A DNA stretch of 64,000 bases from Hyphomonas sp. (GTDB taxonomy: Bacteria > Pseudomonadota > Alphaproteobacteria > Caulobacterales > Hyphomonadaceae): the NCBI GenBank assembly GCA_002700305.1, contig PACZ01000054.1, forward strand, positions 1 to 64,000, in the 5' to 3' direction. How positions within the stretch are numbered: position 1 is the stretch's first letter; each line of letters begins with the position of its first letter. Below, piece after piece: positions 1 to 64,000 of the stretch. Position numbers and translations under genes: made by a program. Under the pieces are notes generated by a model. That model was not told the origin of the DNA and did no database searches. It worked only from the letters and a program-made list of their open reading frames with translations.

Positions 1-33
1 AATAATCTCTTCAGGCGTAGATCTCTTGCCCAT
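1..33 (-). CDS. Transposase OrfA, N-terminal fragment (IS3-type)
   Basis: Only the first eleven codons are present, reading MGKRSTPEEII, and the frame is open at the window edge. An N-terminus with basic residues followed by (S/T)PEEII is typical of the small OrfA helix-turn-helix protein of IS3-family elements, which binds the element ends and is fused to the OrfB integrase by frameshifting. The ATG stands about 65 bases inside the presumed terminal repeat, as expected for this family. With so few residues the subgroup cannot be assigned. Confidence 0.55.
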   Translation of the reverse strand, partial: MGKRSTPEEII

Positions 34-99
34 GTCTCAGCTCCATATCTGAAGCCGGAACTAACTCAAATAATGGACCACTTTTCAGGGAGCAGACCA
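1..99 (-). mobile_element. End of an IS3-family-like insertion sequence (partial)
   Basis: The first 99 bases look like one end of an insertion sequence whose body lies left of the window. On the minus strand a transposase start codon lies at position 33. The probable terminal inverted repeat begins near position 99 and starts TGGTCTGCTCCC in the minus orientation. The boundary is inferred because the HNH gene entering from the right loses its expected sequence exactly there. The other inverted repeat and the target duplication are outside the window, so the family rests on the transposase N-terminus only. Confidence 0.6.
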
Positions 100-465
100 C
101 CTCCAGGCGTAAGCCAGTGGGACAACATGATCGATTTCCATTTCAGAAGCGTCGTAAACCTCGCGACCCGTGTACTCTGAGATCCAGCGGCCAGAAACTA
201 CTCGGCACCCGTCTGAATCATACCTGACACGTGATAGCGACAGATCTGCCAGCACTTCCATGCGAGTGTTTCTGCAATCACCATCTTCATCTTCCCAGCC
301 GCCGCCAAAGGCGGTCCGTTCATAGGGTGGAATCTCTGAAGCAATCTGACCGTTAATGGCCGAGGAGTTGCCATCGGAGCTCTCGCTGCTTATTTGGCAA
401 GCCGATATTGGGGCTAACCCAATAAGTAGCGCAAATGCAAAGATGCTAAAGTAGCTTTGGTTCAT
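85..465 (-). pseudogene. HNH endonuclease-family lipoprotein, 3' end replaced by an IS
   Basis: The reading frame encodes 126 residues. It opens with a signal peptide and a lipobox (ISAC, Cys at about residue 23), predicting an outer-surface or periplasmic lipoprotein. The rest matches the start of the secreted HNH family related to the GmrSD C-terminal domain: a W-D-D-G-D-C-N-T-R block near residues 57-68, a GCRV-x-G-x-W block, and the DHVVPLAYAW metal-finger motif near residues 112-121. Family members continue for 80 or more residues with the final HNH Asn and His; here the frame ends four codons after the motif, inside the insertion-sequence end. The protein is probably inactive. It starts 19 bases after hxsC stops, so it was probably transcribed with the His-Xaa-Ser genes. 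Confidence 0.72.
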
Positions 466-484
466 ATCCTGTCACAGGCGTTTG

Positions 485-1675
485 TCAGGAAAGTGCCACG
501 GGCTCCACATCGCATTCTTCATGTATTGGCGAAATTCGATCGCTATATCGAAATGTCGCTGACGCAAAAAATCCGGCGCACTGTTCTTTTACGGAACAAC
601 CATCACACTCAGTCATATATTCTTGCTTCCAGTCGCTTATCGAGCGCCTGGTAAATTGCCAGATTGATGGGTCAGTCAGACATAATTGTGCATTGTAAAC
701 TGACACTCTCATGCGCGCCCGATCGAGAATGCCCACAGCTTCTTTCAGTTCGGCTTTATAGTCAGCAGGATCGATCCAAAGCTGCTCAAGGTTTGCTTTT
801 GTGAAGCCAGTCATTTCGAGACCCATCAGTGCAATGTGATCCGCGAACAGTAAGTTACGGGTTATGAACTCAGCTAAGTGAGGAAGGCGAGGAATGGTCT
901 GCTTGTGGAGAACCACTCGTAGCTCTACGGGGACGCCGTGTCGCTTCAAATTGATTATTCCGCGAATAGTTTCGTCATACGCCCCGTCCGATTGAACCAC
1001 ATAATCATGAATGTTCGATAGGTCAGAGTACAGAGGAATACCCAGCATCAAGTCCGGGTGCTCTATTCGGCCTAGAGCGCTCGCAAACCGATCATCTGAA
1101 AAAGCCCTGCCGTTGGTTAGGACCATCAAGGCAGTTCGTGGTAGGTAGGCTTTACTTGCTTGCACGAGATTCAGGAAGCGATCCCCGATTACCGTCGGTT
1201 CCCCACCGCTAAAGCAAAGGTAGGAGGTTTCGGGATCAATTAATGGCAACGCAGCCATTATTTCATCATAAATCCAGTCATCGTCAACGTTTCGAGGCGG
1301 CTGAGAACACATGAGACAGTAGTGGTTGCAGCGCTCAGTTATCAGGAAACTGTTGTGTGATGATGAGCGTCGGTAGATCGCTCGCAGCTCATTTCTTGTG
1401 GGCACAATGCGAACCACATCCCCGTCCGCCAAATACTCGAACTCATCTGGGACGATGATGAGTGGTTGGCCAACAATATTATCAGGTATCGGGGTGCTCT
1501 CACTGGTAATGTACCAACGATATCCCTCAGGAGGTGTTCCGCCTTGGTACAAATAAGCTTCTTGTGCCCGCAGGGGAGGGGGGCGCGATTGGGTCGCAGT
1601 TATTCTAACTACTTCTCGCTCAGACCGGCTGCTGGTGTTGCGAAATTCAATTTTTCTAGAGCCTAGAATAATCAT
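485..1675 (-). CDS. hxsC: His-Xaa-Ser system radical SAM maturase HxsC
   Basis: This 396-residue protein is a radical SAM enzyme. The CxxxCxxC cluster motif is at Cys116, Cys120 and Cys123 in the context ERCNHYCLMCSQPP, followed by a CFSGGEPT box that contacts SAM. A cysteine-rich tail (ECDGC near residue 355, then EQC) could hold an auxiliary cluster. The roughly 100-residue extension before the radical SAM core and the order of the neighbouring genes match HxsC, one of two maturases predicted to modify the His-Xaa-Ser repeat protein. The chemistry of the modification is unknown to me. The ATG overlaps the hxsB stop by one base (TAATG), which implies translational coupling. Confidence 0.87.
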   Translation of the reverse strand: MIILGSRKIEFRNTSSRSEREVVRITATQSRPPPLRAQEAYLYQGGTPPEGYRWYITSESTPIPDNIVGQPLIIVPDEFEYLADGDVVRIVPTRNELRAIYRRSSSHNSFLITERCNHYCLMCSQPPRNVDDDWIYDEIMAALPLIDPETSYLCFSGGEPTVIGDRFLNLVQASKAYLPRTALMVLTNGRAFSDDRFASALGRIEHPDLMLGIPLYSDLSNIHDYVVQSDGAYDETIRGIINLKRHGVPVELRVVLHKQTIPRLPHLAEFITRNLLFADHIALMGLEMTGFTKANLEQLWIDPADYKAELKEAVGILDRARMRVSVYNAQLCLTDPSIWQFTRRSISDWKQEYMTECDGCSVKEQCAGFFASATFRYSDRISPIHEECDVEPVALS

Positions 1676-3135
1676 TATCCGTTCGCCCAGTCTTCGAATA
1701 TTCTTCGAGTTTCGGGGTCGTCATTCATGCGTTCGACTAGGCCCTTGAAAATAGCCATATTACGCCCGCAAAATGCAGAATAGGGCTTTTTCCCTACGCA
1801 ATCGCCTTGTGTGGCGTGATGAAATACCGGGTCGGATCCGCACCACGGTTCAAACGCACACCATGAGCACATTGGAGTGCTGGGCGCGAATGACTTTTCA
1901 ATAGGGTCTAGCAGGCTGTCACCTAAGAATATGTCTTCGTAGTCGTCCTCGTGGACATTCCCCAGCTTGAAGGTTTTATCATTCATTTCGGCGAGCATTC
2001 GTGCTTCGTCGGATGCGTACACATCGCCGTCGTAATTGTAGACAACGGCGCCTATGCCAATTCCTGATGGGCTCATTAGGTCCACGTAACCTGGTTGGAA
2101 CGGCGTGAGCATTTTCCGGAGTATCATTGAGGCGTATTGTTCCGAAAAATTAAATCCACTTTTGTTCAGCTCAATGATGTAATCCAAACCTTCGAAGTAG
2201 AAGTTCAGCCACCTCTCATGATTGTAGGACTGATAAAATTTGGTCTTCAGCGCAAAGCCATATGGGCTAAGTGCGCGAAGAAAAATGCCTCGGAACCCTT
2301 GCCTGATGTACTCATCGATTATGTCACGCGAGCGATCAAGGCTCGCGGCGGTTGTGGTCATTAGCGCGCTAACATGGTCACGGCCAACAATAGCCCTCGC
2401 TCTATTGATCCCAGTTATTGTGCGTTCATAGGAGTCGCCTCCAGGCCTTGGTCTATTCTTGTTATGTAAATCCTGCGGACCATCAAGGGATGTGGAAATG
2501 AATACGCCATGCTGTCGGGCAATTTCCAAAGCACGTTCATCGAGTACCGCTAGGTTTGTGGCAAATACGAAAGCGAGGTCGCGCCGTTCAACTTCGTTAC
2601 GTCGCTTTGCCTCGTTTATAATGAACTCGATAATATCAAGGTTGAGGAGTGATTCACCGCCTTGAAATTCAATTTTGATTGCAGGGGATGGGGATTGAAA
2701 GACCAAATCCAGAGCACGTGACGCCGTGTCTTCGGTCATATCAAAATCGGTGCGATTGTCGTTCGCTCGGGAAACCTGGCAGTACGGACAGGAATGTTCG
2801 CATCGAAGAGTGACAACAAAGATGTGGAGGCCCGTGAAGTTTGCCAGCGGACTGAGCTTCGTTCTCACTTTAAGCGCCAGCAGATCCAGCGCCACATCAG
2901 AGTCACTGTCGATCAGGAAGTGCTTGGACTTCAACTCGTCGTACAATGAGGAGTTATGACTCAGTCGGCCTTCTGAGAACGTAGCCAGACTTTCCCGATC
3001 AGTTACAATGAACTCCCCGGCCATGTTCGTAAGAACATATTTCGTGGAGTTTAATGGCATGAAGCGGAAAGGCAGTGGCTTATAGCCAGAGGCCAAGTTG
3101 TCCGAGTAGGATTGGAGGTCAGTGAATTTCGCCAT
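1675..3135 (-). CDS. hxsB: His-Xaa-Ser system radical SAM maturase HxsB
   Basis: This 486-residue radical SAM protein carries the cluster motif at Cys112, Cys116 and Cys119 (RCEHSCPYCQ) and an EFQGGE SAM-binding box. Its C-terminal SPASM-like domain has many cysteines (CSWC, PWCGSD, GDCVG, FCGRN) that would bind auxiliary iron-sulphur clusters, as in peptide-modifying enzymes such as sactipeptide maturases. The gene follows hxsD with a 17-base overlap and runs into hxsC. By family knowledge it is one of the paired maturases of the His-Xaa-Ser system, and its likely substrate is the HxsA peptide encoded upstream. It acts in the cytoplasm, before any export of HxsA. Confidence 0.9.
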   Translation of the reverse strand: MAKFTDLQSYSDNLASGYKPLPFRFMPLNSTKYVLTNMAGEFIVTDRESLATFSEGRLSHNSSLYDELKSKHFLIDSDSDVALDLLALKVRTKLSPLANFTGLHIFVVTLRCEHSCPYCQVSRANDNRTDFDMTEDTASRALDLVFQSPSPAIKIEFQGGESLLNLDIIEFIINEAKRRNEVERRDLAFVFATNLAVLDERALEIARQHGVFISTSLDGPQDLHNKNRPRPGGDSYERTITGINRARAIVGRDHVSALMTTTAASLDRSRDIIDEYIRQGFRGIFLRALSPYGFALKTKFYQSYNHERWLNFYFEGLDYIIELNKSGFNFSEQYASMILRKMLTPFQPGYVDLMSPSGIGIGAVVYNYDGDVYASDEARMLAEMNDKTFKLGNVHEDDYEDIFLGDSLLDPIEKSFAPSTPMCSWCAFEPWCGSDPVFHHATQGDCVGKKPYSAFCGRNMAIFKGLVERMNDDPETRRIFEDWANG

Positions 3136-3430
3136 TCTGACCGACTCGGGAAAAGGCCAGACCGAGCACTAAATTTCTTAGAGGTTCCGTCTGGGCTTCA
3201 ATGGACAGGCGCAAATCTTGATCAAGCACCTCCTGCCGAAAGTTCGCTGCAACGTTTTCTGCTGGCTCGTCTGATTTAACTAACAGCTTGCAGATAATCT
3301 TCTCGCCTGCGGTGGTGATATCACACACCACGTCCTTCATCATGACGTAAGCAGCGCGCTTGCATGCCTCGGCATTGTAGACGGAGGCGTCAAACTCCAG
3401 ACACAACTCGGGTTGGACTTTCTCAGCCAT
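3119..3430 (-). CDS. hxsD: His-Xaa-Ser system protein HxsD
   Basis: This is a small protein of 103 residues with no signal peptide or membrane segment. The sequence has the HxsD pattern: an N-terminal strand, a helix with EACKRAAY near residue 22, a beta-rich middle, and a conserved QEVLDQDLRLSIEAQTE stretch near residues 66-82 ending in LGLAFS. HxsD is found next to HxsB and HxsC in His-Xaa-Ser loci. Its size and position suggest an accessory role such as recognising the precursor, but that is inference. The gene lies 45 bases after hxsA and overlaps hxsB by 17 bases. Confidence 0.85.
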   Translation of the reverse strand: MAEKVQPELCLEFDASVYNAEACKRAAYVMMKDVVCDITTAGEKIICKLLVKSDEPAENVAANFRQEVLDQDLRLSIEAQTEPLRNLVLGLAFSRVGQNGEIH

Positions 3431-3475
3431 CCTGCCGACCCAGCTAAAAGCCGCTTTTTCTAAGCGAATAGTGCA

Positions 3476-3754
3476 TCAGAACGAGCTGGATGAGTGCGAG
3501 CTATGGCTGGAATGAGAGCTATGGCTTGAATGAGATGAATGGGAAGAATGGCTTGAATGCGATGCGTGCGCAGCCATTTCCATCCCTTTGCTCGATTGAT
3601 CCAGAACCACGTCAATATCAGCGGACGGCTGAGCACTAGCAATTCTCTGAGCCGTAGCGCCGGAAACAATCGGGCTGATGGCAGCTTGAGCCTGGGAACT
3701 TGCCAAGACCGTAGCAACGCTGACAGCGAAGGGCTTTAGAAATTTTCTTTTCAT
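3476..3754 (-). CDS. hxsA: His-Xaa-Ser repeat precursor peptide (HxsA family)
   Basis: The 92-residue product begins with a Sec-type signal peptide (MKRK, hydrophobic core, likely cleavage after AQA near residue 24). A Ser/Ala-rich middle follows. The tail has nine H-x-S units, His63 to His87 at every third residue, one HAS followed by eight HSS, and ends SSSSF. This repeat defines the HxsA precursors of His-Xaa-Ser systems, and the maturases HxsB, HxsC and the partner HxsD are encoded directly downstream. The natural inference is that the repeats are the modified segment and that the product is exported. The function of the mature product is not known. The ATG at 3754 has a GGGGGAT ribosome-binding site just upstream. 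Confidence 0.88.
   Translation of the reverse strand: MKRKFLKPFAVSVATVLASSQAQAAISPIVSGATAQRIASAQPSADIDVVLDQSSKGMEMAAHASHSSHSSHSSHSSHSSHSSHSSHSSSSF
3488..3568 (-). repeat. hxsA: Nine-unit codon repeat encoding the H-x-S tail of HxsA
   Basis: Nine consecutive 9-base units each encode His-x-Ser. His is CAT in seven units and CAC in two, while Ser varies among TCA, TCT, TCC, TCG and AGC. The DNA repeat is therefore degenerate while the amino acid repeat is exact after the first unit, which points to selection on the peptide rather than recent expansion. Confidence 0.85.
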
Positions 3755-3777
3755 CGGATCCCCCAGTTTGTTTGTCT

Positions 3778-3818
3778 ATTCCAACGGTTGAGGGTCCAAT
3801 TGTCAATTCGCCAATTGG
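3778..3818 (-). promoter_or_regulatory. Candidate promoter and dyad upstream of hxsA
   Basis: On the minus strand a perfect TTGACA (3806-3801) is followed after 17 bases by TGGAAT (3783-3778), about 24 bases before the hxsA ATG. A CCAATT/AATTGG inverted repeat (3796-3801 and 3813-3818) overlaps the -35 box and could be an operator. The -10 box is only a partial match, so this is a candidate. Confidence 0.4.
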
Positions 3819-3933
3819 TTGAGGAAGGGAATTTCGGACATTTGTTGGATATGACAACACCGCTCGTGGTTACCCGGTGGTTACCGTCAGCCATCGAGAG
3901 TTGATGGAGTGATTCTTAATGCGTTGATTTCGT

Positions 3934-4010
3934 TGGCGCACCCAAGAGGATTTGAACCTCTGACCTCTGCCTTCGGAGGGCAGCGCTCTATCCAGCTGAG
4001 CTATGGGTGC
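3934..4010 (-). tRNA. tRNA-Arg (anticodon CCG)
   Basis: A full cloverleaf reads on the minus strand. The acceptor stem is GCACCCA/TGGGTGC, the D-arm contains AGCTCAGCTGGATAGAGC, the anticodon stem CTGCC/GGCAG encloses loop CTCCGAA (anticodon CCG, reading CGG), the T-arm contains GGTTCAAATCC, and the discriminator G is followed by an encoded CCA. The 3' end faces the lower-GC His-Xaa-Ser region, so this gene is a plausible integration site. Confidence 0.95.
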
Positions 4011-4150
4011 CAAGCCGAGGCCGGTGAATAAGCCAAGCTGGCGCGCAGTGCAATGGCGCAGTGCCGCTGTCGGCGGGTGCAGTTGCGGTGCTTCCCCGGC
4101 GGGGAGGGCCGGTCTAGGGTGCCGGCGATTGGGCAGAAGAGGTTTTCTCC

Positions 4151-5149
4151 ATGAAGCATGCGGGTTGGGCGGCATTTGCCGCCACGGCGATGATGCTGGT
4201 TGTGGCTGCGTGCGGTGGCGGCGGCACGGTCGAAGACAAGCCGGATCTTTCTCCGGAAGCCGAACGCGCCGCGCGCGTGGCAGAGCAGGAGGCGCTTTAC
4301 GAGGCTGCCCTTGCCGCGGCGGAGGCGAGCCGCGGCGCAGGCGAACCGGCGGTCTGGACGCTGGCCGACGAGGACACGACCATCTACATCATGGGCACGG
4401 TCCATTTGCTGCGCCCGGAGCTCGACTGGCGATCCGACGAGATCGACACCGCCCTGAACGAAGCCGGCACGCTGGTCTTTGAGACCGATGTGTCGAGCCC
4501 GGAAGCGGCCCGCGAGATGATGAACTTCATCAGCACCCATGCCGTCTTCACCGATGGCCGCCAGCTGACCAGCCTTCTGGACAAATCCGAACAGGCCGAA
4601 CTTCAGGCGGCGCTCGATTATCTCGATTATCCCCTTGGGGCGATGCAGACGTTCCGGCCCTGGTATGCGGCGGTGAATTTGTCGGTCCTGCAAATGCAGA
4701 AGGACGGCTTCGACCCCTCTGCCGGGGTGGAGCAGGTGCTGGAGCGGGAAGGCAAGGCGGCCGGCAAGAACTTTGCCTATCTCGAAACCATCGAGGAACA
4801 GCTCGGCCGCTTCGCGAACCTGCCGGATGACGAGCAGGTCGACTTCCTGGTTTCCTCCGCAGAGTCGGTGGAGGAGGGGAGCGAGATGCTCGATGTCCTT
4901 GTCAGCGAGTGGGAAGATGGCGACGTGAACGGCCTTGCCGCGCTGATGTCCAATCCGGAGATGATGGGATCGGAAGCGATTTATGACGCGCTCCTGAAAG
5001 ACCGCAACGAAGCCTGGGTGCCGAAGATCGAAGCCATGCTGGATGCGCCGGGCACGGTGCTGATCGCCGTCGGCGCCGGGCACCTCGCCGGTGAAGACAG
5101 CGTGATCGAACTCCTCCGCGCCGACGGCCATGAGGTCGAAGGCCCGTAA
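4151..5149 (+). CDS. TraB/GumN family lipoprotein
   Basis: The 332-residue product starts with a lipoprotein signal peptide (MKHAGWAAFAATAMM, lipobox VAAC with Cys near residue 21). The body has the family's opening signature, AVWTLADEDTTIYIMGTVHLL near residues 65-85, with the GTVH motif. The paired FETD motif and a closing IAVGAGHLAGEDSVIELL block near residue 310 complete the TraB/GumN (PF01963) fold, which is related to the Tiki metalloproteases. A membrane-anchored periplasmic hydrolase is likely but its substrate is unknown. It stands alone, with the tRNA-Arg gene divergent upstream and the small minus-strand gene at 5218 converging on it. Confidence 0.85.
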   Translation: MKHAGWAAFAATAMMLVVAACGGGGTVEDKPDLSPEAERAARVAEQEALYEAALAAAEASRGAGEPAVWTLADEDTTIYIMGTVHLLRPELDWRSDEIDTALNEAGTLVFETDVSSPEAAREMMNFISTHAVFTDGRQLTSLLDKSEQAELQAALDYLDYPLGAMQTFRPWYAAVNLSVLQMQKDGFDPSAGVEQVLEREGKAAGKNFAYLETIEEQLGRFANLPDDEQVDFLVSSAESVEEGSEMLDVLVSEWEDGDVNGLAALMSNPEMMGSEAIYDALLKDRNEAWVPKIEAMLDAPGTVLIAVGAGHLAGEDSVIELLRADGHEVEGP

Positions 5150-5217
5150 GCCCCAGCACATGCGACGCCCGTGAAGGCGCTTGGTGTGGAGGCTGGATTT
5201 TCAGGTCAGGGCCGGGC

Positions 5218-5604
5218 TCAGCTTTCCGGCAGGGGCAGAAGGTAGGCCGGCACAACAGACGCAGGCGCCTCCATGCGCGGCGCGCGCAAGCGACAGGCCT
5301 GCGGGAAGCAAGGCACAAGGGCGGTATAAGCGGGCACAGCCATCCGCCCGTCGCACGCGGCGGCGAGACGATCAGAGGCATGGGCGGCAGGTTTGAGAAT
5401 CGCCCGCTCTGTCTTCTGCCCCGGCATCCAGTCGATCCTGACCAGATAGACGCGGAGGTTCGGCGTGAGGCTCCAGCGATACACGACACCCCGGCCATAG
5501 GCGGCCCGGATCTGCGCGCGCAGCATCAGCACCTGGACCCAGATCATGGGCCAGAGGAAGGTGAGCTGCGGTGGGAACCAGGCGGGAGGATGAAAGAGTG
5601 ACAT
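5218..5604 (-). CDS. Small hypothetical protein
   Basis: I do not recognise this 128-residue protein. It opens with MSLFHPPAW and an aromatic, hydrophobic N-terminal helix (FLWPMIWVQVLMLRAQ, residues 16-31) that could associate with the membrane. A basic region of short strands follows (VYRWSLTPN, VYLVRIDWMPGQ), then a proline-rich tail. Codon third positions look GC-rich in this frame, as in neighbouring genes, which supports coding. I took the ATG at 5604; the frame stays open upstream but has no better start. It is flanked by convergent traB-like and divergent repeat-rich DNA, so context gives no hint of function. Confidence 0.55.
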   Translation of the reverse strand: MSLFHPPAWFPPQLTFLWPMIWVQVLMLRAQIRAAYGRGVVYRWSLTPNLRVYLVRIDWMPGQKTERAILKPAAHASDRLAAACDGRMAVPAYTALVPCFPQACRLRAPRMEAPASVVPAYLLPLPES

Positions 5605-5715
5605 GGGCTGCACTATACATCCGGACACGGAGGTGTCGGATAAGTTTGTTTTGGCGTGAGTAACGGCAGTAGAAGGGGGCGGTTTGGGTGGTGGATAAGT
5701 CCCCGCCACGCGTCA

Positions 5716-5745
5716 TCCCGGAAAGCGTGCAGCGCTTATCCGGGA
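5716..5745. repeat. Intergenic palindrome of the TCCCGGA...TCCGGGA type
   Basis: The arms TCCCGGA (5716-5722) and TCCGGGA (5739-5745) enclose an inner AAGCG/CGCTT stem (5723-5727 and 5733-5737) with one bulged base. The result is a 12-pair hairpin around TGCAG. It resembles short dispersed palindromes common in alphaproteobacterial intergenic DNA, but only one copy is in this window. Confidence 0.6.
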
Positions 5746-5758
5746 CCCAGCCCGCGCC

Positions 5759-5829
5759 CATGCTTCGACTTCGCTCGAGCCAAGAGCGCTCAGGGGAACT
5801 GGACTCATGCTGAGCGAAGTCGAAGCATG
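5759..5829. repeat. 18-bp perfect inverted repeat (REP-like)
   Basis: The 18-base arm beginning CATGCTTCGACTTCGC (5759-5776) is repeated in perfect inversion at 5812-5829, with 35 bases between the arms. Length and perfection suggest a dispersed REP-like element or a recombination or termination structure. There is no T-run beside it, so it is not a standard terminator. Confidence 0.7.
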
Positions 5830-5902
5830 ACTGGCAGAGGATTAAATCCGTCTACGGCATGATCATACATGACCAGCCATGACCATACCGGACTATGGGT
5901 GA

Positions 5903-6724
5903 CTATACCGGACTTGTCTGTGCGGCCGGGGCGAGGAGGGTGAGGGCCTCCTCCATGAGGGCGTCGGTGGCGGTGCACAGGACCTGGCCGCCGAGGCTGG
6001 CCGGGGCGCCGGTCCAGTCGGTGGCGTGTCCGCCCGCGCCGGTGACGACGGGGATCAGGGCGGCGACATCCCAGGGCTGCAGGCCGGACTCTGCCACAAG
6101 GTGGACGGTGCCGCCGGCGAGCCGGGCATAGGCATAGGCATCGAGCCCGTAGCGGGCGAGCCGGCTGGCGCCGCGCAGGTCGGACCAGACGCCCTGTTCA
6201 GGGACGCTGAGGATGAACGGGTCTGTCGTCGAAATCACGGCATCGGACAGCGAGGGGACATCGGACACGGTGAGGGGGCTGCGCCCGGCGGGTGTCTGCA
6301 GGGCTGCGCCGCCCGGCCAGCCGATATAGCGTTCGCCGAGCACGGGCTGGTCGATCACGCCGATCACCGGAAAGCCCATCGGGTCAACCAGGGCAATCAG
6401 CGTGGTCCAGACCGGCAGGCCGGCCACGAAGGCCCGCGTGCCATCGACCGGGTCGAGCACCCAGCGCCAGCCGGAAGAAGAGGGGGTCTCGCCGAATTCC
6501 TCGCCGGTAATGCCGTGATGCGGCCGCTCGCGGGCGATGATCTCGCGCATCGCCTTTTCGGCGGCACGGTCGGCTTCGGTGACGGGATCGTAGGATTCGC
6601 CGGCGCCCGCCTTGTTATCAATCTTGCTGAGCGCACGGAAATGCGGCCGGATCGCTGACCAGGCCGCATCGGCAAGACGGTTCGCCAAAGCGAGGTCTTC
6701 GTCGAAATTGAGAACCGAATTCAT
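5903..6724 (-). CDS. hisN: Inositol-monophosphatase-family phosphatase (HisN-like histidinol-phosphatase)
   Basis: This 273-residue cytoplasmic enzyme has all metal-binding motifs of the family: the DPVTEAD block (46-52), GEEFG with Glu75, DPVDGTRAF with Asp91 and Asp94, and a C-terminal LQPWDVAALIPVVTGAGG block. The family hydrolyses phosphate monoesters with Mg2+. The GTRAFVAGLP context and the short C-terminus resemble the HisN-type histidinol-phosphate phosphatases of alphaproteobacteria, which act late in histidine synthesis. Inositol-1-phosphate or 3'-phosphoadenosine phosphate are alternative substrates. No other histidine gene is nearby, so the specific name is tentative while the family call is firm. 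Confidence 0.82.
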   Translation of the reverse strand: MNSVLNFDEDLALANRLADAAWSAIRPHFRALSKIDNKAGAGESYDPVTEADRAAEKAMREIIARERPHHGITGEEFGETPSSSGWRWVLDPVDGTRAFVAGLPVWTTLIALVDPMGFPVIGVIDQPVLGERYIGWPGGAALQTPAGRSPLTVSDVPSLSDAVISTTDPFILSVPEQGVWSDLRGASRLARYGLDAYAYARLAGGTVHLVAESGLQPWDVAALIPVVTGAGGHATDWTGAPASLGGQVLCTATDALMEEALTLLAPAAQTSPV

Positions 6725-6782
6725 GCTGACCAGCTAGGCCCCAAGCAACCGGGCCGGTCAAGCATGGAAAGGTTAAGCCGGA

Positions 6783-7178
6783 TCAGGCAGCGCCGTGACC
6801 GGAAGAGTCGCCTTCCAGCGCCTTGGCCAGTTCGAGCAGGCGGCGGCGCGGACGTTCGTCCAGGCGATAATAGGCGCGGACCAGTTCCAGCGTTTCCTTC
6901 TGGCTGAGGATGTCGCTTTCGAGGCGCTCGGCGTCATTGGCGGCATCCGGGGTGCCGGCGGCGGGCATGCCGTCGAAGAAATACTGGACGGACACGTTCA
7001 TCGCCTTGGCCAGTTCATAGAGGCGCGAGGCGGTGATGCGGTTGGCGCCGCACTCATATTTCTGGATCTGCTGGAAGCGTACGCCCACCTGGCTCGCGAG
7101 GTCCTGCTGGGTCATGCCCAGAAGGCGGCGGCGGCGGCGCAGGCGTTTGCCAACGTGCAGGTCTGTTTCATCAGCCAT
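6783..7178 (-). CDS. XRE-family helix-turn-helix regulator
   Basis: The 131-residue protein has an N-terminal Cro/C1 helix-turn-helix, residues about 7-66: VGKRLRRRRRLLGMTQQDLA, then VGVRFQQIQKYECGANRI and SRLYELAKAMNVSVQYFF. The C-terminal half (SQKETLELVRAYYRLDERPRRRLLELAKAL) is a helical segment seen in small alphaproteobacterial regulators of this type. I chose the ATG at 7178 because a GGAG lies 13 bases upstream and the helix-turn-helix starts soon after. The frame also extends 25 codons upstream, but that stretch does not look like protein. Target genes are not visible. Confidence 0.85.
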   Translation of the reverse strand: MADETDLHVGKRLRRRRRLLGMTQQDLASQVGVRFQQIQKYECGANRITASRLYELAKAMNVSVQYFFDGMPAAGTPDAANDAERLESDILSQKETLELVRAYYRLDERPRRRLLELAKALEGDSSGHGAA

Positions 7179-7270
7179 AGTCAAATACTCCGGGCGGTCT
7201 CTGCTTGGGACAGGGGCTGTCCCGTTTCGGTGTTTGCGGCTGATGTCTCGCAAACGGCGTGCCGGAAGGC

Positions 7271-7440
7271 ATGACTGCCCAATTCCCGGGCAGTTTTATG
7301 AAATTTCATACCTGCGTCAGCCTGTCCCTTGCTCGTTTGTGCATCGCAGCATAAATCTGGCCTTGCACTTCGGTGCAGACGCCTCTGGCGTTTCCTCCCT
7401 TTGACTTTACGGCCGCGCTTCACAGCGCGGCCCTTTTTTT
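7271..7440 (+). ncRNA. Candidate small RNA with three hairpins and a terminator
   Basis: No gene on the plus strand reaches this region, yet it ends in a textbook terminator. Upstream of that are an ACTGCCC/GGGCAGT hairpin (7274-7294), a TGCAC-UUCG-GTGCA tetraloop hairpin (7364-7377), an ACGCC/GGCGT hairpin (7379-7391) and an unpaired CCTCCC (7394-7399). The CU-rich single strand between hairpins is typical of alphaproteobacterial sRNAs that pair with ribosome-binding sites. An 18-codon reading frame (7298-7354, starting MKFHTCVS) lies inside and could be a leader peptide or chance. The 5' end is uncertain. Confidence 0.5.
7411..7440 (+). terminator. Rho-independent terminator
   Basis: A 9-bp perfect stem GGCCGCGCT/AGCGCGGCC with loop TCAC is followed by C and seven T residues on the plus strand. 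It ends whatever transcript crosses 7270-7410 and serves no annotated plus-strand gene. Confidence 0.88.
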
Positions 7441-7665
7441 GGCCGGAAGGTCAAATCTACTGTATTTATTGGGTATTTTACGTCTCCTGTGCGTTCAAAT
7501 GAGCGCTTTTCTGTCGTTCTGACCGGGCCGGGCGCCGGATAGGCGCGCCTTTGGAGCCATTAACCAAGGTTTCTGCCTGGCTGGCCGGGCCCAATAAAGA
7601 CCGCGCAATGCTGACCTGCGAGGCTGCATGGATACCTTTTCGCAAAAATGCGGGCAGGTGAAAAA
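7441..7665. other. Intergenic DNA without recognised gene
   Basis: I see no credible coding frame between the terminator and the end of the N-formylglutamate amidohydrolase-like gene. An AT-rich patch near 7456-7485 could be a promoter, but nothing downstream on the plus strand is coding for more than 1 kb. Confidence 0.5.
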
Positions 7666-8583
7666 TTACACCTTTGGCAGGATCAGCGCCGTATCCAGCA
7701 ATCCGGAGATAACTGTTTCAATCGCGCCGGCCAGGTCGTCGAACCGGTCCAGGCGTTCGACGGCCTGCTCATCCATATAAAGGCCGCGATTGATCTCGAT
7801 CTGCAGCGCATGGACGCCGCGCCGGGGCTTGCCATAGCGCCGGGTCGTGTAGCCGCCGGCATAGGGCGCGTTGCGCGCGACGCTGAAGCCGAGCTCGCGG
7901 AAGGCCCGTTCGGCCCGGCTGGTCAGGCGCGGATCGCAGGAGGCGCCGAACCGGTCGCCCAATACAATGTCTGCCAGCGCCCGGCGGCCCGGCTGGACCG
8001 ACGGCATGGAGTGGCAGTCGATCAGCACGGCATGGCCATGGGTGTCTCGCAGGGCGGCCAGCTCATCGCCGAGGCAGGCATGATAGGCGTCATGTATATG
8101 GGCCAGGCGCGCTTCGCCTTCTTCGCGGGTCAGGCGGCGGCTGTAGATCTCGGTCCCGCCGGCGGCGACGCGGGGCAGGCAGCCGAGCCCGGCTTCCACT
8201 CTCGCCGTCGGCATGCCGCAGGTGCGGGGCGGGGGACCGTCGAACATGGAGGCGTCCAGTTCGCGCGGGTCGCGGTTGAGGTCTGCCACCGAGCGGCCAT
8301 AGCAGGCGGCCAGCAGCGTCGCCCCGGCGGCCGGCGCGGACGCGAACAATTCTTCTATAAAGGCATCTTCAGTGCGGCGCAGGTCCATCACCGGCACCCG
8401 CAGCGCTTCCAGCATGCTTTCGGGATAGAGCGAGCCGGAATGCGGGGAGGCGAACACGAAAGGCGCCGGCTGTCCGGCAGGCCGGGTCAGCGTGTAGGCC
8501 GGTCCGAAGGATTCCATGCCGCGCGGGCCCGTCCTGACAGGTAAGGGGGCCGGATCGAGGGAAAGGGGCGGGGTCGGACGCAT
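7666..8583 (-). CDS. N-formylglutamate amidohydrolase family protein
   Basis: The 305-residue protein has the signatures of PF05013: ASPHSGSLYPESML near residue 42, RRTEDAFIEELF, the DLNRDPRELD block near 95, LIDCHSMPS near 177, and the NAPYAGGYTTRRYG and ALQIEINRGLYMDE blocks near 230-265. The His, Glu and Asp residues in these motifs bind zinc in the family, which cleaves N-formylglutamate or related N-acyl amino acids, for example at the end of one histidine-degradation route. No other hut gene is nearby, so the true substrate is open. The start at 8583 leaves a divergent gap to cpdR; upstream codons are not protein-like. Confidence 0.85.
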   Translation of the reverse strand: MRPTPPLSLDPAPLPVRTGPRGMESFGPAYTLTRPAGQPAPFVFASPHSGSLYPESMLEALRVPVMDLRRTEDAFIEELFASAPAAGATLLAACYGRSVADLNRDPRELDASMFDGPPPRTCGMPTARVEAGLGCLPRVAAGGTEIYSRRLTREEGEARLAHIHDAYHACLGDELAALRDTHGHAVLIDCHSMPSVQPGRRALADIVLGDRFGASCDPRLTSRAERAFRELGFSVARNAPYAGGYTTRRYGKPRRGVHALQIEINRGLYMDEQAVERLDRFDDLAGAIETVISGLLDTALILPKV

Positions 8584-8744
8584 CGCACCTATCGTTTGCC
8601 TGTTCGTGCCAAGGTCAAGCCCTTCCAAGCGTCTTGGGCAGCGGCAAGGTAAAAAAGACAGCGCGAATTTCGCAAAATTCACCCATGATTTACCCGGATC
8701 ACTGTTTATGCTTAGGCTTATCGGACGGACGAAGGGGGCCCCAG

Positions 8745-9104
8745 GTGACCAAGATCCTGCTGGCTGAAGATGATGATTCCATGCGCGCCTTCCTGGCCGC
8801 GGCGCTGCGCCGTGCCGGGCATGAAGTGCAGGACTATGCCGACGGCGAGACAGCCCTCGCTGCACTTGAGCGCGAAGTGTTCGACCTGCTGCTGACCGAC
8901 ATTGTGATGCCGGGCCTCGACGGGATTGAGCTCGCCCGCCGCGGGGCCGAACTCGATCCGGCCATGAAGATCGTCTTCATTACGGGCTTTGCCGCTGTGG
9001 CGCTGTCGTCCGGAGCGCCGACGCCAGCGGGCGCGAAAGTCCTGTCGAAGCCGTTCCACCTGCGGGAAATCGTCGAGGAAGTCGACAAGGTGATGGCGGC
9101 CTGA
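8745..9104 (+). CDS. cpdR: Response regulator CpdR
   Basis: This 119-residue protein is a stand-alone receiver domain. The acidic pocket AEDDDS is at residues 8-12, the phosphoacceptor is Asp52 in LLLTDIVMPGLDG, and the switch Thr lies in FITGFAAVAL. The ending VLSKPFHLREIV is almost diagnostic for CpdR, which in Caulobacter localises ClpXP to the pole when unphosphorylated and so controls CtrA and PdeA turnover. Phosphorylation would come from the CckA-ChpT relay, not encoded here. The start is a GTG at 8745 with GAAGGGGG about 8 bases before it. An upstream in-frame ATG would add residues not found in the family. Confidence 0.9.
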   Translation: MTKILLAEDDDSMRAFLAAALRRAGHEVQDYADGETALAALEREVFDLLLTDIVMPGLDGIELARRGAELDPAMKIVFITGFAAVALSSGAPTPAGAKVLSKPFHLREIVEEVDKVMAA

Positions 9105-9172
9105 GGGCCGGCAATTCGGAAAATCGGACCGGTCCGGTCTTGAAACCCGGCATTTTCATACCCATCGTTACA

Positions 9173-9191
9173 ATATTGGTGATGCCAATAT
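9173..9191. promoter_or_regulatory. Palindromic operator candidate upstream of the tetR gene
   Basis: ATATTGG and CCAATAT form a perfect 7-bp dyad around TGATG, 26 bases before the regulator's ATG. TetR-family repressors commonly bind such palindromes in their own promoter, so this is the likely autoregulatory site. Confidence 0.55.
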
Positions 9192-9216
9192 CGCTGACGC
9201 ATGGAGGAAATGCCTG

Positions 9217-9858
9217 ATGGCCGAGACCAGCCCCTCACCCCGCCGCGGCCGCCCACGCAGCTTCGATCCGCATGAAGTGATGCAGCAGGTGCAGGACGCC
9301 TTCTGGAAAGGCGGCTTTGAAGGCCCCTCGATCGGCGACCTGGCCGGTGCCACGGGCCTCAACCGGCCGAGCCTGTACGGTGCGTTCGGCGACAAGCACG
9401 CCCTTTACATCCAGGCCCTGCAGCAATATCGCGACGCCACCCAGGCCGCCGGCCGCAAGATTCTCGAAGACGCGCCGACCCTGCGCACCGCGCTGGAAGA
9501 CCTCTTCCGCGCCGCCATCCGCCTCTATACCGACGATGAAGAGGCGCGCGGCTGTTTCGTCGCCAGCACCGCCCCGCCCGAAGCCATGCGCGACACGACC
9601 GTGCGCCGGGAACTCGCCGTCACGAATGACGGCCTCGACGAGATGTTTGAAGCACGGATCGCGCGGGCCCAGGCAGAGGGCGAGGCCTGCACCGGCCTGC
9701 CGCCGGACGAGGCCGCCCGGATCGCTTCGGCTGTGCTGCATTCCTTGTCTGTCCGGGCGCGGGCAGGGGCTTCGAGACGGGCTTTGCATGCCTTGGCACA
9801 GAGCGCGGTGGACCTGCTGGCGCAGGCGCCGGAGACGGGTCGCAGCGAAGGCCGCTGA
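9217..9858 (+). CDS. TetR/AcrR-family transcriptional regulator
   Basis: The 213-residue protein begins with a basic GRPRSFD segment and a TetR DNA-binding domain (residues 10-60): HEVMQQVQDAFWKGGFEGPSI, then DLAGATGLNRPSLYGAFGDKHALY. The C-terminal ligand domain contains EEARGCFVAST, typical of the TetR_C subgroup whose members often repress reductases or oxidative-stress genes. A palindrome at 9173-9191 suggests autoregulation. GGAGGA lies about 10 bases before the ATG. The regulated gene is not adjacent: cpdR precedes on the same strand and a tRNA follows. Confidence 0.85.
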   Translation: MAETSPSPRRGRPRSFDPHEVMQQVQDAFWKGGFEGPSIGDLAGATGLNRPSLYGAFGDKHALYIQALQQYRDATQAAGRKILEDAPTLRTALEDLFRAAIRLYTDDEEARGCFVASTAPPEAMRDTTVRRELAVTNDGLDEMFEARIARAQAEGEACTGLPPDEAARIASAVLHSLSVRARAGASRRALHALAQSAVDLLAQAPETGRSEGR

Positions 9859-9938
9859 AGACGCTTGACGCAGGCGCGCCGATTGTCCATTACCCACGCT
9901 TCCTGACGGGCCCCGCCGTTCTTGAACGGGTCCCGGAC

Positions 9939-10013
<75 letters not shown>

Positions 10014-10343
10014 TTCCATCTCCTCAAACGGATTTCCCGGGACGCTGACGCGGTCATTCCCGCGCCTTGCAATCAGGCCAGACTCCATTCGCCTTCAAGT
10101 GGGATGTGCCGTGTCGGGAACCTGTCCCGGATTCGTCCATGAGGCGAATTATCGGGATTCCGGTCCCATCAGGGGATTTACCTTGGCGTGGCCCGGTTTT
10201 CGGGCGAATGTGGCGCCTCAAGTGCGCCAATTCAGAGCGCCCGGGTGGGGAAATCTGCGGCACGTCATTTGCAGACCCGGAAAAGTAGATTCGCGCGGAG
10301 GCTGGAAGTTTCCGCGCATGACTGTTCAGGAGTGGAGATTATC
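10014..10343. other. Upstream region of the polysaccharide locus
   Basis: No gene is visible between the tRNA-Val and the epimerase gene. A CGGGA/TCCCG dyad lies near 10116-10130, but there is no T-run and no clear promoter match. The stretch probably contains the epimerase promoter and 5' leader. Its ribosome-binding site AGGAGTGGAG lies before the ATG at 10344. Confidence 0.45.
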
Positions 10344-11321
10344 ATGAAATCGGTACTGGTCTGCGGCGCGGGCGGCTTCATCGGGGGACATCTGGTCCGC
10401 CGTCTCAAGAAGGAAGGCTATTGGGTGCGCGGCGTCGACCTTAAAATGCACGAATTCGCCGAGACCGAAGCAGACGATTTTGTCGTCGGGGACCTGCGCA
10501 ACCAGTCTCTGGTCCGCGAAGTGGTGGACCGGAAATTCGACGAGATCTACCAGCTGGCCGCCGACATGGGCGGGGCAGGCTATATCTTCACCGGTGAGAA
10601 CGATGCCGACGTGATGCACAACTCCGCCACGATCAATCTGAACGTTCTGGATGCGGCCCATAAGCGTAACTGCAAGCGCATCTTCTATTCTTCCTCGGCC
10701 TGCATGTATCCGGCCTATAACCAGGAAGACCCGGACAATCCGAACTGCCGCGAAGACAGCGCCTATCCGGCTGCGCCGGACAGCGAATATGGCTGGGAGA
10801 AACTGTTCTCCGAACGCCTCTACCTCTCCTACAACCGCAATCACGGCATGGAAGCGCGCGTTGCGCGTTACCACAACATCTTCGGACCGCAGGGCACCTG
10901 GGATGGCGGCAAGGAAAAGGCCCCGGCCGCGCTCTGCCGCAAGATTGCCAAGGCAAAATCCGGCGACTCGATCGAGATCTGGGGAGATGGCCAGCAGACC
11001 CGCTCGTTCCTCTATGTCGATGAATGCCTGGAAGGCACGATCCGCCTGACCCGGTCTGACTTCGAAGGGCCGGTGAATGTCGGGTCTGAGGAAATGGTGA
11101 CCATCAACCAGCTTGCCATGATGATTGCCGACGTTGCCGGCAAGAAGATCGAGCTGGAGCATATCCCCGGTCCGCTGGGCGTGCGTGGCCGCAATTCCGA
11201 AAATTCGTTGATCTCTGAAAAGCTTGGCTGGTCGCCGAGCCAGCCGCTGAAAACCGGCCTTGAAAAAACCTATGACTGGATCGAGCGCCAGGTGCATTCC
11301 AACGCACGGGCGATGGCCTGA
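10344..11321 (+). CDS. NAD-dependent epimerase, GDP-mannose 3,5-epimerase-like
   Basis: This 325-residue extended SDR enzyme binds NAD through GAGGFIGGHLVRRL (7-20). It carries the features of GDP-mannose 3,5-epimerase: LAADMGGAGYIF, YSSSACMYP, the catalytic EYGWEKL (Tyr-x-x-x-Lys), RYHNIFGPQGTWDGGKEKAPAALCRK, and IPGPLGVRGRNSEN. These blocks are close to the plant enzyme that makes GDP-L-galactose, so a GDP-sugar substrate is likely. In this setting the product would feed a surface polysaccharide. I start at ATG 10344 after AGGAGTGGAG; an upstream in-frame extension has no family similarity. It is the first gene of the locus on the plus strand. Confidence 0.83.
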   Translation: MKSVLVCGAGGFIGGHLVRRLKKEGYWVRGVDLKMHEFAETEADDFVVGDLRNQSLVREVVDRKFDEIYQLAADMGGAGYIFTGENDADVMHNSATINLNVLDAAHKRNCKRIFYSSSACMYPAYNQEDPDNPNCREDSAYPAAPDSEYGWEKLFSERLYLSYNRNHGMEARVARYHNIFGPQGTWDGGKEKAPAALCRKIAKAKSGDSIEIWGDGQQTRSFLYVDECLEGTIRLTRSDFEGPVNVGSEEMVTINQLAMMIADVAGKKIELEHIPGPLGVRGRNSENSLISEKLGWSPSQPLKTGLEKTYDWIERQVHSNARAMA

Positions 11322-11416
11322 ACCAAATCTGAGGGAAGGGGCCGGCCGGATGGATCGGCCCCGTTTCCGCTTCTGACCTCTCCCGGCCGCGCTTTCCTGC
11401 TGGCTGAAACGGATCG

Positions 11417-11938
11417 ATGACCATGGACCAGATGGCTGCCCAGCTGATCGGCTTTGCTGCCGACCACCCGCAATGGATTGCGGCGATGGTCTTTGTGCTG
11501 GCCTTTTTCGAATTCGTTCCTTTCGTGTGGGTGGCACTGGTCGGCGTGGCCGCATTGGTCGGCCCGCAGAATGTCAGCCATTTGCTGGCGGTCGTGGCGG
11601 CCGCAACGATCGGCGGGGCACTGGGCGACATCAGCCTTTACCTGATCGGCCAGAAGAATGCCGGCCGTCTCGGCCGCATCTGGCCGTTCCGCAAACATCC
11701 CAGCCTGATCGAAAAGAGCGAAGCCTTCTGCGCCCGCTGGGGCATCGGCGCTGTCGTGATCGGACGGTTCTCCGGCCCGGTCCGGGCAGGGGTGCCGGTG
11801 GTGGCGGGTGCGCTGCGTATGCCGGTGGTGACCTTTGCGGTTGCCTCGGTTGTTGCGGCGCTGATTGCGGCAATCGTGTTCCTTGTGCCGGCTGCAGTGG
11901 GGGCGGGCACCCTGTTCAATCTGATCGGACTTCGCTGA
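11417..11938 (+). CDS. DedA/VTT-domain membrane protein
   Basis: The 173-residue integral membrane protein has a DedA-like layout: an N-terminal hydrophobic helix with FFEFVPFVW near residues 29-37, a re-entrant GVAALVG segment, the conserved GGALGDISLYLIGQ near 73-86, the IGRFSGPVRAGVPVVAGALRM block near 117-137, and two closing helices. DedA proteins are undecaprenyl-phosphate or phospholipid flippase-type transporters. Recycling of the lipid carrier would suit the glycan genes around it, but the substrate is inferred. ATGs at 11417 and 11423 are both possible. The gene converges on chbG with a shared hairpin between. Confidence 0.78.
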   Translation: MTMDQMAAQLIGFAADHPQWIAAMVFVLAFFEFVPFVWVALVGVAALVGPQNVSHLLAVVAAATIGGALGDISLYLIGQKNAGRLGRIWPFRKHPSLIEKSEAFCARWGIGAVVIGRFSGPVRAGVPVVAGALRMPVVTFAVASVVAALIAAIVFLVPAAVGAGTLFNLIGLR

Positions 11939-11944
11939 CCGGTT

Positions 11945-11970
11945 CCTGAAAAATCCTGATAATTTTCAGG
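11945..11970. terminator. Bidirectional terminator-like hairpin between convergent genes
   Basis: CCTGAAAA (11945-11952) and TTTTCAGG (11963-11970) form an 8-bp stem with a 10-base loop, so each strand has a T-rich 3' arm. It starts just after the DedA stop and overlaps the end of the convergent ChbG-like gene. Confidence 0.5.
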
Positions 11971-12856
11971 CGAGATCGCGGAAGGAGATCAGCTCGATCC
12001 CTTTTGCGGCGACTTCCGCTTTGACGGTGTCTGCCTTCAGGGCGGAAAGCTCGTGCGCCCAGTTATAGCCCCAATGGAGCTTGTCTGAGGCCGGGTCGTC
12101 TTCCCCCGGATGGCACATGAGTTCGCAGGTGCCGGTTTGCGGCATCGCCGCGATGACTTTTAGCAGCGCGTCCGTGTCGAGCTTGCCGCCGAAATAGAAA
12201 CCCGCGAAACGGTCCGTTGTCGGGCCGAAGCCTTTCCTGCCGCGGCGGCAGAAATGGTTCAGCACCAGCTGCTGGGCCACACGCGAAAGCCCGCCGGGCG
12301 AGGCCAGCATATAGGGGCTGACAGGTTCTCGTGGCAGGCGCATGGGGGCGATACCGTGCTTGCGGCCAAGGTCCTGTGCGACCTTGAGAATGCCGGGCAG
12401 CATGTGGACGTGCTGATGGCTGTCGAGGTGTGAAATCGCAAGACCGGACTCGCGGATGCGGGCGATCTGGGCGTCCAGTTCCAGCCGCACCTCTTCCGGA
12501 TTGATCAGGCCCCGGAAATAGTGTTTCGCAAACACGGTGATGTGTTTGTGGAAATGGCCGGTCTCGTCGACGAGGCTGGGGATTTTCGCCGGATCGGTCA
12601 GCGGGCGTTCCTCGATCAGGGTGAGGTGGACGCCGATGTCGAGTGACGGGGTCGCTTTCGCCAATGTGACGGCATGATCGAAGGCAGGCGCGCAGGCCAT
12701 GATCGAGGTGGAGGTCAGGATGCCATTGAGATGCGCATCGGCGACGCCATCATTCACCCGTTCGGACAGGCCGAAATCGTCCGCATGCACGATCAGGCGC
12801 AGGCCGTCTTTCGCGGCCTTGTCCGGTGTTGGCGTGAGAGAGACGGCTTCGGTCAT
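11966..12856 (-). CDS. ChbG/HpnK (YdjC) family carbohydrate deacetylase
   Basis: This 296-residue protein has the metal-site motifs of the YdjC fold: HADDFGLSERVNDG near residues 24-37, DIGVHLTLIEERPL near 93-106, and SHLDSHQHVHMLPG near 141-154. Family members deacetylate sugars: ChbG acts on chitobiose, HpnK on a hopanoid glucosamine. Within this polysaccharide operon a deacetylase acting on an N-acetyl sugar lipid intermediate or glycan is plausible. Its ATG overlaps the stop of the upstream glycosyltransferase gene (ATGA), so it is the last gene of the minus-strand operon that begins at 18279. Confidence 0.82.
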   Translation of the reverse strand: MTEAVSLTPTPDKAAKDGLRLIVHADDFGLSERVNDGVADAHLNGILTSTSIMACAPAFDHAVTLAKATPSLDIGVHLTLIEERPLTDPAKIPSLVDETGHFHKHITVFAKHYFRGLINPEEVRLELDAQIARIRESGLAISHLDSHQHVHMLPGILKVAQDLGRKHGIAPMRLPREPVSPYMLASPGGLSRVAQQLVLNHFCRRGRKGFGPTTDRFAGFYFGGKLDTDALLKVIAAMPQTGTCELMCHPGEDDPASDKLHWGYNWAHELSALKADTVKAEVAAKGIELISFRDLA

Positions 12857-14433
12857 GGCGCGGCAGGGGCCTCGGCGATCGTCGGGAAAGCATACCAGAT
12901 TTCGGTGTCGTCGCGCGAGTGGATGACAACCGGTTCGCGCCCGCCGGAACGTTCGCTGGCGCGCTTCATCAGGCGGTCGAAGCGCTCATCCAGCCAGCGC
13001 GGCTGGTATTTCGATGTGCGCAGGATGTAGACCGTCGGCGTTTCGCCATAGGTCGGGCCATAGCCCCACGGCCAGTTGCGGGTGGAGGCCACATAATCCG
13101 GATCGAAATAGGGGATCTGGAAGCGGACCGTGTCCGGATCGTTTTCCGGGAAGAGCAGCGTGTCGCCCCAGGGATAGAGTTCCACAGTCGTCAGCCCGTC
13201 TTCCTGGATCCCGTTCATGTAGGCTTCCAGCACGGCGCGGTCTTCCGGCGTGAAGTAGGGGACATCGTCGGCGATCACCATGCCGTCGACGTTCAGCTCC
13301 TGAAGGTAGCCTTTCGGGCCTTCGATCCGGCCGGTCTTCAGGAAGAAGAGGCCTGCAACGGCGACGAGGGCAAGCGAGGCGCCGAGCGAAATCAGCGTCT
13401 TGCCGGGATAGCGCAGGCGTACCTGTTTGACGACAATCTCGATCAGGGCGAGGGCGGCGAGCAGATAGGCGAAATCGTTGAACACGTCATACCATTGTTC
13501 CTCGCGTACGCGGCTCATCAGCCAGGCGCCGACAGCGAAAGCCGTGAGGTGGGCAACCGGCACCTTGCGCCAGACGGCCAGTGCCCAGATCGCGAAGATC
13601 GACGCGAGGCCCACGCCATGCCAGCCGCCGAACTCCAGGGTGCCCTTATTGGCCGATGTCGTCTCCGACATGCGGTAGGCGAGGTCATGCTCGAAGGCGG
13701 CCCAGTGGGTGAAGATGTAAAGCGCCTGCGCGGCCCAGGCGGCAACGCCGATGCCGATCACGATCATGCCGGTGCGGTTGGGCCAGTTCTTCCACAGCTT
13801 GCCGGCGAAGATGGCGTAGAAGAAGACCGGCGCGCCCATCAGCATGGCGTTCGGGTGGATAACGGCAGACCCGCCAAGCAGGCCAAGGGCTACCCAGTGG
13901 CGCTGGTTCTGTACCAGCAGCAAGGCTGCGCAGATGATCGCGAACATGATCGCTTCCATCCGGGCATTGTTGGCCATGGACACAAAGTGCCCGTTCAGCA
14001 GGAAAGCGCCAATCAGGATCAGGCTGACCGCGGCAATCTTGCGGGTACGCATGGCGATGGCGAGCAGGCCGAAGCCGGCCAGCGTCGCGACAAGGGAGAC
14101 CGCGCGGGCGATCTCCAGCGAAAAGCCGGTGACCTTGAAGATCAGCCCCAGGATGAGGGGATAGCCATAAGGCAGCAGCAGGAGCGGTCGGTCCGGGTCG
14201 ATTTCCGGGGCGATGAAATCGTTCCAGCGTTCAAACCCGCGTGCCTGCCAGAGGAAATAGGCTTCGTCGCCCCATGGGGCGGGCAGGGTCAGGCCGGCGG
14301 CCATATGAACGGCAATCATCAGGATGCCAACGAGGGCCACGCCCGCGAGGAAGAGGCCTGCGCGCAATGTCCAGCTGTCGTCCCCGCCGCGCAGGAAGCG
14401 CATGAGCTTCTGAAGTGTCTGAGCAGCGTCCAT
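12853..14433 (-). CDS. Polytopic membrane glycosyltransferase, GT39/ArnT-like
   Basis: The 526-residue protein has a cytoplasmic N-terminus and about ten hydrophobic segments in the first 380 residues, then a soluble periplasmic C-terminal domain of about 150 residues. After the first membrane helix the loop contains APWGDEAYFLWQARGFERW, matching the acidic first periplasmic loop (D-E) that is catalytic in the GT-C fold of dolichyl-phosphate-mannose and ArnT transferases. It would use a polyprenyl-phosphate sugar, and the adjacent GtrB-like GT2 could make that donor. The ATG at 14433 has GGAGGAG upstream, and I prefer it to an extension of 27 codons. Confidence 0.75.
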   Translation of the reverse strand: MDAAQTLQKLMRFLRGGDDSWTLRAGLFLAGVALVGILMIAVHMAAGLTLPAPWGDEAYFLWQARGFERWNDFIAPEIDPDRPLLLLPYGYPLILGLIFKVTGFSLEIARAVSLVATLAGFGLLAIAMRTRKIAAVSLILIGAFLLNGHFVSMANNARMEAIMFAIICAALLLVQNQRHWVALGLLGGSAVIHPNAMLMGAPVFFYAIFAGKLWKNWPNRTGMIVIGIGVAAWAAQALYIFTHWAAFEHDLAYRMSETTSANKGTLEFGGWHGVGLASIFAIWALAVWRKVPVAHLTAFAVGAWLMSRVREEQWYDVFNDFAYLLAALALIEIVVKQVRLRYPGKTLISLGASLALVAVAGLFFLKTGRIEGPKGYLQELNVDGMVIADDVPYFTPEDRAVLEAYMNGIQEDGLTTVELYPWGDTLLFPENDPDTVRFQIPYFDPDYVASTRNWPWGYGPTYGETPTVYILRTSKYQPRWLDERFDRLMKRASERSGGREPVVIHSRDDTEIWYAFPTIAEAPAAP

Positions 14434-14470
14434 GCGCCTGGCTCCTCCAAACTTGCCGCTGTTGAGACGG

Positions 14471-15694
14471 CTACATTCTCTGATCGAGATTCTTTTCGGT
14501 TTCGACGTGCGCAAAGTTCGGGATCACCGAGGCAATGGTTTCCACCACATCGGCCTTTTGCACCTTGCCGGACGTGTCGCTGACCAGCGCATCCAGCCGG
14601 TCGATGAAGTCCGGGCCGATCTTCGCCTTGGCGTGACGGATGGCCAGCACGCTCTCCATACCGATTTCGTGCGACGTTTCATCGGCGCCGACGAATTCTT
14701 CATAGGGCTTCTCGCCGGAGGTATCGAGCGGGGTGAGGAGGAGGGGCCATTTGCCCTGCTTGCGCAGCGCGGCCACTTCATGGCGGGCTTCGGCTTCGTC
14801 CTCGAACGGGACGGCTTCAAAACCTGTGAGTTTCAGGACGTCTGCCGCAATGGCTTCCAGAAGGCGCAGTTCCTTCTCCGGGTCGAGGCGCGGGATGATG
14901 ATCTCGTCCTGTTCGCCGAGGAGGGAGGCGAGGAGGCAGATCTCGCCCGCTTCGGCGCGGGTGACGAAATAACGGCGCGTACCGCGCGGCGCGGCCAGCG
15001 GCTGGCCAAGCTCGATCCGGCGCAGCCAGGCTTGCGGCAGGCTGCCATTGGAGAAGAGGACGTTGGCGAAGCGGGCAGACGACACGTTCATGCCGGCGGT
15101 GGGGCTCGCGCTGAACAGCACGTCTTCCATCAGGCGTTTGGTGGCGCCCATCAGGCTGGTCGGGTTGGCGGCCTTGTCGGTGGAAACGCCGAAGAAGCGT
15201 GTGGTGCCGCCGCGCGCCGCAATCCAGGACTTGAACCGCGCCTGGCGCACGACATTCGTGTCCAGCATCTGCAGCAGGGAGTAGATGTCCTTCTCGGAGC
15301 GCACATGTTTCAGCGCCGCGAAGTTCATCACGATGTCGTAGGGGTCTTCGGAATTGATCAGACGTTCCGTGACCGTGGCGCCGAAATTGATCGGCCACAT
15401 ACGCAGGTCGAGGCCCGCCGGAAGGTCCAAGCCGGAGCGGAGGTCGCGGACCAGTTCCGCGAGGTAGTTTTCCGAATGGTCGATGACGTGGATGGCAGCC
15501 GGTTCGAAGCGGATCAGGGCACGGAGCGTGGCCGAGCCGATGGAGCCGCCGCCGCCGACGATCAGGACACGCTTGCCGGTGACAGTGTCGCGGATGCGGG
15601 CTTCATTGGCCGCAATGTCGCCTTCGAAGAAGGAGCGCGTGCGGGCAACGACATGCTGGTCGAACCGGTCGGGGGAGAGATCGCTCATGCTCAC
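14471..15694 (-). CDS. FlaA1/CapD-type UDP-sugar dehydratase or epimerase
   Basis: The 407-residue protein is the soluble SDR half of the polysaccharide biosynthesis family (PF02719). The Rossmann motif VGGGGSIGSATLRALI is at residues 45-60. The NFAALKHV block and VSTDKAANPTSLMGATKRL, with Met in place of the usual catalytic Tyr before Lys, mark FlaA1/WbpM-type 4,6-dehydratases. Those remove water from UDP-N-acetylglucosamine, the first step to deoxyaminosugars. RYFVTRAEAGEICLLA follows, as in the family. There is no N-terminal membrane region. The start is a GTG overlapping the GT2 stop (GTGA), with AGGAG 8 bases upstream. Confidence 0.82.
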   Translation of the reverse strand: MSMSDLSPDRFDQHVVARTRSFFEGDIAANEARIRDTVTGKRVLIVGGGGSIGSATLRALIRFEPAAIHVIDHSENYLAELVRDLRSGLDLPAGLDLRMWPINFGATVTERLINSEDPYDIVMNFAALKHVRSEKDIYSLLQMLDTNVVRQARFKSWIAARGGTTRFFGVSTDKAANPTSLMGATKRLMEDVLFSASPTAGMNVSSARFANVLFSNGSLPQAWLRRIELGQPLAAPRGTRRYFVTRAEAGEICLLASLLGEQDEIIIPRLDPEKELRLLEAIAADVLKLTGFEAVPFEDEAEARHEVAALRKQGKWPLLLTPLDTSGEKPYEEFVGADETSHEIGMESVLAIRHAKAKIGPDFIDRLDALVSDTSGKVQKADVVETIASVIPNFAHVETEKNLDQRM

Positions 15695-16674
15695 GATACG
15701 GTCTCCTTGCGGGCCCCGGCGTCGGCGTCTGCATTGGCGCCGAACTTGTCGCCAACCAGGTAACGCGGACGGTTTTTCACTTCGTCGAAGATCAGGCCGA
15801 CATATTCGCCAAGCACACCGAGGAAGAAGAGGTTCATCGACAGGCCGAAGGCGCCGAGCGCGAACAGCGACGCCCAGCCGGGTACGACGATGTCTTCGAA
15901 GAAGAGGTAGACGGTGAGGTAGTAAGCGCCGGAGAGGGCGCTGAAGGTGGCGAAGATCAGGCCAAGCCAGATGCAGACACGCAGAGGCAGTTTGGAGAAG
16001 GAAAAGATGCCATTCGTCGCAAACAGGATGAGCGCGGCGAGGGAATAGTTCGACCGCCCTGCAAACCGTTTCTCCGGCACGAATTCGACATAGGAGATAC
16101 GATAGCCGACCCAGGTGACAAGACCGCGGAAGAAGGGGTTGTGCTCGCGGAACTGGGTGCGGAACACATCGGCCACTTTGCGGGACAGGAGGCGGAAGTC
16201 GGCCGACCCGGCGTTCAGGTCGATCCCGGTCATGCGTTCGAACACGCCATAGAACATGCGCGAGGTAACCCGCTTGCCGAAGGAAATCTTCTGGTCGTCA
16301 TGGCGGAGCGTCTGGACGATCTCGGAGCCGCCGCGCCATTCCTCGATCAGTTTCGGGATCAGCGAGGGCGGGTGCTGCATGTCGCTGTCCAGCATGATGA
16401 CGGCGTCGCCGCGCGTCTCGTCGATTCCGGCGATCAGGGCAGCCTGGTGGCCGAAGCGGCGGGACATGACCAACACGGTGACGTTGTCTGTCTTCTCGGC
16501 GATGCCCTGCAGGATTTCCGCGCTGCGGTCCGGCGGGGACGGGTCAACGACATAGATGTAGCGGAATTTGTACTCGCCATAGAGCGGCTGGGTCGCTTCG
16601 ACCAGCGCCTTGTGGAAGGTTTCGATGGCCGCTTCCTCTCGGAAGACCGGGCAGACGACATCAATACTCAACAT
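15691..16674 (-). CDS. GT2 glycosyltransferase, GtrB/DPM1-like, membrane-anchored
   Basis: This 327-residue protein has a GT-A domain (residues 1-215) with DVVCPVFREE, the donor-binding VDPSPPDRS, RRFGHQAALIAGI, the metal-binding MLDSDMQHPP and the LNAGSADFRLLSRKV block. Two C-terminal membrane helices follow (about 225-250 and 262-290), ending in LGEYVGLIFDEVKNRPRYLV. This is the layout of GtrB-like enzymes that transfer a sugar from a nucleotide to undecaprenyl phosphate on the inner membrane. The product could be the donor for the GT39-like protein two genes downstream. It overlaps both neighbours by a few bases. Confidence 0.87.
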   Translation of the reverse strand: MLSIDVVCPVFREEAAIETFHKALVEATQPLYGEYKFRYIYVVDPSPPDRSAEILQGIAEKTDNVTVLVMSRRFGHQAALIAGIDETRGDAVIMLDSDMQHPPSLIPKLIEEWRGGSEIVQTLRHDDQKISFGKRVTSRMFYGVFERMTGIDLNAGSADFRLLSRKVADVFRTQFREHNPFFRGLVTWVGYRISYVEFVPEKRFAGRSNYSLAALILFATNGIFSFSKLPLRVCIWLGLIFATFSALSGAYYLTVYLFFEDIVVPGWASLFALGAFGLSMNLFFLGVLGEYVGLIFDEVKNRPRYLVGDKFGANADADAGARKETVS

Positions 16675-17558
16675 GGGCTTAGGGCCTCGATCACCGATTT
16701 CATACCGTTTTCAAATTCGACCTGCGGACGCCAGCCTGTGGCAGCCGTCAGGGCGGAGATGTCTGCAACGACATCCATGACTTCATTTTCGCGGCGCTCG
16801 CCGCGGTCCGAATAGGGTTTATCCGTGCCGGCCGCCTTCAGGCAGGCCGCGATCACGTCGCCCACAGAATGGGACTTGCCGGAGCCGACATTGTACGTGC
16901 CGCCGCCGGACATGCCGATTGTGCTGATCATCGCGTCCACCACATCGTCCACATGGACGAAATCCCGGCGCGGGGCGAGGTCCGCCACGATGATTTCCTT
17001 CACCGACGCGTCGACTGCCTGTCGGGCAATCGTTGGTATCAGGAAGGAGTCCTTCTGGCCGGGGCCGAAGGCGTTGAAGAGGCGCAGCACGGTCACGTCC
17101 AGGCCAAAATTTTTCGCGAAGAAACGGCAGGCGTCCTCCGCCGCAAGCTTCGACCAGGCATAGGGATTGGCCGGGGCAGGCGGGAAATCCTCCGACACAG
17201 GCACCGGGGCGCCAGCGCCGTAGACGAACGTGCTGATGAAGGTCATCGGCACGCCTGCTTTGCGGCACTGGTCCAGCACGCGCACGGTGCCGTGCGTGTT
17301 CACAAGATGATAGGTGGCAGGATCATTCCAGCTGTCCGGCACGAAGGAGAGCGCGCCCAGATGGAAGACATGGCCGGCGCCATCCAGCGGCAGCTCGCCG
17401 GACAGCAGGTCGCCGCCGGTGGAGCGGGAGAAGCCTTTGACCTCAACGCCCGATGCCTGCAGGCGCGCCGTCAGACGGCGTCCCACAAAACCGGTTTCCC
17501 CGGTCACAACAATGCGGCCGGGGAGGGGGTGTTTCGCGATCGGGTCAGTTGCCGGCAC
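16668..17558 (-). CDS. NAD-dependent sugar-nucleotide epimerase/dehydratase
   Basis: This 296-residue extended SDR has the GETGFVGRRLTARL nucleotide-binding motif at residues 18-31, HLGALSFVPDSW, the catalytic YAWSKLAAE (Tyr-x-x-x-Lys) near residue 134, and LRLFNAFGPGQKDSFL, followed by a GGTYNVGSGKSHS substrate block. It resembles GDP- or dTDP-sugar dehydratases and reductases, but motifs alone do not give the substrate. I chose the GTG at 17558, one base after the upstream gene's stop. A longer frame would run back through that gene. It is the second gene of the minus-strand operon. Confidence 0.82.
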   Translation of the reverse strand: MPATDPIAKHPLPGRIVVTGETGFVGRRLTARLQASGVEVKGFSRSTGGDLLSGELPLDGAGHVFHLGALSFVPDSWNDPATYHLVNTHGTVRVLDQCRKAGVPMTFISTFVYGAGAPVPVSEDFPPAPANPYAWSKLAAEDACRFFAKNFGLDVTVLRLFNAFGPGQKDSFLIPTIARQAVDASVKEIIVADLAPRRDFVHVDDVVDAMISTIGMSGGGTYNVGSGKSHSVGDVIAACLKAAGTDKPYSDRGERRENEVMDVVADISALTAATGWRPQVEFENGMKSVIEALSPC

Positions 17559-17559
17559 G

Positions 17560-18279
17560 TCAGAGTCCCAGCTTTTCGCTGAGCTCCGGCCATTCGTCGA
17601 CGGCGCGGAAATAGTCATCCGGCCGGCCGATGTCGAGCCAGTAGCCTTCATGCGTCTGGACGCTGACATCGCGCTTTTCGTCCAGGAAGCGGAGCATCAG
17701 CTGGTCAAAGCCGTAAGCCTGGTCTTCCGGGATGAAGTCCAGCACGCGGCGGCTGAGGCAGTAGACGCCCATCGAGACGAGGTAGGGCGTGCGCGGTTTC
17801 TCGGTGAAGGAGACCAGATGGTCCGCTTCGCAGCCAAGCACACCATAGTCGATCAGCTGTTCGCGCTTGGACGCGGCGATGGTGAAAAGGCGGTCTTCGT
17901 CGGCATGGTTGGCGAAGAAGTCGCCGAAATCGAGGTCGCAGAGAATGTCGCCATTCATCACGATGAAATTCTCCGGCAAGTCCTTCATCAGGTGAAGCGG
18001 ACCCATGGTGCCGAGCGGCTTGGTCTCCAGCGAGTATTCGATGCTGACGCCCAGCTGGCTGCCATCGCCGAAATAGGCGCGCAGGATGTCGGCCTGGTGG
18101 TTCACCGCCAGGATGATGCGGCTGAAGCCTTTGCGGGCCAGTTGCTTGATGATCACCTCAAGAATGGGAGACTCGCCCACCGGCATCAGGGGTTTGGGCA
18201 GCACGACCGTATATGGACGCAGCCGCGATCCAAGGCCCCCCGCCAGAATGACGGCTGTGCGGCCGGTGTCGTTGCTCAT
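17560..18279 (-). CDS. Sugar-1-phosphate nucleotidyltransferase
   Basis: The 239-residue protein is a compact NTP-transferase-fold enzyme. The signature LAGGLGSRLRPYTVVLPKPLMPVG spans residues 12-35, with the metal-site motif NGDILCDLDF near 109 and the closing EGYWLDIGRPDDYFRA block near 210. The family joins an NTP to a sugar 1-phosphate. Its size and LPKPLMPV form are close to glucose-1-phosphate and heptose-1-phosphate transferases, and the epimerase next door would act on its product. It is the first gene of an operon running leftward to 11966, with promoter space in the 207-base divergent gap to the acyltransferase gene. Confidence 0.85.
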   Translation of the reverse strand: MSNDTGRTAVILAGGLGSRLRPYTVVLPKPLMPVGESPILEVIIKQLARKGFSRIILAVNHQADILRAYFGDGSQLGVSIEYSLETKPLGTMGPLHLMKDLPENFIVMNGDILCDLDFGDFFANHADEDRLFTIAASKREQLIDYGVLGCEADHLVSFTEKPRTPYLVSMGVYCLSRRVLDFIPEDQAYGFDQLMLRFLDEKRDVSVQTHEGYWLDIGRPDDYFRAVDEWPELSEKLGL

Positions 18280-18486
18280 ATGAATACTCCTGTCCCCAGT
18301 CTGTGCAGCGTGTGGCGTCTGTTCGGATTACCCCAAGAAGGCTGCAATAACCTTGCCATTTAAACAGGAAATTTCACTCGCGTCTGGTGTAAATCGGAAC
18401 ACTTTCCGGGCGAGTGGGCGAAAGGCCGGTGGTCCCGCCGGGAGATTCCGGTCGACTGGCATGCCTGATGCAGAAATTCCAGAGTC

Positions 18487-20409
18487 ATGAACGCTGAGGC
18501 CCCTCGCAAACCAGTCCATCAGGACCCCGGTGCAAAACCGGGCTACCGGGCTGATGTGGACGGGCTGCGTGCCGTCGCTGTGGTGGCCGTGCTTTTCTTT
18601 CATGCGGGATGGAGCCGGTTTTCCGGCGGGTTTGCCGGGGTCGACGTGTTTTTCGTCATTTCCGGTTTCGTGATCGCGCTCAGCCTGTTCCGGGACCTGG
18701 ATGCCGGACGGTTTTCGCTGAGCGGCTTCTTTGCCCGGCGGGCGCGGCGCATCCTGCCGGCGCTGACGGTGGTCCTGCTGGGTACGCTGCTGGTTAGCCT
18801 CACCATCGTACCGCCGGTCTATTTCCAGCCTTTCGCGGATAGTCTGATCGCCGCCTCGCTCTTCGTCTCGAACCTGCATTTCTGGCAGGCCAGTTCCTAC
18901 TTCAACAATGACATGCCGTTCCGGCCGCTGCTGCATACCTGGTCGCTGGGGGTGGAGGAGCAGTTCTATCTGGCTGCGCCGGTGTTGTTGCTGCTGATCC
19001 AGCGCTTTCTGGCCGGGCGCTGGCGGCTGGTGGTGACGCTCTGCCTGATCGGGTCTTTTGCCCTGAACCTCCGCGCCGTGGAGAACGGCCATCTGGACGC
19101 GGCCTTCTACCTGCCCTTTACGCGGGCCTGGGAGTTCCTGCTGGGGGTCCTGATCGCGCTGCTGCCGCGACCGGGCCTGCCGCGCGGCTGGAACGAGCTG
19201 GGCACGCTGGCGGGCCTCGCGATGATCGCCGGATCGGTGCTCCTGTTCGGGCCAGGCACGCCGTTTCCGGGCGTTGCTGCACTCGGGCCCTGTCTCGGGG
19301 CCGGGCTGGTGATCTGGTTCGGCAAGCCGGCGGGGGAAGGGGGCGTCCCGCTCGTGTCGCGCGTCCTGGCGCTGAAACCCGTCGTCTGGACCGGGCGGAT
19401 TTCCTATTCGCTCTATCTTGTGCACTGGCCGGTGCTGGTGCTGGCGCCCTTCCTGATGATGCGGCGGCTCACCCTGCCGGAGACATTCGCTGCGCTTGGC
19501 CTCTGCATCCTGCTCGCCTGGCTGGTTTACCGCTTTGTCGAGACGCCGATGCGGCAGATCCGCTGGAAAACCCCCGCTGTGCTGGTGGCTGCATTGGTCT
19601 GCGCGACGGGCACGGCGGCGGCCGGATGGGCCGGCGCGAAGGTCAATGCCCGCCTGTTTGCAGATCAGCCCGCTTATCAGCGCGTTCCGGACTTTCACGC
19701 CGCCGAACAGGCCTGGCGCGTCGGCACCTGCCTCCTGCGTGACAGTCAGAGCTGGACCGACTGGCAGGCCGGCGCCTGCACGATCGGTGAGGGCGGCGCG
19801 CCGCCCGTCCTGTTGTTCGGCGACTCCTTTGCGGCGCATTATGTTCCGGGCCTTGTGAGGAGAGGCGGGGCGAACGGGGCACCGGTCATTGAATACGCCA
19901 TGGAGGGATGCCCGCCGACGCTGGCGCCGGACAGTCCCGGCACGTCGGCCTGCCGGGCCTTCCGCGCTCAGGCTGTCGACCTGGCGAGCCGCCTCGGTGT
20001 GGACCATGTGATCGTCGCGGGCAGCTGGTTGGAATATGGCACCGGTATCTCCATGCAGGCAGACAGTACATTAACCGCGTTCAAGGCCGCAGGTATTGAG
20101 GTGACGCTGGTCGGCCAGTCGCCGAATTTCCATATTCCGCCTTACATGATCATCGCCCGGACGGTGCCGCCGGATGCACCGCAGGCGAGCCTGCCGCTCA
20201 GCGCCGAGGCCCGGGCGATGAATACAAGACTGGCGCGTCTCGCTGCGCGGAACGGGGCGGCATTCATTGACCCGGCCGCCTTGCTCTGCCCGGATGGCAT
20301 TTGTCCGGTCCGCCTGGCAGGGAAGGATCTTTATCTCGATTATGGCCACTTCACACAGGCGGGCTCCATCGAGGTGTCTGGCGCTGTGTTCCCGGACCGG
20401 ATTCCCTGA
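18487..20409 (+). CDS. OafA-like acyltransferase with C-terminal SGNH domain
   Basis: The 640-residue protein joins an acyltransferase-3 membrane domain to an SGNH hydrolase-like domain. The first part (about 20-385) opens with YRADVDGLRAVAVV, the FFHAGWS catalytic His, and GVDVFFVISGFVI, then ten or so membrane helices. The second part has the Ser motif LLFGDSFAAHYVPG near residue 445 and an LDYGHFTQAGS segment near 617 with the Asp-x-x-His pair. OafA-type proteins O-acetylate lipopolysaccharide or capsule sugars at the periplasmic face, with the SGNH domain passing the acyl group on. The gene stands alone, divergent from the leftward operon. Confidence 0.87.
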   Translation: MNAEAPRKPVHQDPGAKPGYRADVDGLRAVAVVAVLFFHAGWSRFSGGFAGVDVFFVISGFVIALSLFRDLDAGRFSLSGFFARRARRILPALTVVLLGTLLVSLTIVPPVYFQPFADSLIAASLFVSNLHFWQASSYFNNDMPFRPLLHTWSLGVEEQFYLAAPVLLLLIQRFLAGRWRLVVTLCLIGSFALNLRAVENGHLDAAFYLPFTRAWEFLLGVLIALLPRPGLPRGWNELGTLAGLAMIAGSVLLFGPGTPFPGVAALGPCLGAGLVIWFGKPAGEGGVPLVSRVLALKPVVWTGRISYSLYLVHWPVLVLAPFLMMRRLTLPETFAALGLCILLAWLVYRFVETPMRQIRWKTPAVLVAALVCATGTAAAGWAGAKVNARLFADQPAYQRVPDFHAAEQAWRVGTCLLRDSQSWTDWQAGACTIGEGGAPPVLLFGDSFAAHYVPGLVRRGGANGAPVIEYAMEGCPPTLAPDSPGTSACRAFRAQAVDLASRLGVDHVIVAGSWLEYGTGISMQADSTLTAFKAAGIEVTLVGQSPNFHIPPYMIIARTVPPDAPQASLPLSAEARAMNTRLARLAARNGAAFIDPAALLCPDGICPVRLAGKDLYLDYGHFTQAGSIEVSGAVFPDRIP

Positions 20410-20578
20410 TCAGGAGTCTGTTCCATTCAGGTACACCAATTTGGGGAATCTCGCCTGAATAGGGCGGATTTGTCTCGCTTTGGTGGATTCTGACTGGATT
20501 CCTGTGGTGTGAGAGTTGCTATAGGTAATCCGGGCGCATGATCGGTGCGCAAAAGAGACACAGGGATCCGAGGGACAC

Positions 20579-21511
20579 ATGAAAATTCTGATTACAGGCG
20601 GCGCGGGTTATATCGGCTCGACCATGGTACCGCGTCTGCTGGAGCAGGGGCATGAAGTAACCGTGCTCGACACGTTCGAACGTGGCACGACCGAACTGGC
20701 CGCGGTTTGCGCGAACGAGAACTTCACCCCGGTCAAAGGCGACGCGCGCGACACCCGTCTCCTCGATGAGCTGGTGCCGCAGGCCGATGTCCTGGTCCCA
20801 CTGGCTGCCCTTGTTGGCGCACCGCTCTGCAAGCTGGACCCGATTGCCGCAAAGACCCTCAACCAGGATGCGGTCGTGGATCTCGTGAAGCGGACCTCCA
20901 AGGACCAGAAGGTCGTCTTCCCGGTCACCAATTCGGGGTATGGCATCGGCGAGAGCGGCAAGTTCTGCACTGAGGAAAGCCCGCTGAACCCGATCTCCCT
21001 CTATGGCGTGACAAAGGTGGAAGCCGAAAAGGCCGTGCTCGACAATGGCAATGGCGTGACGCTGCGCCTCGCCACCGTGTTCGGCATGGCGCCGCGCATG
21101 CGCCTCGACCTGCTGGTCAATGACTTCACTTGGCGCGCCGTGACAGACCGCGCTGTCGTGATCTTCGAAGGCCACTTCAAGCGCAACTACATCCATGTCC
21201 GCGACGTGGTGAAAGGCTTTGAGCACGCCATCGAGAATTTCGACACGATGCGCGGCGAGGCCTACAATCTTGGCCTGTCGGACGCGAACCTGTCCAAGAT
21301 CGAGCTTTGCCAGAAGATCCAGAAACACGTGCCGAGCTTCGTTTATCTCGAAGCGCCGATTGGCGAAGACCCTGACAAACGCGATTACATCGTGTCCAAT
21401 GAGAAAGTGGAAGCGACCGGCTGGCGTCCGGACTGGTCGCTGGATCGCGGCATCGCCGAGCTTCTGCGCGGTTACAAGATGATCCGTAACTCCCGCTACT
21501 CGAACGTCTAA
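20579..21511 (+). CDS. NAD-dependent sugar-nucleotide epimerase
   Basis: This 310-residue SDR enzyme opens with KILITGGAGYIGSTMVPRLLE (NAD-binding GxxGxxG at about residues 7-13). It has the LAALVGAPLC loop, TNSGYGIGE, the catalytic YGVTKVEAEK, and RLATVFGMAPRMRLDLLVNDF. GAP and RMRLD are shared with uncharacterised epimerases that sit beside heptose-kinase-like genes. The C-terminal EKVEATGWRPDWSLDRGIAELL is a standard epimerase ending. The GHMP kinase gene follows after 9 bases, and the two probably act on linked intermediates. The exact sugar is not determined by sequence. Confidence 0.82.
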   Translation: MKILITGGAGYIGSTMVPRLLEQGHEVTVLDTFERGTTELAAVCANENFTPVKGDARDTRLLDELVPQADVLVPLAALVGAPLCKLDPIAAKTLNQDAVVDLVKRTSKDQKVVFPVTNSGYGIGESGKFCTEESPLNPISLYGVTKVEAEKAVLDNGNGVTLRLATVFGMAPRMRLDLLVNDFTWRAVTDRAVVIFEGHFKRNYIHVRDVVKGFEHAIENFDTMRGEAYNLGLSDANLSKIELCQKIQKHVPSFVYLEAPIGEDPDKRDYIVSNEKVEATGWRPDWSLDRGIAELLRGYKMIRNSRYSNV

Positions 21512-21520
21512 GGCCTCGTA

Positions 21521-22558
21521 ATGATCATTGTCCGCAGCCCGCTTCGTGTCTCCTTCTTCGGAGGCGGTACCGATCACCCCTCCTGGCTGGAGCGCGGGGA
21601 GAAGGGGGCCGTGCTGTCGACGTCGATCGATAAGTACATCTACATCCAGCTGCGCCGGTTGCCGGCGGTGTTCGATTTCAACTACCGCGTCGCCTGGGGC
21701 ATGTTGGAAGAGGTCTCGACGATCAACGAGATCCAGCATCCGGTCGTGCGCGAAGTGCTGAAACACTATGCCGGCGACAATGAGACGGGCTATGAAGTGA
21801 TCCACAACTCCGACCTGCCGTCCAAGTCAGGTCTCGGATCGTCTTCTTCCTTCACCGTGTCGCTGCTGCATGCCTTTTACGGCAACCAGGAAATGCTCTG
21901 TTCCAAGAAGAAGCTGGCGCGTGAAGCCATCTTTGTGGAACAGAAGCTTCTCGGCGAAACCGTCGGCTACCAGGATCAGATCGCGGCAGCCCATGGCGGC
22001 CTGAACCGGATCGAGTTCACCGAAGACGGCGACTATGACATCTCTCCCATCCGCTTGCCGGCTTCGCGCCGCGCGGCGCTGGAAGATTCCATGATGCTGT
22101 TCTTCACCGGCTTCACCCGCTTTGCCGACGAGATCGAAAAGCGCAAGGTGGCGAAGTTCGGTGACCGGACGAAAGAGCTGCGCGAAATCTACGACATGGT
22201 TGGCGAGGGCGAACGTATCCTCACGGACCCGTCCCGCGACATCAATGATTTCGGCGCGCTGCTACACCAGACCTGGCTCAACAAGAAAGCGCTGGACGCT
22301 TCGGTTTCGAATCCGGAAATCGACGAGCGCTATGAGGCCGCTCTCAAGGCCGGCGCGCTTGGCGGAAAGCTGCTGGGCGCAGGCGGCGGTGGCTTCCTGC
22401 TGATGTTCGTGCCGCCGGACAAGCGAGCTGCTGTTCTGGCTGCCATGAAAGGCATGACCCATGTGCCGCTGCGTATGGAGCGGAGCGGAACGCAGGTCGT
22501 TCTTTACGATCCGGAACTGGATTCCAACTATCTTCCCGCCGGGGCCAAGGTTTCCTGA
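21521..22558 (+). CDS. GHMP kinase, HddA-like (heptose-7-phosphate kinase type)
   Basis: The 345-residue kinase has the three GHMP motifs: IIVRSPLRVSFFGGGTDHPS at the N-terminus, SDLPSKSGLGSSSSFT near residues 97-112 for ATP phosphates, and GGKLLGAGGGGFLLMF near residues 285-300. The VRSPLRVSFFGGGTD opening is typical of D-glycero-D-manno-heptose 7-phosphate 1-kinase (HddA), which makes heptose 1,7-bisphosphate for GDP-heptose. A fused GmhB-like phosphatase with an HddC-like transferase is encoded at 28017, which fits this reading. Fucokinase-like activity is the alternative. It lies between the epimerase and the aminotransferase genes with gaps under 10 bases. Confidence 0.82.
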   Translation: MIIVRSPLRVSFFGGGTDHPSWLERGEKGAVLSTSIDKYIYIQLRRLPAVFDFNYRVAWGMLEEVSTINEIQHPVVREVLKHYAGDNETGYEVIHNSDLPSKSGLGSSSSFTVSLLHAFYGNQEMLCSKKKLAREAIFVEQKLLGETVGYQDQIAAAHGGLNRIEFTEDGDYDISPIRLPASRRAALEDSMMLFFTGFTRFADEIEKRKVAKFGDRTKELREIYDMVGEGERILTDPSRDINDFGALLHQTWLNKKALDASVSNPEIDERYEAALKAGALGGKLLGAGGGGFLLMFVPPDKRAAVLAAMKGMTHVPLRMERSGTQVVLYDPELDSNYLPAGAKVS

Positions 22559-22560
22559 AC

Positions 22561-23973
22561 ATGAGTGAGATTGATGTGTCTGAAAAGACAGCTGCCATGA
22601 CCTGCGCGCAAGGCGATGTTTTGTTCGCCGGGCTTGAAAAGGCATTGGATAATGGACGGGGCTTCGTCTTCGTCACGGATGCGGCCGGCAAGCTGGCCGG
22701 CTATGCCGACCTTGCGATGATGCGCGAGGCCTTCATGAAAGGCGGACATCTTTCCGGCCAGACGGTTGGTGATGTGGCTGCGCCTTGGGGCACGGCAAAA
22801 GAAACACTGGGCGTGGAACCCGTTCTGGATGGCGAAGGCCGCCTCAGCGGGATCGACGAGTCCGGCCCGCAGCCCTTCCTGCCGGTGTCCGAGCCGGACC
22901 TGACGCACCGCGAAATGCGCAACGCATTCGACGCGTTCCTCTCGACCTGGATTTCCTCGACCGGCGATTATATCCGCCGCTTCGAACAGGAGTTCGCCGA
23001 CAAGATGGGCATGGCCCATGGCGTTGCGACGTCCAACGGCACGGTTTCCCTGCATCTCGCCATGGCGACGCTGGGGATCGGGGAAGGGGACGAAGTGATC
23101 GTTCCGGACCTGACCTTCGCGGCGTCGATCAATACGGTGATGCATGTCGGCGCGCGCCCCGTTCTGGTCGATGTCGACCGGGATACCTGGTGTCTCTCCG
23201 CAGAAGCTGTCGAGCGCGCGATCACGCCGCGCACGCGCGCGATCATGCCGGTGCACGTCTTCGGCCGCCCGTCGCAGATGACGGAAATCGTTGAACTGGC
23301 GCAGGCCCGCGGGCTCTACATTATCGAGGACTGCGCCGAAGCGCATGGCGCGAAATATGATGGCCAGCCGATCGGGTCCTTCTCGGATATTTCAAGCTTC
23401 TCCTTCTTCGCCAACAAGATCATCACCACCGGTGAAGGCGGCATCTGTCTGACCAATGATGCGGATATTGCCACACGCATGCGGATGCTGCGCGATCATG
23501 GCATGCGGCCCGAGCGCCGTTACTGGCACGAAGAGCCAGGCTTCAATTTCCGCATGACCAATATGCAGGCCGCCATCGGGTGTGCCCAGATCGAGCGGAT
23601 GGACGAATTGCTGGCGATGCGCGCCGATGTTTATGACCGCTATGTCAAAGCCCTGTCCGGCATTCCGGGCGTGAGTTTCCCGCCAGCCATGGATCAGCGC
23701 GCCCAGCCGGTGACCTGGTTTGCCTGTGCGCAGGTGCCGGAAGACAAGCGCGCCGACCTGATTGCCGCGTGCAAGGCGGCGAATATCGACCTGCGGCCCT
23801 TCTTCCATGGCCTGTCTTCGATGCCGGCCTATCGTCAGTATGCCCGCAAGTGTCCGAACAGCACCTGGCTGTCCCGGACCGGCGTAAACCTGCCGACGTC
23901 GCGCCGTGTGGACGATGCGATGGTGGCCCGGATTGCCGACGTGTTCGAAAGCGTGCTGGGCAAGAAAGCCTAG
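22561..23973 (+). CDS. CBS-like domain fused to DegT/DnrJ/EryC1 aminotransferase
   Basis: The 470-residue protein has two parts. Residues 15-85 resemble one half of a CBS pair (GRGFVFVTDAAGKLAGYADLAMMREAFMKGG, then TVGDVA). From about residue 100 it is a complete PLP sugar aminotransferase: PFLPVSEPDL, TSNGTVSLHLAM, the EDCAEAHGAKYDG cofactor block, and SFFANKIITTGEGG with the PLP-binding Lys near residue 289. This is close to perosamine-synthase-type enzymes that aminate 4-keto sugar nucleotides. Aminotransferases of this family normally lack the front domain, which may sense a nucleotide. The gene ends the operon before a terminator. Confidence 0.83.
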   Translation: MSEIDVSEKTAAMTCAQGDVLFAGLEKALDNGRGFVFVTDAAGKLAGYADLAMMREAFMKGGHLSGQTVGDVAAPWGTAKETLGVEPVLDGEGRLSGIDESGPQPFLPVSEPDLTHREMRNAFDAFLSTWISSTGDYIRRFEQEFADKMGMAHGVATSNGTVSLHLAMATLGIGEGDEVIVPDLTFAASINTVMHVGARPVLVDVDRDTWCLSAEAVERAITPRTRAIMPVHVFGRPSQMTEIVELAQARGLYIIEDCAEAHGAKYDGQPIGSFSDISSFSFFANKIITTGEGGICLTNDADIATRMRMLRDHGMRPERRYWHEEPGFNFRMTNMQAAIGCAQIERMDELLAMRADVYDRYVKALSGIPGVSFPPAMDQRAQPVTWFACAQVPEDKRADLIAACKAANIDLRPFFHGLSSMPAYRQYARKCPNSTWLSRTGVNLPTSRRVDDAMVARIADVFESVLGKKA

Positions 23974-23997
23974 GCGCCGCAATCTGCCAAAACAAAG

Positions 23998-24028
23998 CGG
24001 GCGCTCCATGACGGGGCGCCCGTTTTTT
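23998..24028 (+). terminator. Rho-independent terminator after the aminotransferase operon
   Basis: CGGGCGC (23998-24004) pairs with GCGCCCG (24016-24022) and is followed by six T residues. It lies 25 bases after the aminotransferase stop and ends the epimerase-kinase-aminotransferase operon. Confidence 0.82.
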
Positions 24029-24048
24029 GTTTCAGGTCTCAGGCCTGC

Positions 24049-25302
24049 CTAGTCGCGGATTGGATGGCGCATCCAGTCATGGGCGAGCAGCGCTGCATCT
24101 TCCGCATCCAGATTGCGGCCCGCGGCGCGGCGATAGGTGGCGCGATTGGCGCGGGCGGTGCGCAGGAAGTCGAAATCCGACAGTCGGACCTTGCCCTTGG
24201 CGATGAGGTCGGCGCACAGCGCGTCGTCCGTGAAGAGGCGTTCGATGACACCGGCCATGTCCTGCGGGTCCATCGGGTCGAACAGCAGGCCGGCATCGCC
24301 GACCTGTTCGGGCAGGGCGGTGACGTTCGAACTCGCCACGGGAATGCCTTCGGCCCAGGCCTCGAAGATCGGCAGGCTGTTGGCTTCGAAGAGGCTGGGC
24401 ACGACGAGGCAGCGGGCCATCTGATAGATCGCGCGGAGCTCCTCATTGGAGACAAAGCCCAGGAACTGGACCTGGTTCTCAAGGCCGAGTTCGCGCACCC
24501 GGTTGTCCAGCGCTTCGCGGCTCGGCTCATGCCGGGCGCCGGTGGAAACGAGCGGCACGGTGACGCCCTTGTTGTCGCGCAGCCAGGCCATCGCCTCGAA
24601 CAGGCGGAGGTGGTTTTTGTGCGGCCAGGTATTGTTCGGATAAAAGATATAGCGTTCCGGCAGGGCGTATTTTGCGCGGGTTTCGGCTTTGTCTTCGTCC
24701 GACACTTCGGCGAGCAATTGGGTCGGCGCCGCTTCCGGGATGATCTGGACCTTGTCCGGGCTGACCGCGAACTGGGCGACGACGTCATCCTTGATCCATT
24801 GCGAGTTGACGATGATCGCATGCGATGTCCGGCAGGCCGCGCGATAGATCGTCTCGCGCCAGGTGAGGTCGGAGAGGTCGAAGAACTGCGGGTAGTGCAG
24901 GTGCTGCAGATCGTGCGGATTGTAGACGGTCGGGATGGCGCAATAGATGAAGCCCTGCGTCGGCTGGTGCAGCACGTCGAGGCCGAGGCTTTCCAGCCAT
25001 CCGTCCGAGATCGGCACCTGAGGCCAGCCGACCCTGCCATCCCGGCCAAGCGCCTTGTTGGCCATGCCCTTCACGCTGCGCAGCAGGTCACGCACAGGAT
25101 TGCCGGAGGAGGCGGGGCGCATTTCGAACCGCTGGTTGGCGGCGAGCGGGCTCAGCCAGTCGACCTGGGTCTGGTTTTCGACGATCAGGACATAGGTTTC
25201 CGGTCCCTCCAGCTGCCCCAGTGCCGTGATGAGACTGCGCAGGGCCGTCGCGATGCCGCCATGAATGCCGGGTTCGACGTCTACAATGATGCCAACCTTC
25301 AA
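24049..25302 (-). CDS. GT4-family glycosyltransferase
   Basis: The 417-residue GT-B enzyme has an N-terminal acceptor domain beginning KVGIIVDVEPGIHGGIATAL. In the C-terminal donor domain, RYIFYPNNTWPHKNHLRLFEAM, VPLVSTGA, VQFLGFVSNEELRAIYQMARCLVVPSLFEANSLPIFEAWAEGIPVASSNVTALPEQVGDAG carry the family's E-x7-E motif. It probably transfers a sugar onto a lipid-linked glycan in the cytoplasm. The start appears to be a TTG at 25302, preceded by GAGGGGAC; there is no in-frame ATG before the fold begins. It is transcribed alone, opposite to its neighbours, and faces the pyruvyltransferase across 250 bases. Confidence 0.85.
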   Translation of the reverse strand: MKVGIIVDVEPGIHGGIATALRSLITALGQLEGPETYVLIVENQTQVDWLSPLAANQRFEMRPASSGNPVRDLLRSVKGMANKALGRDGRVGWPQVPISDGWLESLGLDVLHQPTQGFIYCAIPTVYNPHDLQHLHYPQFFDLSDLTWRETIYRAACRTSHAIIVNSQWIKDDVVAQFAVSPDKVQIIPEAAPTQLLAEVSDEDKAETRAKYALPERYIFYPNNTWPHKNHLRLFEAMAWLRDNKGVTVPLVSTGARHEPSREALDNRVRELGLENQVQFLGFVSNEELRAIYQMARCLVVPSLFEANSLPIFEAWAEGIPVASSNVTALPEQVGDAGLLFDPMDPQDMAGVIERLFTDDALCADLIAKGKVRLSDFDFLRTARANRATYRRAAGRNLDAEDAALLAHDWMRHPIRD

Positions 25303-25552
25303 AATCCTGTCCCCTCGCTGGAACGATCCGATCGATCCTGTTCAAATATCCGGGTGCGCGTCACCATAGATGGGCGCAGCACGCAAGTCTCATGCAATAG
25401 GATCGTCCTTTTATAGGCCGTTTCTTGAAATTCCGTGTTAGTGGAAAGAGGAAGTTTACTGGAATAGGGTTTGCAACCAAAACGAAGTTTTTGCGAGCAT
25501 GCCCTGCCATGGGCGCGATCGCGTACAGCAGAGGCGTTCTGACGGCGTATTT

Positions 25553-26767
25553 ATGAGACTGGTGGCTCCCTTCGGCTTTTATGGCAGCGGCAATATCGGC
25601 GACGAGGCCACGCTGCTGGGGTTTGGCCGCCTGATTGAACGTTTTGGCGGTAGCATCGGGGTGGATGTCGCCTCCAGCGATCCGTCGCATACCAAACGGG
25701 TTGAGCCCGCATTCCGCTATTACCAGTATGTCGACGGCATCATGGGCCTGCCAGCCAAGCTGCATGCGCATATGGGGGCAGGCTATATCATTCCGGGCGG
25801 CACGCCTCTGATGGACAATCTGGGCGACTGGCCGCTCCTCAGCCTTGGCGGCATGCTCCAGCATGCGGGGAACTGGGGCAAGCCGGCGGCCTTTGTCGGC
25901 GTCGGTGTGGAGCAGCTCCGCCACGATATCTCCCGCCAGCGCGTCCAGGAACAGATCATTCCGAACGTGATGTGCTGGAGCGTGCGAAGCGTGCACGACC
26001 GGGACCGTTTGCTGGACCTCGGCGTTGCGCCCGAACTGATTACGGTCGCCGCCGACATGGCCTGGCTGCTGGATCCGGCGGACCCGGCCTATGGCCGCAA
26101 GGTGACACAGCGCCTGGGGCTGGGCGGCCGCCCGGTCATCGGGGTCAATATCAATGCCGAAGACCATATGGTCGAGAAGGCTCCGCGACTGTTTACGGAA
26201 CTGGCCGCCGGCCTGGACGAACTGGTCAAAAGCCATGGCGCCCGCATCCTGTTCCTCTTCAATGAGGTCCGGGAAGGGGAGACCTATGATCAGGCGGCGG
26301 CGGAGCTGGTCCGCTCCCTGATGTCGCGCAAGGATGCGGTCCTGATGGGGCCGACAGACTATCTGACGCCGCAGGAAATGATGTCGATCATCGCGCAATG
26401 TGCCATGACGATCTCGACGCGCTATCATTTTTGCGTCTTTTCCGCGCTTCAGGGCGTACCATTCCTCGGGATCCGGCGGTCTGACAAGGTCAGCGACCTG
26501 TGCCGGGACCTCGGCTGGAAGGCGGCGGTGGATCCGGATACGGCAACGGGTGCAGACATTGCCAGTACAGGTGATCGGTTGCTTGGTGATCCGGCTGCGG
26601 ACCTGAAGAAACTGGCAGACAAGATTGCCGGCATGCGCGTGCGGGCAGAGGACAATCAGATCGCGCTGGAAGCCTTGTTGCAGGCCATGCGCGGCGTAGG
26701 AATGCAGACCTGGGTGCGGCATGCTGCCAGCCGGGTCGGACAGAAATTGGGGGGTGGGGTTCGATGA
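25553..26767 (+). CDS. Polysaccharide pyruvyl transferase family protein
   Basis: This 404-residue protein starts with MRLVAPFGFYGSGNIGDEATLLGF, the N-terminal signature of PF04230. IPGGTPLMDN, VGVGVEQ, MCWSVRSVHDRDRL, ITVAADMAWLL and the C-terminal STRYHFCVFSALQGVPFLG complete the fold. Members add ketal pyruvate from phosphoenolpyruvate to exopolysaccharide sugars such as galactose or mannose, giving negative charge. The ATG at 25553 begins exactly at the fold, while an in-frame start 18 codons upstream adds residues outside it. Its stop overlaps the next gene's ATG (ATGA), so the four genes to 30381 form one operon. Confidence 0.85.
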   Translation: MRLVAPFGFYGSGNIGDEATLLGFGRLIERFGGSIGVDVASSDPSHTKRVEPAFRYYQYVDGIMGLPAKLHAHMGAGYIIPGGTPLMDNLGDWPLLSLGGMLQHAGNWGKPAAFVGVGVEQLRHDISRQRVQEQIIPNVMCWSVRSVHDRDRLLDLGVAPELITVAADMAWLLDPADPAYGRKVTQRLGLGGRPVIGVNINAEDHMVEKAPRLFTELAAGLDELVKSHGARILFLFNEVREGETYDQAAAELVRSLMSRKDAVLMGPTDYLTPQEMMSIIAQCAMTISTRYHFCVFSALQGVPFLGIRRSDKVSDLCRDLGWKAAVDPDTATGADIASTGDRLLGDPAADLKKLADKIAGMRVRAEDNQIALEALLQAMRGVGMQTWVRHAASRVGQKLGGGVR

Positions 26768-28020
26768 AGCCCGAAAATACGAGAGTTCTGGTCATCACGG
26801 GCGTCTTTCCGCCCATGCCGATCGCCGAGGGGGATCATATCGCCCGCCTCAGCCAGGGGCTGGCGGACCGCGGCTATTCGGTTGATGTGCTGACCAGTAC
26901 GCAGGCGGATGGAAAAAGCGTCAAAGGCTGCCGCGTGCATCCCGAGATCGAGCATTGGAACTGGGCGTCTCAGGGCAAGGTTCTGCGCTTTGCCCAGGAC
27001 CTGAAGCCGGACCTGATCTTCATCTGGTTCATCGGCATGGCGTTCGAGTTCCATCCGATGATTTCACTGATCCCGACGCGCCTGAAGGCGGCCCTGCCGG
27101 ACACGCAGATCGTCACCCAGATCACGGCACCGGTCGGCGTACGTCCGAAGGATCATCCGTTCCTGACCCGGCTGAACCTGAAACTGTCTGCGCGTGCGCT
27201 CGGAGGCGACAATATCAGTTATGAATACGGTACGATCCTGCGCGACTGCGACCGCGTGATCGCCATGGCAAAGCCGCATCTGGAGCGTTTTGCCGAGCAC
27301 ATGCCAGGCCTGGAAGACAAGGCCGTCATCATTCCACCGCCGCCGCTCATCCCGATGAGCGTGCCGGGCGAGGCTTCACGGCTGAAGGGACGCGAGATGC
27401 TGGGTGTGCCCGCTGATGCCCCGCTCTTTGCCTATTTCGGCCGGCTCTATGTCGGCAAGGGTCTCGAATACCTGATCAGGGGATTTGCCAAAGTGCGTGC
27501 AGAGATACCCGACGCGCGCCTCGCCATTATCGGCGGTGCAGCGCCAGATTATTTCAAGTCAGGCTGGAGCGTCGACGATCTTCACGCAATTGCCCGCGAA
27601 GAGGGGATCGAGGATGCCATCAGCTGGACGGGGGAGTTCCCCTTCGATACCGACGCAGGCTCCCTGTATCTTCGGGCGGCCGACTATGCCGTCCTGCCAT
27701 TCTCTGAAGGTGCGGCGCTGAACAACAGTTCCATCGCTGCCTGCGCGGCCCATGACCTGCCGGTGATCACGACCCTGGGCGATCGTCCGGAGCCGGAATT
27801 TGTAGACGGGGAAAACGTGCTTCTGGTCCGGCCGAAAGATGCCGATGCGCTCGCGGAGGGCATGTTGCGCACCCTGAAAGATGCAGGCCTTGCCGCGCGT
27901 CTGCGCGCTGGCTCTGTGGACCTGACGAAGAAATATTTCAGCTGGGATGCGACGCTCGACAGCACGATGAAAGTGTTCGGAGACGCGCTGGAAACAGCGG
28001 CGGTGCGGGCACCGGCATGA
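26764..28020 (+). CDS. GT4-family glycosyltransferase
   Basis: This 418-residue GT-B glycosyltransferase opens with RVLVITGVFPPMPIAEGDHIARLSQGLADRGYSVDVLT, the acceptor half. The donor half has FAYFGRLYVGKGLEYLIRGFAKV, RLAIIGGA, ISWTGEF, and AADYAVLPFSEGAALNNSSIAACAAHDLPVITT, followed by ENVLLVRPKDADAL. The second catalytic Glu position of the usual E-x7-E motif is replaced by the AALNNS segment, which may mark a narrower subfamily. It overlaps the pyruvyltransferase and the HddC-GmhB genes by 4 bases on each side, implying coupled translation. The sugar donor is unknown; GDP-heptose made by its neighbours is a reasonable guess. Confidence 0.83.
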   Translation: MKPENTRVLVITGVFPPMPIAEGDHIARLSQGLADRGYSVDVLTSTQADGKSVKGCRVHPEIEHWNWASQGKVLRFAQDLKPDLIFIWFIGMAFEFHPMISLIPTRLKAALPDTQIVTQITAPVGVRPKDHPFLTRLNLKLSARALGGDNISYEYGTILRDCDRVIAMAKPHLERFAEHMPGLEDKAVIIPPPPLIPMSVPGEASRLKGREMLGVPADAPLFAYFGRLYVGKGLEYLIRGFAKVRAEIPDARLAIIGGAAPDYFKSGWSVDDLHAIAREEGIEDAISWTGEFPFDTDAGSLYLRAADYAVLPFSEGAALNNSSIAACAAHDLPVITTLGDRPEPEFVDGENVLLVRPKDADALAEGMLRTLKDAGLAARLRAGSVDLTKKYFSWDATLDSTMKVFGDALETAAVRAPA

Positions 28021-29225
28021 CCCGTCCGACACAGGCCCTCTTTCTGGTGGGCGGCAGGGGGACACGGCTTGGTGCCCTGTCTGCCAATACACCGAAGCCG
28101 ATGCAGGAGATCGCACCGGGGGTCCTTTTCCTGGACCTGCTTCTGGAGAATGCGGCGCGGATGGGATTCACCGATCTTGTTCTGCTGGCAGGCCATCTTG
28201 GTGACCAGGTCGAGGCGGCGTATCACGGCCGGCGGGTCGGAGAGGCAACAATCCGCGTTGTGCGGGAGAGCCAGCCCATGGGCACCGGCGGCGCGCTTGC
28301 GCAAGCCGCAGATGCGCTGGATGAGCGCTTCGTGCTGCTGAATGGCGATTCCTTTTTCGACATCAATCTGCGTGTCCTGACAGCGGCGCCTTTGCCGGAA
28401 GGCGGCGGCCGGCTGGCATTGCGCATGGTGGACGATACGGCGCGCTATGGTTCCGTGCAGCTGAGCGACACGAAGATCTCCGCCTTCATCGAGAAGAACC
28501 CTGACCTGACGGGCCCGGGGCTGATCAATGGCGGGATCTACTATCTCGACCGGGCCATGGTCGGCCGGATAGAGGCGCCGTCCTCGATCGAGAGCGATGT
28601 GTTTCCCGAACTGGTCCGGGAAGGGCGCCTGGAAGGAGTGCCTTTCGATGGCTATTTCCTGGACATCGGACTGCCGGAAACCCTGGCACAGGCGCAGCGT
28701 GAAACAGCGGCCCTGCGCGTGCGACCCGCCGCATTTCTCGACCGTGACGGCGTGCTCAACGAGGATCATGGATACACCCACCGCGTGGACGATCTCGTCT
28801 GGATGCCGGGTGCCCGCGAAGCGATCCGTTTGCTGAACGATCGCGGCTACCGGGTGATTGTGGTAACCAATCAGGCTGGCGTTGCCCGCGGCTTCTATGA
28901 TGAGGATGCCATCGGGATTTTCCATGCCGGCATGCAGGCCCAGCTCGCAGAGGCGGGCGCGTTTGTGGATGCCTTTTATCACTGCCCCTATCATGCGGAC
29001 GGCAAAGTGCCTGCTTATACGGTGGAGGATCATCCCGACCGCAAGCCGAACCCCGGCATGATCCTGCGGGCGCTGGAGGACTGGCATGTGGACAAGGACA
29101 AGAGCTTCCTGATCGGTGACAAGCCCTCCGACATGGAAGCCGCCCGCCGGGTAGGCTTGCCCGGTCATCTTTATGCCGGTGGAAATCTACAGGCGCTTGT
29201 GTCGGATATAATCGGTCCGGAATGA
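28017..29225 (+). CDS. Bifunctional sugar nucleotidyltransferase / HAD phosphatase (HddC-GmhB fusion)
   Basis: The 402-residue protein joins two enzymes of one pathway. Residues 1-225 are a nucleotidyltransferase: FLVGGRGTRLGALSANTPKPM, the metal-site NGDSFFDIN near 109, and FLDIGLPETLAQA. Residues 235-400 are a HAD-IIIA phosphatase: AAFLDRDGVLNEDHGY with nucleophile Asp near 242, VVTNQAGVARGFYDE, the zinc-loop CPYHAD region, RKPNPGMILRA and IGDKPSDMEAA. This matches HddC (GDP transfer to heptose 1-phosphate) fused to GmhB (heptose 1,7-bisphosphate phosphatase). Together with the HddA-like kinase at 21521 it supports GDP-D-glycero-D-manno-heptose synthesis. Confidence 0.85.
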   Translation: MTRPTQALFLVGGRGTRLGALSANTPKPMQEIAPGVLFLDLLLENAARMGFTDLVLLAGHLGDQVEAAYHGRRVGEATIRVVRESQPMGTGGALAQAADALDERFVLLNGDSFFDINLRVLTAAPLPEGGGRLALRMVDDTARYGSVQLSDTKISAFIEKNPDLTGPGLINGGIYYLDRAMVGRIEAPSSIESDVFPELVREGRLEGVPFDGYFLDIGLPETLAQAQRETAALRVRPAAFLDRDGVLNEDHGYTHRVDDLVWMPGAREAIRLLNDRGYRVIVVTNQAGVARGFYDEDAIGIFHAGMQAQLAEAGAFVDAFYHCPYHADGKVPAYTVEDHPDRKPNPGMILRALEDWHVDKDKSFLIGDKPSDMEAARRVGLPGHLYAGGNLQALVSDIIGPE

Positions 29226-29241
29226 CCGGGGAGGGGTGAGC

Positions 29242-30381
29242 ATGTCTGCGGCCATACCGTTTGACGAAATCCGTCGCTGGACCTTCGATGTCGCCCTGCC
29301 ATTCTGGGGCGATGCGGGATATGACCTGCAGAGCAGGCGCTTTGTCGAGAAGCTGGATTATTCCGGGAAGCCCATCGATACCGGGTATCACCGGACCCGT
29401 GTCATCGGCCGTCAGACTTATGTGTTTTCCCACGCAGCGATCCTGGGCTGGGACCGGGGCCTGTCCCTGTCGGCTGAAGGGGCGCGGCAGCTGGATGAGC
29501 TCTATCTGGGGCCGGACAAGGGTTGGCCCCGTACAACGGGCCCGAATGGCGATATACTGGATGGCACGCCCGATCTCTACGATCTGGCTTTCGTTCTGTT
29601 CGGCTATGCATGGCGGCACAAGGCGGCAAGGGATGAGGCCTCACGGGCCGGCATGCATCGCGCGATGGATTTTATCGACGCGCACCTGCGGGCGGATGTC
29701 GGTTACTGGCACGAATTGCCACCGGAAGGCTGGCGCCTGCAAAACCCTCACATGCATTTGCTGGAAGCGTCTCTGGTTGCCTATGAGGCGACAGGGGAGA
29801 CTCGCTTTCTTGCGACCGCGCGGGAGCTGGTGACGCTGTTCCGGGAAAAGCTGTTCGATGGCACCACGCTGGCCGAGTATTTCGATTCCAACTGGAATCG
29901 TGCCCAAGGGCAGGAAGGCCGGCTGGTTGAACCGGGCCATATGCTCGAATGGGCCTGGATCCTTGTTCAGTATGGCAAAGTCAGCGGAGAGGACACGATT
30001 GCTCTGGCGGAGGGGCTGGTCCGGTTCGCGGAAGCCCATGGCGTTGACCCGAAGACAGCCCGCACCCTGCAGGTGGTTCTGGATGATGGCACGCCTGTCG
30101 ATGCCGGAGCGCGCACCTGGCCGAACACGGAGCGGATCAAGGCGCATCTCGCCCTGTTCGAGGCAACGGGCCGGGACCCGCGTCCCGCGGTGGCCACCAG
30201 TGCGCGCCTGTTGCTGGATCAGTATCTGAGCACACCGATACCGGCCGTGTGGCTGGAACGGTTTACAGCGGATGGCCAGCCGGACGCCGATGATGTGCCG
30301 GCTTCAACGCTTTATCATATCTTCCTGGCCTTCTCAGAAGTGCTGCGCCTGCAGGACCGGATCGAATCCCTGGGCGACTGA
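29242..30381 (+). CDS. AGE-family sugar epimerase/isomerase
   Basis: The 379-residue protein is an (alpha/alpha)6-barrel enzyme of the N-acylglucosamine 2-epimerase family. It starts with IRRWTFDVALPFWGDAGYDLQSRRFVEKLDYSGKP. It has RVIGRQTYVFSHAAILGW near 55-72, LQNPHMHLLEASLVAYEATGETRFL near 167-190, and EPGHMLEWAWIL near 233, with the family's conserved His residues. Similar bacterial proteins interconvert mannose, fructose or their phosphates, so it may supply mannose for GDP-mannose here. I chose the ATG at 29242 (GGAGGGG upstream) over a GTG two codons before. It is the last gene of the operon begun at 25553. Confidence 0.8.
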   Translation: MSAAIPFDEIRRWTFDVALPFWGDAGYDLQSRRFVEKLDYSGKPIDTGYHRTRVIGRQTYVFSHAAILGWDRGLSLSAEGARQLDELYLGPDKGWPRTTGPNGDILDGTPDLYDLAFVLFGYAWRHKAARDEASRAGMHRAMDFIDAHLRADVGYWHELPPEGWRLQNPHMHLLEASLVAYEATGETRFLATARELVTLFREKLFDGTTLAEYFDSNWNRAQGQEGRLVEPGHMLEWAWILVQYGKVSGEDTIALAEGLVRFAEAHGVDPKTARTLQVVLDDGTPVDAGARTWPNTERIKAHLALFEATGRDPRPAVATSARLLLDQYLSTPIPAVWLERFTADGQPDADDVPASTLYHIFLAFSEVLRLQDRIESLGD

Positions 30382-30400
30382 CACCGGCTTGTCTGCCCCG

Positions 30401-30425
30401 GGAACCGCAGAAGCGGTCTTTCGTT
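30401..30425 (+). promoter_or_regulatory. EcfG-type general stress promoter upstream of otsA
   Basis: GGAAC (30401-30405) and CGTT (30422-30425) are separated by exactly 16 bases. GGAAC-N16/17-CGTT is the consensus for the alphaproteobacterial general stress sigma factor EcfG (SigT in Caulobacter). The site is 131 bases before the otsA ATG and would put trehalose synthesis under the PhyR-NepR-EcfG response. Confidence 0.72.
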
Positions 30426-30555
30426 GATCTTTCTTCGGCAGACGCCCGCATTGGCTTAATCCTGAGCAGGCTGGAAATTTTCGTGAGGAAAATGGCCCTC
30501 GGAGGTTGGGTCTTCCGGCGGAGCGGCCTACATGGAACCTAGCAGGAAGGAACCG

Positions 30556-31977
30556 ATGACAAGCGCCAAAGCAGACACATCGGCAGAGCCGTCAGGGCGT
30601 CTGGTCGCCATTTCAAACCGGACCGCGGCTGGCAGCGAAAGCAAGGCAGGCGGTCTCGCTGTGGCGCTTTGGGAGACCCTGGTGGAGACCAAGGGCCTCT
30701 GGATCGGCTGGTCCGGCCGTGTGCTCGACTTCGAAACCGCCCGGGTCAATCACGTCGAGGAGGAGGGGGTTCACTTCGCCCTCAGCGACCTCTCACGCCG
30801 GCAATATGATGGCTTCTATCTCGCTTATGCCAATTCTGTCCTCTGGTCGGTCATGCATAACCGGATCGATCTTGCCGTGTTCGAGGCGGACACCTATCGC
30901 AACTACCGCTCCGTGAACGAGAAATTTGCCCGGATCGCGGTGCAGGAGGCTCGGCAGGAAGACTTTGTCTGGGTGCATGATTACCACTTCTTTCTGCTGG
31001 GGCGGATGATGCGCCAGAGGGGCTGGCAGGGGAGGCTCGGCTGGTTCCTGCACATCCCGTTTCCGGCGCCGGACGCTTTCCGTGCGATCCCGCAGCACCG
31101 GGAGCTCGGTGAGGCGATGTGCGCCTATGATGTGGTTGGCGTCCAGACGGGAAAAGACCTCTATAATCTTGCCCGCTATCTGGAAGAAGAATTCGACGCA
31201 GAAGAAATGCCGGACGGACGCTTTAAAGTCGGTGAGCGGACGGTCCGCCTGCTGCATTGCCCCATCGGGATTGACGTGGACGCCTTTGTGGAAGCCTCCA
31301 CCTGCGATGACGCGCAGTTGGCGGCATCAAAACTCAACAAGTTTCTCGGCAATCGCCAGCTCGTGCTGGGGGTCGACCGGATGGACTATTCCAAGGGTCT
31401 CATTCAGCGCTTCGAAGGCATGGCCGACCTGTTTGACCGTCATCCGGATGTGCACGGACATATCTCCTTTACCCAGATTGCGCCGCCTTCCCGCTCCGTT
31501 GTGGAAGAATACCAGCAGCTTCGCCAGCAACTGAACGAACTGTCTGGCCGCATAAACGGGGACTATGGAGATCTGGACTGGATTCCCATCCGCTATCTGG
31601 CGCGGGGGTATGACCGGGACGAAATTGCCGGCCTGTACCGGCAGGCCAAGGTGTGCCTGGTCACGCCCCTGCAGGACGGCATGAACCTGGTCGCCAAGGA
31701 GTTTGTGGCCGCGCAGGACCCGAATGACCCCGGCGTCCTTGTCCTGTCCCAGTTCGCCGGCGCGGCGGAGCAGATGCAGGAGGCCCTGATCGTGAACCCC
31801 TATGATGCGGGCGCGATTTCCGAAGCCGTCTACCGGGCGATTCACATGCCGCTCGAAGAGCGACAGACGCGCTGGCGGAGGCTCATGGACGGCATCCGGT
31901 CCCAGGACCTGATCTGGTGGCGTGAGCGGTTTCTGAACGCCGTTCCGGCTGATTCTGAAACGCCTGCGGAGTCATGA
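30556..31977 (+). CDS. otsA: Trehalose-6-phosphate synthase
   Basis: The 473-residue GT20 enzyme makes trehalose 6-phosphate from UDP-glucose and glucose 6-phosphate. It has [11 protein letters not shown] at the start, [17 protein letters not shown] near residue 142, [12 protein letters not shown] near 165, [18 protein letters not shown] near 272, and [19 protein letters not shown] near 375. It lacks the GGL-rich loop length changes of fused plant forms. I take the ATG at 30556, preceded by AGGAAGGAA, rather than the ATG eight codons earlier. It is followed by otsB with a 4-base overlap, and a stress-sigma promoter lies upstream. Confidence 0.93.
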
Positions 31978-32705
31978 TGTTGCAGGGGGAGGCGCCGCCG
32001 CCGCTGCAGGCGGAAGACGCGCTGTTTCTGGATTTTGATGGGACGCTGGCCGGATTGCAGGACAATCCGGACACGGTGTTTCTGGCGCCGGGTATGGCTG
32101 CGGTTCTGGAGGCGATTGGCGGGCGGCTTGAAGGCGCGCTCGCGATCCTTTCCGGACGGGATGCGGGCGATCTCGCCCGCCGCGTGCCGGGCGGCCTCTG
32201 GCGGATCGGCAATCATGGACTGATTCCTTTGGCACCCGGTGCCAAGTCGCCGGAAGAGCGGGCGGCTGCGCCGGATGCCGTGCGCGGCGCGATTGAGAAA
32301 ATCAGTGCCATGTTCCATGGTACGCGCGTTGAAACCAAGGGGCCGGTTCTGGCGTTGCATTACCGACAAGCCCCAGATTTTGCAGAAGAAATAGGTGTGG
32401 CGCTCGCCGATGCCGGGCTCTCTGCGGAGGGGTACCGCATCCAGCATGGAAAATTTGTTTTTGAGGCCAAGCCTGAAGACGCAAACAAGGGCCGCGCCTT
32501 GGCCCGTATGATGCAAGACGCTCCGTTTTCCGGGCGGCGTCCGGTCATGATTGGTGACGATACGACCGATGAAGATGCTTTCCGGGCCGCAAACGACTTG
32601 GGCGGGTTGACGATCAAGGTCGGCGCAGGTGACACCGTCGCCCAGCACCGGCTGAAGGATGTCGAGGCCGTGCATGCGTATCTGAAGGAGCTGACAGGGA
32701 CATGA
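31974..32705 (+). CDS. otsB: Trehalose-6-phosphate phosphatase
   Basis: This 243-residue HAD hydrolase removes phosphate from trehalose 6-phosphate. The nucleophile motif is FLDFDGTLAG (Asp near residue 20), followed by AILSGRDAGDLARRV near 62 and IGNHGL, with the cap domain in the middle. The final motif is MIGDDTTDEDAFRAANDLGG near residue 193. Its start overlaps otsA and its stop overlaps the GH15 gene, both as ATGA-type junctions, so the three are translated as one unit. Trehalose would accumulate in the cytoplasm as a stress protectant. Confidence 0.92.
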   Translation: MMLQGEAPPPLQAEDALFLDFDGTLAGLQDNPDTVFLAPGMAAVLEAIGGRLEGALAILSGRDAGDLARRVPGGLWRIGNHGLIPLAPGAKSPEERAAAPDAVRGAIEKISAMFHGTRVETKGPVLALHYRQAPDFAEEIGVALADAGLSAEGYRIQHGKFVFEAKPEDANKGRALARMMQDAPFSGRRPVMIGDDTTDEDAFRAANDLGGLTIKVGAGDTVAQHRLKDVEAVHAYLKELTGT

Positions 32706-34471
32706 GCGGACTGGATCTTGGCATCGTGGGAAATGGCACGATTGCCGCCCTGATCAATTCACGCGGCGATTACCAGTGGGCGTGCTTGCCACGGTTCGAT
32801 GGCCAGCCTGTGTTCAACCAGCTTCTGGGCGGGGGCGGCGCCTTTTCCGTCTGGATGGAAGACCTTGCGTCCCGTACGCAATCCTACGATCACAATAGCG
32901 CCATTCTGAGGACGCGACTGGAATCGCGTGATGGTGCGGTTGTCGAAATCGTCGACTTCGCGCCCCGCTTTGAAAACCAGGGCCGTATGTTCCGCCCGGC
33001 TGCGCTTGTGCGCCGCTTCCGTGTTCTGGCGGGCACGCCGCGGATGCGTATCACGCTAACCCCGGAAACAGACTGGGGCGGGCGCAAGCTGAAGCCGGTG
33101 AGAGGGGTCAACCACGTCCGTTTCATTGACGAGGAGCTTGGCTTCCGCGTCACCACAGATGCGCCGGTTTCCTACATCCTGTCAGGTACAAGTTTCATCC
33201 TCGACCGGGAAGCGGCTTTCATTCTGGGGGCGGATGAGTCCCTGTCCGACCATCCCGAAGTCATTGCCCGCGACTGGGAAGAGCGCACGCGCCTCTACTG
33301 GAAGCGCTGGGCGCGCAGCCTGGCGGTTCCATTCGAATGGCAACAGGCGGTCATTCGCGCGGCGATCACGCTGAAGCTGTGCGTGTATGAAGAAACCGGC
33401 GGCATTGTTGCGGCACTGACAACTTCAGTTCCTGAGCACGAAGGCTCAGAGCGCAACTGGGACTACCGCTATTGCTGGATCCGGGACGCATATTTTACCG
33501 TGACAGCGCTGAACCGCCTCTCCGGTATGGGGACTCTGGAGCACTATATGCGTTGGGTACGGAATATTGTGGCGCAATCCAAGGGAGGACACATCCAGCC
33601 GGTCTATGGCATCGGGCTGGAGGCGGATCTGACGGAGGATATTGCGAGACAGTTGCCCGGCTATCGGGGAATGGGCCCGGTGCGCGTTGGCAATCAGGCG
33701 GCCGAGCACGTTCAGCATGACGTCTATGGTCAAGTCGTTCTGGGTGTTGCGCAAAGCTTCTTCGATACCCGTCTGATGAAGCGGCCGGGACTGACGGAGT
33801 TCGAGCAGCTGGAACCGGTGGGGGAGCGGGCCTTCGCGGTTCACGACACGCCGGATGCCGGCATCTGGGAGTTCCGTACGATTGCTCATGTCCACACATC
33901 GTCGGCCATCATGTGCTGGGCGGCGTGCGACCGGCTGGCAAAGATTGCTGCGCATCTTGGCCTGCCTGCGCGGGCTGATTACTGGCGCGAACGGGCGGAC
34001 ATCATACACGGCACCATTCTGGAAAAAGCCTGGAACGAGGAGGTTGGCGCTTTTACCGCGGCGTTCGGCGGGGAAGATCTCGATGCGTCGGTCCTGCTGA
34101 TGGCGGAGATCGGGTTCATCGACGCGAAGGACCCCCGTTACATCTCGACCGTTCAGGTCATCAATCGGGACCTGCGCGACGGTGACCACGTCTACCGCTA
34201 CAAAGTGACAGATGATTTCGGGAAACCGAAAACCGCCTTCACCGCGTGTACGTTCTGGCTGGTCGATGCCCTCTACCGGATCGGTGAGACCGAAGAAGCC
34301 CGGCGTGTGTTCGAAGCGTTGCTGGCCGCCCGGAACCATCTCGGCCTCCTGTCTGAAGACGTGGATACCGAAACAGGAGAGCTCTGGGGCAACTTCCCTC
34401 AGACCTATTGCATGGTGGGGATCATCAATTCGGCAGCTCTGCTTTCGCGGTCCTGGAGCAAGTCGATTTAG
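32702..34471 (+). CDS. Glycoside hydrolase family 15 protein (glucoamylase or trehalase-like)
   Basis: The 589-residue protein has an N-terminal beta-sandwich (LGIVGNGTIAALINSRGDYQWACLPRFDGQPVFNQLLGG) and an (alpha/alpha)6 catalytic barrel. The acid region is NWDYRYCWIRDAYFTVTAL near residue 255, with STVQVINRDLRDG and the closing LSEDVDTETGELWGNFPQTYCMVG near 555 that carries the catalytic base. There is no signal peptide, so it acts in the cytoplasm. GH15 proteins of this bacterial type include trehalases and glucan hydrolases. Placed in an operon with otsAB, turnover of trehalose or a related oligosaccharide is likely but not proven. Confidence 0.87.
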   Translation: MSGLDLGIVGNGTIAALINSRGDYQWACLPRFDGQPVFNQLLGGGGAFSVWMEDLASRTQSYDHNSAILRTRLESRDGAVVEIVDFAPRFENQGRMFRPAALVRRFRVLAGTPRMRITLTPETDWGGRKLKPVRGVNHVRFIDEELGFRVTTDAPVSYILSGTSFILDREAAFILGADESLSDHPEVIARDWEERTRLYWKRWARSLAVPFEWQQAVIRAAITLKLCVYEETGGIVAALTTSVPEHEGSERNWDYRYCWIRDAYFTVTALNRLSGMGTLEHYMRWVRNIVAQSKGGHIQPVYGIGLEADLTEDIARQLPGYRGMGPVRVGNQAAEHVQHDVYGQVVLGVAQSFFDTRLMKRPGLTEFEQLEPVGERAFAVHDTPDAGIWEFRTIAHVHTSSAIMCWAACDRLAKIAAHLGLPARADYWRERADIIHGTILEKAWNEEVGAFTAAFGGEDLDASVLLMAEIGFIDAKDPRYISTVQVINRDLRDGDHVYRYKVTDDFGKPKTAFTACTFWLVDALYRIGETEEARRVFEALLAARNHLGLLSEDVDTETGELWGNFPQTYCMVGIINSAALLSRSWSKSI

Positions 34472-34597
34472 GTGACATGCCCAATTTTTGGGCAGGAGTG
34501 ATGGCGCACTCTTCAAAGCCGGGCGACCGCAGCAGCGCAAGGTTATGCCCGTAGGGGTGGGTTGACCGGGCATACACTTGCATGCGTTCTTGTCCCC

Positions 34598-36031
34598 ATG
34601 GGAGAGGCACCTCATTTTTTTGATGAAATGGACGGGTTCGACGGAAATGTCCGCGCCCCCTATGAAGCTTATTCAGGCTGGCTGGAGGAAATGAGCCGGC
34701 CCGCGCTGCTCAAGAAATCCGCAGAAGCGCAAGCCTTCTTCCGGCGCACCGGGATCACATTCAACGTCTATGGCGACGCAGAAGCCGATGAAAGGTTGAT
34801 TCCATTTGACCTGATCCCGCGCATCATCGGGGCGGGGGAGTGGGCAAACCTGGTTCGCGGCATCGAGCAGAGGGTGAAGGCGATCAATGCCTTCCTTCAC
34901 GACATCTATCACCGGCAGGAGATTATCCGGGCCGGCCGCGTGCCCGAACGCCTGATCGGGGAGAACGCTGCCTTCCTGCCGCGAATGATCGGCATGGACC
35001 CACCCGGCGGAATCTACACCCATATTGTCGGCGTAGACCTGGTCCGGACCGGGCCCAACGAGTTTTTCGTCCTTGAGGACAATGCGCGCACACCAAGCGG
35101 CGTGTCATACATGCTGGAAAACCGCGAAACGATGCTGAAGATGTTCCCGGAACTCTTCTCGCATATCCGCGTGGAGCCGGTTCAGCAGTATCCGGCAACG
35201 CTGCGGCGGTCTCTGGAACAGTGCGGCCCGCCAGCCGCGGATGGAAACCGCCCGACCGTGGCTGTCCTCACACCAGGTATCCACAACTCTGCCTATTTCG
35301 AGCACGCCTTCCTGGCAGATCAGATGGGGGTCGAACTGGTCGAAGGGCATGACCTTCGGGTGGTCGATGGCCGGATCGCCATGCGCACAACCCGCGGCTA
35401 TGAGCCAATCGATGTTATCTATCGCCGGATTGATGATGATTTCCTGGATCCGCTGAATTTCCGGTCAGACTCCCTTCTTGGGGTCGCGGGCATTTTCGAC
35501 ATTTATCGCGCGGGCGGCATCACGATCGCGAATGCTCCGGGAACGGGCATTGCCGATGACAAGGCGATCTATTCCTATATGCCGGAGATCGTCGAATTCT
35601 ATACCGGCCAGAAGCCGATCCTTCAGAATGTGCCGACCTGGCGGTGTGCTGAAATGGATGCGCTGGCTTATGTGCTGGAGCACCTGGACGAGCTGGTGGT
35701 CAAGGAAGTGCACGGGTCTGGCGGGTACGGAATGCTGGTGGGACCGGCCGCCAGCAAGACAGAGCTCAAGACCTTCCGCGCGAAACTGATGGCCAAGCCG
35801 GAGAACTATATTGCCCAGCCGACGCTTGCACTTTCGACTGTTCCGGTGCTGACGAAGTCTGGCCTTGCCCCGAGACACGTCGACCTCCGGCCTTTTGTTC
35901 TGGTCTCTCCGGAAGGCGTGCAGGTGACGCCCGGCGGCCTGACCCGTGTCGCGATGAAGAAGGGTTCCCCGGTGGTCAATTCCAGTCAGGGCGGCGGAAC
36001 CAAGGACACCTGGGTCCTGAAGGGGGAATAG
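34598..36031 (+). CDS. Circularly permuted ATP-grasp type 2 protein
   Basis: The 477-residue protein belongs to the DUF404/DUF407 (CP_ATPgrasp) family. It opens with FFDEMDGFDGNVRAPYEAYSGWLEEM. It has the VDLVRTGPNEFFVLEDNARTPSGVSYMLENRE block near residues 145-176, VAVLTPGIHNSAYFEHAFLADQMGVELVEG, and VVKEVHGSGGYGML near residue 380, the ATP-binding loop. The expected reaction is ATP-dependent amide or peptide bond formation with an unknown acceptor. It is first in an operon with alpha-E, transglutaminase and Anbu, which is the usual neighbourhood. The ATG at 34598 precedes the conserved opening; upstream codons are not family-like. Confidence 0.87.
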   Translation: MGEAPHFFDEMDGFDGNVRAPYEAYSGWLEEMSRPALLKKSAEAQAFFRRTGITFNVYGDAEADERLIPFDLIPRIIGAGEWANLVRGIEQRVKAINAFLHDIYHRQEIIRAGRVPERLIGENAAFLPRMIGMDPPGGIYTHIVGVDLVRTGPNEFFVLEDNARTPSGVSYMLENRETMLKMFPELFSHIRVEPVQQYPATLRRSLEQCGPPAADGNRPTVAVLTPGIHNSAYFEHAFLADQMGVELVEGHDLRVVDGRIAMRTTRGYEPIDVIYRRIDDDFLDPLNFRSDSLLGVAGIFDIYRAGGITIANAPGTGIADDKAIYSYMPEIVEFYTGQKPILQNVPTWRCAEMDALAYVLEHLDELVVKEVHGSGGYGMLVGPAASKTELKTFRAKLMAKPENYIAQPTLALSTVPVLTKSGLAPRHVDLRPFVLVSPEGVQVTPGGLTRVAMKKGSPVVNSSQGGGTKDTWVLKGE

Positions 36032-36034
36032 GTG

Positions 36035-36976
36035 ATGCTGGGCCGCACAGCTGCCGGTCTCTTCTGGCTGGCTCGTTACCTGGAAAGGGCGGGGAATACG
36101 TCGCGCCTGGCTGAGGCGGGTTTCCGCATGGCATTGACGCGGGCCGATTCCGATACGGAGGAGTGGCAGTCTGTTGTCACCACGGCGGGGTGCCGGGAGG
36201 CTTACCTTGAAAAGCACGAGACAATCCGTTCGGACAAAATCCTGGATTTCATCCTGCGAGACAAGGAGAATCCCAACAGCGTGCTCTGCGCGTTTCACAC
36301 CGCGCGCGAGAATGCCCGGATGACCCGTACCGCCCTGACGCGGGAAGTGTGGGAAGCGATCAATGAGGCCTGGATGAGCGTGCGCGATGCGTTGCGCCGC
36401 CCGGTGCCGGAACGGGACCTGCCGGAAATCCTGTCATTGGTGCGCCGGCAGGGAGCGCAGGTCAGCGGTGCGGTCACGGGTACCATGCTGCGCAATGACA
36501 TCTACAATTTCATGCAAATCGGCACGCTGGTCGAGCGAGCCGACAACACGTCGCGTATTCTGGACGCGAAGTATTATGTTTTGCTGCCTTCCAGCGCATC
36601 CATCGGATCTTCGCTCGACAATGTGCAGTGGGAAATGATCCTGCGGTCAGCGTCGGCAGAGCGCAGCTTTTACTGGTTGCATGGCGGACGGGCCAGTCCG
36701 CCCGCCATTGCGGACTTTCTGATCTTTGATGCACGCCTGCCGAGGTCTCTGGCATTCTGCTATGATATGATTACGGAGTATCTGGGACGGCTTGCCCTGG
36801 AGTATGGCGAAAGCACACCGGCGCATGAACTGGCGACCCGTCAGGAGAACCGCCTCACAGACCTGAACATCGCGCTCGTATTTGAGGAGGGGCTGCACGA
36901 ATTCCTCACCAGCTTCATGGCTCAGAACGCGGCTTTCTCAGCCCAGATAGAAACCGACTACAGGTTCAATGAGTAA
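36035..36976 (+). CDS. Alpha-E domain protein (DUF403)
   Basis: This 313-residue all-helical protein has the family's duplicated core: LGRTAAGLFWLARYLERAGNTSRLAEAGFRMAL at residues 2-35 and IGTLVERADNTSRILDAKYYVLLP near residues 163-186. The double E-R-x-x-N-T-x-R motif is unmistakable. NVQWEMILRSASAERSFYWLHGG follows. Alpha-E proteins are almost always encoded next to circularly permuted ATP-grasp and transglutaminase genes and probably form part of the same complex, but no activity is established that I know of. The ATG at 36035 is three bases after the ATP-grasp stop, with GGGGGAATAGG in front. Confidence 0.9.
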   Translation: MLGRTAAGLFWLARYLERAGNTSRLAEAGFRMALTRADSDTEEWQSVVTTAGCREAYLEKHETIRSDKILDFILRDKENPNSVLCAFHTARENARMTRTALTREVWEAINEAWMSVRDALRRPVPERDLPEILSLVRRQGAQVSGAVTGTMLRNDIYNFMQIGTLVERADNTSRILDAKYYVLLPSSASIGSSLDNVQWEMILRSASAERSFYWLHGGRASPPAIADFLIFDARLPRSLAFCYDMITEYLGRLALEYGESTPAHELATRQENRLTDLNIALVFEEGLHEFLTSFMAQNAAFSAQIETDYRFNE

Positions 36977-36979
36977 GCC

Positions 36980-37780
36980 ATGAGACTGCGCATCGATCAC
37001 ACAACAGTCTATAATTACGAAAAGGCGGCGGTCTATGCGCTGCACCAGGTGCGCAAGCGTCCGCACGACACGGATGCGCAGACGGTCATGACCTGGGATC
37101 TGGTTCTGGATGGAGCCAAGCTCGAAGCCCAATATGTCGATCATCACGGGAATCATGTCGATCTTGTCTCGATCGAGCCGGACGCCAAACGCGTGTCGAT
37201 TTCCTGCCAGGGCGAGGTTGAGACCCGCGACACCGCAGGCGTGTTGACCAATAGCCGGGTGACGCCGCCACTCTGGCTCTATCGCCGGTTTACGCCGCTT
37301 ACGAAGGCGGGGAAGGGCGTCCGTAGCCTTGTCTCCCAGTTGGGAAAGGACCCGGCGCTCAATATCGAAACGCTGCACGCCTTGATGAACCTGATTGCAG
37401 AAGCGGTTGTCTATGACACCAACCCGACCGGACCGAACACGACCGCCGAGGAGGCGCTCGAACTCGGTCATGGCGTTTGCCAGGACCATGCCCACGTCTT
37501 TGCGTCGGCAGCGCGGCTGCTGGGCTTTCCGGCCCGGTATGTCGGTGGTTACATGATGATGCTGGACCGGGTTGATCAGGACGCAGGCCATGCCTGGGCG
37601 GAAGCCTGGATCGATGGGCTTGGCTGGGTCGGATTTGATGCAGCCAACCGTGTTTGTCCTGACGAACGGTACATTCAGGTTGCAACCGGGCTCGACTATC
37701 GCGAAGCTGGTCCGATGACAGGGGTCATGTATGGCGGCGAACGGGAGGTTCTCTCGGTCAATGTTCAGGTCCAACAATAA
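36980..37780 (+). CDS. Transglutaminase-family cysteine peptidase-like protein
   Basis: The 266-residue protein combines the N-terminal bacterial transglutaminase-like beta domain (RLRIDHTTVYNYEKAA opening) with a complete papain-like core. The catalytic triad is visible: Cys167 in GHGVCQDHAHVF, His204 in DAGHAWAEAW and Asp220 in GFDAANR. There is no signal peptide, so it acts in the cytoplasm. Such proteins may hydrolyse or form amide bonds. In this operon it probably acts on the product of the ATP-grasp ligase. It begins three bases after alpha-E and is followed by the Anbu gene. Confidence 0.9.
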   Translation: MRLRIDHTTVYNYEKAAVYALHQVRKRPHDTDAQTVMTWDLVLDGAKLEAQYVDHHGNHVDLVSIEPDAKRVSISCQGEVETRDTAGVLTNSRVTPPLWLYRRFTPLTKAGKGVRSLVSQLGKDPALNIETLHALMNLIAEAVVYDTNPTGPNTTAEEALELGHGVCQDHAHVFASAARLLGFPARYVGGYMMMLDRVDQDAGHAWAEAWIDGLGWVGFDAANRVCPDERYIQVATGLDYREAGPMTGVMYGGEREVLSVNVQVQQ

Positions 37781-37804
37781 CAAACGGGTCCGAAGAGGTT
37801 CGAA

Positions 37805-38554
37805 GTGACATATTGCGTGGCGATGCGGCTCAACGCGGGGCTCATCTTCATGTCCGACACGCGCACGAATGCGGGCGTGGACAACATTTCCAAGTTCCGG
37901 AAGATGTTTACCTGGGAGGAACCGGGAGAACGGGTGATCACCGTTCTCACGGCCGGGAACCTTGCAACGTCTCAGGCCGTCATCAGCGTTCTGGATGAAC
38001 GGGCCAAGGCGCCCAAGGAGCGCCGCCCCAGCCTGCTGGAAGCGCCGACCATGTTCCAGGTCGCCAATATTATCGGCGACACGCTCAAGGAAGTGATCAA
38101 GACGCAGAAAATGACCGGTCCCGAATCAGAGGCCGACTATGGCGCCACAATGATCGTGGGTGGCCAGATTGCCGGAATTGAGCCGCGCCTTTTCCTGATT
38201 TACCCCGAAGGCAATTTCATCGAAGCGAGCGAAGAAACGCCTTTCTTCCAGATCGGTGAAACCAAATATGGCCGGCCCATCCTTTTGCGCGCCTATGATG
38301 CTGATATGAGTTTTGAAGAGGCGATCAAGCTCCTCTACGTTTCCTTCGACTCGACCTTGAAAGCGAACCTGTCCGTTGGCATGCCGCTGGACCTGCAGGT
38401 CGTGGAGGAGGGGACAATGCAAGTCCGTCATCGCCGGCGTGTCGATGAAGACGATCCGTACTTCCAGACCGTTTCCAGCAGCTGGGGTGACGCCTTGAAA
38501 CTGGCGTTCAAATCGCTTCCGGATTTTTCGTTCGACGAAGGGGGCGAAGCCTAG
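37805..38554 (+). CDS. Anbu, proteasome-like Ntn-hydrolase peptidase
   Basis: This 249-residue protein is a proteasome beta-subunit homologue of the Anbu (ancestral beta subunit) type. The chain starts GTG-Thr-Tyr-Cys, so removal of the first residue leaves Thr1 as nucleophile. Asp17 (MSDTRTN) and a Lys at 29 or 32 (ISKFRKMF) complete the active site. AGNLATSQAVISVLDE and TMIVGGQIAGIEPRLFLIYPEGNFIEAS are typical strands. There is no propeptide. Anbu proteins assemble into rings in the cytoplasm, and their substrate is not settled. It closes the ATP-grasp/alpha-E/transglutaminase operon. Its TAG shares a CTAG palindrome with the stop of the convergent gene. Confidence 0.92.
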   Translation: MTYCVAMRLNAGLIFMSDTRTNAGVDNISKFRKMFTWEEPGERVITVLTAGNLATSQAVISVLDERAKAPKERRPSLLEAPTMFQVANIIGDTLKEVIKTQKMTGPESEADYGATMIVGGQIAGIEPRLFLIYPEGNFIEASEETPFFQIGETKYGRPILLRAYDADMSFEEAIKLLYVSFDSTLKANLSVGMPLDLQVVEEGTMQVRHRRRVDEDDPYFQTVSSSWGDALKLAFKSLPDFSFDEGGEA

Positions 38555-39516
38555 GCGGTTGCCAGCGCGGGCGCGTATTCGCGGAAGAGCTTCTTGGCGA
38601 GCACCACACGGTCTTCCGCATCCATGCCATCTGTGTCTGCCGTAAGTGTTGCGTTCACAAGCGGCCGGATCCCAAGGCGATTGGCAATCTGGATGGCGAG
38701 GCCCGGCCGGGCATTCAATTCCAGAAGAAGCGGGCCCTTTTCCTTATCGAGCACGATATCAGCGCCAAGATAACCGAGGCCGGTCACCTCATAGGCCTTT
38801 GCTGCCATCAACAGCATGGCGTCCCAGTGGGGAACGGAGAGATTGCTGAGCGGGTTGGCCGTGTCTGGGTGGATCTCTGTTGTCTTGCCATTCTGCATGC
38901 CGTGCAAAGTCCGGCCATTGACCAGATCGAGGCCGACGCCGACGCCGCCCTTGTGAAGGTTTGCCTTGCCGTCTGACTCTGCCGTTGGCAGGCGCACCAT
39001 GGCAACGAAGGGAATACCGCGAAGCACGATGATCCGGATGTCGGGAACGCCGCCGAAGCTGATCGGGTCGAACACTTCGTCGAACTTGACCCGGTATTCG
39101 ATCATCGCGACGTCAGGCTGTCCGGACAGGGAGTACATGCCCGACAGGATGTTGTTGACGTGGAATTTCAGATCTTCCAGCAGGGCGCGTTGGCCGTTCG
39201 ACCTGCGCCAGCCGCCCCGCATCGGGCCGAGGATCACCTGAATGCCATTGCCCTGAGAGCCGTTGGCCGGCTTGATGACGCAGCCATCCGGCTTGTCCAG
39301 CAGCTTCTCCAGATTGCGCATGTCGAGCGGATTGCGGATCAGGCCATAGAGTTCCGGGGTCGGAATGTCTGCTTCGATCGCAAGACGTTTGGTTTCCGTC
39401 TTGTCGTTCACCAGCCGCATGAGGCGGCGGGGGTTCAGGTCATTCACGAGGCGGAGGTTCCGCTCATTGATGCCAAGCAGACCGGCCTTGCGCAGGGCGA
39501 TCCAGGTGCTGATCAT
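38551..39516 (-). CDS. RimK-like ATP-grasp ligase (alpha-L-glutamate ligase-like)
   Basis: The 321-residue protein is an ATP-grasp enzyme of the type called alpha-L-glutamate ligase-like. It opens with STWIALRKAGLLGINERNLRLVNDLNPR. It has NDKTETKRLAIEADIPTPELYGL, GCVIKPANGSQGNGIQVIL (ATP loop, near residues 78-96), VGVGLDLVNGRTL and LGADIVLDKEKGPLLLELNARPGLAIQIAN near 255-284, where Glu and Asn bind Mg2+. It probably adds an amino acid to an unknown acceptor. It is the last gene of a three-gene operon with an inactive-transglutaminase membrane protein and a retropepsin-like protease, a conserved trio in proteobacteria. Confidence 0.88.
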   Translation of the reverse strand: MISTWIALRKAGLLGINERNLRLVNDLNPRRLMRLVNDKTETKRLAIEADIPTPELYGLIRNPLDMRNLEKLLDKPDGCVIKPANGSQGNGIQVILGPMRGGWRRSNGQRALLEDLKFHVNNILSGMYSLSGQPDVAMIEYRVKFDEVFDPISFGGVPDIRIIVLRGIPFVAMVRLPTAESDGKANLHKGGVGVGLDLVNGRTLHGMQNGKTTEIHPDTANPLSNLSVPHWDAMLLMAAKAYEVTGLGYLGADIVLDKEKGPLLLELNARPGLAIQIANRLGIRPLVNATLTADTDGMDAEDRVVLAKKLFREYAPALATA

Positions 39517-41048
39517 TTCTCTGCCTGCTTGGCCAGTTCACGAAAGCGAATGATCTCACTGACGCGCAGGCCCGTATACTTGCCCATCAGGAGGCAGAGC
39601 GCCATCAGGACCAGAAGCAGTTCAGGGAAGTTGAACAGCAGGTATTCGATGTGCTTGTTCGTCATCACCAGATAGGAGATCGATGCAACCAGCATGGATC
39701 CGGCGCCGGCCTTGATGGCATCTTCGGCGGAATATTCTTCCCACATGATCGACATACGCTCGATCGTCATCGTCAGGATCACCATCGGGAACAGCGAGAT
39801 CGACAGGCCCATGCGCATATTGGCGCCATTCATGACCTGCGCGATCACCGCCATACAGATCACGATGAAGATCAGCACGACGGCCAGGCGTGGCACGAGC
39901 AGCAATCGGAGCTTTTCGAGGTAAAAGCGCATGGCGAGGCCGAGGGCGACAAGCATGGTGAACAGGATCAGACCATTCAGCAGGGCCGTCTCACGGAATG
40001 CGATCCCGATCAGGATCGGCATGAACGTGCCGAGCGTCTCAATCCCGATAAACTGACGCATGAAGACCAGCAGGACGATGCCGGCGGGGATCGTGATCAG
40101 GACCTGATAGACGAGTTGCGTCGTGACCGGCAGGCGGTCGAAACTGAAGAGTTCCACAGGCGTGCGGTCTGCCCGGGCGGCCTTGCGCACGACATCCGAC
40201 GCAGAGGAGTCGATCGGCTGGATGGAGACCTGTGGCTCAAAGTCAAACACGCCATCGGCGCGGATCATTTCTTCGGTGCCATACCAGATCGTGAAGAATT
40301 CCTTGGGGTCAGGGCCGATGAAGTAGCGCTTGTCGCGTCCGTCGACATGGTATTCCAGCCAATGCTGCACTTCCGTGCGGCGCCGGGCTTCATCGAGGTA
40401 AACACCATTGGCGACGCGGGCGCGGATGCCCTGGCTTTGCAGCGCTTCGGCAGCAAGGGTCAGGCGGTCTAGCGGCGGCGGCAGAACGGGCAGAAGGGCT
40501 TCGATCTCGTCAGCATCTTTCTGGACGAAGATCTCCTGGAGGATCAGTTCCGCCAGCGAATCATCGTCAGCGGACCGGCGGCGCATGTCGGAAGACCAGA
40601 CGAGGAAAGCCTGGCGCTCCAGATCGTTCAGGGATTCCGGCGGCTCGCGGTCTGCCGGGCGGTGCATCTCGGCGGGCAGGGGAGAGCGCTGTGTTTCGCC
40701 CTCGAGGCGCGCACGATAGCGCAGCACTTTGCGGTCGTTCGGATAGCGATAGGTCCAGATTGCCTTGCGGCCATTGTCGTTATCGCTCTCAAGGCGAAGG
40801 CCGAAGGCGCCATTATAGTATTGTTCCTGCGAAACGCGGCGGGTGTCGCTGTTTGCCGGAATGAAGGTCTCGATCCGGACCGGCTGGTTGGCCGTGTCGA
40901 AATCGAGATAGATCTCGAAATCCCAGGTTGTGGTCTGGGTGCCCGGCGTCAGCGGGTAATTGTACTGGAATACCTTGATGCCGAAGATCGTCAGGGCGAT
41001 CGCGGTCAGCACAAAGGCCAGAAGTCGGGTGTGAAAAGTGCTAGTCAC
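39513..41048 (-). CDS. Inactive transglutaminase-like protein with seven-helix membrane domain
   Basis: The 511-residue protein has one N-terminal membrane helix (near residues 8-28), a periplasmic domain of about 270 residues and a C-terminal block of about seven membrane helices (from residue 305). The periplasmic part contains a degraded transglutaminase fold (RLTLAAEALQSQGIRARVANGVYLDE, VQHWLEYHVDGRDKRYFIGPDP) in which the catalytic Cys is missing, as in this family. It may bind rather than cleave a peptide and signal across the membrane. The start is taken as the GTG at 41048, overlapping the protease stop by 8 bases; a TTG at 41078 is less likely. Confidence 0.87.
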   Translation of the reverse strand: MTSTFHTRLLAFVLTAIALTIFGIKVFQYNYPLTPGTQTTTWDFEIYLDFDTANQPVRIETFIPANSDTRRVSQEQYYNGAFGLRLESDNDNGRKAIWTYRYPNDRKVLRYRARLEGETQRSPLPAEMHRPADREPPESLNDLERQAFLVWSSDMRRRSADDDSLAELILQEIFVQKDADEIEALLPVLPPPLDRLTLAAEALQSQGIRARVANGVYLDEARRRTEVQHWLEYHVDGRDKRYFIGPDPKEFFTIWYGTEEMIRADGVFDFEPQVSIQPIDSSASDVVRKAARADRTPVELFSFDRLPVTTQLVYQVLITIPAGIVLLVFMRQFIGIETLGTFMPILIGIAFRETALLNGLILFTMLVALGLAMRFYLEKLRLLLVPRLAVVLIFIVICMAVIAQVMNGANMRMGLSISLFPMVILTMTIERMSIMWEEYSAEDAIKAGAGSMLVASISYLVMTNKHIEYLLFNFPELLLVLMALCLLMGKYTGLRVSEIIRFRELAKQAEK

Positions 41049-41565
41049 GCTCGGATACGTTACATTCGTCGTCTGCAATGAAAGTCGATGCAGAATCGAC
41101 CAGGACCCGGGACGCGAGGAATTCGCGACCGATCAGGATGTCGTATTCAAAGTCCTCCCGGTCGGCAAGATTGACTTCAGCCAGACCGCGAACACCTCCA
41201 ACGCAAATGGGAAGATGAATGACCGGGCGGCGGATCGTGCCACCGGTCTTGAGTTTGATCAGGGCGAAGCGGCGTACATCCTGATCATACCGGACCGTGC
41301 GGCCATTCTTGCCGCGCAGACGGAAGGTCACCCAATCGTCCTTGCCGGACTTCTTGTAGACTTTCACGTCGCGGCCATAAACCGAGGAGGAGTCCGCGCC
41401 GGTATCAAGTTTTCCTTTCATTTCAAGGCCTAACTTGCCGACGTGAACATCTTCGACATAGCCCAGAACTGTCATGTCATCGCGCCCCTCGCGTTCGGCA
41501 AAGGCGGGTGACGGGACCAGCGCCAGAACAAGAGCGGCGTAGATTGGCAGTCTCAACAGTTTCAC
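41041..41565 (-). CDS. Retropepsin-like aspartic protease (RimB/PF05618 family)
   Basis: The 174-residue protein starts with a signal peptide (KLLRLPIYAALVLALVPSPAFA, cleavage near residue 23) and a compact retropepsin-like domain. The active-site motif is KLDTGADSSSVYG with Asp54, and a later DILIGREFL matches the flap and second half. The family is often labelled ATP-dependent zinc protease, but the DTGA motif argues for an aspartic mechanism like that of RimB. It is exported, so it would act beside the periplasmic domain of the next gene's product. The GTG start at 41565 has AGGAGGGGG 6 bases before it. Confidence 0.82.
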   Translation of the reverse strand: MKLLRLPIYAALVLALVPSPAFAEREGRDDMTVLGYVEDVHVGKLGLEMKGKLDTGADSSSVYGRDVKVYKKSGKDDWVTFRLRGKNGRTVRYDQDVRRFALIKLKTGGTIRRPVIHLPICVGGVRGLAEVNLADREDFEYDILIGREFLASRVLVDSASTFIADDECNVSERD

Positions 41566-41727
41566 GGGGGACCCCCTCCTTCCTGAGCTGTCGCGCGGAT
41601 GTGGACTTAGCATGTGCCGAAGTGCTGCGATAGGCACTCCACCCGGTGCGCAGGGGCGGCACAAACACCAGATTCGTGGCGAAAAATGGACGAAGACTGC
41701 GGGTGGTTTCGGTGGGCCCGAGCCCGA
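41566..41727. other. Intergenic DNA between two minus-strand operons
   Basis: This stretch holds the promoter side of the retropepsin operon and the end of the aldolase-like gene. I see no gene and no strong terminator. Confidence 0.4.
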
Positions 41728-43011
41728 TCAGGCCGATACAGGGAAAACCGGCCAAGTGTCGACAATGGCGCCATCCTCATAAACGGCGATATCGCCGAAC
41801 TGCAGGAAGACGGCTTCGCTTTGCTGTGGGCGGAGAAAAACGAATTCATCGGGCTGGATCGACAGTTCCGGTCCGCCATTCAGCATTTCCTGGTTCGAGG
41901 AACGTCCGAACGTCTTGTTGTATTCGAGGCCGGGCGGGTCGACTGGTTCTGCAAGCCAGTGCCCGCCATGGATGAAGACTGTTTTCTTCGAATTGGGGTT
42001 CCAGGCAGAGGCGGCCCCGCTTGCGAACTCAAGGCCGGGCAGGCGGGTCTTGTCGAGGGATTTGATCACCGGGGTCGCGATGAAGCTCGCTGGCTTGTGG
42101 GGTTCGAGCAGTTCGGTGTCGAAATGCGTCGGCTTGACCAGGCAGGATCCGGCTGAGACCTCATTCGCAATATCCGTGGTCTGGTAATACCGGTAGGTCG
42201 GGCTGCCGGCGGCATTGCGGGTCAGGCCCTCCATGCGGTCTGCGCCGATCAGGGCCGAGGCCTGTTCAAGTGCAGCCGTGTACGTGTCCCATGCGCTTTT
42301 CAGCGCCTTGTCGCGCCAGCCGAGTGTCGTAGGCAGGGAAGGGATGTGCGGCTCGTATCCCATGAAGCCGGAGAATTCGAGATTCGGAGCCGCTTCAATC
42401 GCTTCGATCGCCGCGCCCAGTTCCGGGCCGGGGGTAAAGCCGCCGCGGTGCAGTCCCACATCCAGCTCCAGGACAAGTTTCAGTGGCCGTTCGATGTTGG
42501 AAGCGAGTGACGTGTATTGCTGCAGGCGTGCGGGCGTATCGATCAGCCATTCGACATTGTCTGCCGCTGGCGCAGACGCCGCCGGCAGGGTCTCAAAATA
42601 ATGCTGCGCCGCGCGGACAGGCAGCGGTTTTCCCAGCAACTGGCTGGCTTCCGGCATGTCGACCGAGAGCTTTGACAACATGGGCTGGTTGAACGTCATC
42701 AGCCTGTCGGTGCCCGACAGGTCGCGGATGAACGAGATCAGATCGATGGAGGGCAGAGACTTGGCGACGATGCGATAGCCCATGCCCGCGGGGAGATGGG
42801 TTTTGAGGGTGCGGATATTTTCCGAAAGGCGCGTTTTGTCGATCACCAGTGTCGGCCAGGCAATGCCGGCGCCGATCAGGGCTGCCTGCATGCTCATGAA
42901 ATAGGCGTCTCTAGGTCCGCTATGATCATGGGGCTTGTTCATCAGGACGGCTCCTCCGGCGGCGACGGCAGCGCCGCCTAGAAACAGGGTACGGCGCGAC
43001 AGATCAGGCAT
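41728..43011 (-). CDS. Exported alanine-racemase-fold protein, D-threonine-aldolase-like
   Basis: The 427-residue protein begins with a Tat-type signal (SRRTLFLGGAAVAAGGAVLM), so it is folded before export. The body is a PLP barrel of the alanine racemase N-terminal family: WPTLVIDKTRLSENI near residue 52, the likely PLP Lys in RIVAKSLPS near 76, LVLELDVGLHRGGFTPG near 200, and SGFMGYEPHIPS. The C-terminal domain has IHGGHWLAEPVD, a position where metal-binding His residues lie in D-threonine and D-serine aldolases. An exported PLP enzyme of this kind is unusual. It overlaps the upstream FAD oxidase gene by 8 bases. Confidence 0.8.
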   Translation of the reverse strand: MPDLSRRTLFLGGAAVAAGGAVLMNKPHDHSGPRDAYFMSMQAALIGAGIAWPTLVIDKTRLSENIRTLKTHLPAGMGYRIVAKSLPSIDLISFIRDLSGTDRLMTFNQPMLSKLSVDMPEASQLLGKPLPVRAAQHYFETLPAASAPAADNVEWLIDTPARLQQYTSLASNIERPLKLVLELDVGLHRGGFTPGPELGAAIEAIEAAPNLEFSGFMGYEPHIPSLPTTLGWRDKALKSAWDTYTAALEQASALIGADRMEGLTRNAAGSPTYRYYQTTDIANEVSAGSCLVKPTHFDTELLEPHKPASFIATPVIKSLDKTRLPGLEFASGAASAWNPNSKKTVFIHGGHWLAEPVDPPGLEYNKTFGRSSNQEMLNGGPELSIQPDEFVFLRPQQSEAVFLQFGDIAVYEDGAIVDTWPVFPVSA

Positions 43012-44428
43012 CGAAGTCGACTCCGAACAGGTGGGCAAGATGCGGGTTGAGGAATTTCCCGTCCGGATCAAGAGACGCCCGTAATTCGAGGAAACTCCCG
43101 AAATCCGGGTAAAGGCCGATCAGCTCGTCCTTTCCCAGCGAATGCAGCTTGCCCCAGTGAGGCCGTCCGCCATGAGATCGGTGAATGGGTTCCAGCACCT
43201 TGAAGAAATAATCGTAGGGCTCGTCCACCGCGGCGTGGGTGGCGATAGACAGACGCGGACCGTCATTGAACGGGCTCAGCCATGCATCGTCCTGGGCGGT
43301 GATGCGGACCTCCATCGGGAAGAACGTGTCCTTGCGGGTCTCAAGGGCTGCAATGATTTCGCGAAGGCAGGCCAGGCCGTTATCCAGCGGAATATGGTAT
43401 TCCATCTCGTTGAATTTTGTCGGGCGGGCGGTCGCAAGCAGTTTCCAGTAGGTATCGGTGCTTTCTTCCACGAGCCCTCTTGGCAGGTTGCCCTGTGCAA
43501 TCCGCCGGCGCAGCCAGGGGGCCCAGCCGAACATGTCGCGCAGCGACTGCAGTCCGGCGAGCGTGTCCTCATCCTCGTCAGAGACGCGCCCTGTCACTTC
43601 GCCGTTGTAGACGTCGTGTGAAATGCCGGCAGCCAGGCCGGTAAAGGGAAAATAGTAAAACTCGAAATTCCGGTGCTGCTGCGACAGGTCCATCGCCTGG
43701 TCCATGATGCTGTCCAGCGTATCGACCCAGACACGGCGCTTCAGCTTGTAGGATGGGACGCATTTCAGGGTGTATTGGGTGATCACGCCCAGAGCGCCGA
43801 GAGACACGCGGCCGGCATTGAAGAGGGCCGGGTCAGAGCTTGCCGTCACATCCCGGGCTGTTCCATCCGGCGTGACAATCCGGAAGCCCTCTATGTGTGC
43901 ATGAATGGGCTGGAGCGTCCGCCCGGTTCCGTGGGTTGAGGTCGAGAAAGACCCGGCCAGGGTCTGCACATCGACATCCGGAAGATTCTGCAGGGCGAGC
44001 CCGGCCTGATCCAGTTCCCGGGCGGTCTGCCGGATACGCGTGCCGGCACCGACTGTGGCGAGGCCGGTCGTCGCATCCGCAGAGATGAGGCCTGAAAAAC
44101 GGCTGGCATCCACAATCAGATGCTCGGACGGAACCAGACCTGTGAAGGAGTGCCCGCTGCCAACGGGCCGGACGCGGCGGGCGCTTGATAGCGCAGCCGA
44201 AAGGTCTGATTCCGTGGCCGACACGGCAATTTGCCGGGGGGTGGATTGCTGAATGCCGGACCAGTTCGACCAGGCCACTTCCCCATCCGGAGCAGGGGGG
44301 AGGCCGGGACTGTAACCGTCCCGTTTAAAATCCTTCATGCTCCAGCGGGCATATTGCACGCCGGGAATGGCGGCGGCTGCGGCAAGTCCGGCAGTTCCGA
44401 ACAATATGGCCCGGCGTGTTGTGCTCAT
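43004..44428 (-). CDS. FAD-dependent aldonolactone oxidase (D-arabinono-1,4-lactone oxidase type)
   Basis: The 474-residue protein opens with TTRRAILFGTAGLAAAAAIPG, a Tat-like signal or anchor. The FAD domain (about 50-220) has RRVRPVGSGHSFTGLV, ATVGAGTRIRQTARELDQAGLALQNLPD and GSFSTSTHGTGRTL. The C-terminal substrate domain contains HWGKLHSLGKDELIGLYPDFGSFLELRASLDPDGKFLN, the ending shared by arabinono-, gulono- and galactonolactone oxidases. The Gly in the HGTG and the His of SGHS positions control FAD linkage. Electrons could pass to the cytochrome c lipoprotein encoded just upstream (4-base overlap), making a periplasmic dehydrogenase rather than an oxygen-reducing oxidase. Confidence 0.85.
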   Translation of the reverse strand: MSTTRRAILFGTAGLAAAAAIPGVQYARWSMKDFKRDGYSPGLPPAPDGEVAWSNWSGIQQSTPRQIAVSATESDLSAALSSARRVRPVGSGHSFTGLVPSEHLIVDASRFSGLISADATTGLATVGAGTRIRQTARELDQAGLALQNLPDVDVQTLAGSFSTSTHGTGRTLQPIHAHIEGFRIVTPDGTARDVTASSDPALFNAGRVSLGALGVITQYTLKCVPSYKLKRRVWVDTLDSIMDQAMDLSQQHRNFEFYYFPFTGLAAGISHDVYNGEVTGRVSDEDEDTLAGLQSLRDMFGWAPWLRRRIAQGNLPRGLVEESTDTYWKLLATARPTKFNEMEYHIPLDNGLACLREIIAALETRKDTFFPMEVRITAQDDAWLSPFNDGPRLSIATHAAVDEPYDYFFKVLEPIHRSHGGRPHWGKLHSLGKDELIGLYPDFGSFLELRASLDPDGKFLNPHLAHLFGVDFDA

Positions 44429-44811
44429 GATTGGCCCTCGGTGGACATGAATTCGATCAGCGCTTCAAACGTGTCGTCCGTGCAGTCCGGGCAGTAGCCC
44501 ATGGCGGGCATGGCGCCGCGGCCGGAGCGGACGGAGGCCAGCATTCCGTCCAGGCCGCGCGCGTCGAAACGCGGTGTCCAGGCGGCTGAATGTCCGGTTA
44601 GCGGAGCGCCGAGACCGTTCAGCGCGTGGCATGCACGGCAGGACCGGTCATACACTGCGCTGAGGTCAGGATCTGAGGGGGTGAGCTCTTCTGCCAGGGC
44701 AATATGGCGTGCGTCCGGTTCGATTATTTCCGGGGCCGAGTTCTGGCTCGCTCCCTGTGAGCAGGCACACGCGCAAACAAGCAGCAGCATGGCCGGAACA
44801 TACCTCACCAT
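44425..44811 (-). CDS. Cytochrome c lipoprotein (class I, c5-like)
   Basis: This 128-residue protein has a signal peptide ending in a lipobox (LLVCACAC near residues 10-17) and a single haem-binding motif CRACH near residue 58. A possible axial Met is in MPAMGYC near residue 102, with an extra CPDC pair as in c5-type cytochromes. It would sit on the periplasmic side of the inner membrane and accept electrons from the FAD oxidase encoded next. It is first in a three-gene operon (cytochrome, oxidase, aldolase-like protein). A palindrome at 44848-44861 lies 37 bases upstream. Confidence 0.87.
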   Translation of the reverse strand: MVRYVPAMLLLVCACACSQGASQNSAPEIIEPDARHIALAEELTPSDPDLSAVYDRSCRACHALNGLGAPLTGHSAAWTPRFDARGLDGMLASVRSGRGAMPAMGYCPDCTDDTFEALIEFMSTEGQS

Positions 44812-44847
44812 GTCTCTCCCCTCTTATCGACCCGGTGATATAATAAG

Positions 44848-44861
44848 ATAGCAAATGCTAT
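44848..44861. promoter_or_regulatory. Palindrome in the AT-rich promoter of the cytochrome operon
   Basis: ATAGCA and TGCTAT form a perfect dyad around AA, within an AT-rich block (44839-44866) that contrasts with the GC-rich surroundings and contains TATAAT-like hexamers. It is a candidate operator. Confidence 0.4.
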
Positions 44862-44914
44862 AATTACATCGACGGACAGGGAGAGTCTATCTTTGAAAGA
44901 GGCAGTAACCGGAT

Positions 44915-45535
44915 CTATTCGGCGTTCGAGGAGTTCCGGACGTCTTCGTTCAGGGCCGCAAGACGGAGACTGACCGCGTAGGCCTTCTTGGTTTCCATGC
45001 CGGCGAGAATCATACCGGCCTGTTCAGACCGCATCAGACGCAGGAATCCAGCTGCGAAGTCGGAATCCATCTGGTTGAAAATCGAGGCTGCCTGATCCGG
45101 TTTCATCGTACCATACATGCGGGCCAGATGTTCCATGTCGTCATTGGAAACATCCTGAAGCTGGACCCACCGGTCCTGCAGGGTGGCTTCGACCGCCTGT
45201 AGGTCTGCTGCGCGCCGGTCCAGTTCCTGTTGCCGGGCGAGCAGTTCCAGTTCCAGTTCCTGCAGCGCGGCCTGTTGTTCTTTCAGTTTCCGCTGGTCGT
45301 CCGCCAGAAGCGCGGCGGTTTCCGCGGTAAAGCAGACCTGATCGACCTGCTTTGTGCTCGGCAATGACGCTTCTGTGGAAGGTGCATGATCCTTCACATC
45401 GGCAGGATGTGCAGGAGCCTGGGGGCTTTCTGCAATGGCCAGATTGCTCGGAAGGAATCGAACGGCGGCCCCGAGCGTGAAAAGGAACCCGAGTGTGAGC
45501 AGGACGTAGGATCGGCTGTTTTTGAGCGATTTCAT
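44915..45535 (-). CDS. motE: MotE-like flagellar protein
   Basis: The 206-residue protein has an N-terminal membrane anchor or signal (residues 8-30). A coiled coil follows (residues 80-130, DDQRKLKEQQAALQELELELL and DRRAADLQAVEATLQDRW). The C-terminal MgtE_N-like domain reads HLARMYGTMKPDQAASIFNQMDSDFAAGFLRLMRSEQAGMIL. This is the layout of MotE, which in rhizobia helps the periplasmic protein MotC fold and work with the motor. A TPR-like exported protein encoded at 58767 could be its partner. The start is the ATG at 45535; a TTG three codons earlier is less likely. Confidence 0.78.
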   Translation of the reverse strand: MKSLKNSRSYVLLTLGFLFTLGAAVRFLPSNLAIAESPQAPAHPADVKDHAPSTEASLPSTKQVDQVCFTAETAALLADDQRKLKEQQAALQELELELLARQQELDRRAADLQAVEATLQDRWVQLQDVSNDDMEHLARMYGTMKPDQAASIFNQMDSDFAAGFLRLMRSEQAGMILAGMETKKAYAVSLRLAALNEDVRNSSNAE

Positions 45536-45564
45536 GGCAGGCAACCAGTTTCGTTTTCTGCGGG

Positions 45565-46029
45565 TCAGCGCCCGGTGGTCTGGGCGAGGGGGCGGTAATC
45601 TTCGTCGGCGGCTTCAGTCATTTCGCGCATGTCGTGCATGACGCGGTTCATTTCCATGATGCGGGTCTTGGACTGATCCAGGATAATCCGCATCATCGTG
45701 CTGAGTTCAGCCTGAGAGGCTGTGACCTGGTCAACGGCATCTTTCTGCGACGCCTCGAGGGAGGCTTTCAGCTCTTCCATCCGGGCGCATGTCTGTTTGG
45801 CATCTTCCAGCTGCATCGCCAGTCGAGCTGCCATCTCGCCAACATGCGAGCGGGTTTCCTTGGTCGAATTGGACATGGCGGCGATGGATTTCGACATCGC
45901 CATGATGGTCGCGCCGAGGCCGTCACGTGTGTCCTGAAGGGCCTTCAGACGGCGATTCAGAACGAAACAGTACACGCAGGCCGCGAAGGACACGAGGATG
46001 ATGGCAATATCGGTGGCTTGAATTGGCAT
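45565..46029 (-). CDS. DUF6468-type flagellar-locus membrane protein
   Basis: This 154-residue protein has one N-terminal membrane helix (TDIAIILVSFAACVYCFVLNRRL, residues 6-28). A long helical, coiled-coil-prone cytoplasmic tail follows (about 30-140), rich in Met, Ser and Glu (MSKSIAAMSNSTKETRSHVGEMAARL). Proteins of this form lie between fliL and motE in alphaproteobacterial flagellar operons and are classed as DUF6468. No function is known to me; a role beside the motor is inferred from position. The ATG at 46029 follows the fliL stop by 5 bases. Confidence 0.72.
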   Translation of the reverse strand: MPIQATDIAIILVSFAACVYCFVLNRRLKALQDTRDGLGATIMAMSKSIAAMSNSTKETRSHVGEMAARLAMQLEDAKQTCARMEELKASLEASQKDAVDQVTASQAELSTMMRIILDQSKTRIMEMNRVMHDMREMTEAADEDYRPLAQTTGR

Positions 46030-46034
46030 GGGGC

Positions 46035-46559
46035 TCACCTCAGCAGGAATTCTGTGATCAGGACACCCTGGGAGACGCCGCCGCCCAGCACCAGTTCCGA
46101 ACGCCGGCTCAGCTGTTCGCGCATATGGGCGTAAAAGTCCGGATTCTCGAAATCGCTGAGTTCGACCGAGCGCAGGTAGTTGGTAAATGCGTCGATCAGC
46201 ACCGGTTCGGCTTTCTCAACCATGGCAGAGCCTTCATTGTCGGTGACGATGGAGACTTTCATCTTCAGGTACCGCGTCGCCGGCTCGCTGCCGATGGTGA
46301 TGAGAATGTCCTGCAGCTCGACATAGGCCTGGTCTTTCTGGGCGATGGGCTCGACGGCCGGGCCTGTTTCCGGCGCCGGGCAGGCCGGACCGGTCGGCGG
46401 ATCGGACGCCAGAACGTAAACGGTTGCGAACGAACTTGTCATTGCGCCCACAGCAAGAATCGCCAAGCCGACGAACCCGCCGCCCGACTTTTTCTTGCTG
46501 GTCGCATCGCCGCCGTCCGCAGCTTGTTCGCCAGTTTTCGCAGCACCTTTTTTAGCCAT
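46035..46559 (-). CDS. fliL: Flagellar basal body-associated protein FliL
   Basis: The 174-residue protein has a Lys-rich cytoplasmic start, one membrane helix (GGFVGLAILAVGAMTSSFATVYVLA, about residues 28-52) and a periplasmic domain with YVELQDILITIGSEPATRYLKMKVSIVTDN and a C-terminal GGGVSQGVLITEFLLR. This is the stomatin-like FliL fold that rings the stator units and raises motor torque. It leads a minus-strand operon with the DUF6468-type gene and motE, divergent from fliF. The ATG at 46559 is followed by AKKG; a TTG one codon before is unlikely. Confidence 0.85.
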   Translation of the reverse strand: MAKKGAAKTGEQAADGGDATSKKKSGGGFVGLAILAVGAMTSSFATVYVLASDPPTGPACPAPETGPAVEPIAQKDQAYVELQDILITIGSEPATRYLKMKVSIVTDNEGSAMVEKAEPVLIDAFTNYLRSVELSDFENPDFYAHMREQLSRRSELVLGGGVSQGVLITEFLLR

Positions 46560-46611
46560 CAACTTCCCGGCTATCCCAAGACTCCCAAGCCTCGTTAAAC
46601 AAGGCTTCGGG

Positions 46612-46627
46612 TAAAGGAAGCGTTAAG
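46612..46627. promoter_or_regulatory. Weak CtrA-like site between fliL and fliF
   Basis: TAAA-N7-TTAAG matches seven of nine positions of the CtrA consensus TTAA-N7-TTAAC. It lies 61 bases before fliF in the divergent promoter region, where several further TTAA words occur. Confidence 0.3.
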
Positions 46628-46687
46628 AATTTTCGGCGATCTATTAACCATTCCACCGATCCGCCCAGATACGGGAAGACCTGATTA

Positions 46688-48199
46688 ATGAGTTTTATCG
46701 CCAATCTTCGAGCCCTGCCCGTCAGCCGGCAAATTATGCTGGCCGTCGCCGTCCTGGGGGTCGTCGGCATCATGAGTGTCATGATCCAGGGGGCGATGAA
46801 ACAACCGATGAGCCTGCTTTACTCGGGGCTCGATGCGTCAGTGACCGGCGAAATCATCGACGAACTCGACAAGCGCGGAACCCGATACGAGATCAAGGGA
46901 GACGCCATTCTGGTACCTCAGAACGATCGCGACTCAGTTCGCTTCGCGCTGGCACGGGACGGACTGCCGAAGCAATCGGTTCAGGGGTATGAGCTGCTGG
47001 ACAATGTAAACGGGTTTTCAGTCACCTCCGAAATGTACAACGCCGCTTACTGGCGCGCGAAAGAAGGGGAGCTGACCCGCACGATCCTGGCAGTCCCCGG
47101 CGTCCAGTCCGCGCGGGTCCATATCGGGGCGAGCCTTCGGTCCGGCTTTGCCCGTTCCGACCCTGCTCAAACCGCATCCGTCACGCTCTCCTCTGCCCAC
47201 GATCTGACGGGCAGCCAGGCACAGGGGATCCAGTATCTGGTGGCGCTGGCCGTTTCAGGCCTGAGCCCGGACGAAGTGGCCGTGATCGACCTCAACAAGG
47301 GGATTCTTGCAGGCCCTGGTGTTGCCAATGCTGAACAAGCGGGCGTCAAAGCCGAAACTCAGGAAGCGCAGCTCGAGCAGAAGATCCTGCGCCTGCTGGA
47401 GGCGCGTGTCGGCCCGGGCAACGCGCGGGTGTCGGTGTCCGTTGACGTCAACCATGAGCGCCAGCGTACATCTGCGGTGACCTATGACCCCGATTCCCGG
47501 GTTGTCCGTACCCGGACCACAGGCGATGTCGCGGAAACAAGTGGCGGAACATCGGGCGCGCTGACGGTGTCCAGCAATCTGCCTCAGGGCGCTGCGCCTG
47601 CCGGCAGCCAGAGTAACAGCTCGGTCAAGAATTCCTCGGAATCTGTCTCCTACGAAATCAATGAAACACGGACCGAAACAGAACGTCTGCCAGGACAGGT
47701 CGAGCGGATCTCCGTGGCCGTCCTCGTCAATGATCAGGTGCTTGGCCTCGACCCGGCTGCGCCGGATGCTGCAACGGTCAATGATGAAATGGTCGCCAAT
47801 TTCCGCCAGCTGGTGATGTCAGCCGTTGGTCTCGATCAGGGCAGGGGAGACAATCTGACTGTTGAGTTCATGCCGTTCCAGGCTGCTCCGGTGGAGGATC
47901 TCGTTGCTGCACCGAGCATGGTGGATCAGTTGATGGAGCGCTATTTCTGGTCCGGTATCCAGATCCTGGTGCTCGGCCTTGTGGTCATCGTGCTGGCGCT
48001 GGGTGTGATCCGGCCAATGCTGAAACAACCGAAGGCGGGTGCGCTCGCGCTTGACAGTGATGAGCCCGGAAGCCTCGACGCGATTGCGGCGGATCCGTTC
48101 GCGTCCCTGAAAGACTATGCAACCGAACGGCAGGATGACGCCGCTGCGATCCTTCAGGAATGGCTGAACGAAGACCGGAAAGTGGCCGTGAATGAGTAG
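46688..48199 (+). CDS. fliF: Flagellar MS-ring protein FliF
   Basis: This 503-residue protein builds the inner-membrane MS ring. Membrane helix 1 is at residues 14-36 (SRQIMLAVAVLGVVGIMSVM). The YscJ/FliF ring-building region follows: MSLLYSGLDASVTGEIIDELDKRGTRYEI, VQGYELLDNVNGFSVTSEMYNAAYWRAKEGELTRTI. A disordered Ser/Asn loop lies near 300-320, the second helix near 423-443, and an acidic C-terminal tail that binds FliG ends the protein. It starts a plus-strand operon fliF-fliH-fliN-fliP-fliG. The stop overlaps the fliH start by 8 bases. Confidence 0.95.
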   Translation: MSFIANLRALPVSRQIMLAVAVLGVVGIMSVMIQGAMKQPMSLLYSGLDASVTGEIIDELDKRGTRYEIKGDAILVPQNDRDSVRFALARDGLPKQSVQGYELLDNVNGFSVTSEMYNAAYWRAKEGELTRTILAVPGVQSARVHIGASLRSGFARSDPAQTASVTLSSAHDLTGSQAQGIQYLVALAVSGLSPDEVAVIDLNKGILAGPGVANAEQAGVKAETQEAQLEQKILRLLEARVGPGNARVSVSVDVNHERQRTSAVTYDPDSRVVRTRTTGDVAETSGGTSGALTVSSNLPQGAAPAGSQSNSSVKNSSESVSYEINETRTETERLPGQVERISVAVLVNDQVLGLDPAAPDAATVNDEMVANFRQLVMSAVGLDQGRGDNLTVEFMPFQAAPVEDLVAAPSMVDQLMERYFWSGIQILVLGLVVIVLALGVIRPMLKQPKAGALALDSDEPGSLDAIAADPFASLKDYATERQDDAAAILQEWLNEDRKVAVNE

Positions 48200-48797
48200 C
48201 GCCTTGCTCTCCAACCTCCCGCGGTTCGACCAGGGGGACCAGACGCATCCGGCTGAACAGCTGAAGCGCATGCTCGGACAGATGCAGGATGCCGCCGCAC
48301 GGACGAAACCGGTGCCAGACCTCAAGGACGAGGCGGCGGAGGACGAGGCTCAAACACCAGAGCCGGTCGATCTGGGGCCATCGCTTGCCGAAGTTGAAGG
48401 GCTCGCCGGGCAACTTTCTGCCGCATTGAGCCGGATCGAAAGCGAAGCGCGTGACCAGTCGATGCAGGTCACGCAGGCGCTTGCGGCCCGGCTGTTTCCG
48501 GCACTTTCCCAACGTTTTCTGGCGGCGGAGATCGCTCAACATCTTCCGCAGCTCATTCCCGCATCCGTGCCATCTATCGAGATCCGTGCACGGCAGGAAA
48601 TGCTCAGCAAGCTGGAACCGCTTATCGCGCGGGATCCATCACTTTCGGAGCGCTGTAAAATGACGCCGGCGGTGTCGGAAGACGAGCCCCGTGTGCTTGT
48701 CTCCTGGCAGACCGGAGGCGTGACGTTTGATTTCGAGGGGCTTCTGGCTGCTTGCCTGACCCATCTGGACCCCTCCCACACAATGATTGAGGAGTAG
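48192..48797 (+). CDS. fliH: FliH-like flagellar export regulator (FlbE type)
   Basis: The 201-residue protein sits between fliF and fliN, the position of FliH/FlbE in alphaproteobacteria. It has an acidic, proline-rich linker (residues 35-60), a helical segment (PSLAEVEGLAGQLSAALSRIESEARDQSMQVTQALAARLFPAL) and a compact C-terminal domain ending VSWQTGGVTFDFEGLLAACLTHL, which resembles FliH proteins that dock the FliI ATPase. Sequence similarity in this family is low, so the call rests partly on position. Its stop is four bases before the fliN ATG. Confidence 0.72.
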   Translation: MSSALLSNLPRFDQGDQTHPAEQLKRMLGQMQDAAARTKPVPDLKDEAAEDEAQTPEPVDLGPSLAEVEGLAGQLSAALSRIESEARDQSMQVTQALAARLFPALSQRFLAAEIAQHLPQLIPASVPSIEIRARQEMLSKLEPLIARDPSLSERCKMTPAVSEDEPRVLVSWQTGGVTFDFEGLLAACLTHLDPSHTMIEE

Positions 48798-48801
48798 ACT
48801 C

Positions 48802-49125
48802 ATGGCCGCCCCAATGGAAGCCGAACCAAAGCCTGCCGATGTCGAACGTCGTGACCCTTCGTCGTCAAACCAGCATCGCCGGACCATTTTCAGTGTTCCG
48901 GTCACGGTAACCGTTTCGATCGGGCAGGCCCGGTTGAGCGTTTCGGAGATCCTTGAACTGCAGCCCGAATCTATCGTGCCGCTGACCTCCCGGATTGAGG
49001 ACCCCGTCGATCTGACCATCGACAACAAGGTCATTGCCAAAGGCGAACTTGTTGAGACCGAAGACGGCTCACTGGGCGTTAAAATCACGGAGATACCGGA
49101 GCAATCCTACGATGATCTTGGCTAG
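48802..49125 (+). CDS. fliN: Flagellar motor switch protein FliN
   Basis: The 107-residue protein is a single SpoA domain with a short N-terminal tail. VPVTVTVSIGQARLSVSEILELQPESIVPL spans residues 34-63, followed by DPVDLTIDNKVIAKGELVETEDGSLGVKITEI. This is the canonical FliN core that forms the base of the C-ring and binds FliH. The start at ATG 48802 has GGAG about 8 bases upstream. It overlaps the start of fliP by 14 bases. The partner FliM-like protein is encoded at 56970. Confidence 0.93.
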   Translation: MAAPMEAEPKPADVERRDPSSSNQHRRTIFSVPVTVTVSIGQARLSVSEILELQPESIVPLTSRIEDPVDLTIDNKVIAKGELVETEDGSLGVKITEIPEQSYDDLG

Positions 49126-49897
49126 AGCCGGGGGAGGTTTCCTCCGCTTCAGCATTCTTATCCTGATTGCCGCGGCGAGCCTTGGGTTCGCCGCGCACGC
49201 ACAAGGTGCGCCGGCGCTGGATCCGGTGCCGAACCTGAATGATGTCCTTAACGGAAACGGGCAGGGCGGCCTCAGCCGGTCGGTCATTCAGCTGTTCCTG
49301 CTGGTCTCTGTCCTGAGCCTGGTGCCGGCCATCGCCATGATGGTGACCTGCCTGCCTTTCATGGTGATCGTTTTCTCCTTCATGCGCCAGGCGATTGGCG
49401 TGCCCCAGGCGCCTCCCAACATGATGATCATGGCGCTGGCCATGTTCCTGACCTTCTTCGTCATGGAGCCGGTTTTTACCGATGCCTGGGACAGCGGCAT
49501 CTCGCCCTATATGGATGGAGTGCTGACGGAGGAACAGGCCTGGGTGATGACCACCGATCCGTTCCGGACCTTCATGACGAGCCGCACCGAACCGGAAACC
49601 CTTTTCGTCCTGAGCGATGCCCTGAACCGGCCGCTGGCGGAAGGGGAGGCGCCTTCATTTCCGCTGCTCGCGACCGGTTTCATGCTGTCGGAAGTCAAGC
49701 ACGCCTTTCAAATCGGCTTCGTGATTTTCCTGCCGTTCATGGTGATTGACCTTGTGGTCGCATCCGTCCTGATGGCGGTTGGCATGATGATGGTTCCGCC
49801 CACCGTGGTGTCCCTGCCATTCAAGCTCGGGTTTTTTGTGCTGGCGGATGGCTGGCTTAAGATTACGGAAGCCATTTTGCGCGGATATGCAGGATGA
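49112..49897 (+). CDS. fliP: Flagellar export gate protein FliP
   Basis: The 261-residue membrane protein has a cleavable signal peptide (residues 1-30, cleavage near AHA) and the FliP core: IQLFLLVSVLSLVPAIAMMVTCLPFMVIVFSFMRQAIGVPQAPPNMMIMALAMFLTFFVM, then GFMLSEVKHAFQIGFVIFLPFMVIDLVVASVLMAVGMMMVPP, closing with FKLGFFVLADGWLKI. These match the protein that forms the export channel with FliQ and FliR inside the MS ring. FliQ and FliR are not in this window. The ATG at 49112 lies inside the end of fliN, and the stop overlaps fliG (ATGA). Confidence 0.95.
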   Translation: MILARAGGGFLRFSILILIAAASLGFAAHAQGAPALDPVPNLNDVLNGNGQGGLSRSVIQLFLLVSVLSLVPAIAMMVTCLPFMVIVFSFMRQAIGVPQAPPNMMIMALAMFLTFFVMEPVFTDAWDSGISPYMDGVLTEEQAWVMTTDPFRTFMTSRTEPETLFVLSDALNRPLAEGEAPSFPLLATGFMLSEVKHAFQIGFVIFLPFMVIDLVVASVLMAVGMMMVPPTVVSLPFKLGFFVLADGWLKITEAILRGYAG

Positions 49898-51006
49898 GCT
49901 CAGCCCGTCCCGCCTCAAACGTTGAAAGCCTGCCAGCGCGCCGCGCCCAGAAAATGGCTGCTGCCGTACCTCAGCCCGCGCCGATCAGTTCGGCTCAGCG
50001 AGCGGCCGTGATCATTGCGCTGCTGGGGGAAAGTGCAGCAAAGCCGATTGTCGAAAAACTCGACGATGCGGCCTTGGCCAAGGTCGCCACAGCGCTCGAA
50101 AATCTTTCCATGCTGACCCGTGACGAGCTCATAGAGATCGTCATGGACTTCATTGCTCACCTTCGTAAAACCAATGGGGCGCTGCGCGGTGGACGCAGCC
50201 GGGCGAAGGAAGTCCTGTCCGGTGTCGTGGATTCCGGCCGCCTGAACCTGTTGTTCAAGGAAGACGAGACCGAAGCGACCAGCGAAGACGACAATGAGGA
50301 ACTGAGCGTCTGGGACCGTCTGGAGCGAAAGGATCCCAAGCAGATTGCCAATTATCTGTCGCGCCTGTCACCCAATCTGATCGCCCTGATCCTCCAGAAA
50401 CTGGATGTCTCGGTGTCATCCGAGATCCTGGGGCATATGGAAGGCGAGAAACTCGGACCAATGATCGGCCACATGGTTGAGCCGCGAAAGACCGATCCGG
50501 GCGTGGACCAGGTGCTCGGCCGGATGGTCGAGATGGAATTCCTGAACGCCGTGCAGGAAGAGGATGAAGACGAAGGCAACAATCTGTCTTCGGTTGGAGA
50601 GCTGCTGAGCCTGATTTCTACAGAGAAGCGCGACAGCCTGGTTGCCTTTCTCCGATCCAAGCATGAAGACAAGCTCGAGGGGATCGAAAAGTCGATCTTT
50701 ACGATCGAAGGCTTGCCGGACCTGCTTCCCAAGAATGCCGTTCCGGTCGTATTCCGTGAGGTCGACCAGTCCTTCCTGCTGAAACTCCTGAGCACGCTGC
50801 AGGGCGGCAACAGCGCGGTATCAGACTATCTGCTCGGCAATATTTCATCGCGTATGGCGGACCAGTACCGCGACGATCTTGGAAGCATGAAGCCCATGGC
50901 CCCGGAGGCCGTGGAGCAGGTACAGCGCGAGTTCCTGAACGTGTTGATGGGCCTCAAGCGCCGCGGGCTGATCGTCCTCGAGCGCAATGCCGAGGAAAAC
51001 GCCTGA
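49894..51006 (+). CDS. fliG: Flagellar motor switch protein FliG
   Basis: This 370-residue protein is somewhat longer than usual FliG, with an N-terminal extension of about 30 residues. ISSAQRAAVIIALLGESAAKPIVEKL begins the FliF-binding domain. The middle domain has WDRLERKDPKQIANYLSRLSPNLIALILQKL. The C-terminal torque domain has FTIEGLPDLLPKNAVPVVFREVDQSFLLKLL and PEAVEQVQREFLNVLMGL. An acidic QEEDEDEGNN insert lies near residue 230. It is the last gene of the fliF operon and converges on flgI with a 35-base gap. Confidence 0.93.
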   Translation: MSSARPASNVESLPARRAQKMAAAVPQPAPISSAQRAAVIIALLGESAAKPIVEKLDDAALAKVATALENLSMLTRDELIEIVMDFIAHLRKTNGALRGGRSRAKEVLSGVVDSGRLNLLFKEDETEATSEDDNEELSVWDRLERKDPKQIANYLSRLSPNLIALILQKLDVSVSSEILGHMEGEKLGPMIGHMVEPRKTDPGVDQVLGRMVEMEFLNAVQEEDEDEGNNLSSVGELLSLISTEKRDSLVAFLRSKHEDKLEGIEKSIFTIEGLPDLLPKNAVPVVFREVDQSFLLKLLSTLQGGNSAVSDYLLGNISSRMADQYRDDLGSMKPMAPEAVEQVQREFLNVLMGLKRRGLIVLERNAEENA

Positions 51007-51041
51007 GGCGTTCTGACCGGCTAAATTCCCGCAAACAGTCG

Positions 51042-52145
51042 CTACCGGATAACCAGTTCGGCATGAATGGCGCCGGCCGTTTTCATGGACCGGATAATGT
51101 CTGCCATTTCCTGAGGTGTCACACCCAGTGCATTCAGTCCGGAAATCAGTTCCGACAGCGTCACGTTTGGTTGCAGCATGGCGATATTGCTGTTGCCGGT
51201 CTGGCCAATCGAAATTTCCGATCTCGGCAGGACCTGTGTTTCCCCGTTTGAGAAGGGACCGGGCTGCGAGGCGACGGGTGTTTCGGAGATCTTGATGGAA
51301 ATGTTGCCCTGGGCGATTGCGACGCGGGAAATGGTGACATCCTCGCCGAGCACAATGGTGCCGGACTTTTCGTCGATCACAATCCGTGCGGGTGCATTGA
51401 CCGGAACAGTCAGATTCTCGATGTCTGCCAGGAGCCGGGCAGGGGAGACCTGCAGAGACGCGAAGTTCAGTTCAACAGTGCCAGGGTCGCGCATGGAGGC
51501 GATCGGCATGCCCATTCGTCCGTTGATGGCGTCTTCGATCCGGGCAGCCGTTGTGAAATCAGGGCTGCGTAGCGCAAGCGTCAGCTCTCTGCGCTGGTTG
51601 AAATCATAAGCCAGTTCGCGCTCGACGCGCGCACCGTTTGGAATCGCGCCGGTTGTCGGCGTCCCGCGGGTTTCCCGCGCGCCCTGTGCCTGCACATCGA
51701 TACCGCTGACGATGATAGACCCTTGGGCAACCGCGTAGATCTCATTGTCTGCGCCTTTGAGCGGTGTGAGAATGAGCGTGCCACCTTCAAGGCTCTTTGC
51801 ATCACCGATTGAGGCCACGGTCACATCGATACTGGAGCCTGACCGGGAGAAAGAGGGCAGGGTAGCGGTTACAAGAACTGCGGCCACATTCTTGGGCTTG
51901 ATCTCTTCTCCCTGAACATTCACGCCGAGGCGTTCAAGCATGTAGGAGAGAGAATCTTCCGTAAACGGGGCGTTCTTGACCGTATCGCCGGTGCCATTGA
52001 GGCCGACGACGATACCGTAGCCTACAAGGTCATTCTGCCGAATGCCTTCAACATCGACGATGTCTCGAATGCGGGTCTCGGCACTTGCCGTGAAAGCCAT
52101 CGTCGCGACTGAGAACGCGGCAAGAATAAGAGCGGACCATTTCAT
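51042..52145 (-). CDS. flgI: Flagellar P-ring protein FlgI
   Basis: The 367-residue protein has a signal peptide (cleavage after TASA, residue 22) and the complete FlgI sequence: RIRDIVDVEGIRQNDLVGYGIVVGLNGTGD, the FSRSGSSIDVTVASIGDAKSLEGGTLILTPLKGAD block, and ISDGETQVLPRSEISIGQ-like C-terminal parts ending TLSELISGLNALGVTPQEMADIIRSMKTAGAIHAELVI. FlgI forms the periplasmic ring around the rod with FlgH (62477) as the outer ring. It is the last gene of the minus-strand series flgE-flgK-flgL-flgI. Confidence 0.96.
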   Translation of the reverse strand: MKWSALILAAFSVATMAFTASAETRIRDIVDVEGIRQNDLVGYGIVVGLNGTGDTVKNAPFTEDSLSYMLERLGVNVQGEEIKPKNVAAVLVTATLPSFSRSGSSIDVTVASIGDAKSLEGGTLILTPLKGADNEIYAVAQGSIIVSGIDVQAQGARETRGTPTTGAIPNGARVERELAYDFNQRRELTLALRSPDFTTAARIEDAINGRMGMPIASMRDPGTVELNFASLQVSPARLLADIENLTVPVNAPARIVIDEKSGTIVLGEDVTISRVAIAQGNISIKISETPVASQPGPFSNGETQVLPRSEISIGQTGNSNIAMLQPNVTLSELISGLNALGVTPQEMADIIRSMKTAGAIHAELVIR

Positions 52146-52149
52146 GGCG

Positions 52150-53127
52150 CTACCTCATAAAATTCAGCAGGCTGAGATTCGCGAGCCGTGCTGTAAGGGT
52201 GTAGGACGCTTCGAGACTGGTTTCCAGCTGCTTCAGTTCCGACGCGGCTTCGTACTGGTCTCGTGCTGTCATCTGGTTGAAGGCGTGGGTGAGAACCGTT
52301 TCTTCCACATCCAGTGCACTTTTCGAGGTTTCGATCTGTGCTTGCAGGATACCGCGTTCGGCACGGACATTTGTCAGAGCTGCCTGGCCGTCGGCGATCG
52401 TGTCGGTTGCCTGGATCAAGGCGTCGCTGTTTCCGTCAAACAGTGCCAGCGTTTCGTCCGATCCGGAGAGGGCCAGCACGGCGAGGCCCCAGACAGACTG
52501 GACAATCGCCGGATCTGTTCCGGTGACGCCAGCAGGGTCAGACGATGTTGGCGTGCCCGCATAGATGTCGGTCTGCCAGCCGCCGCCGGGTGTGTTGAAA
52601 TAGGTGTCCATCTGCGTGGCAAAATCTGCTGCATCGGTCGCTGAGGCGGCCATCGCGCGGACATCGCTGAGAAACTCGTCTGCATCGGCAAAGGGCTTCG
52701 TGTTCGTTGCATCGCCGGAGAAGAGATACCGTTCCCCGTGCCGGGTGTTCAGAACCGAAAAGGTGGATGCGAGCGCAGCCTTTGCATCCCTGACGACGGC
52801 CTCCCGTGCGGTGAAATCCTCAGAGCCAAGCGCCGCTTTCATGCGGACGCCGAGCTGCCCGATATTGTCGTCGATGGCGGTAAGGGACTGCTGGATGATT
52901 TCGAGCCGGCTCTCCTTCAGGACAAGCTGGGTTCGTTCGTTCGACACATCGTCAATCGCCTTCTGACCCAGCATCGCTTTTCCGATGCGGCCGGACAGGT
53001 GTGCGGTCATATCCTTGTAGCGTCCGGTAACGGCCTCTTCCGACGTTGTCTCAACGCGCTCGCGCAGCCGGACGATTGTCTCGCTGAGGCCGCCTGAATG
53101 GTGTGTGACAGGGAGAGTCAGTCGCAT
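52150..53127 (-). CDS. flgL: Hook-filament junction protein FlgL
   Basis: This 325-residue flagellin-like protein has helical N- and C-terminal ends and a variable centre. The N-terminal part includes VETTSEEAVTGRYKDMTAHLSGRIGKAMLGQKAIDD. The centre has TRHGERYLFSGDATNTKPF, typical of FlgL (FSG). The C-terminus reads VEETVLTHAFNQMTARDQYEAASELKQLETSLEASYTLTARLANLSLLNFM, matching the end of HAP3 proteins. It lies directly after flgK, as usual. No flagellin gene proper is in the window. Confidence 0.88.
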   Translation of the reverse strand: MRLTLPVTHHSGGLSETIVRLRERVETTSEEAVTGRYKDMTAHLSGRIGKAMLGQKAIDDVSNERTQLVLKESRLEIIQQSLTAIDDNIGQLGVRMKAALGSEDFTAREAVVRDAKAALASTFSVLNTRHGERYLFSGDATNTKPFADADEFLSDVRAMAASATDAADFATQMDTYFNTPGGGWQTDIYAGTPTSSDPAGVTGTDPAIVQSVWGLAVLALSGSDETLALFDGNSDALIQATDTIADGQAALTNVRAERGILQAQIETSKSALDVEETVLTHAFNQMTARDQYEAASELKQLETSLEASYTLTARLANLSLLNFMR

Positions 53128-53131
53128 CTCA

Positions 53132-54580
53132 TCAAATCTCCATCAGCCGGTCGATCATGTTGCTGGCAATCTCGATCACGCGTGCGTTTGCTGCGTAAGC
53201 CTGTTCGATGATCAGCAGGTCCTGCATTTGCTGGTCAACATCGACCGCGGTCTCTGACACTTCGGCTTCCGCCATGATCGTGTATTGCGAAGCCGTCGAA
53301 GAGACGATGGCCTCGTGGCTAACCCGTTTCTGTCCATTTATTGAGGCAAACTGGGCAAGGAGCTCGCTGGAGGAGAAGCTCCCCTGTAGCCCGCTAGCGT
53401 TCATTGGGCGGACGGTGGTGATTGCATCCAGCATGTTCCGCAGGATTGTGGCATCGCCGGAGGGGCCTTCACTTGTGGCACCGATCCCATCCCGAAGCCG
53501 CCACATATCGCCGCCCTGGGCCGGGTCGATGGCCGGGTTCAGTGCCAGGCGACCGGCAAGGCCGGGATCGCCGGAACCGTCGGAATCTACAAACAATCCC
53601 TGAGCACCGGGTGTCTTGGTGGGGTCAATGGAGTCGTCGGACAGGCGCGCAATGAGATCACCAGCGAGTGTATCCAGCTGGTCGCTGAAGGCAGGCAGGT
53701 CCGTATCGCGGAGTGTAAACAGCGCACCGAACATGCCGCTCGAAACAGCGCCGTAGGATGACGTTCCGGGCGTAATCGAGATCCCGTCAACGGTCATGCC
53801 AGACAATCCGCCGCCTGCCAGGGTTTGTGTGGGACCAAAAGCCGTCGATGGGGAAAATTCGATTTGTCTCGCCGTAGACTGCAGCAGGTAAACGCCTTCC
53901 TGCGTGACGATGTCTATGCCGCCGCTCTGACGTTGCACGGTCTGGATCGGCATGTATTCGGAGATCTGATCCAGCAGCCGGCCGCGTTCATCCATAAGGG
54001 CTGCCGCCTGGCCGGACGACTGATCGATCTTTGCCAGTTTGGCGTTGATGTCCTCAACGCCCTTCAGGGCTGAGTTTACGGTGTCCACGCCGATGGCGAT
54101 TTCATTGTCCGTTTCTGCGCGCAGGGACGTGGCGAAATCCGACAAGGCGTTGAACTCATTGACCAATGAGACTGCAGCCTGAAGCGTTGCCGTCATGTCT
54201 GATCCGGATTCCGGCGACACAGCCAGATTGGAGAGAGCACTCTCGAAATTTGAAAACAGGCCGAACAGGCTCGCTCCATCGGCCGTGCTTCCGACGCGGG
54301 TCGAAATTGTTTTCCAGGTCGAGGCGAAGAGATCTGCCTGGGACAGGTCGCTGCTGAGCGAGCGGCGCTCGGCTGACAGGGCCTCATCTCCTGCACGTGC
54401 GACTCCGATAGAGCGGACGCCGGAACTTTGGCCACCGATAATGTTTTCGGCAACAATCAACGAACGGCGGACATAGCCCGCCGTCGTCGAGTTCGACACG
54501 TTCGTGGCGACAATGTCGGCCTTCTGACTGGTGATCCGAAGGCCGGATTGTGCCGCATTGATGGCGCTAGATATGGTCAC
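53132..54580 (-). CDS. flgK: Hook-associated protein FlgK
   Basis: The 482-residue protein starts ISSAINAAQSGLRITSQKADIVATNVSNSTTAGYVRRS, the rod-hook N-terminal motif, and ends with AEVSETAVDVDQQMQDLLIIEQAYAANARVIEIASNMIDRLMEI, the FlgK C-terminal helix. The central part carries LDQISEYMPIQTVQRQSGGIDIVTQEGVYLL, as in FlgK. It is the first hook-filament junction protein. The start is a GTG at 54580, 26 bases after the flgE stop. It is a few residues shorter than enterobacterial FlgK but all parts are present. Confidence 0.93.
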   Translation of the reverse strand: MTISSAINAAQSGLRITSQKADIVATNVSNSTTAGYVRRSLIVAENIIGGQSSGVRSIGVARAGDEALSAERRSLSSDLSQADLFASTWKTISTRVGSTADGASLFGLFSNFESALSNLAVSPESGSDMTATLQAAVSLVNEFNALSDFATSLRAETDNEIAIGVDTVNSALKGVEDINAKLAKIDQSSGQAAALMDERGRLLDQISEYMPIQTVQRQSGGIDIVTQEGVYLLQSTARQIEFSPSTAFGPTQTLAGGGLSGMTVDGISITPGTSSYGAVSSGMFGALFTLRDTDLPAFSDQLDTLAGDLIARLSDDSIDPTKTPGAQGLFVDSDGSGDPGLAGRLALNPAIDPAQGGDMWRLRDGIGATSEGPSGDATILRNMLDAITTVRPMNASGLQGSFSSSELLAQFASINGQKRVSHEAIVSSTASQYTIMAEAEVSETAVDVDQQMQDLLIIEQAYAANARVIEIASNMIDRLMEI

Positions 54581-54606
54581 GTACGTGCCGTCCCCTCAGG
54601 CCCGGA

Positions 54607-55911
54607 TCAGCGCTTCAGATTAGTAGTTTCCTGCAGCATCTCATCGACCGTCTGCACAATCTTCGCGTTCGAAGAATAGGCTCGCTGGGTTTCGATGAGG
54701 TCTGTCAGTTCTGCTGCAATATCCGTGGTGGAATCCATCAGGGAGTAACCCGAGACAGTGCCGACCGGGCCAGTACCTGCATCCCACAGATAGAGGCTAC
54801 CGGAGGAGGATGAGACTGAAAACGCCTGACCATCGAGTGCCGTGAGGCCGTTCATGTTCGGCACGTCACCCACCGGGATCTGATAAAGCGTCCGGCGCAG
54901 GCCAGTGTCGTAAACGGCCTGAAGGTAGCCGTTTTCGTCAATCTCGACCGATGCAAGGTCACCGAGCGGCGCGCCGTCTTTGGTCACTGCCGTCGGGGAG
55001 TAGGGGCCAGCCAGCTGGGTCATCCCGGCGCTGTCGTCAGGGCGGCCGATGAAAATGTCGACCGGACCATGTTCCAGTGCCATTGAGAGCTTGCCGGTAG
55101 CGGGATTGTAGCTGACGCCGCCGCCGGCGGTCGCGGAATCGATCCGGCCGCCATTTGCTGCGGTATCATCAAAAACAAGGTTCAGGCTGCCGAGCGAAGT
55201 CGCCGGATTGCCGGCACTGTCGAAGAACTGAACATCCCATTCATTCGAGGAGCCGCTGCCGGGTACGGACGGCGTGAATTCCATTGTCAGCGTTTGAGCA
55301 CGGCCAAGATTGTCGAAGTACTCAATAGGCAGAGAGTATGGATCGCCCGATCCGCCGGCATTCGTAGCGTCTGCCGGCAGGTTGATGCCGAGTTCTATGC
55401 TGGTCGTGGGAGATGCGGTGAACTGGGATGTCGCGATGTTCACCGGCTCCAGGTTCAGGCCGCTGTTGCGGCTGACATTGCCGATGTCACCCGAGGAGTC
55501 TGCTGGCCAGCCCAGGAGGAACATGCCGCTCTGAGTACGGAGAAATCCGTTCTGGTCGGTGTGGAATGAGCCGGTCGGCAGGAGCATGAGCGAACGCTCA
55601 GATGGAACGGCGCCTACGCCGCCTTCATTGGTCACCGGGATCAAGCCGCGGCCTCCGACAGCGATATCCGTCGCATTACCTGTTCCGGTCAGAGATCCTG
55701 TTGCCGCGATGTCCTTGTAAGAACTCACGCGGACACCGCCCGCCGCATAGGCAGAACTTCGTTGCTGCAGAACCATACTCGAAAAATCGACCTGACTGCG
55801 TTTGTAACCGTAGGTCGACGAATTGGCGATGTTATCGGAAATCGTGGAGAGGCGGGCGGAGTTTACATTCAACCCCATCACCCCTGCGTTCAGGGACGAA
55901 GAAATACTCAT
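54607..55911 (-). CDS. flgE: Flagellar hook protein FlgE
   Basis: The 434-residue protein has the N-terminal rod/hook motif (SSLNAGVMGLNVNSARLSTISDNIANSSTYGYKRSQVDF) and the C-terminal motif (STTDIAAELTDLIETQRAYSSNAKIVQTVDEMLQETTNL). The middle has the TGTGNATDIAVGGRGLIPV entry to the D1 domain and the FlgE-type D2 repeats. It forms the hook outside the cell. The ATG at 55911 has AGGAG about 8 bases upstream; a start nine codons earlier is not family-like. The gene is the first of flgE-K-L-I, with a CtrA-like box upstream. Confidence 0.94.
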   Translation of the reverse strand: MSISSSLNAGVMGLNVNSARLSTISDNIANSSTYGYKRSQVDFSSMVLQQRSSAYAAGGVRVSSYKDIAATGSLTGTGNATDIAVGGRGLIPVTNEGGVGAVPSERSLMLLPTGSFHTDQNGFLRTQSGMFLLGWPADSSGDIGNVSRNSGLNLEPVNIATSQFTASPTTSIELGINLPADATNAGGSGDPYSLPIEYFDNLGRAQTLTMEFTPSVPGSGSSNEWDVQFFDSAGNPATSLGSLNLVFDDTAANGGRIDSATAGGGVSYNPATGKLSMALEHGPVDIFIGRPDDSAGMTQLAGPYSPTAVTKDGAPLGDLASVEIDENGYLQAVYDTGLRRTLYQIPVGDVPNMNGLTALDGQAFSVSSSSGSLYLWDAGTGPVGTVSGYSLMDSTTDIAAELTDLIETQRAYSSNAKIVQTVDEMLQETTNLKR

Positions 55912-55958
55912 GTCGGTTGCTCCTGCAAAGTGACACAACCATGAGTAATTCTCCTTGG

Positions 55959-55974
55959 TTAATGACGAGATAAC
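55959..55974. promoter_or_regulatory. CtrA-like box upstream of flgE
   Basis: TTAA-TGACGAG-ATAAC matches eight of nine positions of the CtrA consensus TTAA-N7-TTAAC, 48 bases before the flgE ATG. CtrA control of early flagellar operons is established in Caulobacter, and its turnover adaptor CpdR is encoded at 8745. Confidence 0.45.
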
Positions 55975-55993
55975 TCGGCTTAACCCCCAAAAT

Positions 55994-56806
55994 TTATTGG
56001 GTCAGGATGGTAATCGAAATTCGCCGGTTCTGAGGTGCGGACGGATCGTCCGGGATCAGGGGCTCGGAATCCGCTTTTCCTGACACTTCCCGGATCCGGC
56101 TGGCCGGCATGCCTGATCGAACCAGCAGGCGGCGTGCCGTGTTGGCGCGGTCTGCCGACAAGTTCCAGTTATCGTAGACGGCAGCGTTCCGGTAGGTGCG
56201 GTTATCCGTGTGCCCAACGATCTTCACCTGGTTTTCGAAGTTGCCGAACGAACCCGCGACCTGACCCATCAGGTCGGCCAGAAGTTCGGACGGATAACTC
56301 GATCCGACCGGGAAGAGGGGAGTCTGCGCTGAGTCTGTAATCTCCACCACGATCCCTTCCGGAGACATTTTGATCAGCATATGTTCCGAGATCTGGTGCC
56401 CGTCTTCGGTGAGCCCCTTTTTCAGGTCTTCCAGTTGGGCCGCTATCGCGCGCTCATCCGTTTTGTCCTTCGAGCCATGCGAGTCGATGGATTTGGACCG
56501 AGAGGCGCCTGTGCCCATTTTCGCATAGGTTTCCTCGGTGAAGATGGACGAGCCATTCAGGCCATCGGAACCACCACCGGAAATGCGGCTGATCGGAATT
56601 GTCGGGTTGAAGTAATCAGCAATACCCTTGCGTTGCTCCTCTGTCGTGGCGTTGAGCAGCCACATGAGAAGGAAGAACGCCATCATCGCGGTAACAAAGT
56701 CGGCATAAGCAACCTTCCAGGCACCACCGTGGTGCCCGTCGGCTTTGACGACCTTCTTCCGCTTGATGATTGTCGTGTGAACGACTGGTTGTTGCTTAGT
56801 ACCCAT
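55994..56806 (-). CDS. motB: Flagellar motor stator protein MotB
   Basis: The 270-residue protein has one membrane helix (YADFVTAMMAFFLLMWLLNAT, residues 35-55) with the proton-binding Asp36. A plug or linker region and the OmpA-like peptidoglycan-binding domain follow, with VKIVGHTDNRTYRNAAVYDNWNLSADRANTARRLLVRSGMP near residues 196-236. MotB anchors stators to the cell wall with MotA (57904, opposite strand), so the pair is split across divergent transcripts. The ATG at 56806 opens with GTKQQPVV. It precedes flgE, 83 bases away. Confidence 0.94.
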   Translation of the reverse strand: MGTKQQPVVHTTIIKRKKVVKADGHHGGAWKVAYADFVTAMMAFFLLMWLLNATTEEQRKGIADYFNPTIPISRISGGGSDGLNGSSIFTEETYAKMGTGASRSKSIDSHGSKDKTDERAIAAQLEDLKKGLTEDGHQISEHMLIKMSPEGIVVEITDSAQTPLFPVGSSYPSELLADLMGQVAGSFGNFENQVKIVGHTDNRTYRNAAVYDNWNLSADRANTARRLLVRSGMPASRIREVSGKADSEPLIPDDPSAPQNRRISITILTQ

Positions 56807-56895
56807 TAACCCTAACCATTTGAGGCAGTGGGCATTCTCTAACAGACAGCAATGAAGGAACGCTGCGGAGACGATGGTTAACTTGCCCCGCCTCG

Positions 56896-56911
56896 TTAAT
56901 GGTTTTTCAAC
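56896..56911. promoter_or_regulatory. CtrA-like box upstream of the fliM-like gene
   Basis: TTAA-TGGTTTT-TCAAC matches eight of nine positions of TTAA-N7-TTAAC, within a cluster of TTAA words (56878, 56896, 56931). It lies 59 bases before the GTG at 56970, which favours that start over an ATG at 56874 upstream of the box. Confidence 0.45.
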
Positions 56912-56969
56912 CGGTCACCCACCATCACTGGTTAACGGGACGGTACGTTTTTTTAATAGGTGGCAAACT

Positions 56970-57863
56970 GTGTCTGCAGTTCTGCGGAAAAAGATAGACG
57001 CTGGGGCGGGTATTCCACCCAGCATGATGCAACTGCAGCCTTTCTGGCTGAAGTTGCAGACCTGTACCCGCGAGTGGGCCGCAGATACTTATGGGATTCT
57101 GCCGGACATTTCGCTCGCCAGCCGGCGTGCTGTGAGTGGCGCCGAAGCCCGGCAGACGCTGGATCAGGAAGCTGCGTTCTATTTTTCCGCTACTCTTTCG
57201 CCCGGCCTTGCGGGGATCGCGCTGGATTCTGCTGGAGCCGTCCGGAACGCGGCCGTCCGCATGGATCAGGACATCGACAGCCTTGCCGATGCTTCACCCC
57301 TGTTTCTCAAGCTTTTAGCTGAACAGGCGGGCCTCGATCTGGCTCAAGCCGTTTCGTCCGGCCTGTTCAAGACAGAACAGGGGGTGGCTGCGACGGCTGA
57401 CCCGGCAGCCGCGGCTGGAGGGTTCAATGCTGCAAACCGCTATCTGGTCATCGAATACAAGCTGCAGCTGGATGAAGACGTCACCCGAGTCTGGTTTGCC
57501 TTCGCCTTTGATTATTTGCAGAAATTTTCTGTATCGAGCTTGCGCGATGCGGCTGATCATAAAGCACAGGCCCGTCATCACAGCCGGAAATCGCTCAGCG
57601 ATAGCGTGCTGGCATCGACGACAACCCTGGATGCCGTTCTGGACCGATTGTCCCTGACGATCGGTGAGTGCGCAGGGCTTGAAGTCGGTACCGTGTTGCC
57701 GCTTTCCGGAGCCGATGCGGGCAAATTGTCTTTATCAGCGGATACGCTGAATGGGTGTGTCGATATAGGTTCGGGAGAACTGGGTGTCTGGAAGCGGCAG
57801 CGGGCGCTGAAGCTGACGACGCCGATCTCGGAAAATTTTGCGCAGGAAATCGTGGATTTTTAG
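56970..57863 (+). CDS. fliM: Divergent FliM-like motor switch protein
   Basis: The 297-residue protein ends in a recognisable SpoA (FliM/FliN C-terminal) domain: LDAVLDRLSLTIGECAGLEVGTVLPLSGADAGKLSLSADTLNGCVDIGSGELGVWKRQRALKL. The preceding 200 residues are poorly conserved but have the length and position of the FliM middle domain. There is no clear LSQxEID CheY-binding motif at the N-terminus. It probably completes the C-ring with FliG and FliN. I prefer the GTG at 56970 (AGGTGG 6 bases upstream, downstream of a CtrA-like box) to the ATG at 56874. motA follows after 40 bases. Confidence 0.7.
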   Translation: MSAVLRKKIDAGAGIPPSMMQLQPFWLKLQTCTREWAADTYGILPDISLASRRAVSGAEARQTLDQEAAFYFSATLSPGLAGIALDSAGAVRNAAVRMDQDIDSLADASPLFLKLLAEQAGLDLAQAVSSGLFKTEQGVAATADPAAAAGGFNAANRYLVIEYKLQLDEDVTRVWFAFAFDYLQKFSVSSLRDAADHKAQARHHSRKSLSDSVLASTTTLDAVLDRLSLTIGECAGLEVGTVLPLSGADAGKLSLSADTLNGCVDIGSGELGVWKRQRALKLTTPISENFAQEIVDF

Positions 57864-57888
57864 CAATCATTCCGTGTGGAGATTGCTA
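57861..57888 (+). promoter_or_regulatory. RNA hairpin spanning the fliM-like stop codon before motA
   Basis: TAGCAATC (57861-57868) and GATTGCTA (57881-57888) form a perfect 8-bp stem with a 12-base loop. The stem includes the stop codon of the upstream gene and ends just before the motA ribosome-binding site (GAGGGGAG). There is no T-run, so it is more likely to affect RNA stability or motA translation than termination. Confidence 0.4.
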
Positions 57889-57903
57889 GAGGGGAGTTGA
57901 GAA

Positions 57904-58770
57904 GTGAACGCAATTATTGGGATGCTGGTGACAGTCGCCATGGTTTTTGGCGGATATCTGTTGGCCGGCGGCAAAATGGAGATCATCACCCATGCGCTCC
58001 CGTTTGAGGGCATGATGATCGGTGGAGCCGCACTTGGTGCCTTCCTGGCAGCCAACGACCTGACGACGATCAAGCATACGGTTGGTGACATCGTCTCCGT
58101 ATTCAAAGGGCCGAAATGGAAAAAGCAGGACTATCAGGACCTGCTTTGCCTGATGCATGAACTTCTGAATGTGCTCAAGCAGAACCCGGTCGATATCGAG
58201 CCGCATATCGAGGCGCCGAATGAGTCCGAAATTTTTGCCAAATATCCGAAGATCCTCAAGGACCATTCCGCGGTTGAAATGATCTGCGATACGATCCGTT
58301 CAATGATCATGAACTTTGACAATGTTCACCAGGTTGAGGAACTGCTCGAAGCTCAGCTGGAAGGCCTGCAGGAAGACAGTCTTCATGGGGCGCACGCCTT
58401 GCAGAACATGGCTGACGCTCTGCCGGCCCTCGGCATTGTCGCGGCCGTTCTGGGCGTTATCAAAACGATGGCCGCAATCGACAAGCCGCCTGAAATTCTG
58501 GGCGGCATGATTGGCGGCGCTCTGGTCGGAACGTTTCTTGGGGTTTTCCTCGCTTACGGGATCGTTGGGCCGTTTGCGAACAAGGTGAAGCACAACCGGA
58601 CCGAAGAGCATTTTTTCTATGCGACCATTGGCGGTCTTCTGGTGTCAAACCTTCACCACAACCCGGTCAATATCTCGGTCGAAGTGGCGCGCCGTCACGC
58701 TCCTGCCAGGGTGCGTCCGAGTTTTGACGATGTGGAACAAGCAATCCGGGAGCTGAAAAAGGCAGCATGA
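57904..58770 (+). CDS. motA: Flagellar motor stator protein MotA
   Basis: The 288-residue membrane protein has four helices (about 1-20, 32-50, 170-192, 202-222) and a large cytoplasmic loop. It carries IIGMLVTVAMVFGGYLLAGG, LPFEGMMIGGAALGAFL, and HALQNMADALPALGIVAAVLGVIKTM with the conserved prolines of the proton channel, and MIGGALVGTFLGVFLAYGIVGPFANKV. It forms the stator with MotB. The start is a GTG at 57904 with GAGGGGAG upstream. Its stop overlaps the next gene (ATGA), tying the uncharacterised protein at 58767 to the motor. Confidence 0.95.
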   Translation: MNAIIGMLVTVAMVFGGYLLAGGKMEIITHALPFEGMMIGGAALGAFLAANDLTTIKHTVGDIVSVFKGPKWKKQDYQDLLCLMHELLNVLKQNPVDIEPHIEAPNESEIFAKYPKILKDHSAVEMICDTIRSMIMNFDNVHQVEELLEAQLEGLQEDSLHGAHALQNMADALPALGIVAAVLGVIKTMAAIDKPPEILGGMIGGALVGTFLGVFLAYGIVGPFANKVKHNRTEEHFFYATIGGLLVSNLHHNPVNISVEVARRHAPARVRPSFDDVEQAIRELKKAA

Positions 58771-60515
58771 CCCGCTTCGGCCTCCTTCTGCTTCTTGGCT
58801 GTGTCCTTGTGCCTGCATCGCTGGCGCAGGAGGGCGCTATCGCTGAGCCTGGGGCAGAGCAGGGGCAACCGGTCCAGTTGGCGAACGAGCTGGATCAGTT
58901 CGTTCGAGACGCGATTGATGAAGGACTGCTGACGCCCGTCGGGGAAGCCGATGCCGAGCCGGAGGAGCAGGCGGATGATCGCCCGAGCCTGCCTGCGGGT
59001 GTGCGGCCGCGCCAGGCCGCGCCTTTTGAGGTGGAGGTGGATTGCAATGGTCCCAACCCCCTCGATTTCGGTGAATTTGAAGCGTTCGACCGCTATCAGC
59101 AAATTTACACGTTTCAGGAAAAGGCCAGTCAGCAGCCGGGGCAGGGCGAGGAACTCGCGGGGGTCGAGCTTGCCAAAGCCTATCTGGCGCTTGGTCTTTA
59201 TTCCGAAGCAGGGATGGTTCTGAAGTCCACGCCGGGGCCGGTCGCCACAGCCTACCTTAAAGTCAGCCGCATGATGGAAAACCGCGCGGTCGCGGATTTG
59301 GAGTACTTCCAAAAGCTGGCTGAGTGCCGGGAAGAAGCTGGAATCTGGTATGGAGTTGCGCTTCTGGCGAACGACCGGGATGCGGGCGTGGAGGTCTTGA
59401 GCGAGAACATCAATGCTTTCCGCAAATTGCCCTTTCGCTTGCGTGCGGATCTGACGGCGATGGTGGTGCCGGAACTGGACAAGCGTGGGGAACGCATTCT
59501 GCCAGTGAAGCTTCTGGCCGACTTCACATCTTCCCAGGTTGCTGACACGACACAGTTGCAGTTCGCAAAATCCATCATCGATCTTGGGGAGCAGCGGCCT
59601 GATGCCGAAAACGACATTCGCCGGTTTCTGAGCGAGCCGCAATTCCAGGAGCAGGCGCTCGCCGTCCTGATGCGCCACGGCAAGCCTTTGAATAGCCTGC
59701 AGGAAGAGATCCTGATGGGCGAACTTATGAAGAAGTTCGGCCAGACGGGGGATGACCGGGCGCTGGCCGCAAGCCTTCAGTATGCGTTGCAGGAGCTCAG
59801 TGGCAGCTCCAACTACCAGCCGATTATGGAGCTTGCCGGCATGCCTGCATTGCAGAATGAATCGGCGCAGAAGGAGATTCGGCGGCAATTCATTAAGGGG
59901 CTGGAGCGCGATCTGAACAGCGACAACCGGCTCCGCAATCTTGCCGCGCTCAATGCACTCGTTTCAGATCCCGGGATCCTCGAAACGGCACCTGAGCGGA
60001 CAAAACTTTACCGGGCCGGAGCGTCTCTGGCGGTTCGGTTCGGACTCGTTTCCATGACCCGGGTGCTGATGAAGCAGGATGAAGCGGATGATGCCGTGAT
60101 CACGGAATTGGCGAGGTTGGAATTCCGTGCCGGTGATTATGATGCTGTCACCAATTGGGCTCAGGCCTATCCGGAGAATGCTCCACTCAATCTTCTGGCT
60201 GCGCAGAGCGCGATCCGGCAAGGCAATCCTGTCGGGCTCCGCATCTATGAAGGACGGCTGGAACTGGAGCCGGAAGCGGTCCTGTCCCTGATCGAGCTGG
60301 ATGCGGCGACCAATCGCTGGATGGTCTCGGACGAGATTTATGCAGCAGCGGCTGCGCTTTCAGATCCTGTTCTGAAACAACGTGCAGACCGGGTGTTTGC
60401 GATGCGTACCTCGGCCCGGGAGTTGGCGAATCCGAAAAAGTCGAAGCTCGCCATGGGGCAGGTCTCTTCCGTGCTCGGGCCGCGTCTGGAACAAGTCACC
60501 GGAGGAACGCACTGA
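58767..60515 (+). CDS. Uncharacterised exported helical-repeat protein of the motor operon
   Basis: I do not recognise a named family for this 582-residue protein. It has a signal peptide (cleavage after ASLA near residue 20), an acidic Pro/Glu-rich linker to about residue 85, a short conserved-looking VDCNGPNPLDFGEFEAFDRYQQIYTF segment, and then many TPR-like helical pairs (VELAKAYLALGLYSEAGMVLKS, LARLEFRAGDYDAVTNWAQAYPENAPLNLLAAQSAIRQGN). It would be periplasmic. It overlaps motA and flgF by a few bases each, so it is made with the stator and rod. It could be an analogue of the rhizobial periplasmic motor protein MotC, given that a MotE-like protein is present, but I see no clear sequence match. 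Confidence 0.72.
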   Translation: MTRFGLLLLLGCVLVPASLAQEGAIAEPGAEQGQPVQLANELDQFVRDAIDEGLLTPVGEADAEPEEQADDRPSLPAGVRPRQAAPFEVEVDCNGPNPLDFGEFEAFDRYQQIYTFQEKASQQPGQGEELAGVELAKAYLALGLYSEAGMVLKSTPGPVATAYLKVSRMMENRAVADLEYFQKLAECREEAGIWYGVALLANDRDAGVEVLSENINAFRKLPFRLRADLTAMVVPELDKRGERILPVKLLADFTSSQVADTTQLQFAKSIIDLGEQRPDAENDIRRFLSEPQFQEQALAVLMRHGKPLNSLQEEILMGELMKKFGQTGDDRALAASLQYALQELSGSSNYQPIMELAGMPALQNESAQKEIRRQFIKGLERDLNSDNRLRNLAALNALVSDPGILETAPERTKLYRAGASLAVRFGLVSMTRVLMKQDEADDAVITELARLEFRAGDYDAVTNWAQAYPENAPLNLLAAQSAIRQGNPVGLRIYEGRLELEPEAVLSLIELDAATNRWMVSDEIYAAAAALSDPVLKQRADRVFAMRTSARELANPKKSKLAMGQVSSVLGPRLEQVTGGTH

Positions 60516-61252
60516 TGTCGAGCGCCATTTACGCCATGCTCGGCCGCCAGCAGGGCCTGATGCAGGAAATGCAGGTGGTTGCGAACAATATCGCCAACTC
60601 CAGCACGACCGGGTACAAATCCGACCGTGCACTCTTTGGTGAGTTTCTGGTCGCAACCGGCTCCCAGTCTTCCTCCCTGTCGATGGGCGGGCTTGCGGGA
60701 CACAGTTTTGCCATGGAGCAGGGGGCGCTCAAGATCACCGGAGGTGAGCTGGACCTGGCGATCCAGGGCGACGGGTTTTTCCTCGTCGATACGGAGCAAG
60801 GACAACGTCTGACGCGCGCAGGTCATTTCCAGCTGTCAACGGATGGACAGCTTGTGGACATGAATGGCAGCCCGGTCCTCAACGCAGGTGGTGCACCTAT
60901 CAATATCCCGCCGAATGCCAGCCAGGTTCGTATCGCCACAGACGGTACGATTACGATCAGTGCAGGCGATGGCCTTCCTCCACAGGAAGTCGGGCAGGTG
61001 GGCGTTGTTACCGTCGACCAGGAAGCGACTCTGGTGCGCGATTCCAACTCCTACTTTTCTGCACCGGACGGTCACAGACCTGCTGAGAACAATGAAATTG
61101 TCCAGGGTGCGCTCGAGCAGTCGAATGTTTCCCCGGTGCTCGAGGTTGCGCGCATGATTGAAGTGCAGCGCGCCTATGAAGCCGGACAGGCCCTTTTTGA
61201 ACGCGAAGACCAGCGCATCAGCAAGATCATCAGCGCAGTACGTAACGGATAA
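60515..61252 (+). CDS. flgF: Flagellar proximal rod protein FlgF
   Basis: The 245-residue rod protein has the N-terminal motif SAIYAMLGRQQGLMQEMQVVANNIANSSTTGYKSDR, the central GELDLAIQGDGFFLVDTEQGQRLTRAGHFQLSTDGQLVDMNGSPVL, and the C-terminal VLEVARMIEVQRAYEAGQALFEREDQRISKII. It lacks the longer FlgG insert, and it precedes flgG as usual. It forms part of the proximal rod. Its ATG overlaps the previous stop by one base, and GGAGGAA lies upstream. Confidence 0.92.
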   Translation: MSSAIYAMLGRQQGLMQEMQVVANNIANSSTTGYKSDRALFGEFLVATGSQSSSLSMGGLAGHSFAMEQGALKITGGELDLAIQGDGFFLVDTEQGQRLTRAGHFQLSTDGQLVDMNGSPVLNAGGAPINIPPNASQVRIATDGTITISAGDGLPPQEVGQVGVVTVDQEATLVRDSNSYFSAPDGHRPAENNEIVQGALEQSNVSPVLEVARMIEVQRAYEAGQALFEREDQRISKIISAVRNG

Positions 61253-61287
61253 GACAGGCATACAGCCGGTAAGAGAAGGAGCAGGAC

Positions 61288-62073
61288 GTGAAATCTCTAC
61301 AAATCGCCGCAACAGGGATGGCCGCGCAACAGATGCGGGTCGACGTCATCTCCAACAATATCGCGAACATGAGTACGGCGGCCTACCGGCCGCGGTCTGC
61401 GGAATTTTCAGATCTGGTGTACCAGCAATATCTGACGCCCGGAACATCAACATCCCAGGTCGGCACGCTGGTGCCCGCCGGGATTCAGATCGGCACGGGC
61501 GTTCGTCCGTCCACGGTGTCTATGGAGTTGACGCAAGGCGCCCTGAATCCGACGGATGCCGAGCTGGACCTGGCAATCGACGGTTCCGGCTATTTCGAAA
61601 TTACGCTTCCGTCCGGAGAGTCTGCCTATACGCGGGACGGAAAGTTCAATCGCGGCCAGGCGGGCGAGATCGTTACCATGGATGGTTTTCCGCTCGCCGA
61701 TGGCGTAATCATTCCCGACGATGCCCAGAGCATTTCTATCAGCCGCGATGGCGAAGTGGTGGCCTATTTTGATGGCGTCACGGAAGGGCAGTCCATCGGC
61801 AATATCCAGCTCGTCCGCTTCGTGAATGAAAAAGGCCTTGAGGCTATGGGGGACAATTTGTTCCGCGAAACAGAGGCCTCCGGGACGGCGACCCAACTGG
61901 TGCCGGGCACGGAAGGCGCCGGCTATATCCGCCAGGGGTTCCTTGAAGGGTCTGGCGTCGACGTCGTGAAGGAAATCTCCGAACTGATCGAAGCTCAGCG
62001 CGGTTATGAGCTGAACTCCAAGGTCATCACCGCTTCGGATGAAATGCTCGCAGCCACGACAAGGGTGAAGTGA
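61288..62073 (+). CDS. flgG: Flagellar distal rod protein FlgG
   Basis: The 261-residue protein has SLQIAATGMAAQQMRVDVISNNIANMSTAAYRPRSAEF at the start. The FlgG-specific insert has YQQYLTPGTSTSQVGTLVPAGIQIGTGVRPSTV near residues 45-75. The ending is DVVKEISELIEAQRGYELNSKVITASDEMLAATTRVK. These identify the distal rod protein. The start is a GTG at 61288 behind GAAGGAGCAGGAC. It is followed by flgA with a short gap, then flgH. Confidence 0.96.
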   Translation: MKSLQIAATGMAAQQMRVDVISNNIANMSTAAYRPRSAEFSDLVYQQYLTPGTSTSQVGTLVPAGIQIGTGVRPSTVSMELTQGALNPTDAELDLAIDGSGYFEITLPSGESAYTRDGKFNRGQAGEIVTMDGFPLADGVIIPDDAQSISISRDGEVVAYFDGVTEGQSIGNIQLVRFVNEKGLEAMGDNLFRETEASGTATQLVPGTEGAGYIRQGFLEGSGVDVVKEISELIEAQRGYELNSKVITASDEMLAATTRVK

Positions 62074-62075
62074 TC

Positions 62076-62480
62076 ATGATGTCTGTGTTTGCCTTCGGGT
62101 TTGGGGTGATGGCGGCGTTTGCCGGTTCATCATCCCTGGTCGCTTCAGAAGTGATCCGGGCAGGAGATCCTGTCACAGCTTACAACGCAATGACCGAAGA
62201 AGGGGAGAGCGCATCTGGCGACCCGCTCGTCGGTCGTGAAGTACTTCGTACGGTTTATGCGGGAAGGCCAATCACAATCGAGAATACGCGGGCGCCCATC
62301 ATCGTAAGGCGTAATCAGGTTGTGTCTGTAAAGTACATCAAGGGCGGTCTGGAGATCACGGCATCTGGCCGTGCCCTCGGTGATGCAGGCGTGAACGATC
62401 CGGTCACGGTACTGAATCAACAGTCGAAGCAAATGGTGCAGGGCATCGTTCAGGAAAGCGGATGGGTATTGGCACAATGA
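62076..62480 (+). CDS. flgA: P-ring assembly chaperone FlgA (short form)
   Basis: The 134-residue protein has a signal-like hydrophobic start (SVFAFGFGVMAAFAGSSSLVA) and an SAF-type core: VIRAGDPVTAYNAMTEE, LVGREVLRTVYAGRPITIENTRAPIIVRRNQVVSVKYIKGGLEITASGRALGDAGVNDPVTVLNQQSKQMVQGIVQESGWV. It is shorter than enterobacterial FlgA because it lacks the N-terminal domain, as is common in alphaproteobacteria. It helps FlgI assemble in the periplasm. ATGs at 62076 and 62079 and a GTG at 62070 compete; I took 62076. Confidence 0.9.
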   Translation: MMSVFAFGFGVMAAFAGSSSLVASEVIRAGDPVTAYNAMTEEGESASGDPLVGREVLRTVYAGRPITIENTRAPIIVRRNQVVSVKYIKGGLEITASGRALGDAGVNDPVTVLNQQSKQMVQGIVQESGWVLAQ

Positions 62481-63184
62481 GAAACTTCATTTCAACCGCG
62501 CTTCTCGCGACAGCGGCCACGGCTTGTGCAGGGTCTCCGCTTTCGGATCCTAAACCGGAGCCCGTGCCACTCTATGCCGGGCCCTGGGCGGGAGCAGGGG
62601 TCGATATGGAGGCGGTCAGCGAGCCAAATCCGTCCCTTTGGGCAACCTCGCCGAATGCGCTGCTCAGCATGCGCCGCGCAAAAGCTGTCGGTGATTTGCT
62701 GACTGTGGTCGTCGAAATGAATGACCAGGCGAACCTGAAAAGCTCTCTCTCTCGCAGTCAGGGATCCAGTGAGGATCTGGGCATTGATGCACTTCTTGGT
62801 CTGCCGGATGTTCTGAACAATGCCCTGCCAGGATCGGCGAGCGTGTCGCCGGCGATCGATTTCAAGCGCAATTCGAATATGGCGGGCAATGGCGCGGTGA
62901 ACCGGGCCGAACAGGTCACGTTTACACTTGCAGCGCGTGTTGTCGGGGTTGAGCCCAACGGGAACTTAATCATTCAGGGGTATCAGCAGACACGGGTCAG
63001 TAACGAGATCCGCTATCTGAGCGTCTCAGGCGTCATTCGCGCCCAGGACATTACCCGGACCAACACTGTAACATATGACAAGATCGCCGATGCCCAGCTT
63101 TCCTATGTCAATCAGGGTGACACAACCGGCCTTAACGGGCGCAAAGCAGTACCGAAGCTTCTGGACAAGGTGCTGCCATTCTAA
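62477..63184 (+). CDS. flgH: Flagellar L-ring lipoprotein FlgH
   Basis: The 235-residue protein starts with a lipoprotein signal (STALLATAATAC, Cys near residue 17). The FlgH signature SLWATSPNALLSMRRAKAVGDLLTVVVEMNDQANLKSSLSRSQ follows. The C-terminal block reads VGVEPNGNLIIQGYQQTRVSNEIRYLSVSGVIRAQDITRTNTVTYDKIADAQLSYVNQG. It forms the outer-membrane L ring. The ATG overlaps the flgA stop (ATGA). A fliL-like gene follows after 15 bases. Confidence 0.95.
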   Translation: MRNFISTALLATAATACAGSPLSDPKPEPVPLYAGPWAGAGVDMEAVSEPNPSLWATSPNALLSMRRAKAVGDLLTVVVEMNDQANLKSSLSRSQGSSEDLGIDALLGLPDVLNNALPGSASVSPAIDFKRNSNMAGNGAVNRAEQVTFTLAARVVGVEPNGNLIIQGYQQTRVSNEIRYLSVSGVIRAQDITRTNTVTYDKIADAQLSYVNQGDTTGLNGRKAVPKLLDKVLPF

Positions 63185-63199
63185 GGGTGGGAGACCGGT

Positions 63200-63769
63200 A
63201 TGAAGCATGTCATCTCAGCAGTGGTTGCTGTCGTGTGTATTCTCATCGGCGGCATCACCGGACATTTCGTGAAGACGGGCCTGTCAGCAGCAGCCAGCCC
63301 GAACGCTCATGAGACATCCGGCAAGTCTGATGGCGGGCATGGTGCAGCCGATAGTCATGGCAGTGAGAAGAAAGAGTCTCACGGAGCGAAAAAGGAAGCT
63401 TCCGGTCACGGAGGCGGAGGCCATGGCAGCGATGGCGCGGCAGGCGGCGTCGTCTATTTCAAATTCACGCGTGAGTTCATCGTCCCGGTCATGCATGATC
63501 GCAAGGTCGAGAGCCTTGTGATCCTGAATATCAACCTGGAAGCAGATTCGAGCATTTCCCAAAAACTGTTTTCCATGGAACCCAAGATCCGGGACAACAT
63601 CATGACGACGCTGATTGAGCTCAGCAATGACGACCGGACCTTCGAGAACATCACAGATGTGGAAAGCTATGAGACGATCCGCGCCATGGTCCTGATGAAC
63701 CTGCAAAAGGCGGTGCCGACAGGGATTCAGAATGTGCTTATTGTCGACATTGCACAGCAGGATCTCTGA
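63200..63769 (+). CDS. Second FliL-like protein with a His-rich linker
   Basis: This 189-residue protein has an N-terminal membrane helix (residues 3-24), a low-complexity linker rich in His, Gly, Ser and Lys (about 33-80, with repeated GHG, SHG and HGG), and a FliL-type periplasmic domain: VVYFKFTREFIVPVMHDRKVESLVILNINLEADSSISQKLFSMEPKIRDNIMTTLIELSNDD. FliL family membership is clear in the core. A canonical FliL is encoded at 46035, so this is a paralogue. The linker could span the periplasm or bind metal. It ends the flgF-G-A-H operon and converges on the flgD-like gene. Confidence 0.8.
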   Translation: MKHVISAVVAVVCILIGGITGHFVKTGLSAAASPNAHETSGKSDGGHGAADSHGSEKKESHGAKKEASGHGGGGHGSDGAAGGVVYFKFTREFIVPVMHDRKVESLVILNINLEADSSISQKLFSMEPKIRDNIMTTLIELSNDDRTFENITDVESYETIRAMVLMNLQKAVPTGIQNVLIVDIAQQDL

Positions 63770-63799
63770 TCCCCAGGGGCAAACGGCCCGATCTGCAAT

Positions 63800-64000
63800 C
63801 TAGCGATCATACTTTTCGACATTGGCCATCTCGGTGGTCAGATTGAGTGACGTTTCCAGCAGCAGAGTCCCGTTTTCATCAACCGTGACGCCGGTAACAG
63901 TACCGATGAGACGGGGTGATGTGGTGCGCTGGAGCTCACCATCCTTGTACATCTGAATTTCCAGCTGATAGACGCCGTCTTCTGCCATCTGGTCTCCGGT
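63800..64000 (-). CDS. flgD: Probable FlgD hook-cap scaffold protein, C-terminal fragment
   Basis: Only the last 66 codons are present, and the frame is open at the window edge. The segment GVYQLEIQMYKDGELQRTTSPRLIGTVTGVTVDENGTLLLETSLNLTTEMANVEKYDR resembles the end of FlgD, where a tudor-like strand pattern with G-T-V-x-G-V precedes the stop. FlgD caps the growing hook. The position beside flgF-G-A-H and flgE genes fits. Another hook-assembly protein cannot be excluded from this length. Confidence 0.6.
   Translation of the reverse strand, partial: TGDQMAEDGVYQLEIQMYKDGELQRTTSPRLIGTVTGVTVDENGTLLLETSLNLTTEMANVEKYDR

Follow-up and report, generated by a model that had tools for sequence, protein, structure and literature searches.

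The His-Xaa-Ser system (HxsA-D; TIGR03976-TIGR03979, HxsA2 NF038296) is said to go back to Haft and Basu in 2011. Haft and Basu 2011 is the work cited in the excerpts of PMC9062424 and PMC7159879, and no reported product of the system was found in the literature searched, which was available in part and mostly leaves out subscription journals. In the part of PMC11002830 that was accessible, triceptide pathways (XncB, OscB, MscB, HaaB, YhhB) are described in which radical SAM enzymes join residues i and i+2, with C2 of His as i in HaaB, ScaB and YhhB, and C-beta of Ser as i+2 in MscB. The hxs loci share with these pathways a ring residue at i, a fixed partner at i+2 and a free middle residue, as well as a radical SAM enzyme with a C-terminal cluster domain. 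By contrast, they have two radical SAM enzymes, HxsD, a long tandem repeat and, in sister branches, an envelope-type precursor.

The window, a 64,000-nucleotide stretch of Hyphomonas sp. DNA, carries all four open reading frames on the minus strand, as proposed in the initial annotation (Table 1). The 92-residue precursor with nine consecutive HxS units was confirmed, as were the CxxxCxxC motifs at residues 112-119 in HxsB and 116-123 in HxsC. In full, the cysteines are C112/C116/C119 plus C423/C426/C432/C456 in HxsB, and C116/C120/C123 plus C332/C357/C360/C366 in HxsC. The description as one overlapping operon holds for hxsD-hxsB (17 bp) and hxsB-hxsC (1 bp) but not for hxsA, which lies 45 bp from hxsD. 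Likewise, the system is complete for the four genes but not beyond them, as the contig end truncates a nuclease gene of the same orientation. In NCBIfam profile searches, HxsB and HxsC exceeded the cut-offs of equivalogs TIGR03978 (607.5 bits, cut-off 370) and TIGR03977 (399.9 bits, cut-off 267.9), supporting the family assignment and arguing against a chance operon; placement of the two enzymes in other radical SAM subfamilies, sought by profile search, did not occur. The profile comparison thus bore out HxsB and HxsC, whereas HxsD was slightly below TIGR03976 (48.9 bits, cut-off 50) and HxsA clearly below all curated cut-offs (HxsA4, 32.9 against 55 bits; HxsA2, 32.8 against 48; HxsA, 23.9 against 121.65). 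HxsD could be aligned with 37 HxsD from relatives and is encoded at the expected position. Membership in the system is therefore drawn from HxsB, HxsC and gene order. On these sequence grounds, we assign the locus as a new member of the already named His-Xaa-Ser system, in its short-precursor (HxsA2-like) branch. It has the four genes, both radical SAM enzymes and an HxS-repeat precursor with a signal-like start, and differs in the low HxsA and HxsD scores. In line with its own branch, it has the order A-D-B-C and a short HxsA that lacks an anchor, while the other order is D-B-C-A with a peptidoglycan-binding HxsA. Elsewhere in the same genome, the C-terminal part of the TIGR03979 profile matched at three further places beyond the window.

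Table 1 Features of the hxs locus and its surroundings, in window coordinates
Feature	Position	Strand	Description and evidence
Contig-end repeat	1..90	.	End of multi-copy repeat where contig stops; copies elsewhere in own genome
Nuclease gene, 5' piece	85..465	-	GmrSD_C-like, exported-looking; 19 bp after hxsC; GmrSD_C profile
hxsC	485..1675	-	Second radical SAM enzyme; TIGR03977, alignment, PDB profile
hxsB	1675..3135	-	Radical SAM enzyme, predicted RRE-like N-terminus; TIGR03978, alignment, PDB profile, model, Foldseek
hxsD	3119..3430	-	103 aa, small partner protein; TIGR03976 48.9 bits
hxsA	3476..3754	-	92-aa precursor, tail (HxS)9-SSF; subthreshold HxsA2/HxsA4 profile scores
Attachment-site end, 50 bp	3934..3983	-	Inside tRNA-Arg(CCG) 3' end; copy at C5:9996-10045
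tRNA-Arg(CCG)	3934..4010	-	Insertion target

Near hxsB, 54 of 57 loci encode three or more HxS units in a row, with x varying: over 52 distinct precursors, this residue was S (142), R (78), A (35), Y (29) or one of eight rarer letters. Both H and S are invariant at nine repeat columns in an alignment of 20 short HxsA. Because HxsA were chosen by the HxS motif, its strictness is partly built in, and only the recurrence of HxS and the freedom of x count as independent evidence. Within a single HxsA tail, TCN and AGY codons both occur for Ser, as do CAT and CAC for His, and the choice of Ser and His codons varies among the six tails compared, suggesting that the repeat is kept at the protein level. 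The recurrent runs, the free x and the invariant columns indirectly support the earlier proposal that His and/or Ser are the target of modification.

HxsB fell far below the cut-offs of the triceptide-type models, scoring 56.6 bits on the YhhB cyclophane-maturase model NF041707 (residues 108-466; cut-off 445) and 41.4 bits on GrrM/OscB TIGR04261 (cut-off 310). Among the best 25 of 52 matching families, at least nine other models outscored YhhB, including PapB, Nif11-type, CcpM, RumMC, SCIFF maturase and anaerobic sulfatase maturase (TIGR03942, 66.0 bits). The best solved relatives, by PDB profile and Foldseek, are a thioether enzyme and sulfatase maturases, with 4k36 (E 2.3e-26) and 4k37 among the top PDB matches. 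Since nine families outscore YhhB and the best solved relatives are of thioether or sulfatase type, homology does not fix the bond type, and the triceptide likeness of HxsB is offered solely as an analogy for how the enzyme may work. The higher score on TIGR03942 than on YhhB, the 4k36 and 4k37 matches, and the fact that solved relatives cover only the core of HxsC (PDB profile) would suit a somewhat unlikely alternative, in which Ser is oxidised or altered (formylglycine-like or aminomalonate-like) or epimerised with no His-Ser bond, His serving recognition or metal binding. However, His recurs with the same regularity as Ser in the aligned triads of the 20 short HxsA, which a Ser-only reaction need not require.

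In the HxsB model, residues 24-99 form three strands and three helices, and the N-terminus is RRE-like in topology. CteB, a SCIFF maturase that also carries an RRE domain, was the best fold match (455-483 columns, Foldseek). CteB and the anaerobic sulfatase maturase (anSME), which profile and fold searches of the PDB ranked highest for HxsB, possess the AuxI cysteine ('YPC'), whereas HxsB lacks the AuxI cysteines at the aligned position; in the comparison with CteB, the repeat is devoid of Cys in most hxs precursors listed. HxsD is modelled as beta-alpha-beta-beta-long alpha. By sequence, it had no convincing PDB match (best, a designed helix bundle, E 0.019), and Foldseek gave none at E<=0.001 (best, Pcc1, E 0.017, TM 0.39, too weak). 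HxsD was rejected as an RRE on this topology and on the absence of a PDB match at that Foldseek threshold.

We tentatively propose that this short-precursor His-Xaa-Ser system, carried as element cargo, is one in which HxsB introduces His(i)-Ser(i+2) cross-links, yielding a stiffened, exported envelope protein. HxsA would be synthesised in the cytoplasm, where the RRE-like domain of HxsB, aided by HxsD, would grip the leader and the pre-repeat segment. HxsB would then bond the His side chain (i) to C-beta of Ser (i+2) in every HxS triad, forming an imidazole three-residue cyclophane and making each triad 2 Da lighter; HxsC may make a second change or share the work with HxsB. Modified HxsA would be exported, the signal peptide removed, and the stiff His-rich segment would act in the cell envelope, the protein staying there instead of diffusing away; in sister branches, it would be tethered via the peptidoglycan-binding domain. 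For a system named from sequence, the present data thus yield a specific prediction, a mass change of 2 per triad placed from His to Ser, and the small four-gene set found here suits a test of the product.

The architecture of HxsA tracks the HxsB tree. In sister branches, the HxS run lies within a protein carrying a peptidoglycan-binding domain; PG_binding_1 exceeded its cut-off in five of the eight long HxsA scanned, and the other three (L007, L008, L021) had no peptidoglycan-binding match. These runs weaken the initial annotation's reading of a candidate natural product, and the data favour looking at the envelope over a secreted antibiotic. No anchor domain occurs in the short HxsA of the window, which may therefore be released as a free peptide. 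Radical SAM maturases that carry an RRE typically belong to RiPP pathways; this, the unanchored short HxsA, the mobile carriage and an S8 peptidase adjoining hxs in three related Sphingobium loci, which could free a peptide, are compatible with a bacteriocin or signal acting on other bacteria. We find this very doubtful, as no dedicated transporter or immunity-like gene recurs in the annotated loci and sister branches hold the repeat within a peptidoglycan-binding protein. In the window, no dedicated protease or transporter was seen beside hxs, in agreement with the initial annotation. Its ordering of modification before Sec export is neither confirmed nor contradicted. Export signals were assessed visually and from simple counts: window HxsA has a signal peptide predicted to end near residue 24 (AQA), and R stands two residues before F-L/M in 14 of 20 short leaders, ten of them fitting K/R-R-x-F-L/M. 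These counts are compatible with Sec export, with Tat export and with a role in leader recognition. A Tat signal was considered owing to the K/R-R-x-F-L motif; RR occurs in only 2 of the 20.

The hxs operon is acquired cargo of a tRNA-Arg-targeted integrative element, which the initial annotation was not in a position to detect. The 50-bp tRNA 3' end is duplicated (98% identity) beside a tyrosine integrase, a genome of the same species (G1339) has an empty site with flank identities of 97.4% and 98.7%, a search of the 9 other congeneric genomes gave no HxsB (E<=1e-20), and GC is 0.497 and 0.526 in the island but 0.607 and 0.625 in flanking DNA. Thus a duplicated tRNA 3' end, a neighbouring integrase and a relative's empty site, the marks of such elements, are all present. 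The two ends lie on contigs C6, which starts at window base 1, and C5, with a repeat between them. This contig-end repeat (81-90 bases, 98-100% identity at C11:1-90, C31:35924-36012 and C4:116947-117027) is probably an insertion sequence; it had no match in the plasmid search. HxsB relatives occur in 410 plasmid records, 317 from Klebsiella (about 32% identical to window HxsB among the matches listed), and in one Leptospira phage record; a viral_contigs search returned none. Given this plasmid and phage carriage, learning what hxs does, and any benefit it may confer, would explain a widely carried trait. One quite unlikely possibility is metal tolerance, the HxsA tail being a copper-, zinc- or nickel-binding segment whose affinity is tuned by modification. 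The density of His repeats in a protein that looks exported would fit, as would plasmid loci near metal or iron genes, such as L062, with a chromate transporter and a superoxide dismutase nearby, and L020, close to a siderophore receptor; yet no metal transporter or sensor recurred by eye in the annotated neighbourhoods, which vary by locus.

The GmrSD_C-like gene, which we take to encode an HNH-type nuclease, is co-oriented with hxs and cut at the contig-end repeat. Its window piece (16.8 bits, profile 8-63) and its 3' piece in ORF G000:C5:46-354 (22.3 bits, profile 61-126) both fall under the cut-off of 23. We examined the region after hxsC in 34 loci, some near-duplicates. Same-strand genes within about 20 bp matched GmrSD_C in L004 (28.4 bits, over cut-off), SNase in L066 (87.5 bits), and CoiA_N in L078 (36.4 bits, over cut-off; CoiA_nuc 15.4, under). 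The L004 gene itself ends with its contig. L067 has an SNase gene on the opposite strand (52.7 bits), and L041 a DUF3251 gene; no Pfam match was obtained for thermonuclease-looking genes in L061 and L077, the neighbours in L062, L063 and L064, or a look-alike in L071. The remaining loci have other genes, or none, near hxsC. A linked nuclease as defining fifth gene is thus supported only in part. It is highly improbable, in our estimate, that mobile hxs envelope systems limit the entry of competing phage or plasmid DNA through rigid rods of tandem His-Ser cyclophanes at the wall and a companion nuclease, which by locus would be GmrSD_C, staphylococcal-nuclease or CoiA-like. A known anti-phage defence system was not supported: PADLOC gave only weak pVip radical SAM core matches for HxsB and HxsC (20-34 bits) and none for eight other proteins scanned. 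In 5 of 34 genomes, SNase genes lay no more than 15 kb from hxs (0.34 expected, P 2.7e-5), and in 3 no more than 10 kb away (0.22 expected, P 0.0016), in a test and at distances chosen post hoc, after the examples, with none of the five directly adjoining hxs. This excess may reflect islands that are generally nuclease-rich.

The hxs locus is a real, mobile system of a known family. What is new, as far as our searches show, is the island demonstrated here, the division of precursor architectures along the HxsB tree, an RRE-like fold of HxsB together with its inferred loss of AuxI, and a specific prediction of the chemistry. All four hxs open reading frames were found on the minus strand where the initial annotation had placed them, with the radical SAM cysteines of HxsB and HxsC and the nine HxS units of the precursor as described. 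The single overlapping operon it proposed holds for hxsD, hxsB and hxsC, which overlap end to start, but not for hxsA, which lies 45 bp ahead of hxsD. In this gap, a weak terminator-like hairpin (window 3467-3451, coding strand) gives no more than a hint of an extra hxsA transcript, terminator-like sites in the stretch examined numbering 2 observed versus 1.0 expected. Comparison with the NCBIfam His-Xaa-Ser profiles firmly placed HxsB (607.5 bits, cut-off 370) and HxsC (399.9 bits, cut-off 267.9), whereas HxsD (48.9 bits, cut-off 50) and HxsA (HxsA4, 32.9 bits, cut-off 55; HxsA2, 32.8, cut-off 48; HxsA, 23.9, cut-off 121.65) scored below theirs.

Features of the hxs locus and of the integrative island
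Feature	Contig	Position	Strand	Remarks
GmrSD_C-like ORF	window	465-85		starts 19 bp past hxsC; 16.8 bits, profile positions 8-63
hxsC	window	1675-485	minus	radical SAM cysteines 116/120/123
hxsB	window	3135-1675	minus	radical SAM cysteines 112/116/119
hxsD	window	3430-3119	minus	
hxsA	window	3754-3476	minus	tail of nine HxS units, then SSF
tRNA-Arg(CCG)	window	3934-4010	minus	hxsA past its 3' end
EF-hand protein	C5	464-904		next after GmrSD_C piece; EF-hand_5 36.1 bits
Tyrosine integrase, 415 aa	C5	~155 bp from 50-bp tRNA copy		Phage_integrase 82.4 bits

The window opens contig C6 of its assembly. The 3' end of tRNA-Arg(CCG) has a 50-bp copy, 98% identical, at C5:9996-10045, on another contig of the same assembly. 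In contig L134 of a same-species genome (G1339), positions 17489-19001 align with window 3934-5445 (97.4% identity) and 17538-13535 with C5 9996-14000 (98.7% identity), the two alignments overlapping by exactly the 50 bp. Since the two flanks meet there with exactly these 50 bp in common, G1339 carries the empty insertion site. HxsB was found only in the window's own genome among 10 congeneric genomes searched, and GC in the island parts (0.497 and 0.526) is lower than outside (0.607 and 0.625). The island is known as two parts, of 3.9 kb and 10.0 kb; the intervening stretch starts with a repeat that is multi-copy, as window 1-90 recurs on contigs C11, C31 and C4. Copies of the tRNA-Arg end also lie near the same tRNA in some other congeners, such as L138, where they flank a different small stretch (1425-7983) that matches C5 at its integrase end with 71% identity. 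Elsewhere, a tRNA-Arg(CCT) (L093 8259-8335) stands ~320 bp ahead of another hxs operon and a tRNA-Ser (L075 11654-11743) ~90 bp past a third, both possible tRNA-borne insertions.

The ORF downstream of hxsC has, by eye, a lipoprotein-like N-terminus. Its GmrSD_C match and that at the start of C5 (profile positions 61-126, 22.3 bits) are both below the cut-off of 23; the counterpart in the closest relative, L004 (HxsB 86% identical), scores 28.4 bits before the contig ends. A nuclease as general companion of hxs is only partly borne out.

Genome searches (TIGR03978, E<=1e-80) detected HxsB in 8/299 genomes sampled from the order, 8/385 of the class and 15/398 of the phylum (own genome and G012 included), in 3/76 of the order of G841 and in 6/248 of the family of G407 (each including the genome named). 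Plasmid records with HxsB numbered 410, 317 from Klebsiella (E<=1e-30), and phage records two (E<=1e-10), one being a phage of Leptospira and the other a faecal clone that is unverified. In the former, vB_LnoZ_CZ214-LE1 (L018 5627-9590), hxsA-D-B-C precedes a gene annotated 'mobilome CxxCx(11)CxxC protein'. The L004 locus comes from a Planctomycetales MAG, on a contig of 4.4 kb; it groups with Sphingobium copies and may reflect a binning error or recent transfer. In the portions of the literature consulted, HxsB and HxsC are named as enzymes that had been annotated earlier and that HxS precursors putatively depend on (PMC9062424), hxsA-D are listed alongside integrative-element and phage genes (PMC8446631), and a Vibrio parahaemolyticus His-Xaa-Ser system occupies the site of a galactitol cluster in another strain (PMC6537148). 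No report of the product was found in the literature searched.

Precursors are of two types. Loci of the short type have the order A-D-B-C, hxsA leading, with 2-7 aa past the HxS run in 23 of the 25 listed (exceptions L018, 15, and L090, 16); those of the long type have D-B-C-A, hxsA last (first in two Bacteroidota plasmids), with at least 112 residues past the run (87 in the faecal clone, L021). PG_binding_1 scored above cut-off in five of eight long HxsA scanned (L019, L044, L069, L070, L079) and was absent from three (the L007 long copy, L008, L021). On a 45-row HxsB tree, whose deep joins are unsure owing to some long branches, the short type takes 3 changes versus 15.2 in shuffles, 0/500 being as low; the window falls in a starred group with L004 and L005 (100/99). 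A Candidatus Eremiobacterota MAG carries a tandem hxsA pair (L007 7659-8784) of 271 aa, its C-terminal part lacking a Pfam match, and 95 aa (short). In three Sphingobium loci (L020 10676-14132, L080 8676-12126, L006 12676-15132), a convergent S8 family peptidase (Peptidase_S8 151 bits in L006) follows the operon, adjoined in the two plasmid records by an annotated ATP-binding/AAA ATPase gene; this peptidase could process HxsA, or the pairing could be unrelated.

An HxS run of at least three lies near hxsB in 54 of 57 loci, a set of window, genome contigs, plasmids, phages and whole genomes that includes near-duplicates. The other three are L061, L076 (distant HxsB match, 277 bits; hxsC not found) and L094 (partial HxsB, close to the contig end). 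Over 52 distinct precursors, the middle residue is S 142, R 78, A 35, Y 29, G 8, Q 7, T 5 and V 4 times, and N, C, M and H twice each; runs were located by H and S, whose constancy in that set is built in. Across 20 aligned short HxsA, nine repeat columns are invariant H or S, and the leader has an R-x-F-L-x-P stretch (R and P each in 14/20) that may serve recognition, export or both. The window's tail intermixes TCN and AGY Ser codons and CAT and CAC His codons, and the mixtures differ in five other tails (L004, L005, L006, L062, L007), a pattern that fits selection at the protein level.

Invariant cysteines are C112, C116, C119, C423, C426, C432 and C456 in 45 HxsB, and C116, C120, C123, C332, C357, C360 and C366 in 42 HxsC, with whose core alone solved relatives align. 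HxsB has YASDEARM (D376, E377, R379 and M380 invariant) in place of the 'YPC' cysteine stretch of aligned anSME and CteB, from which we infer loss of the AuxI cluster and retention of one auxiliary cluster. The HxsB model (pLDDT 84.7, pTM 0.86) opens with a helix, after which residues 24-99 form three strands and three helices in RRE order; top fold matches were CteB, anSME, TigE, ChlB and SuiB. HxsD, present at 49/57 loci (2 weakly; 38 aligned), is modelled as beta-alpha-beta-beta-long helix (pLDDT 88.4), with no significant match in the PDB.

Homology alone does not decide the bond type, since nine other families' models outscore the YhhB cyclophane model on HxsB and its nearest solved structures are thioether and formylglycine enzymes. 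The repeat has the pattern of three-residue cyclophanes, i and i+2 kept and i+1 free. Precedents for His at i and for Ser at i+2 are reported from separate enzymes (PMC11002830). By this analogy, we favour a His-Ser cross-link, which would form in every HxS triad.
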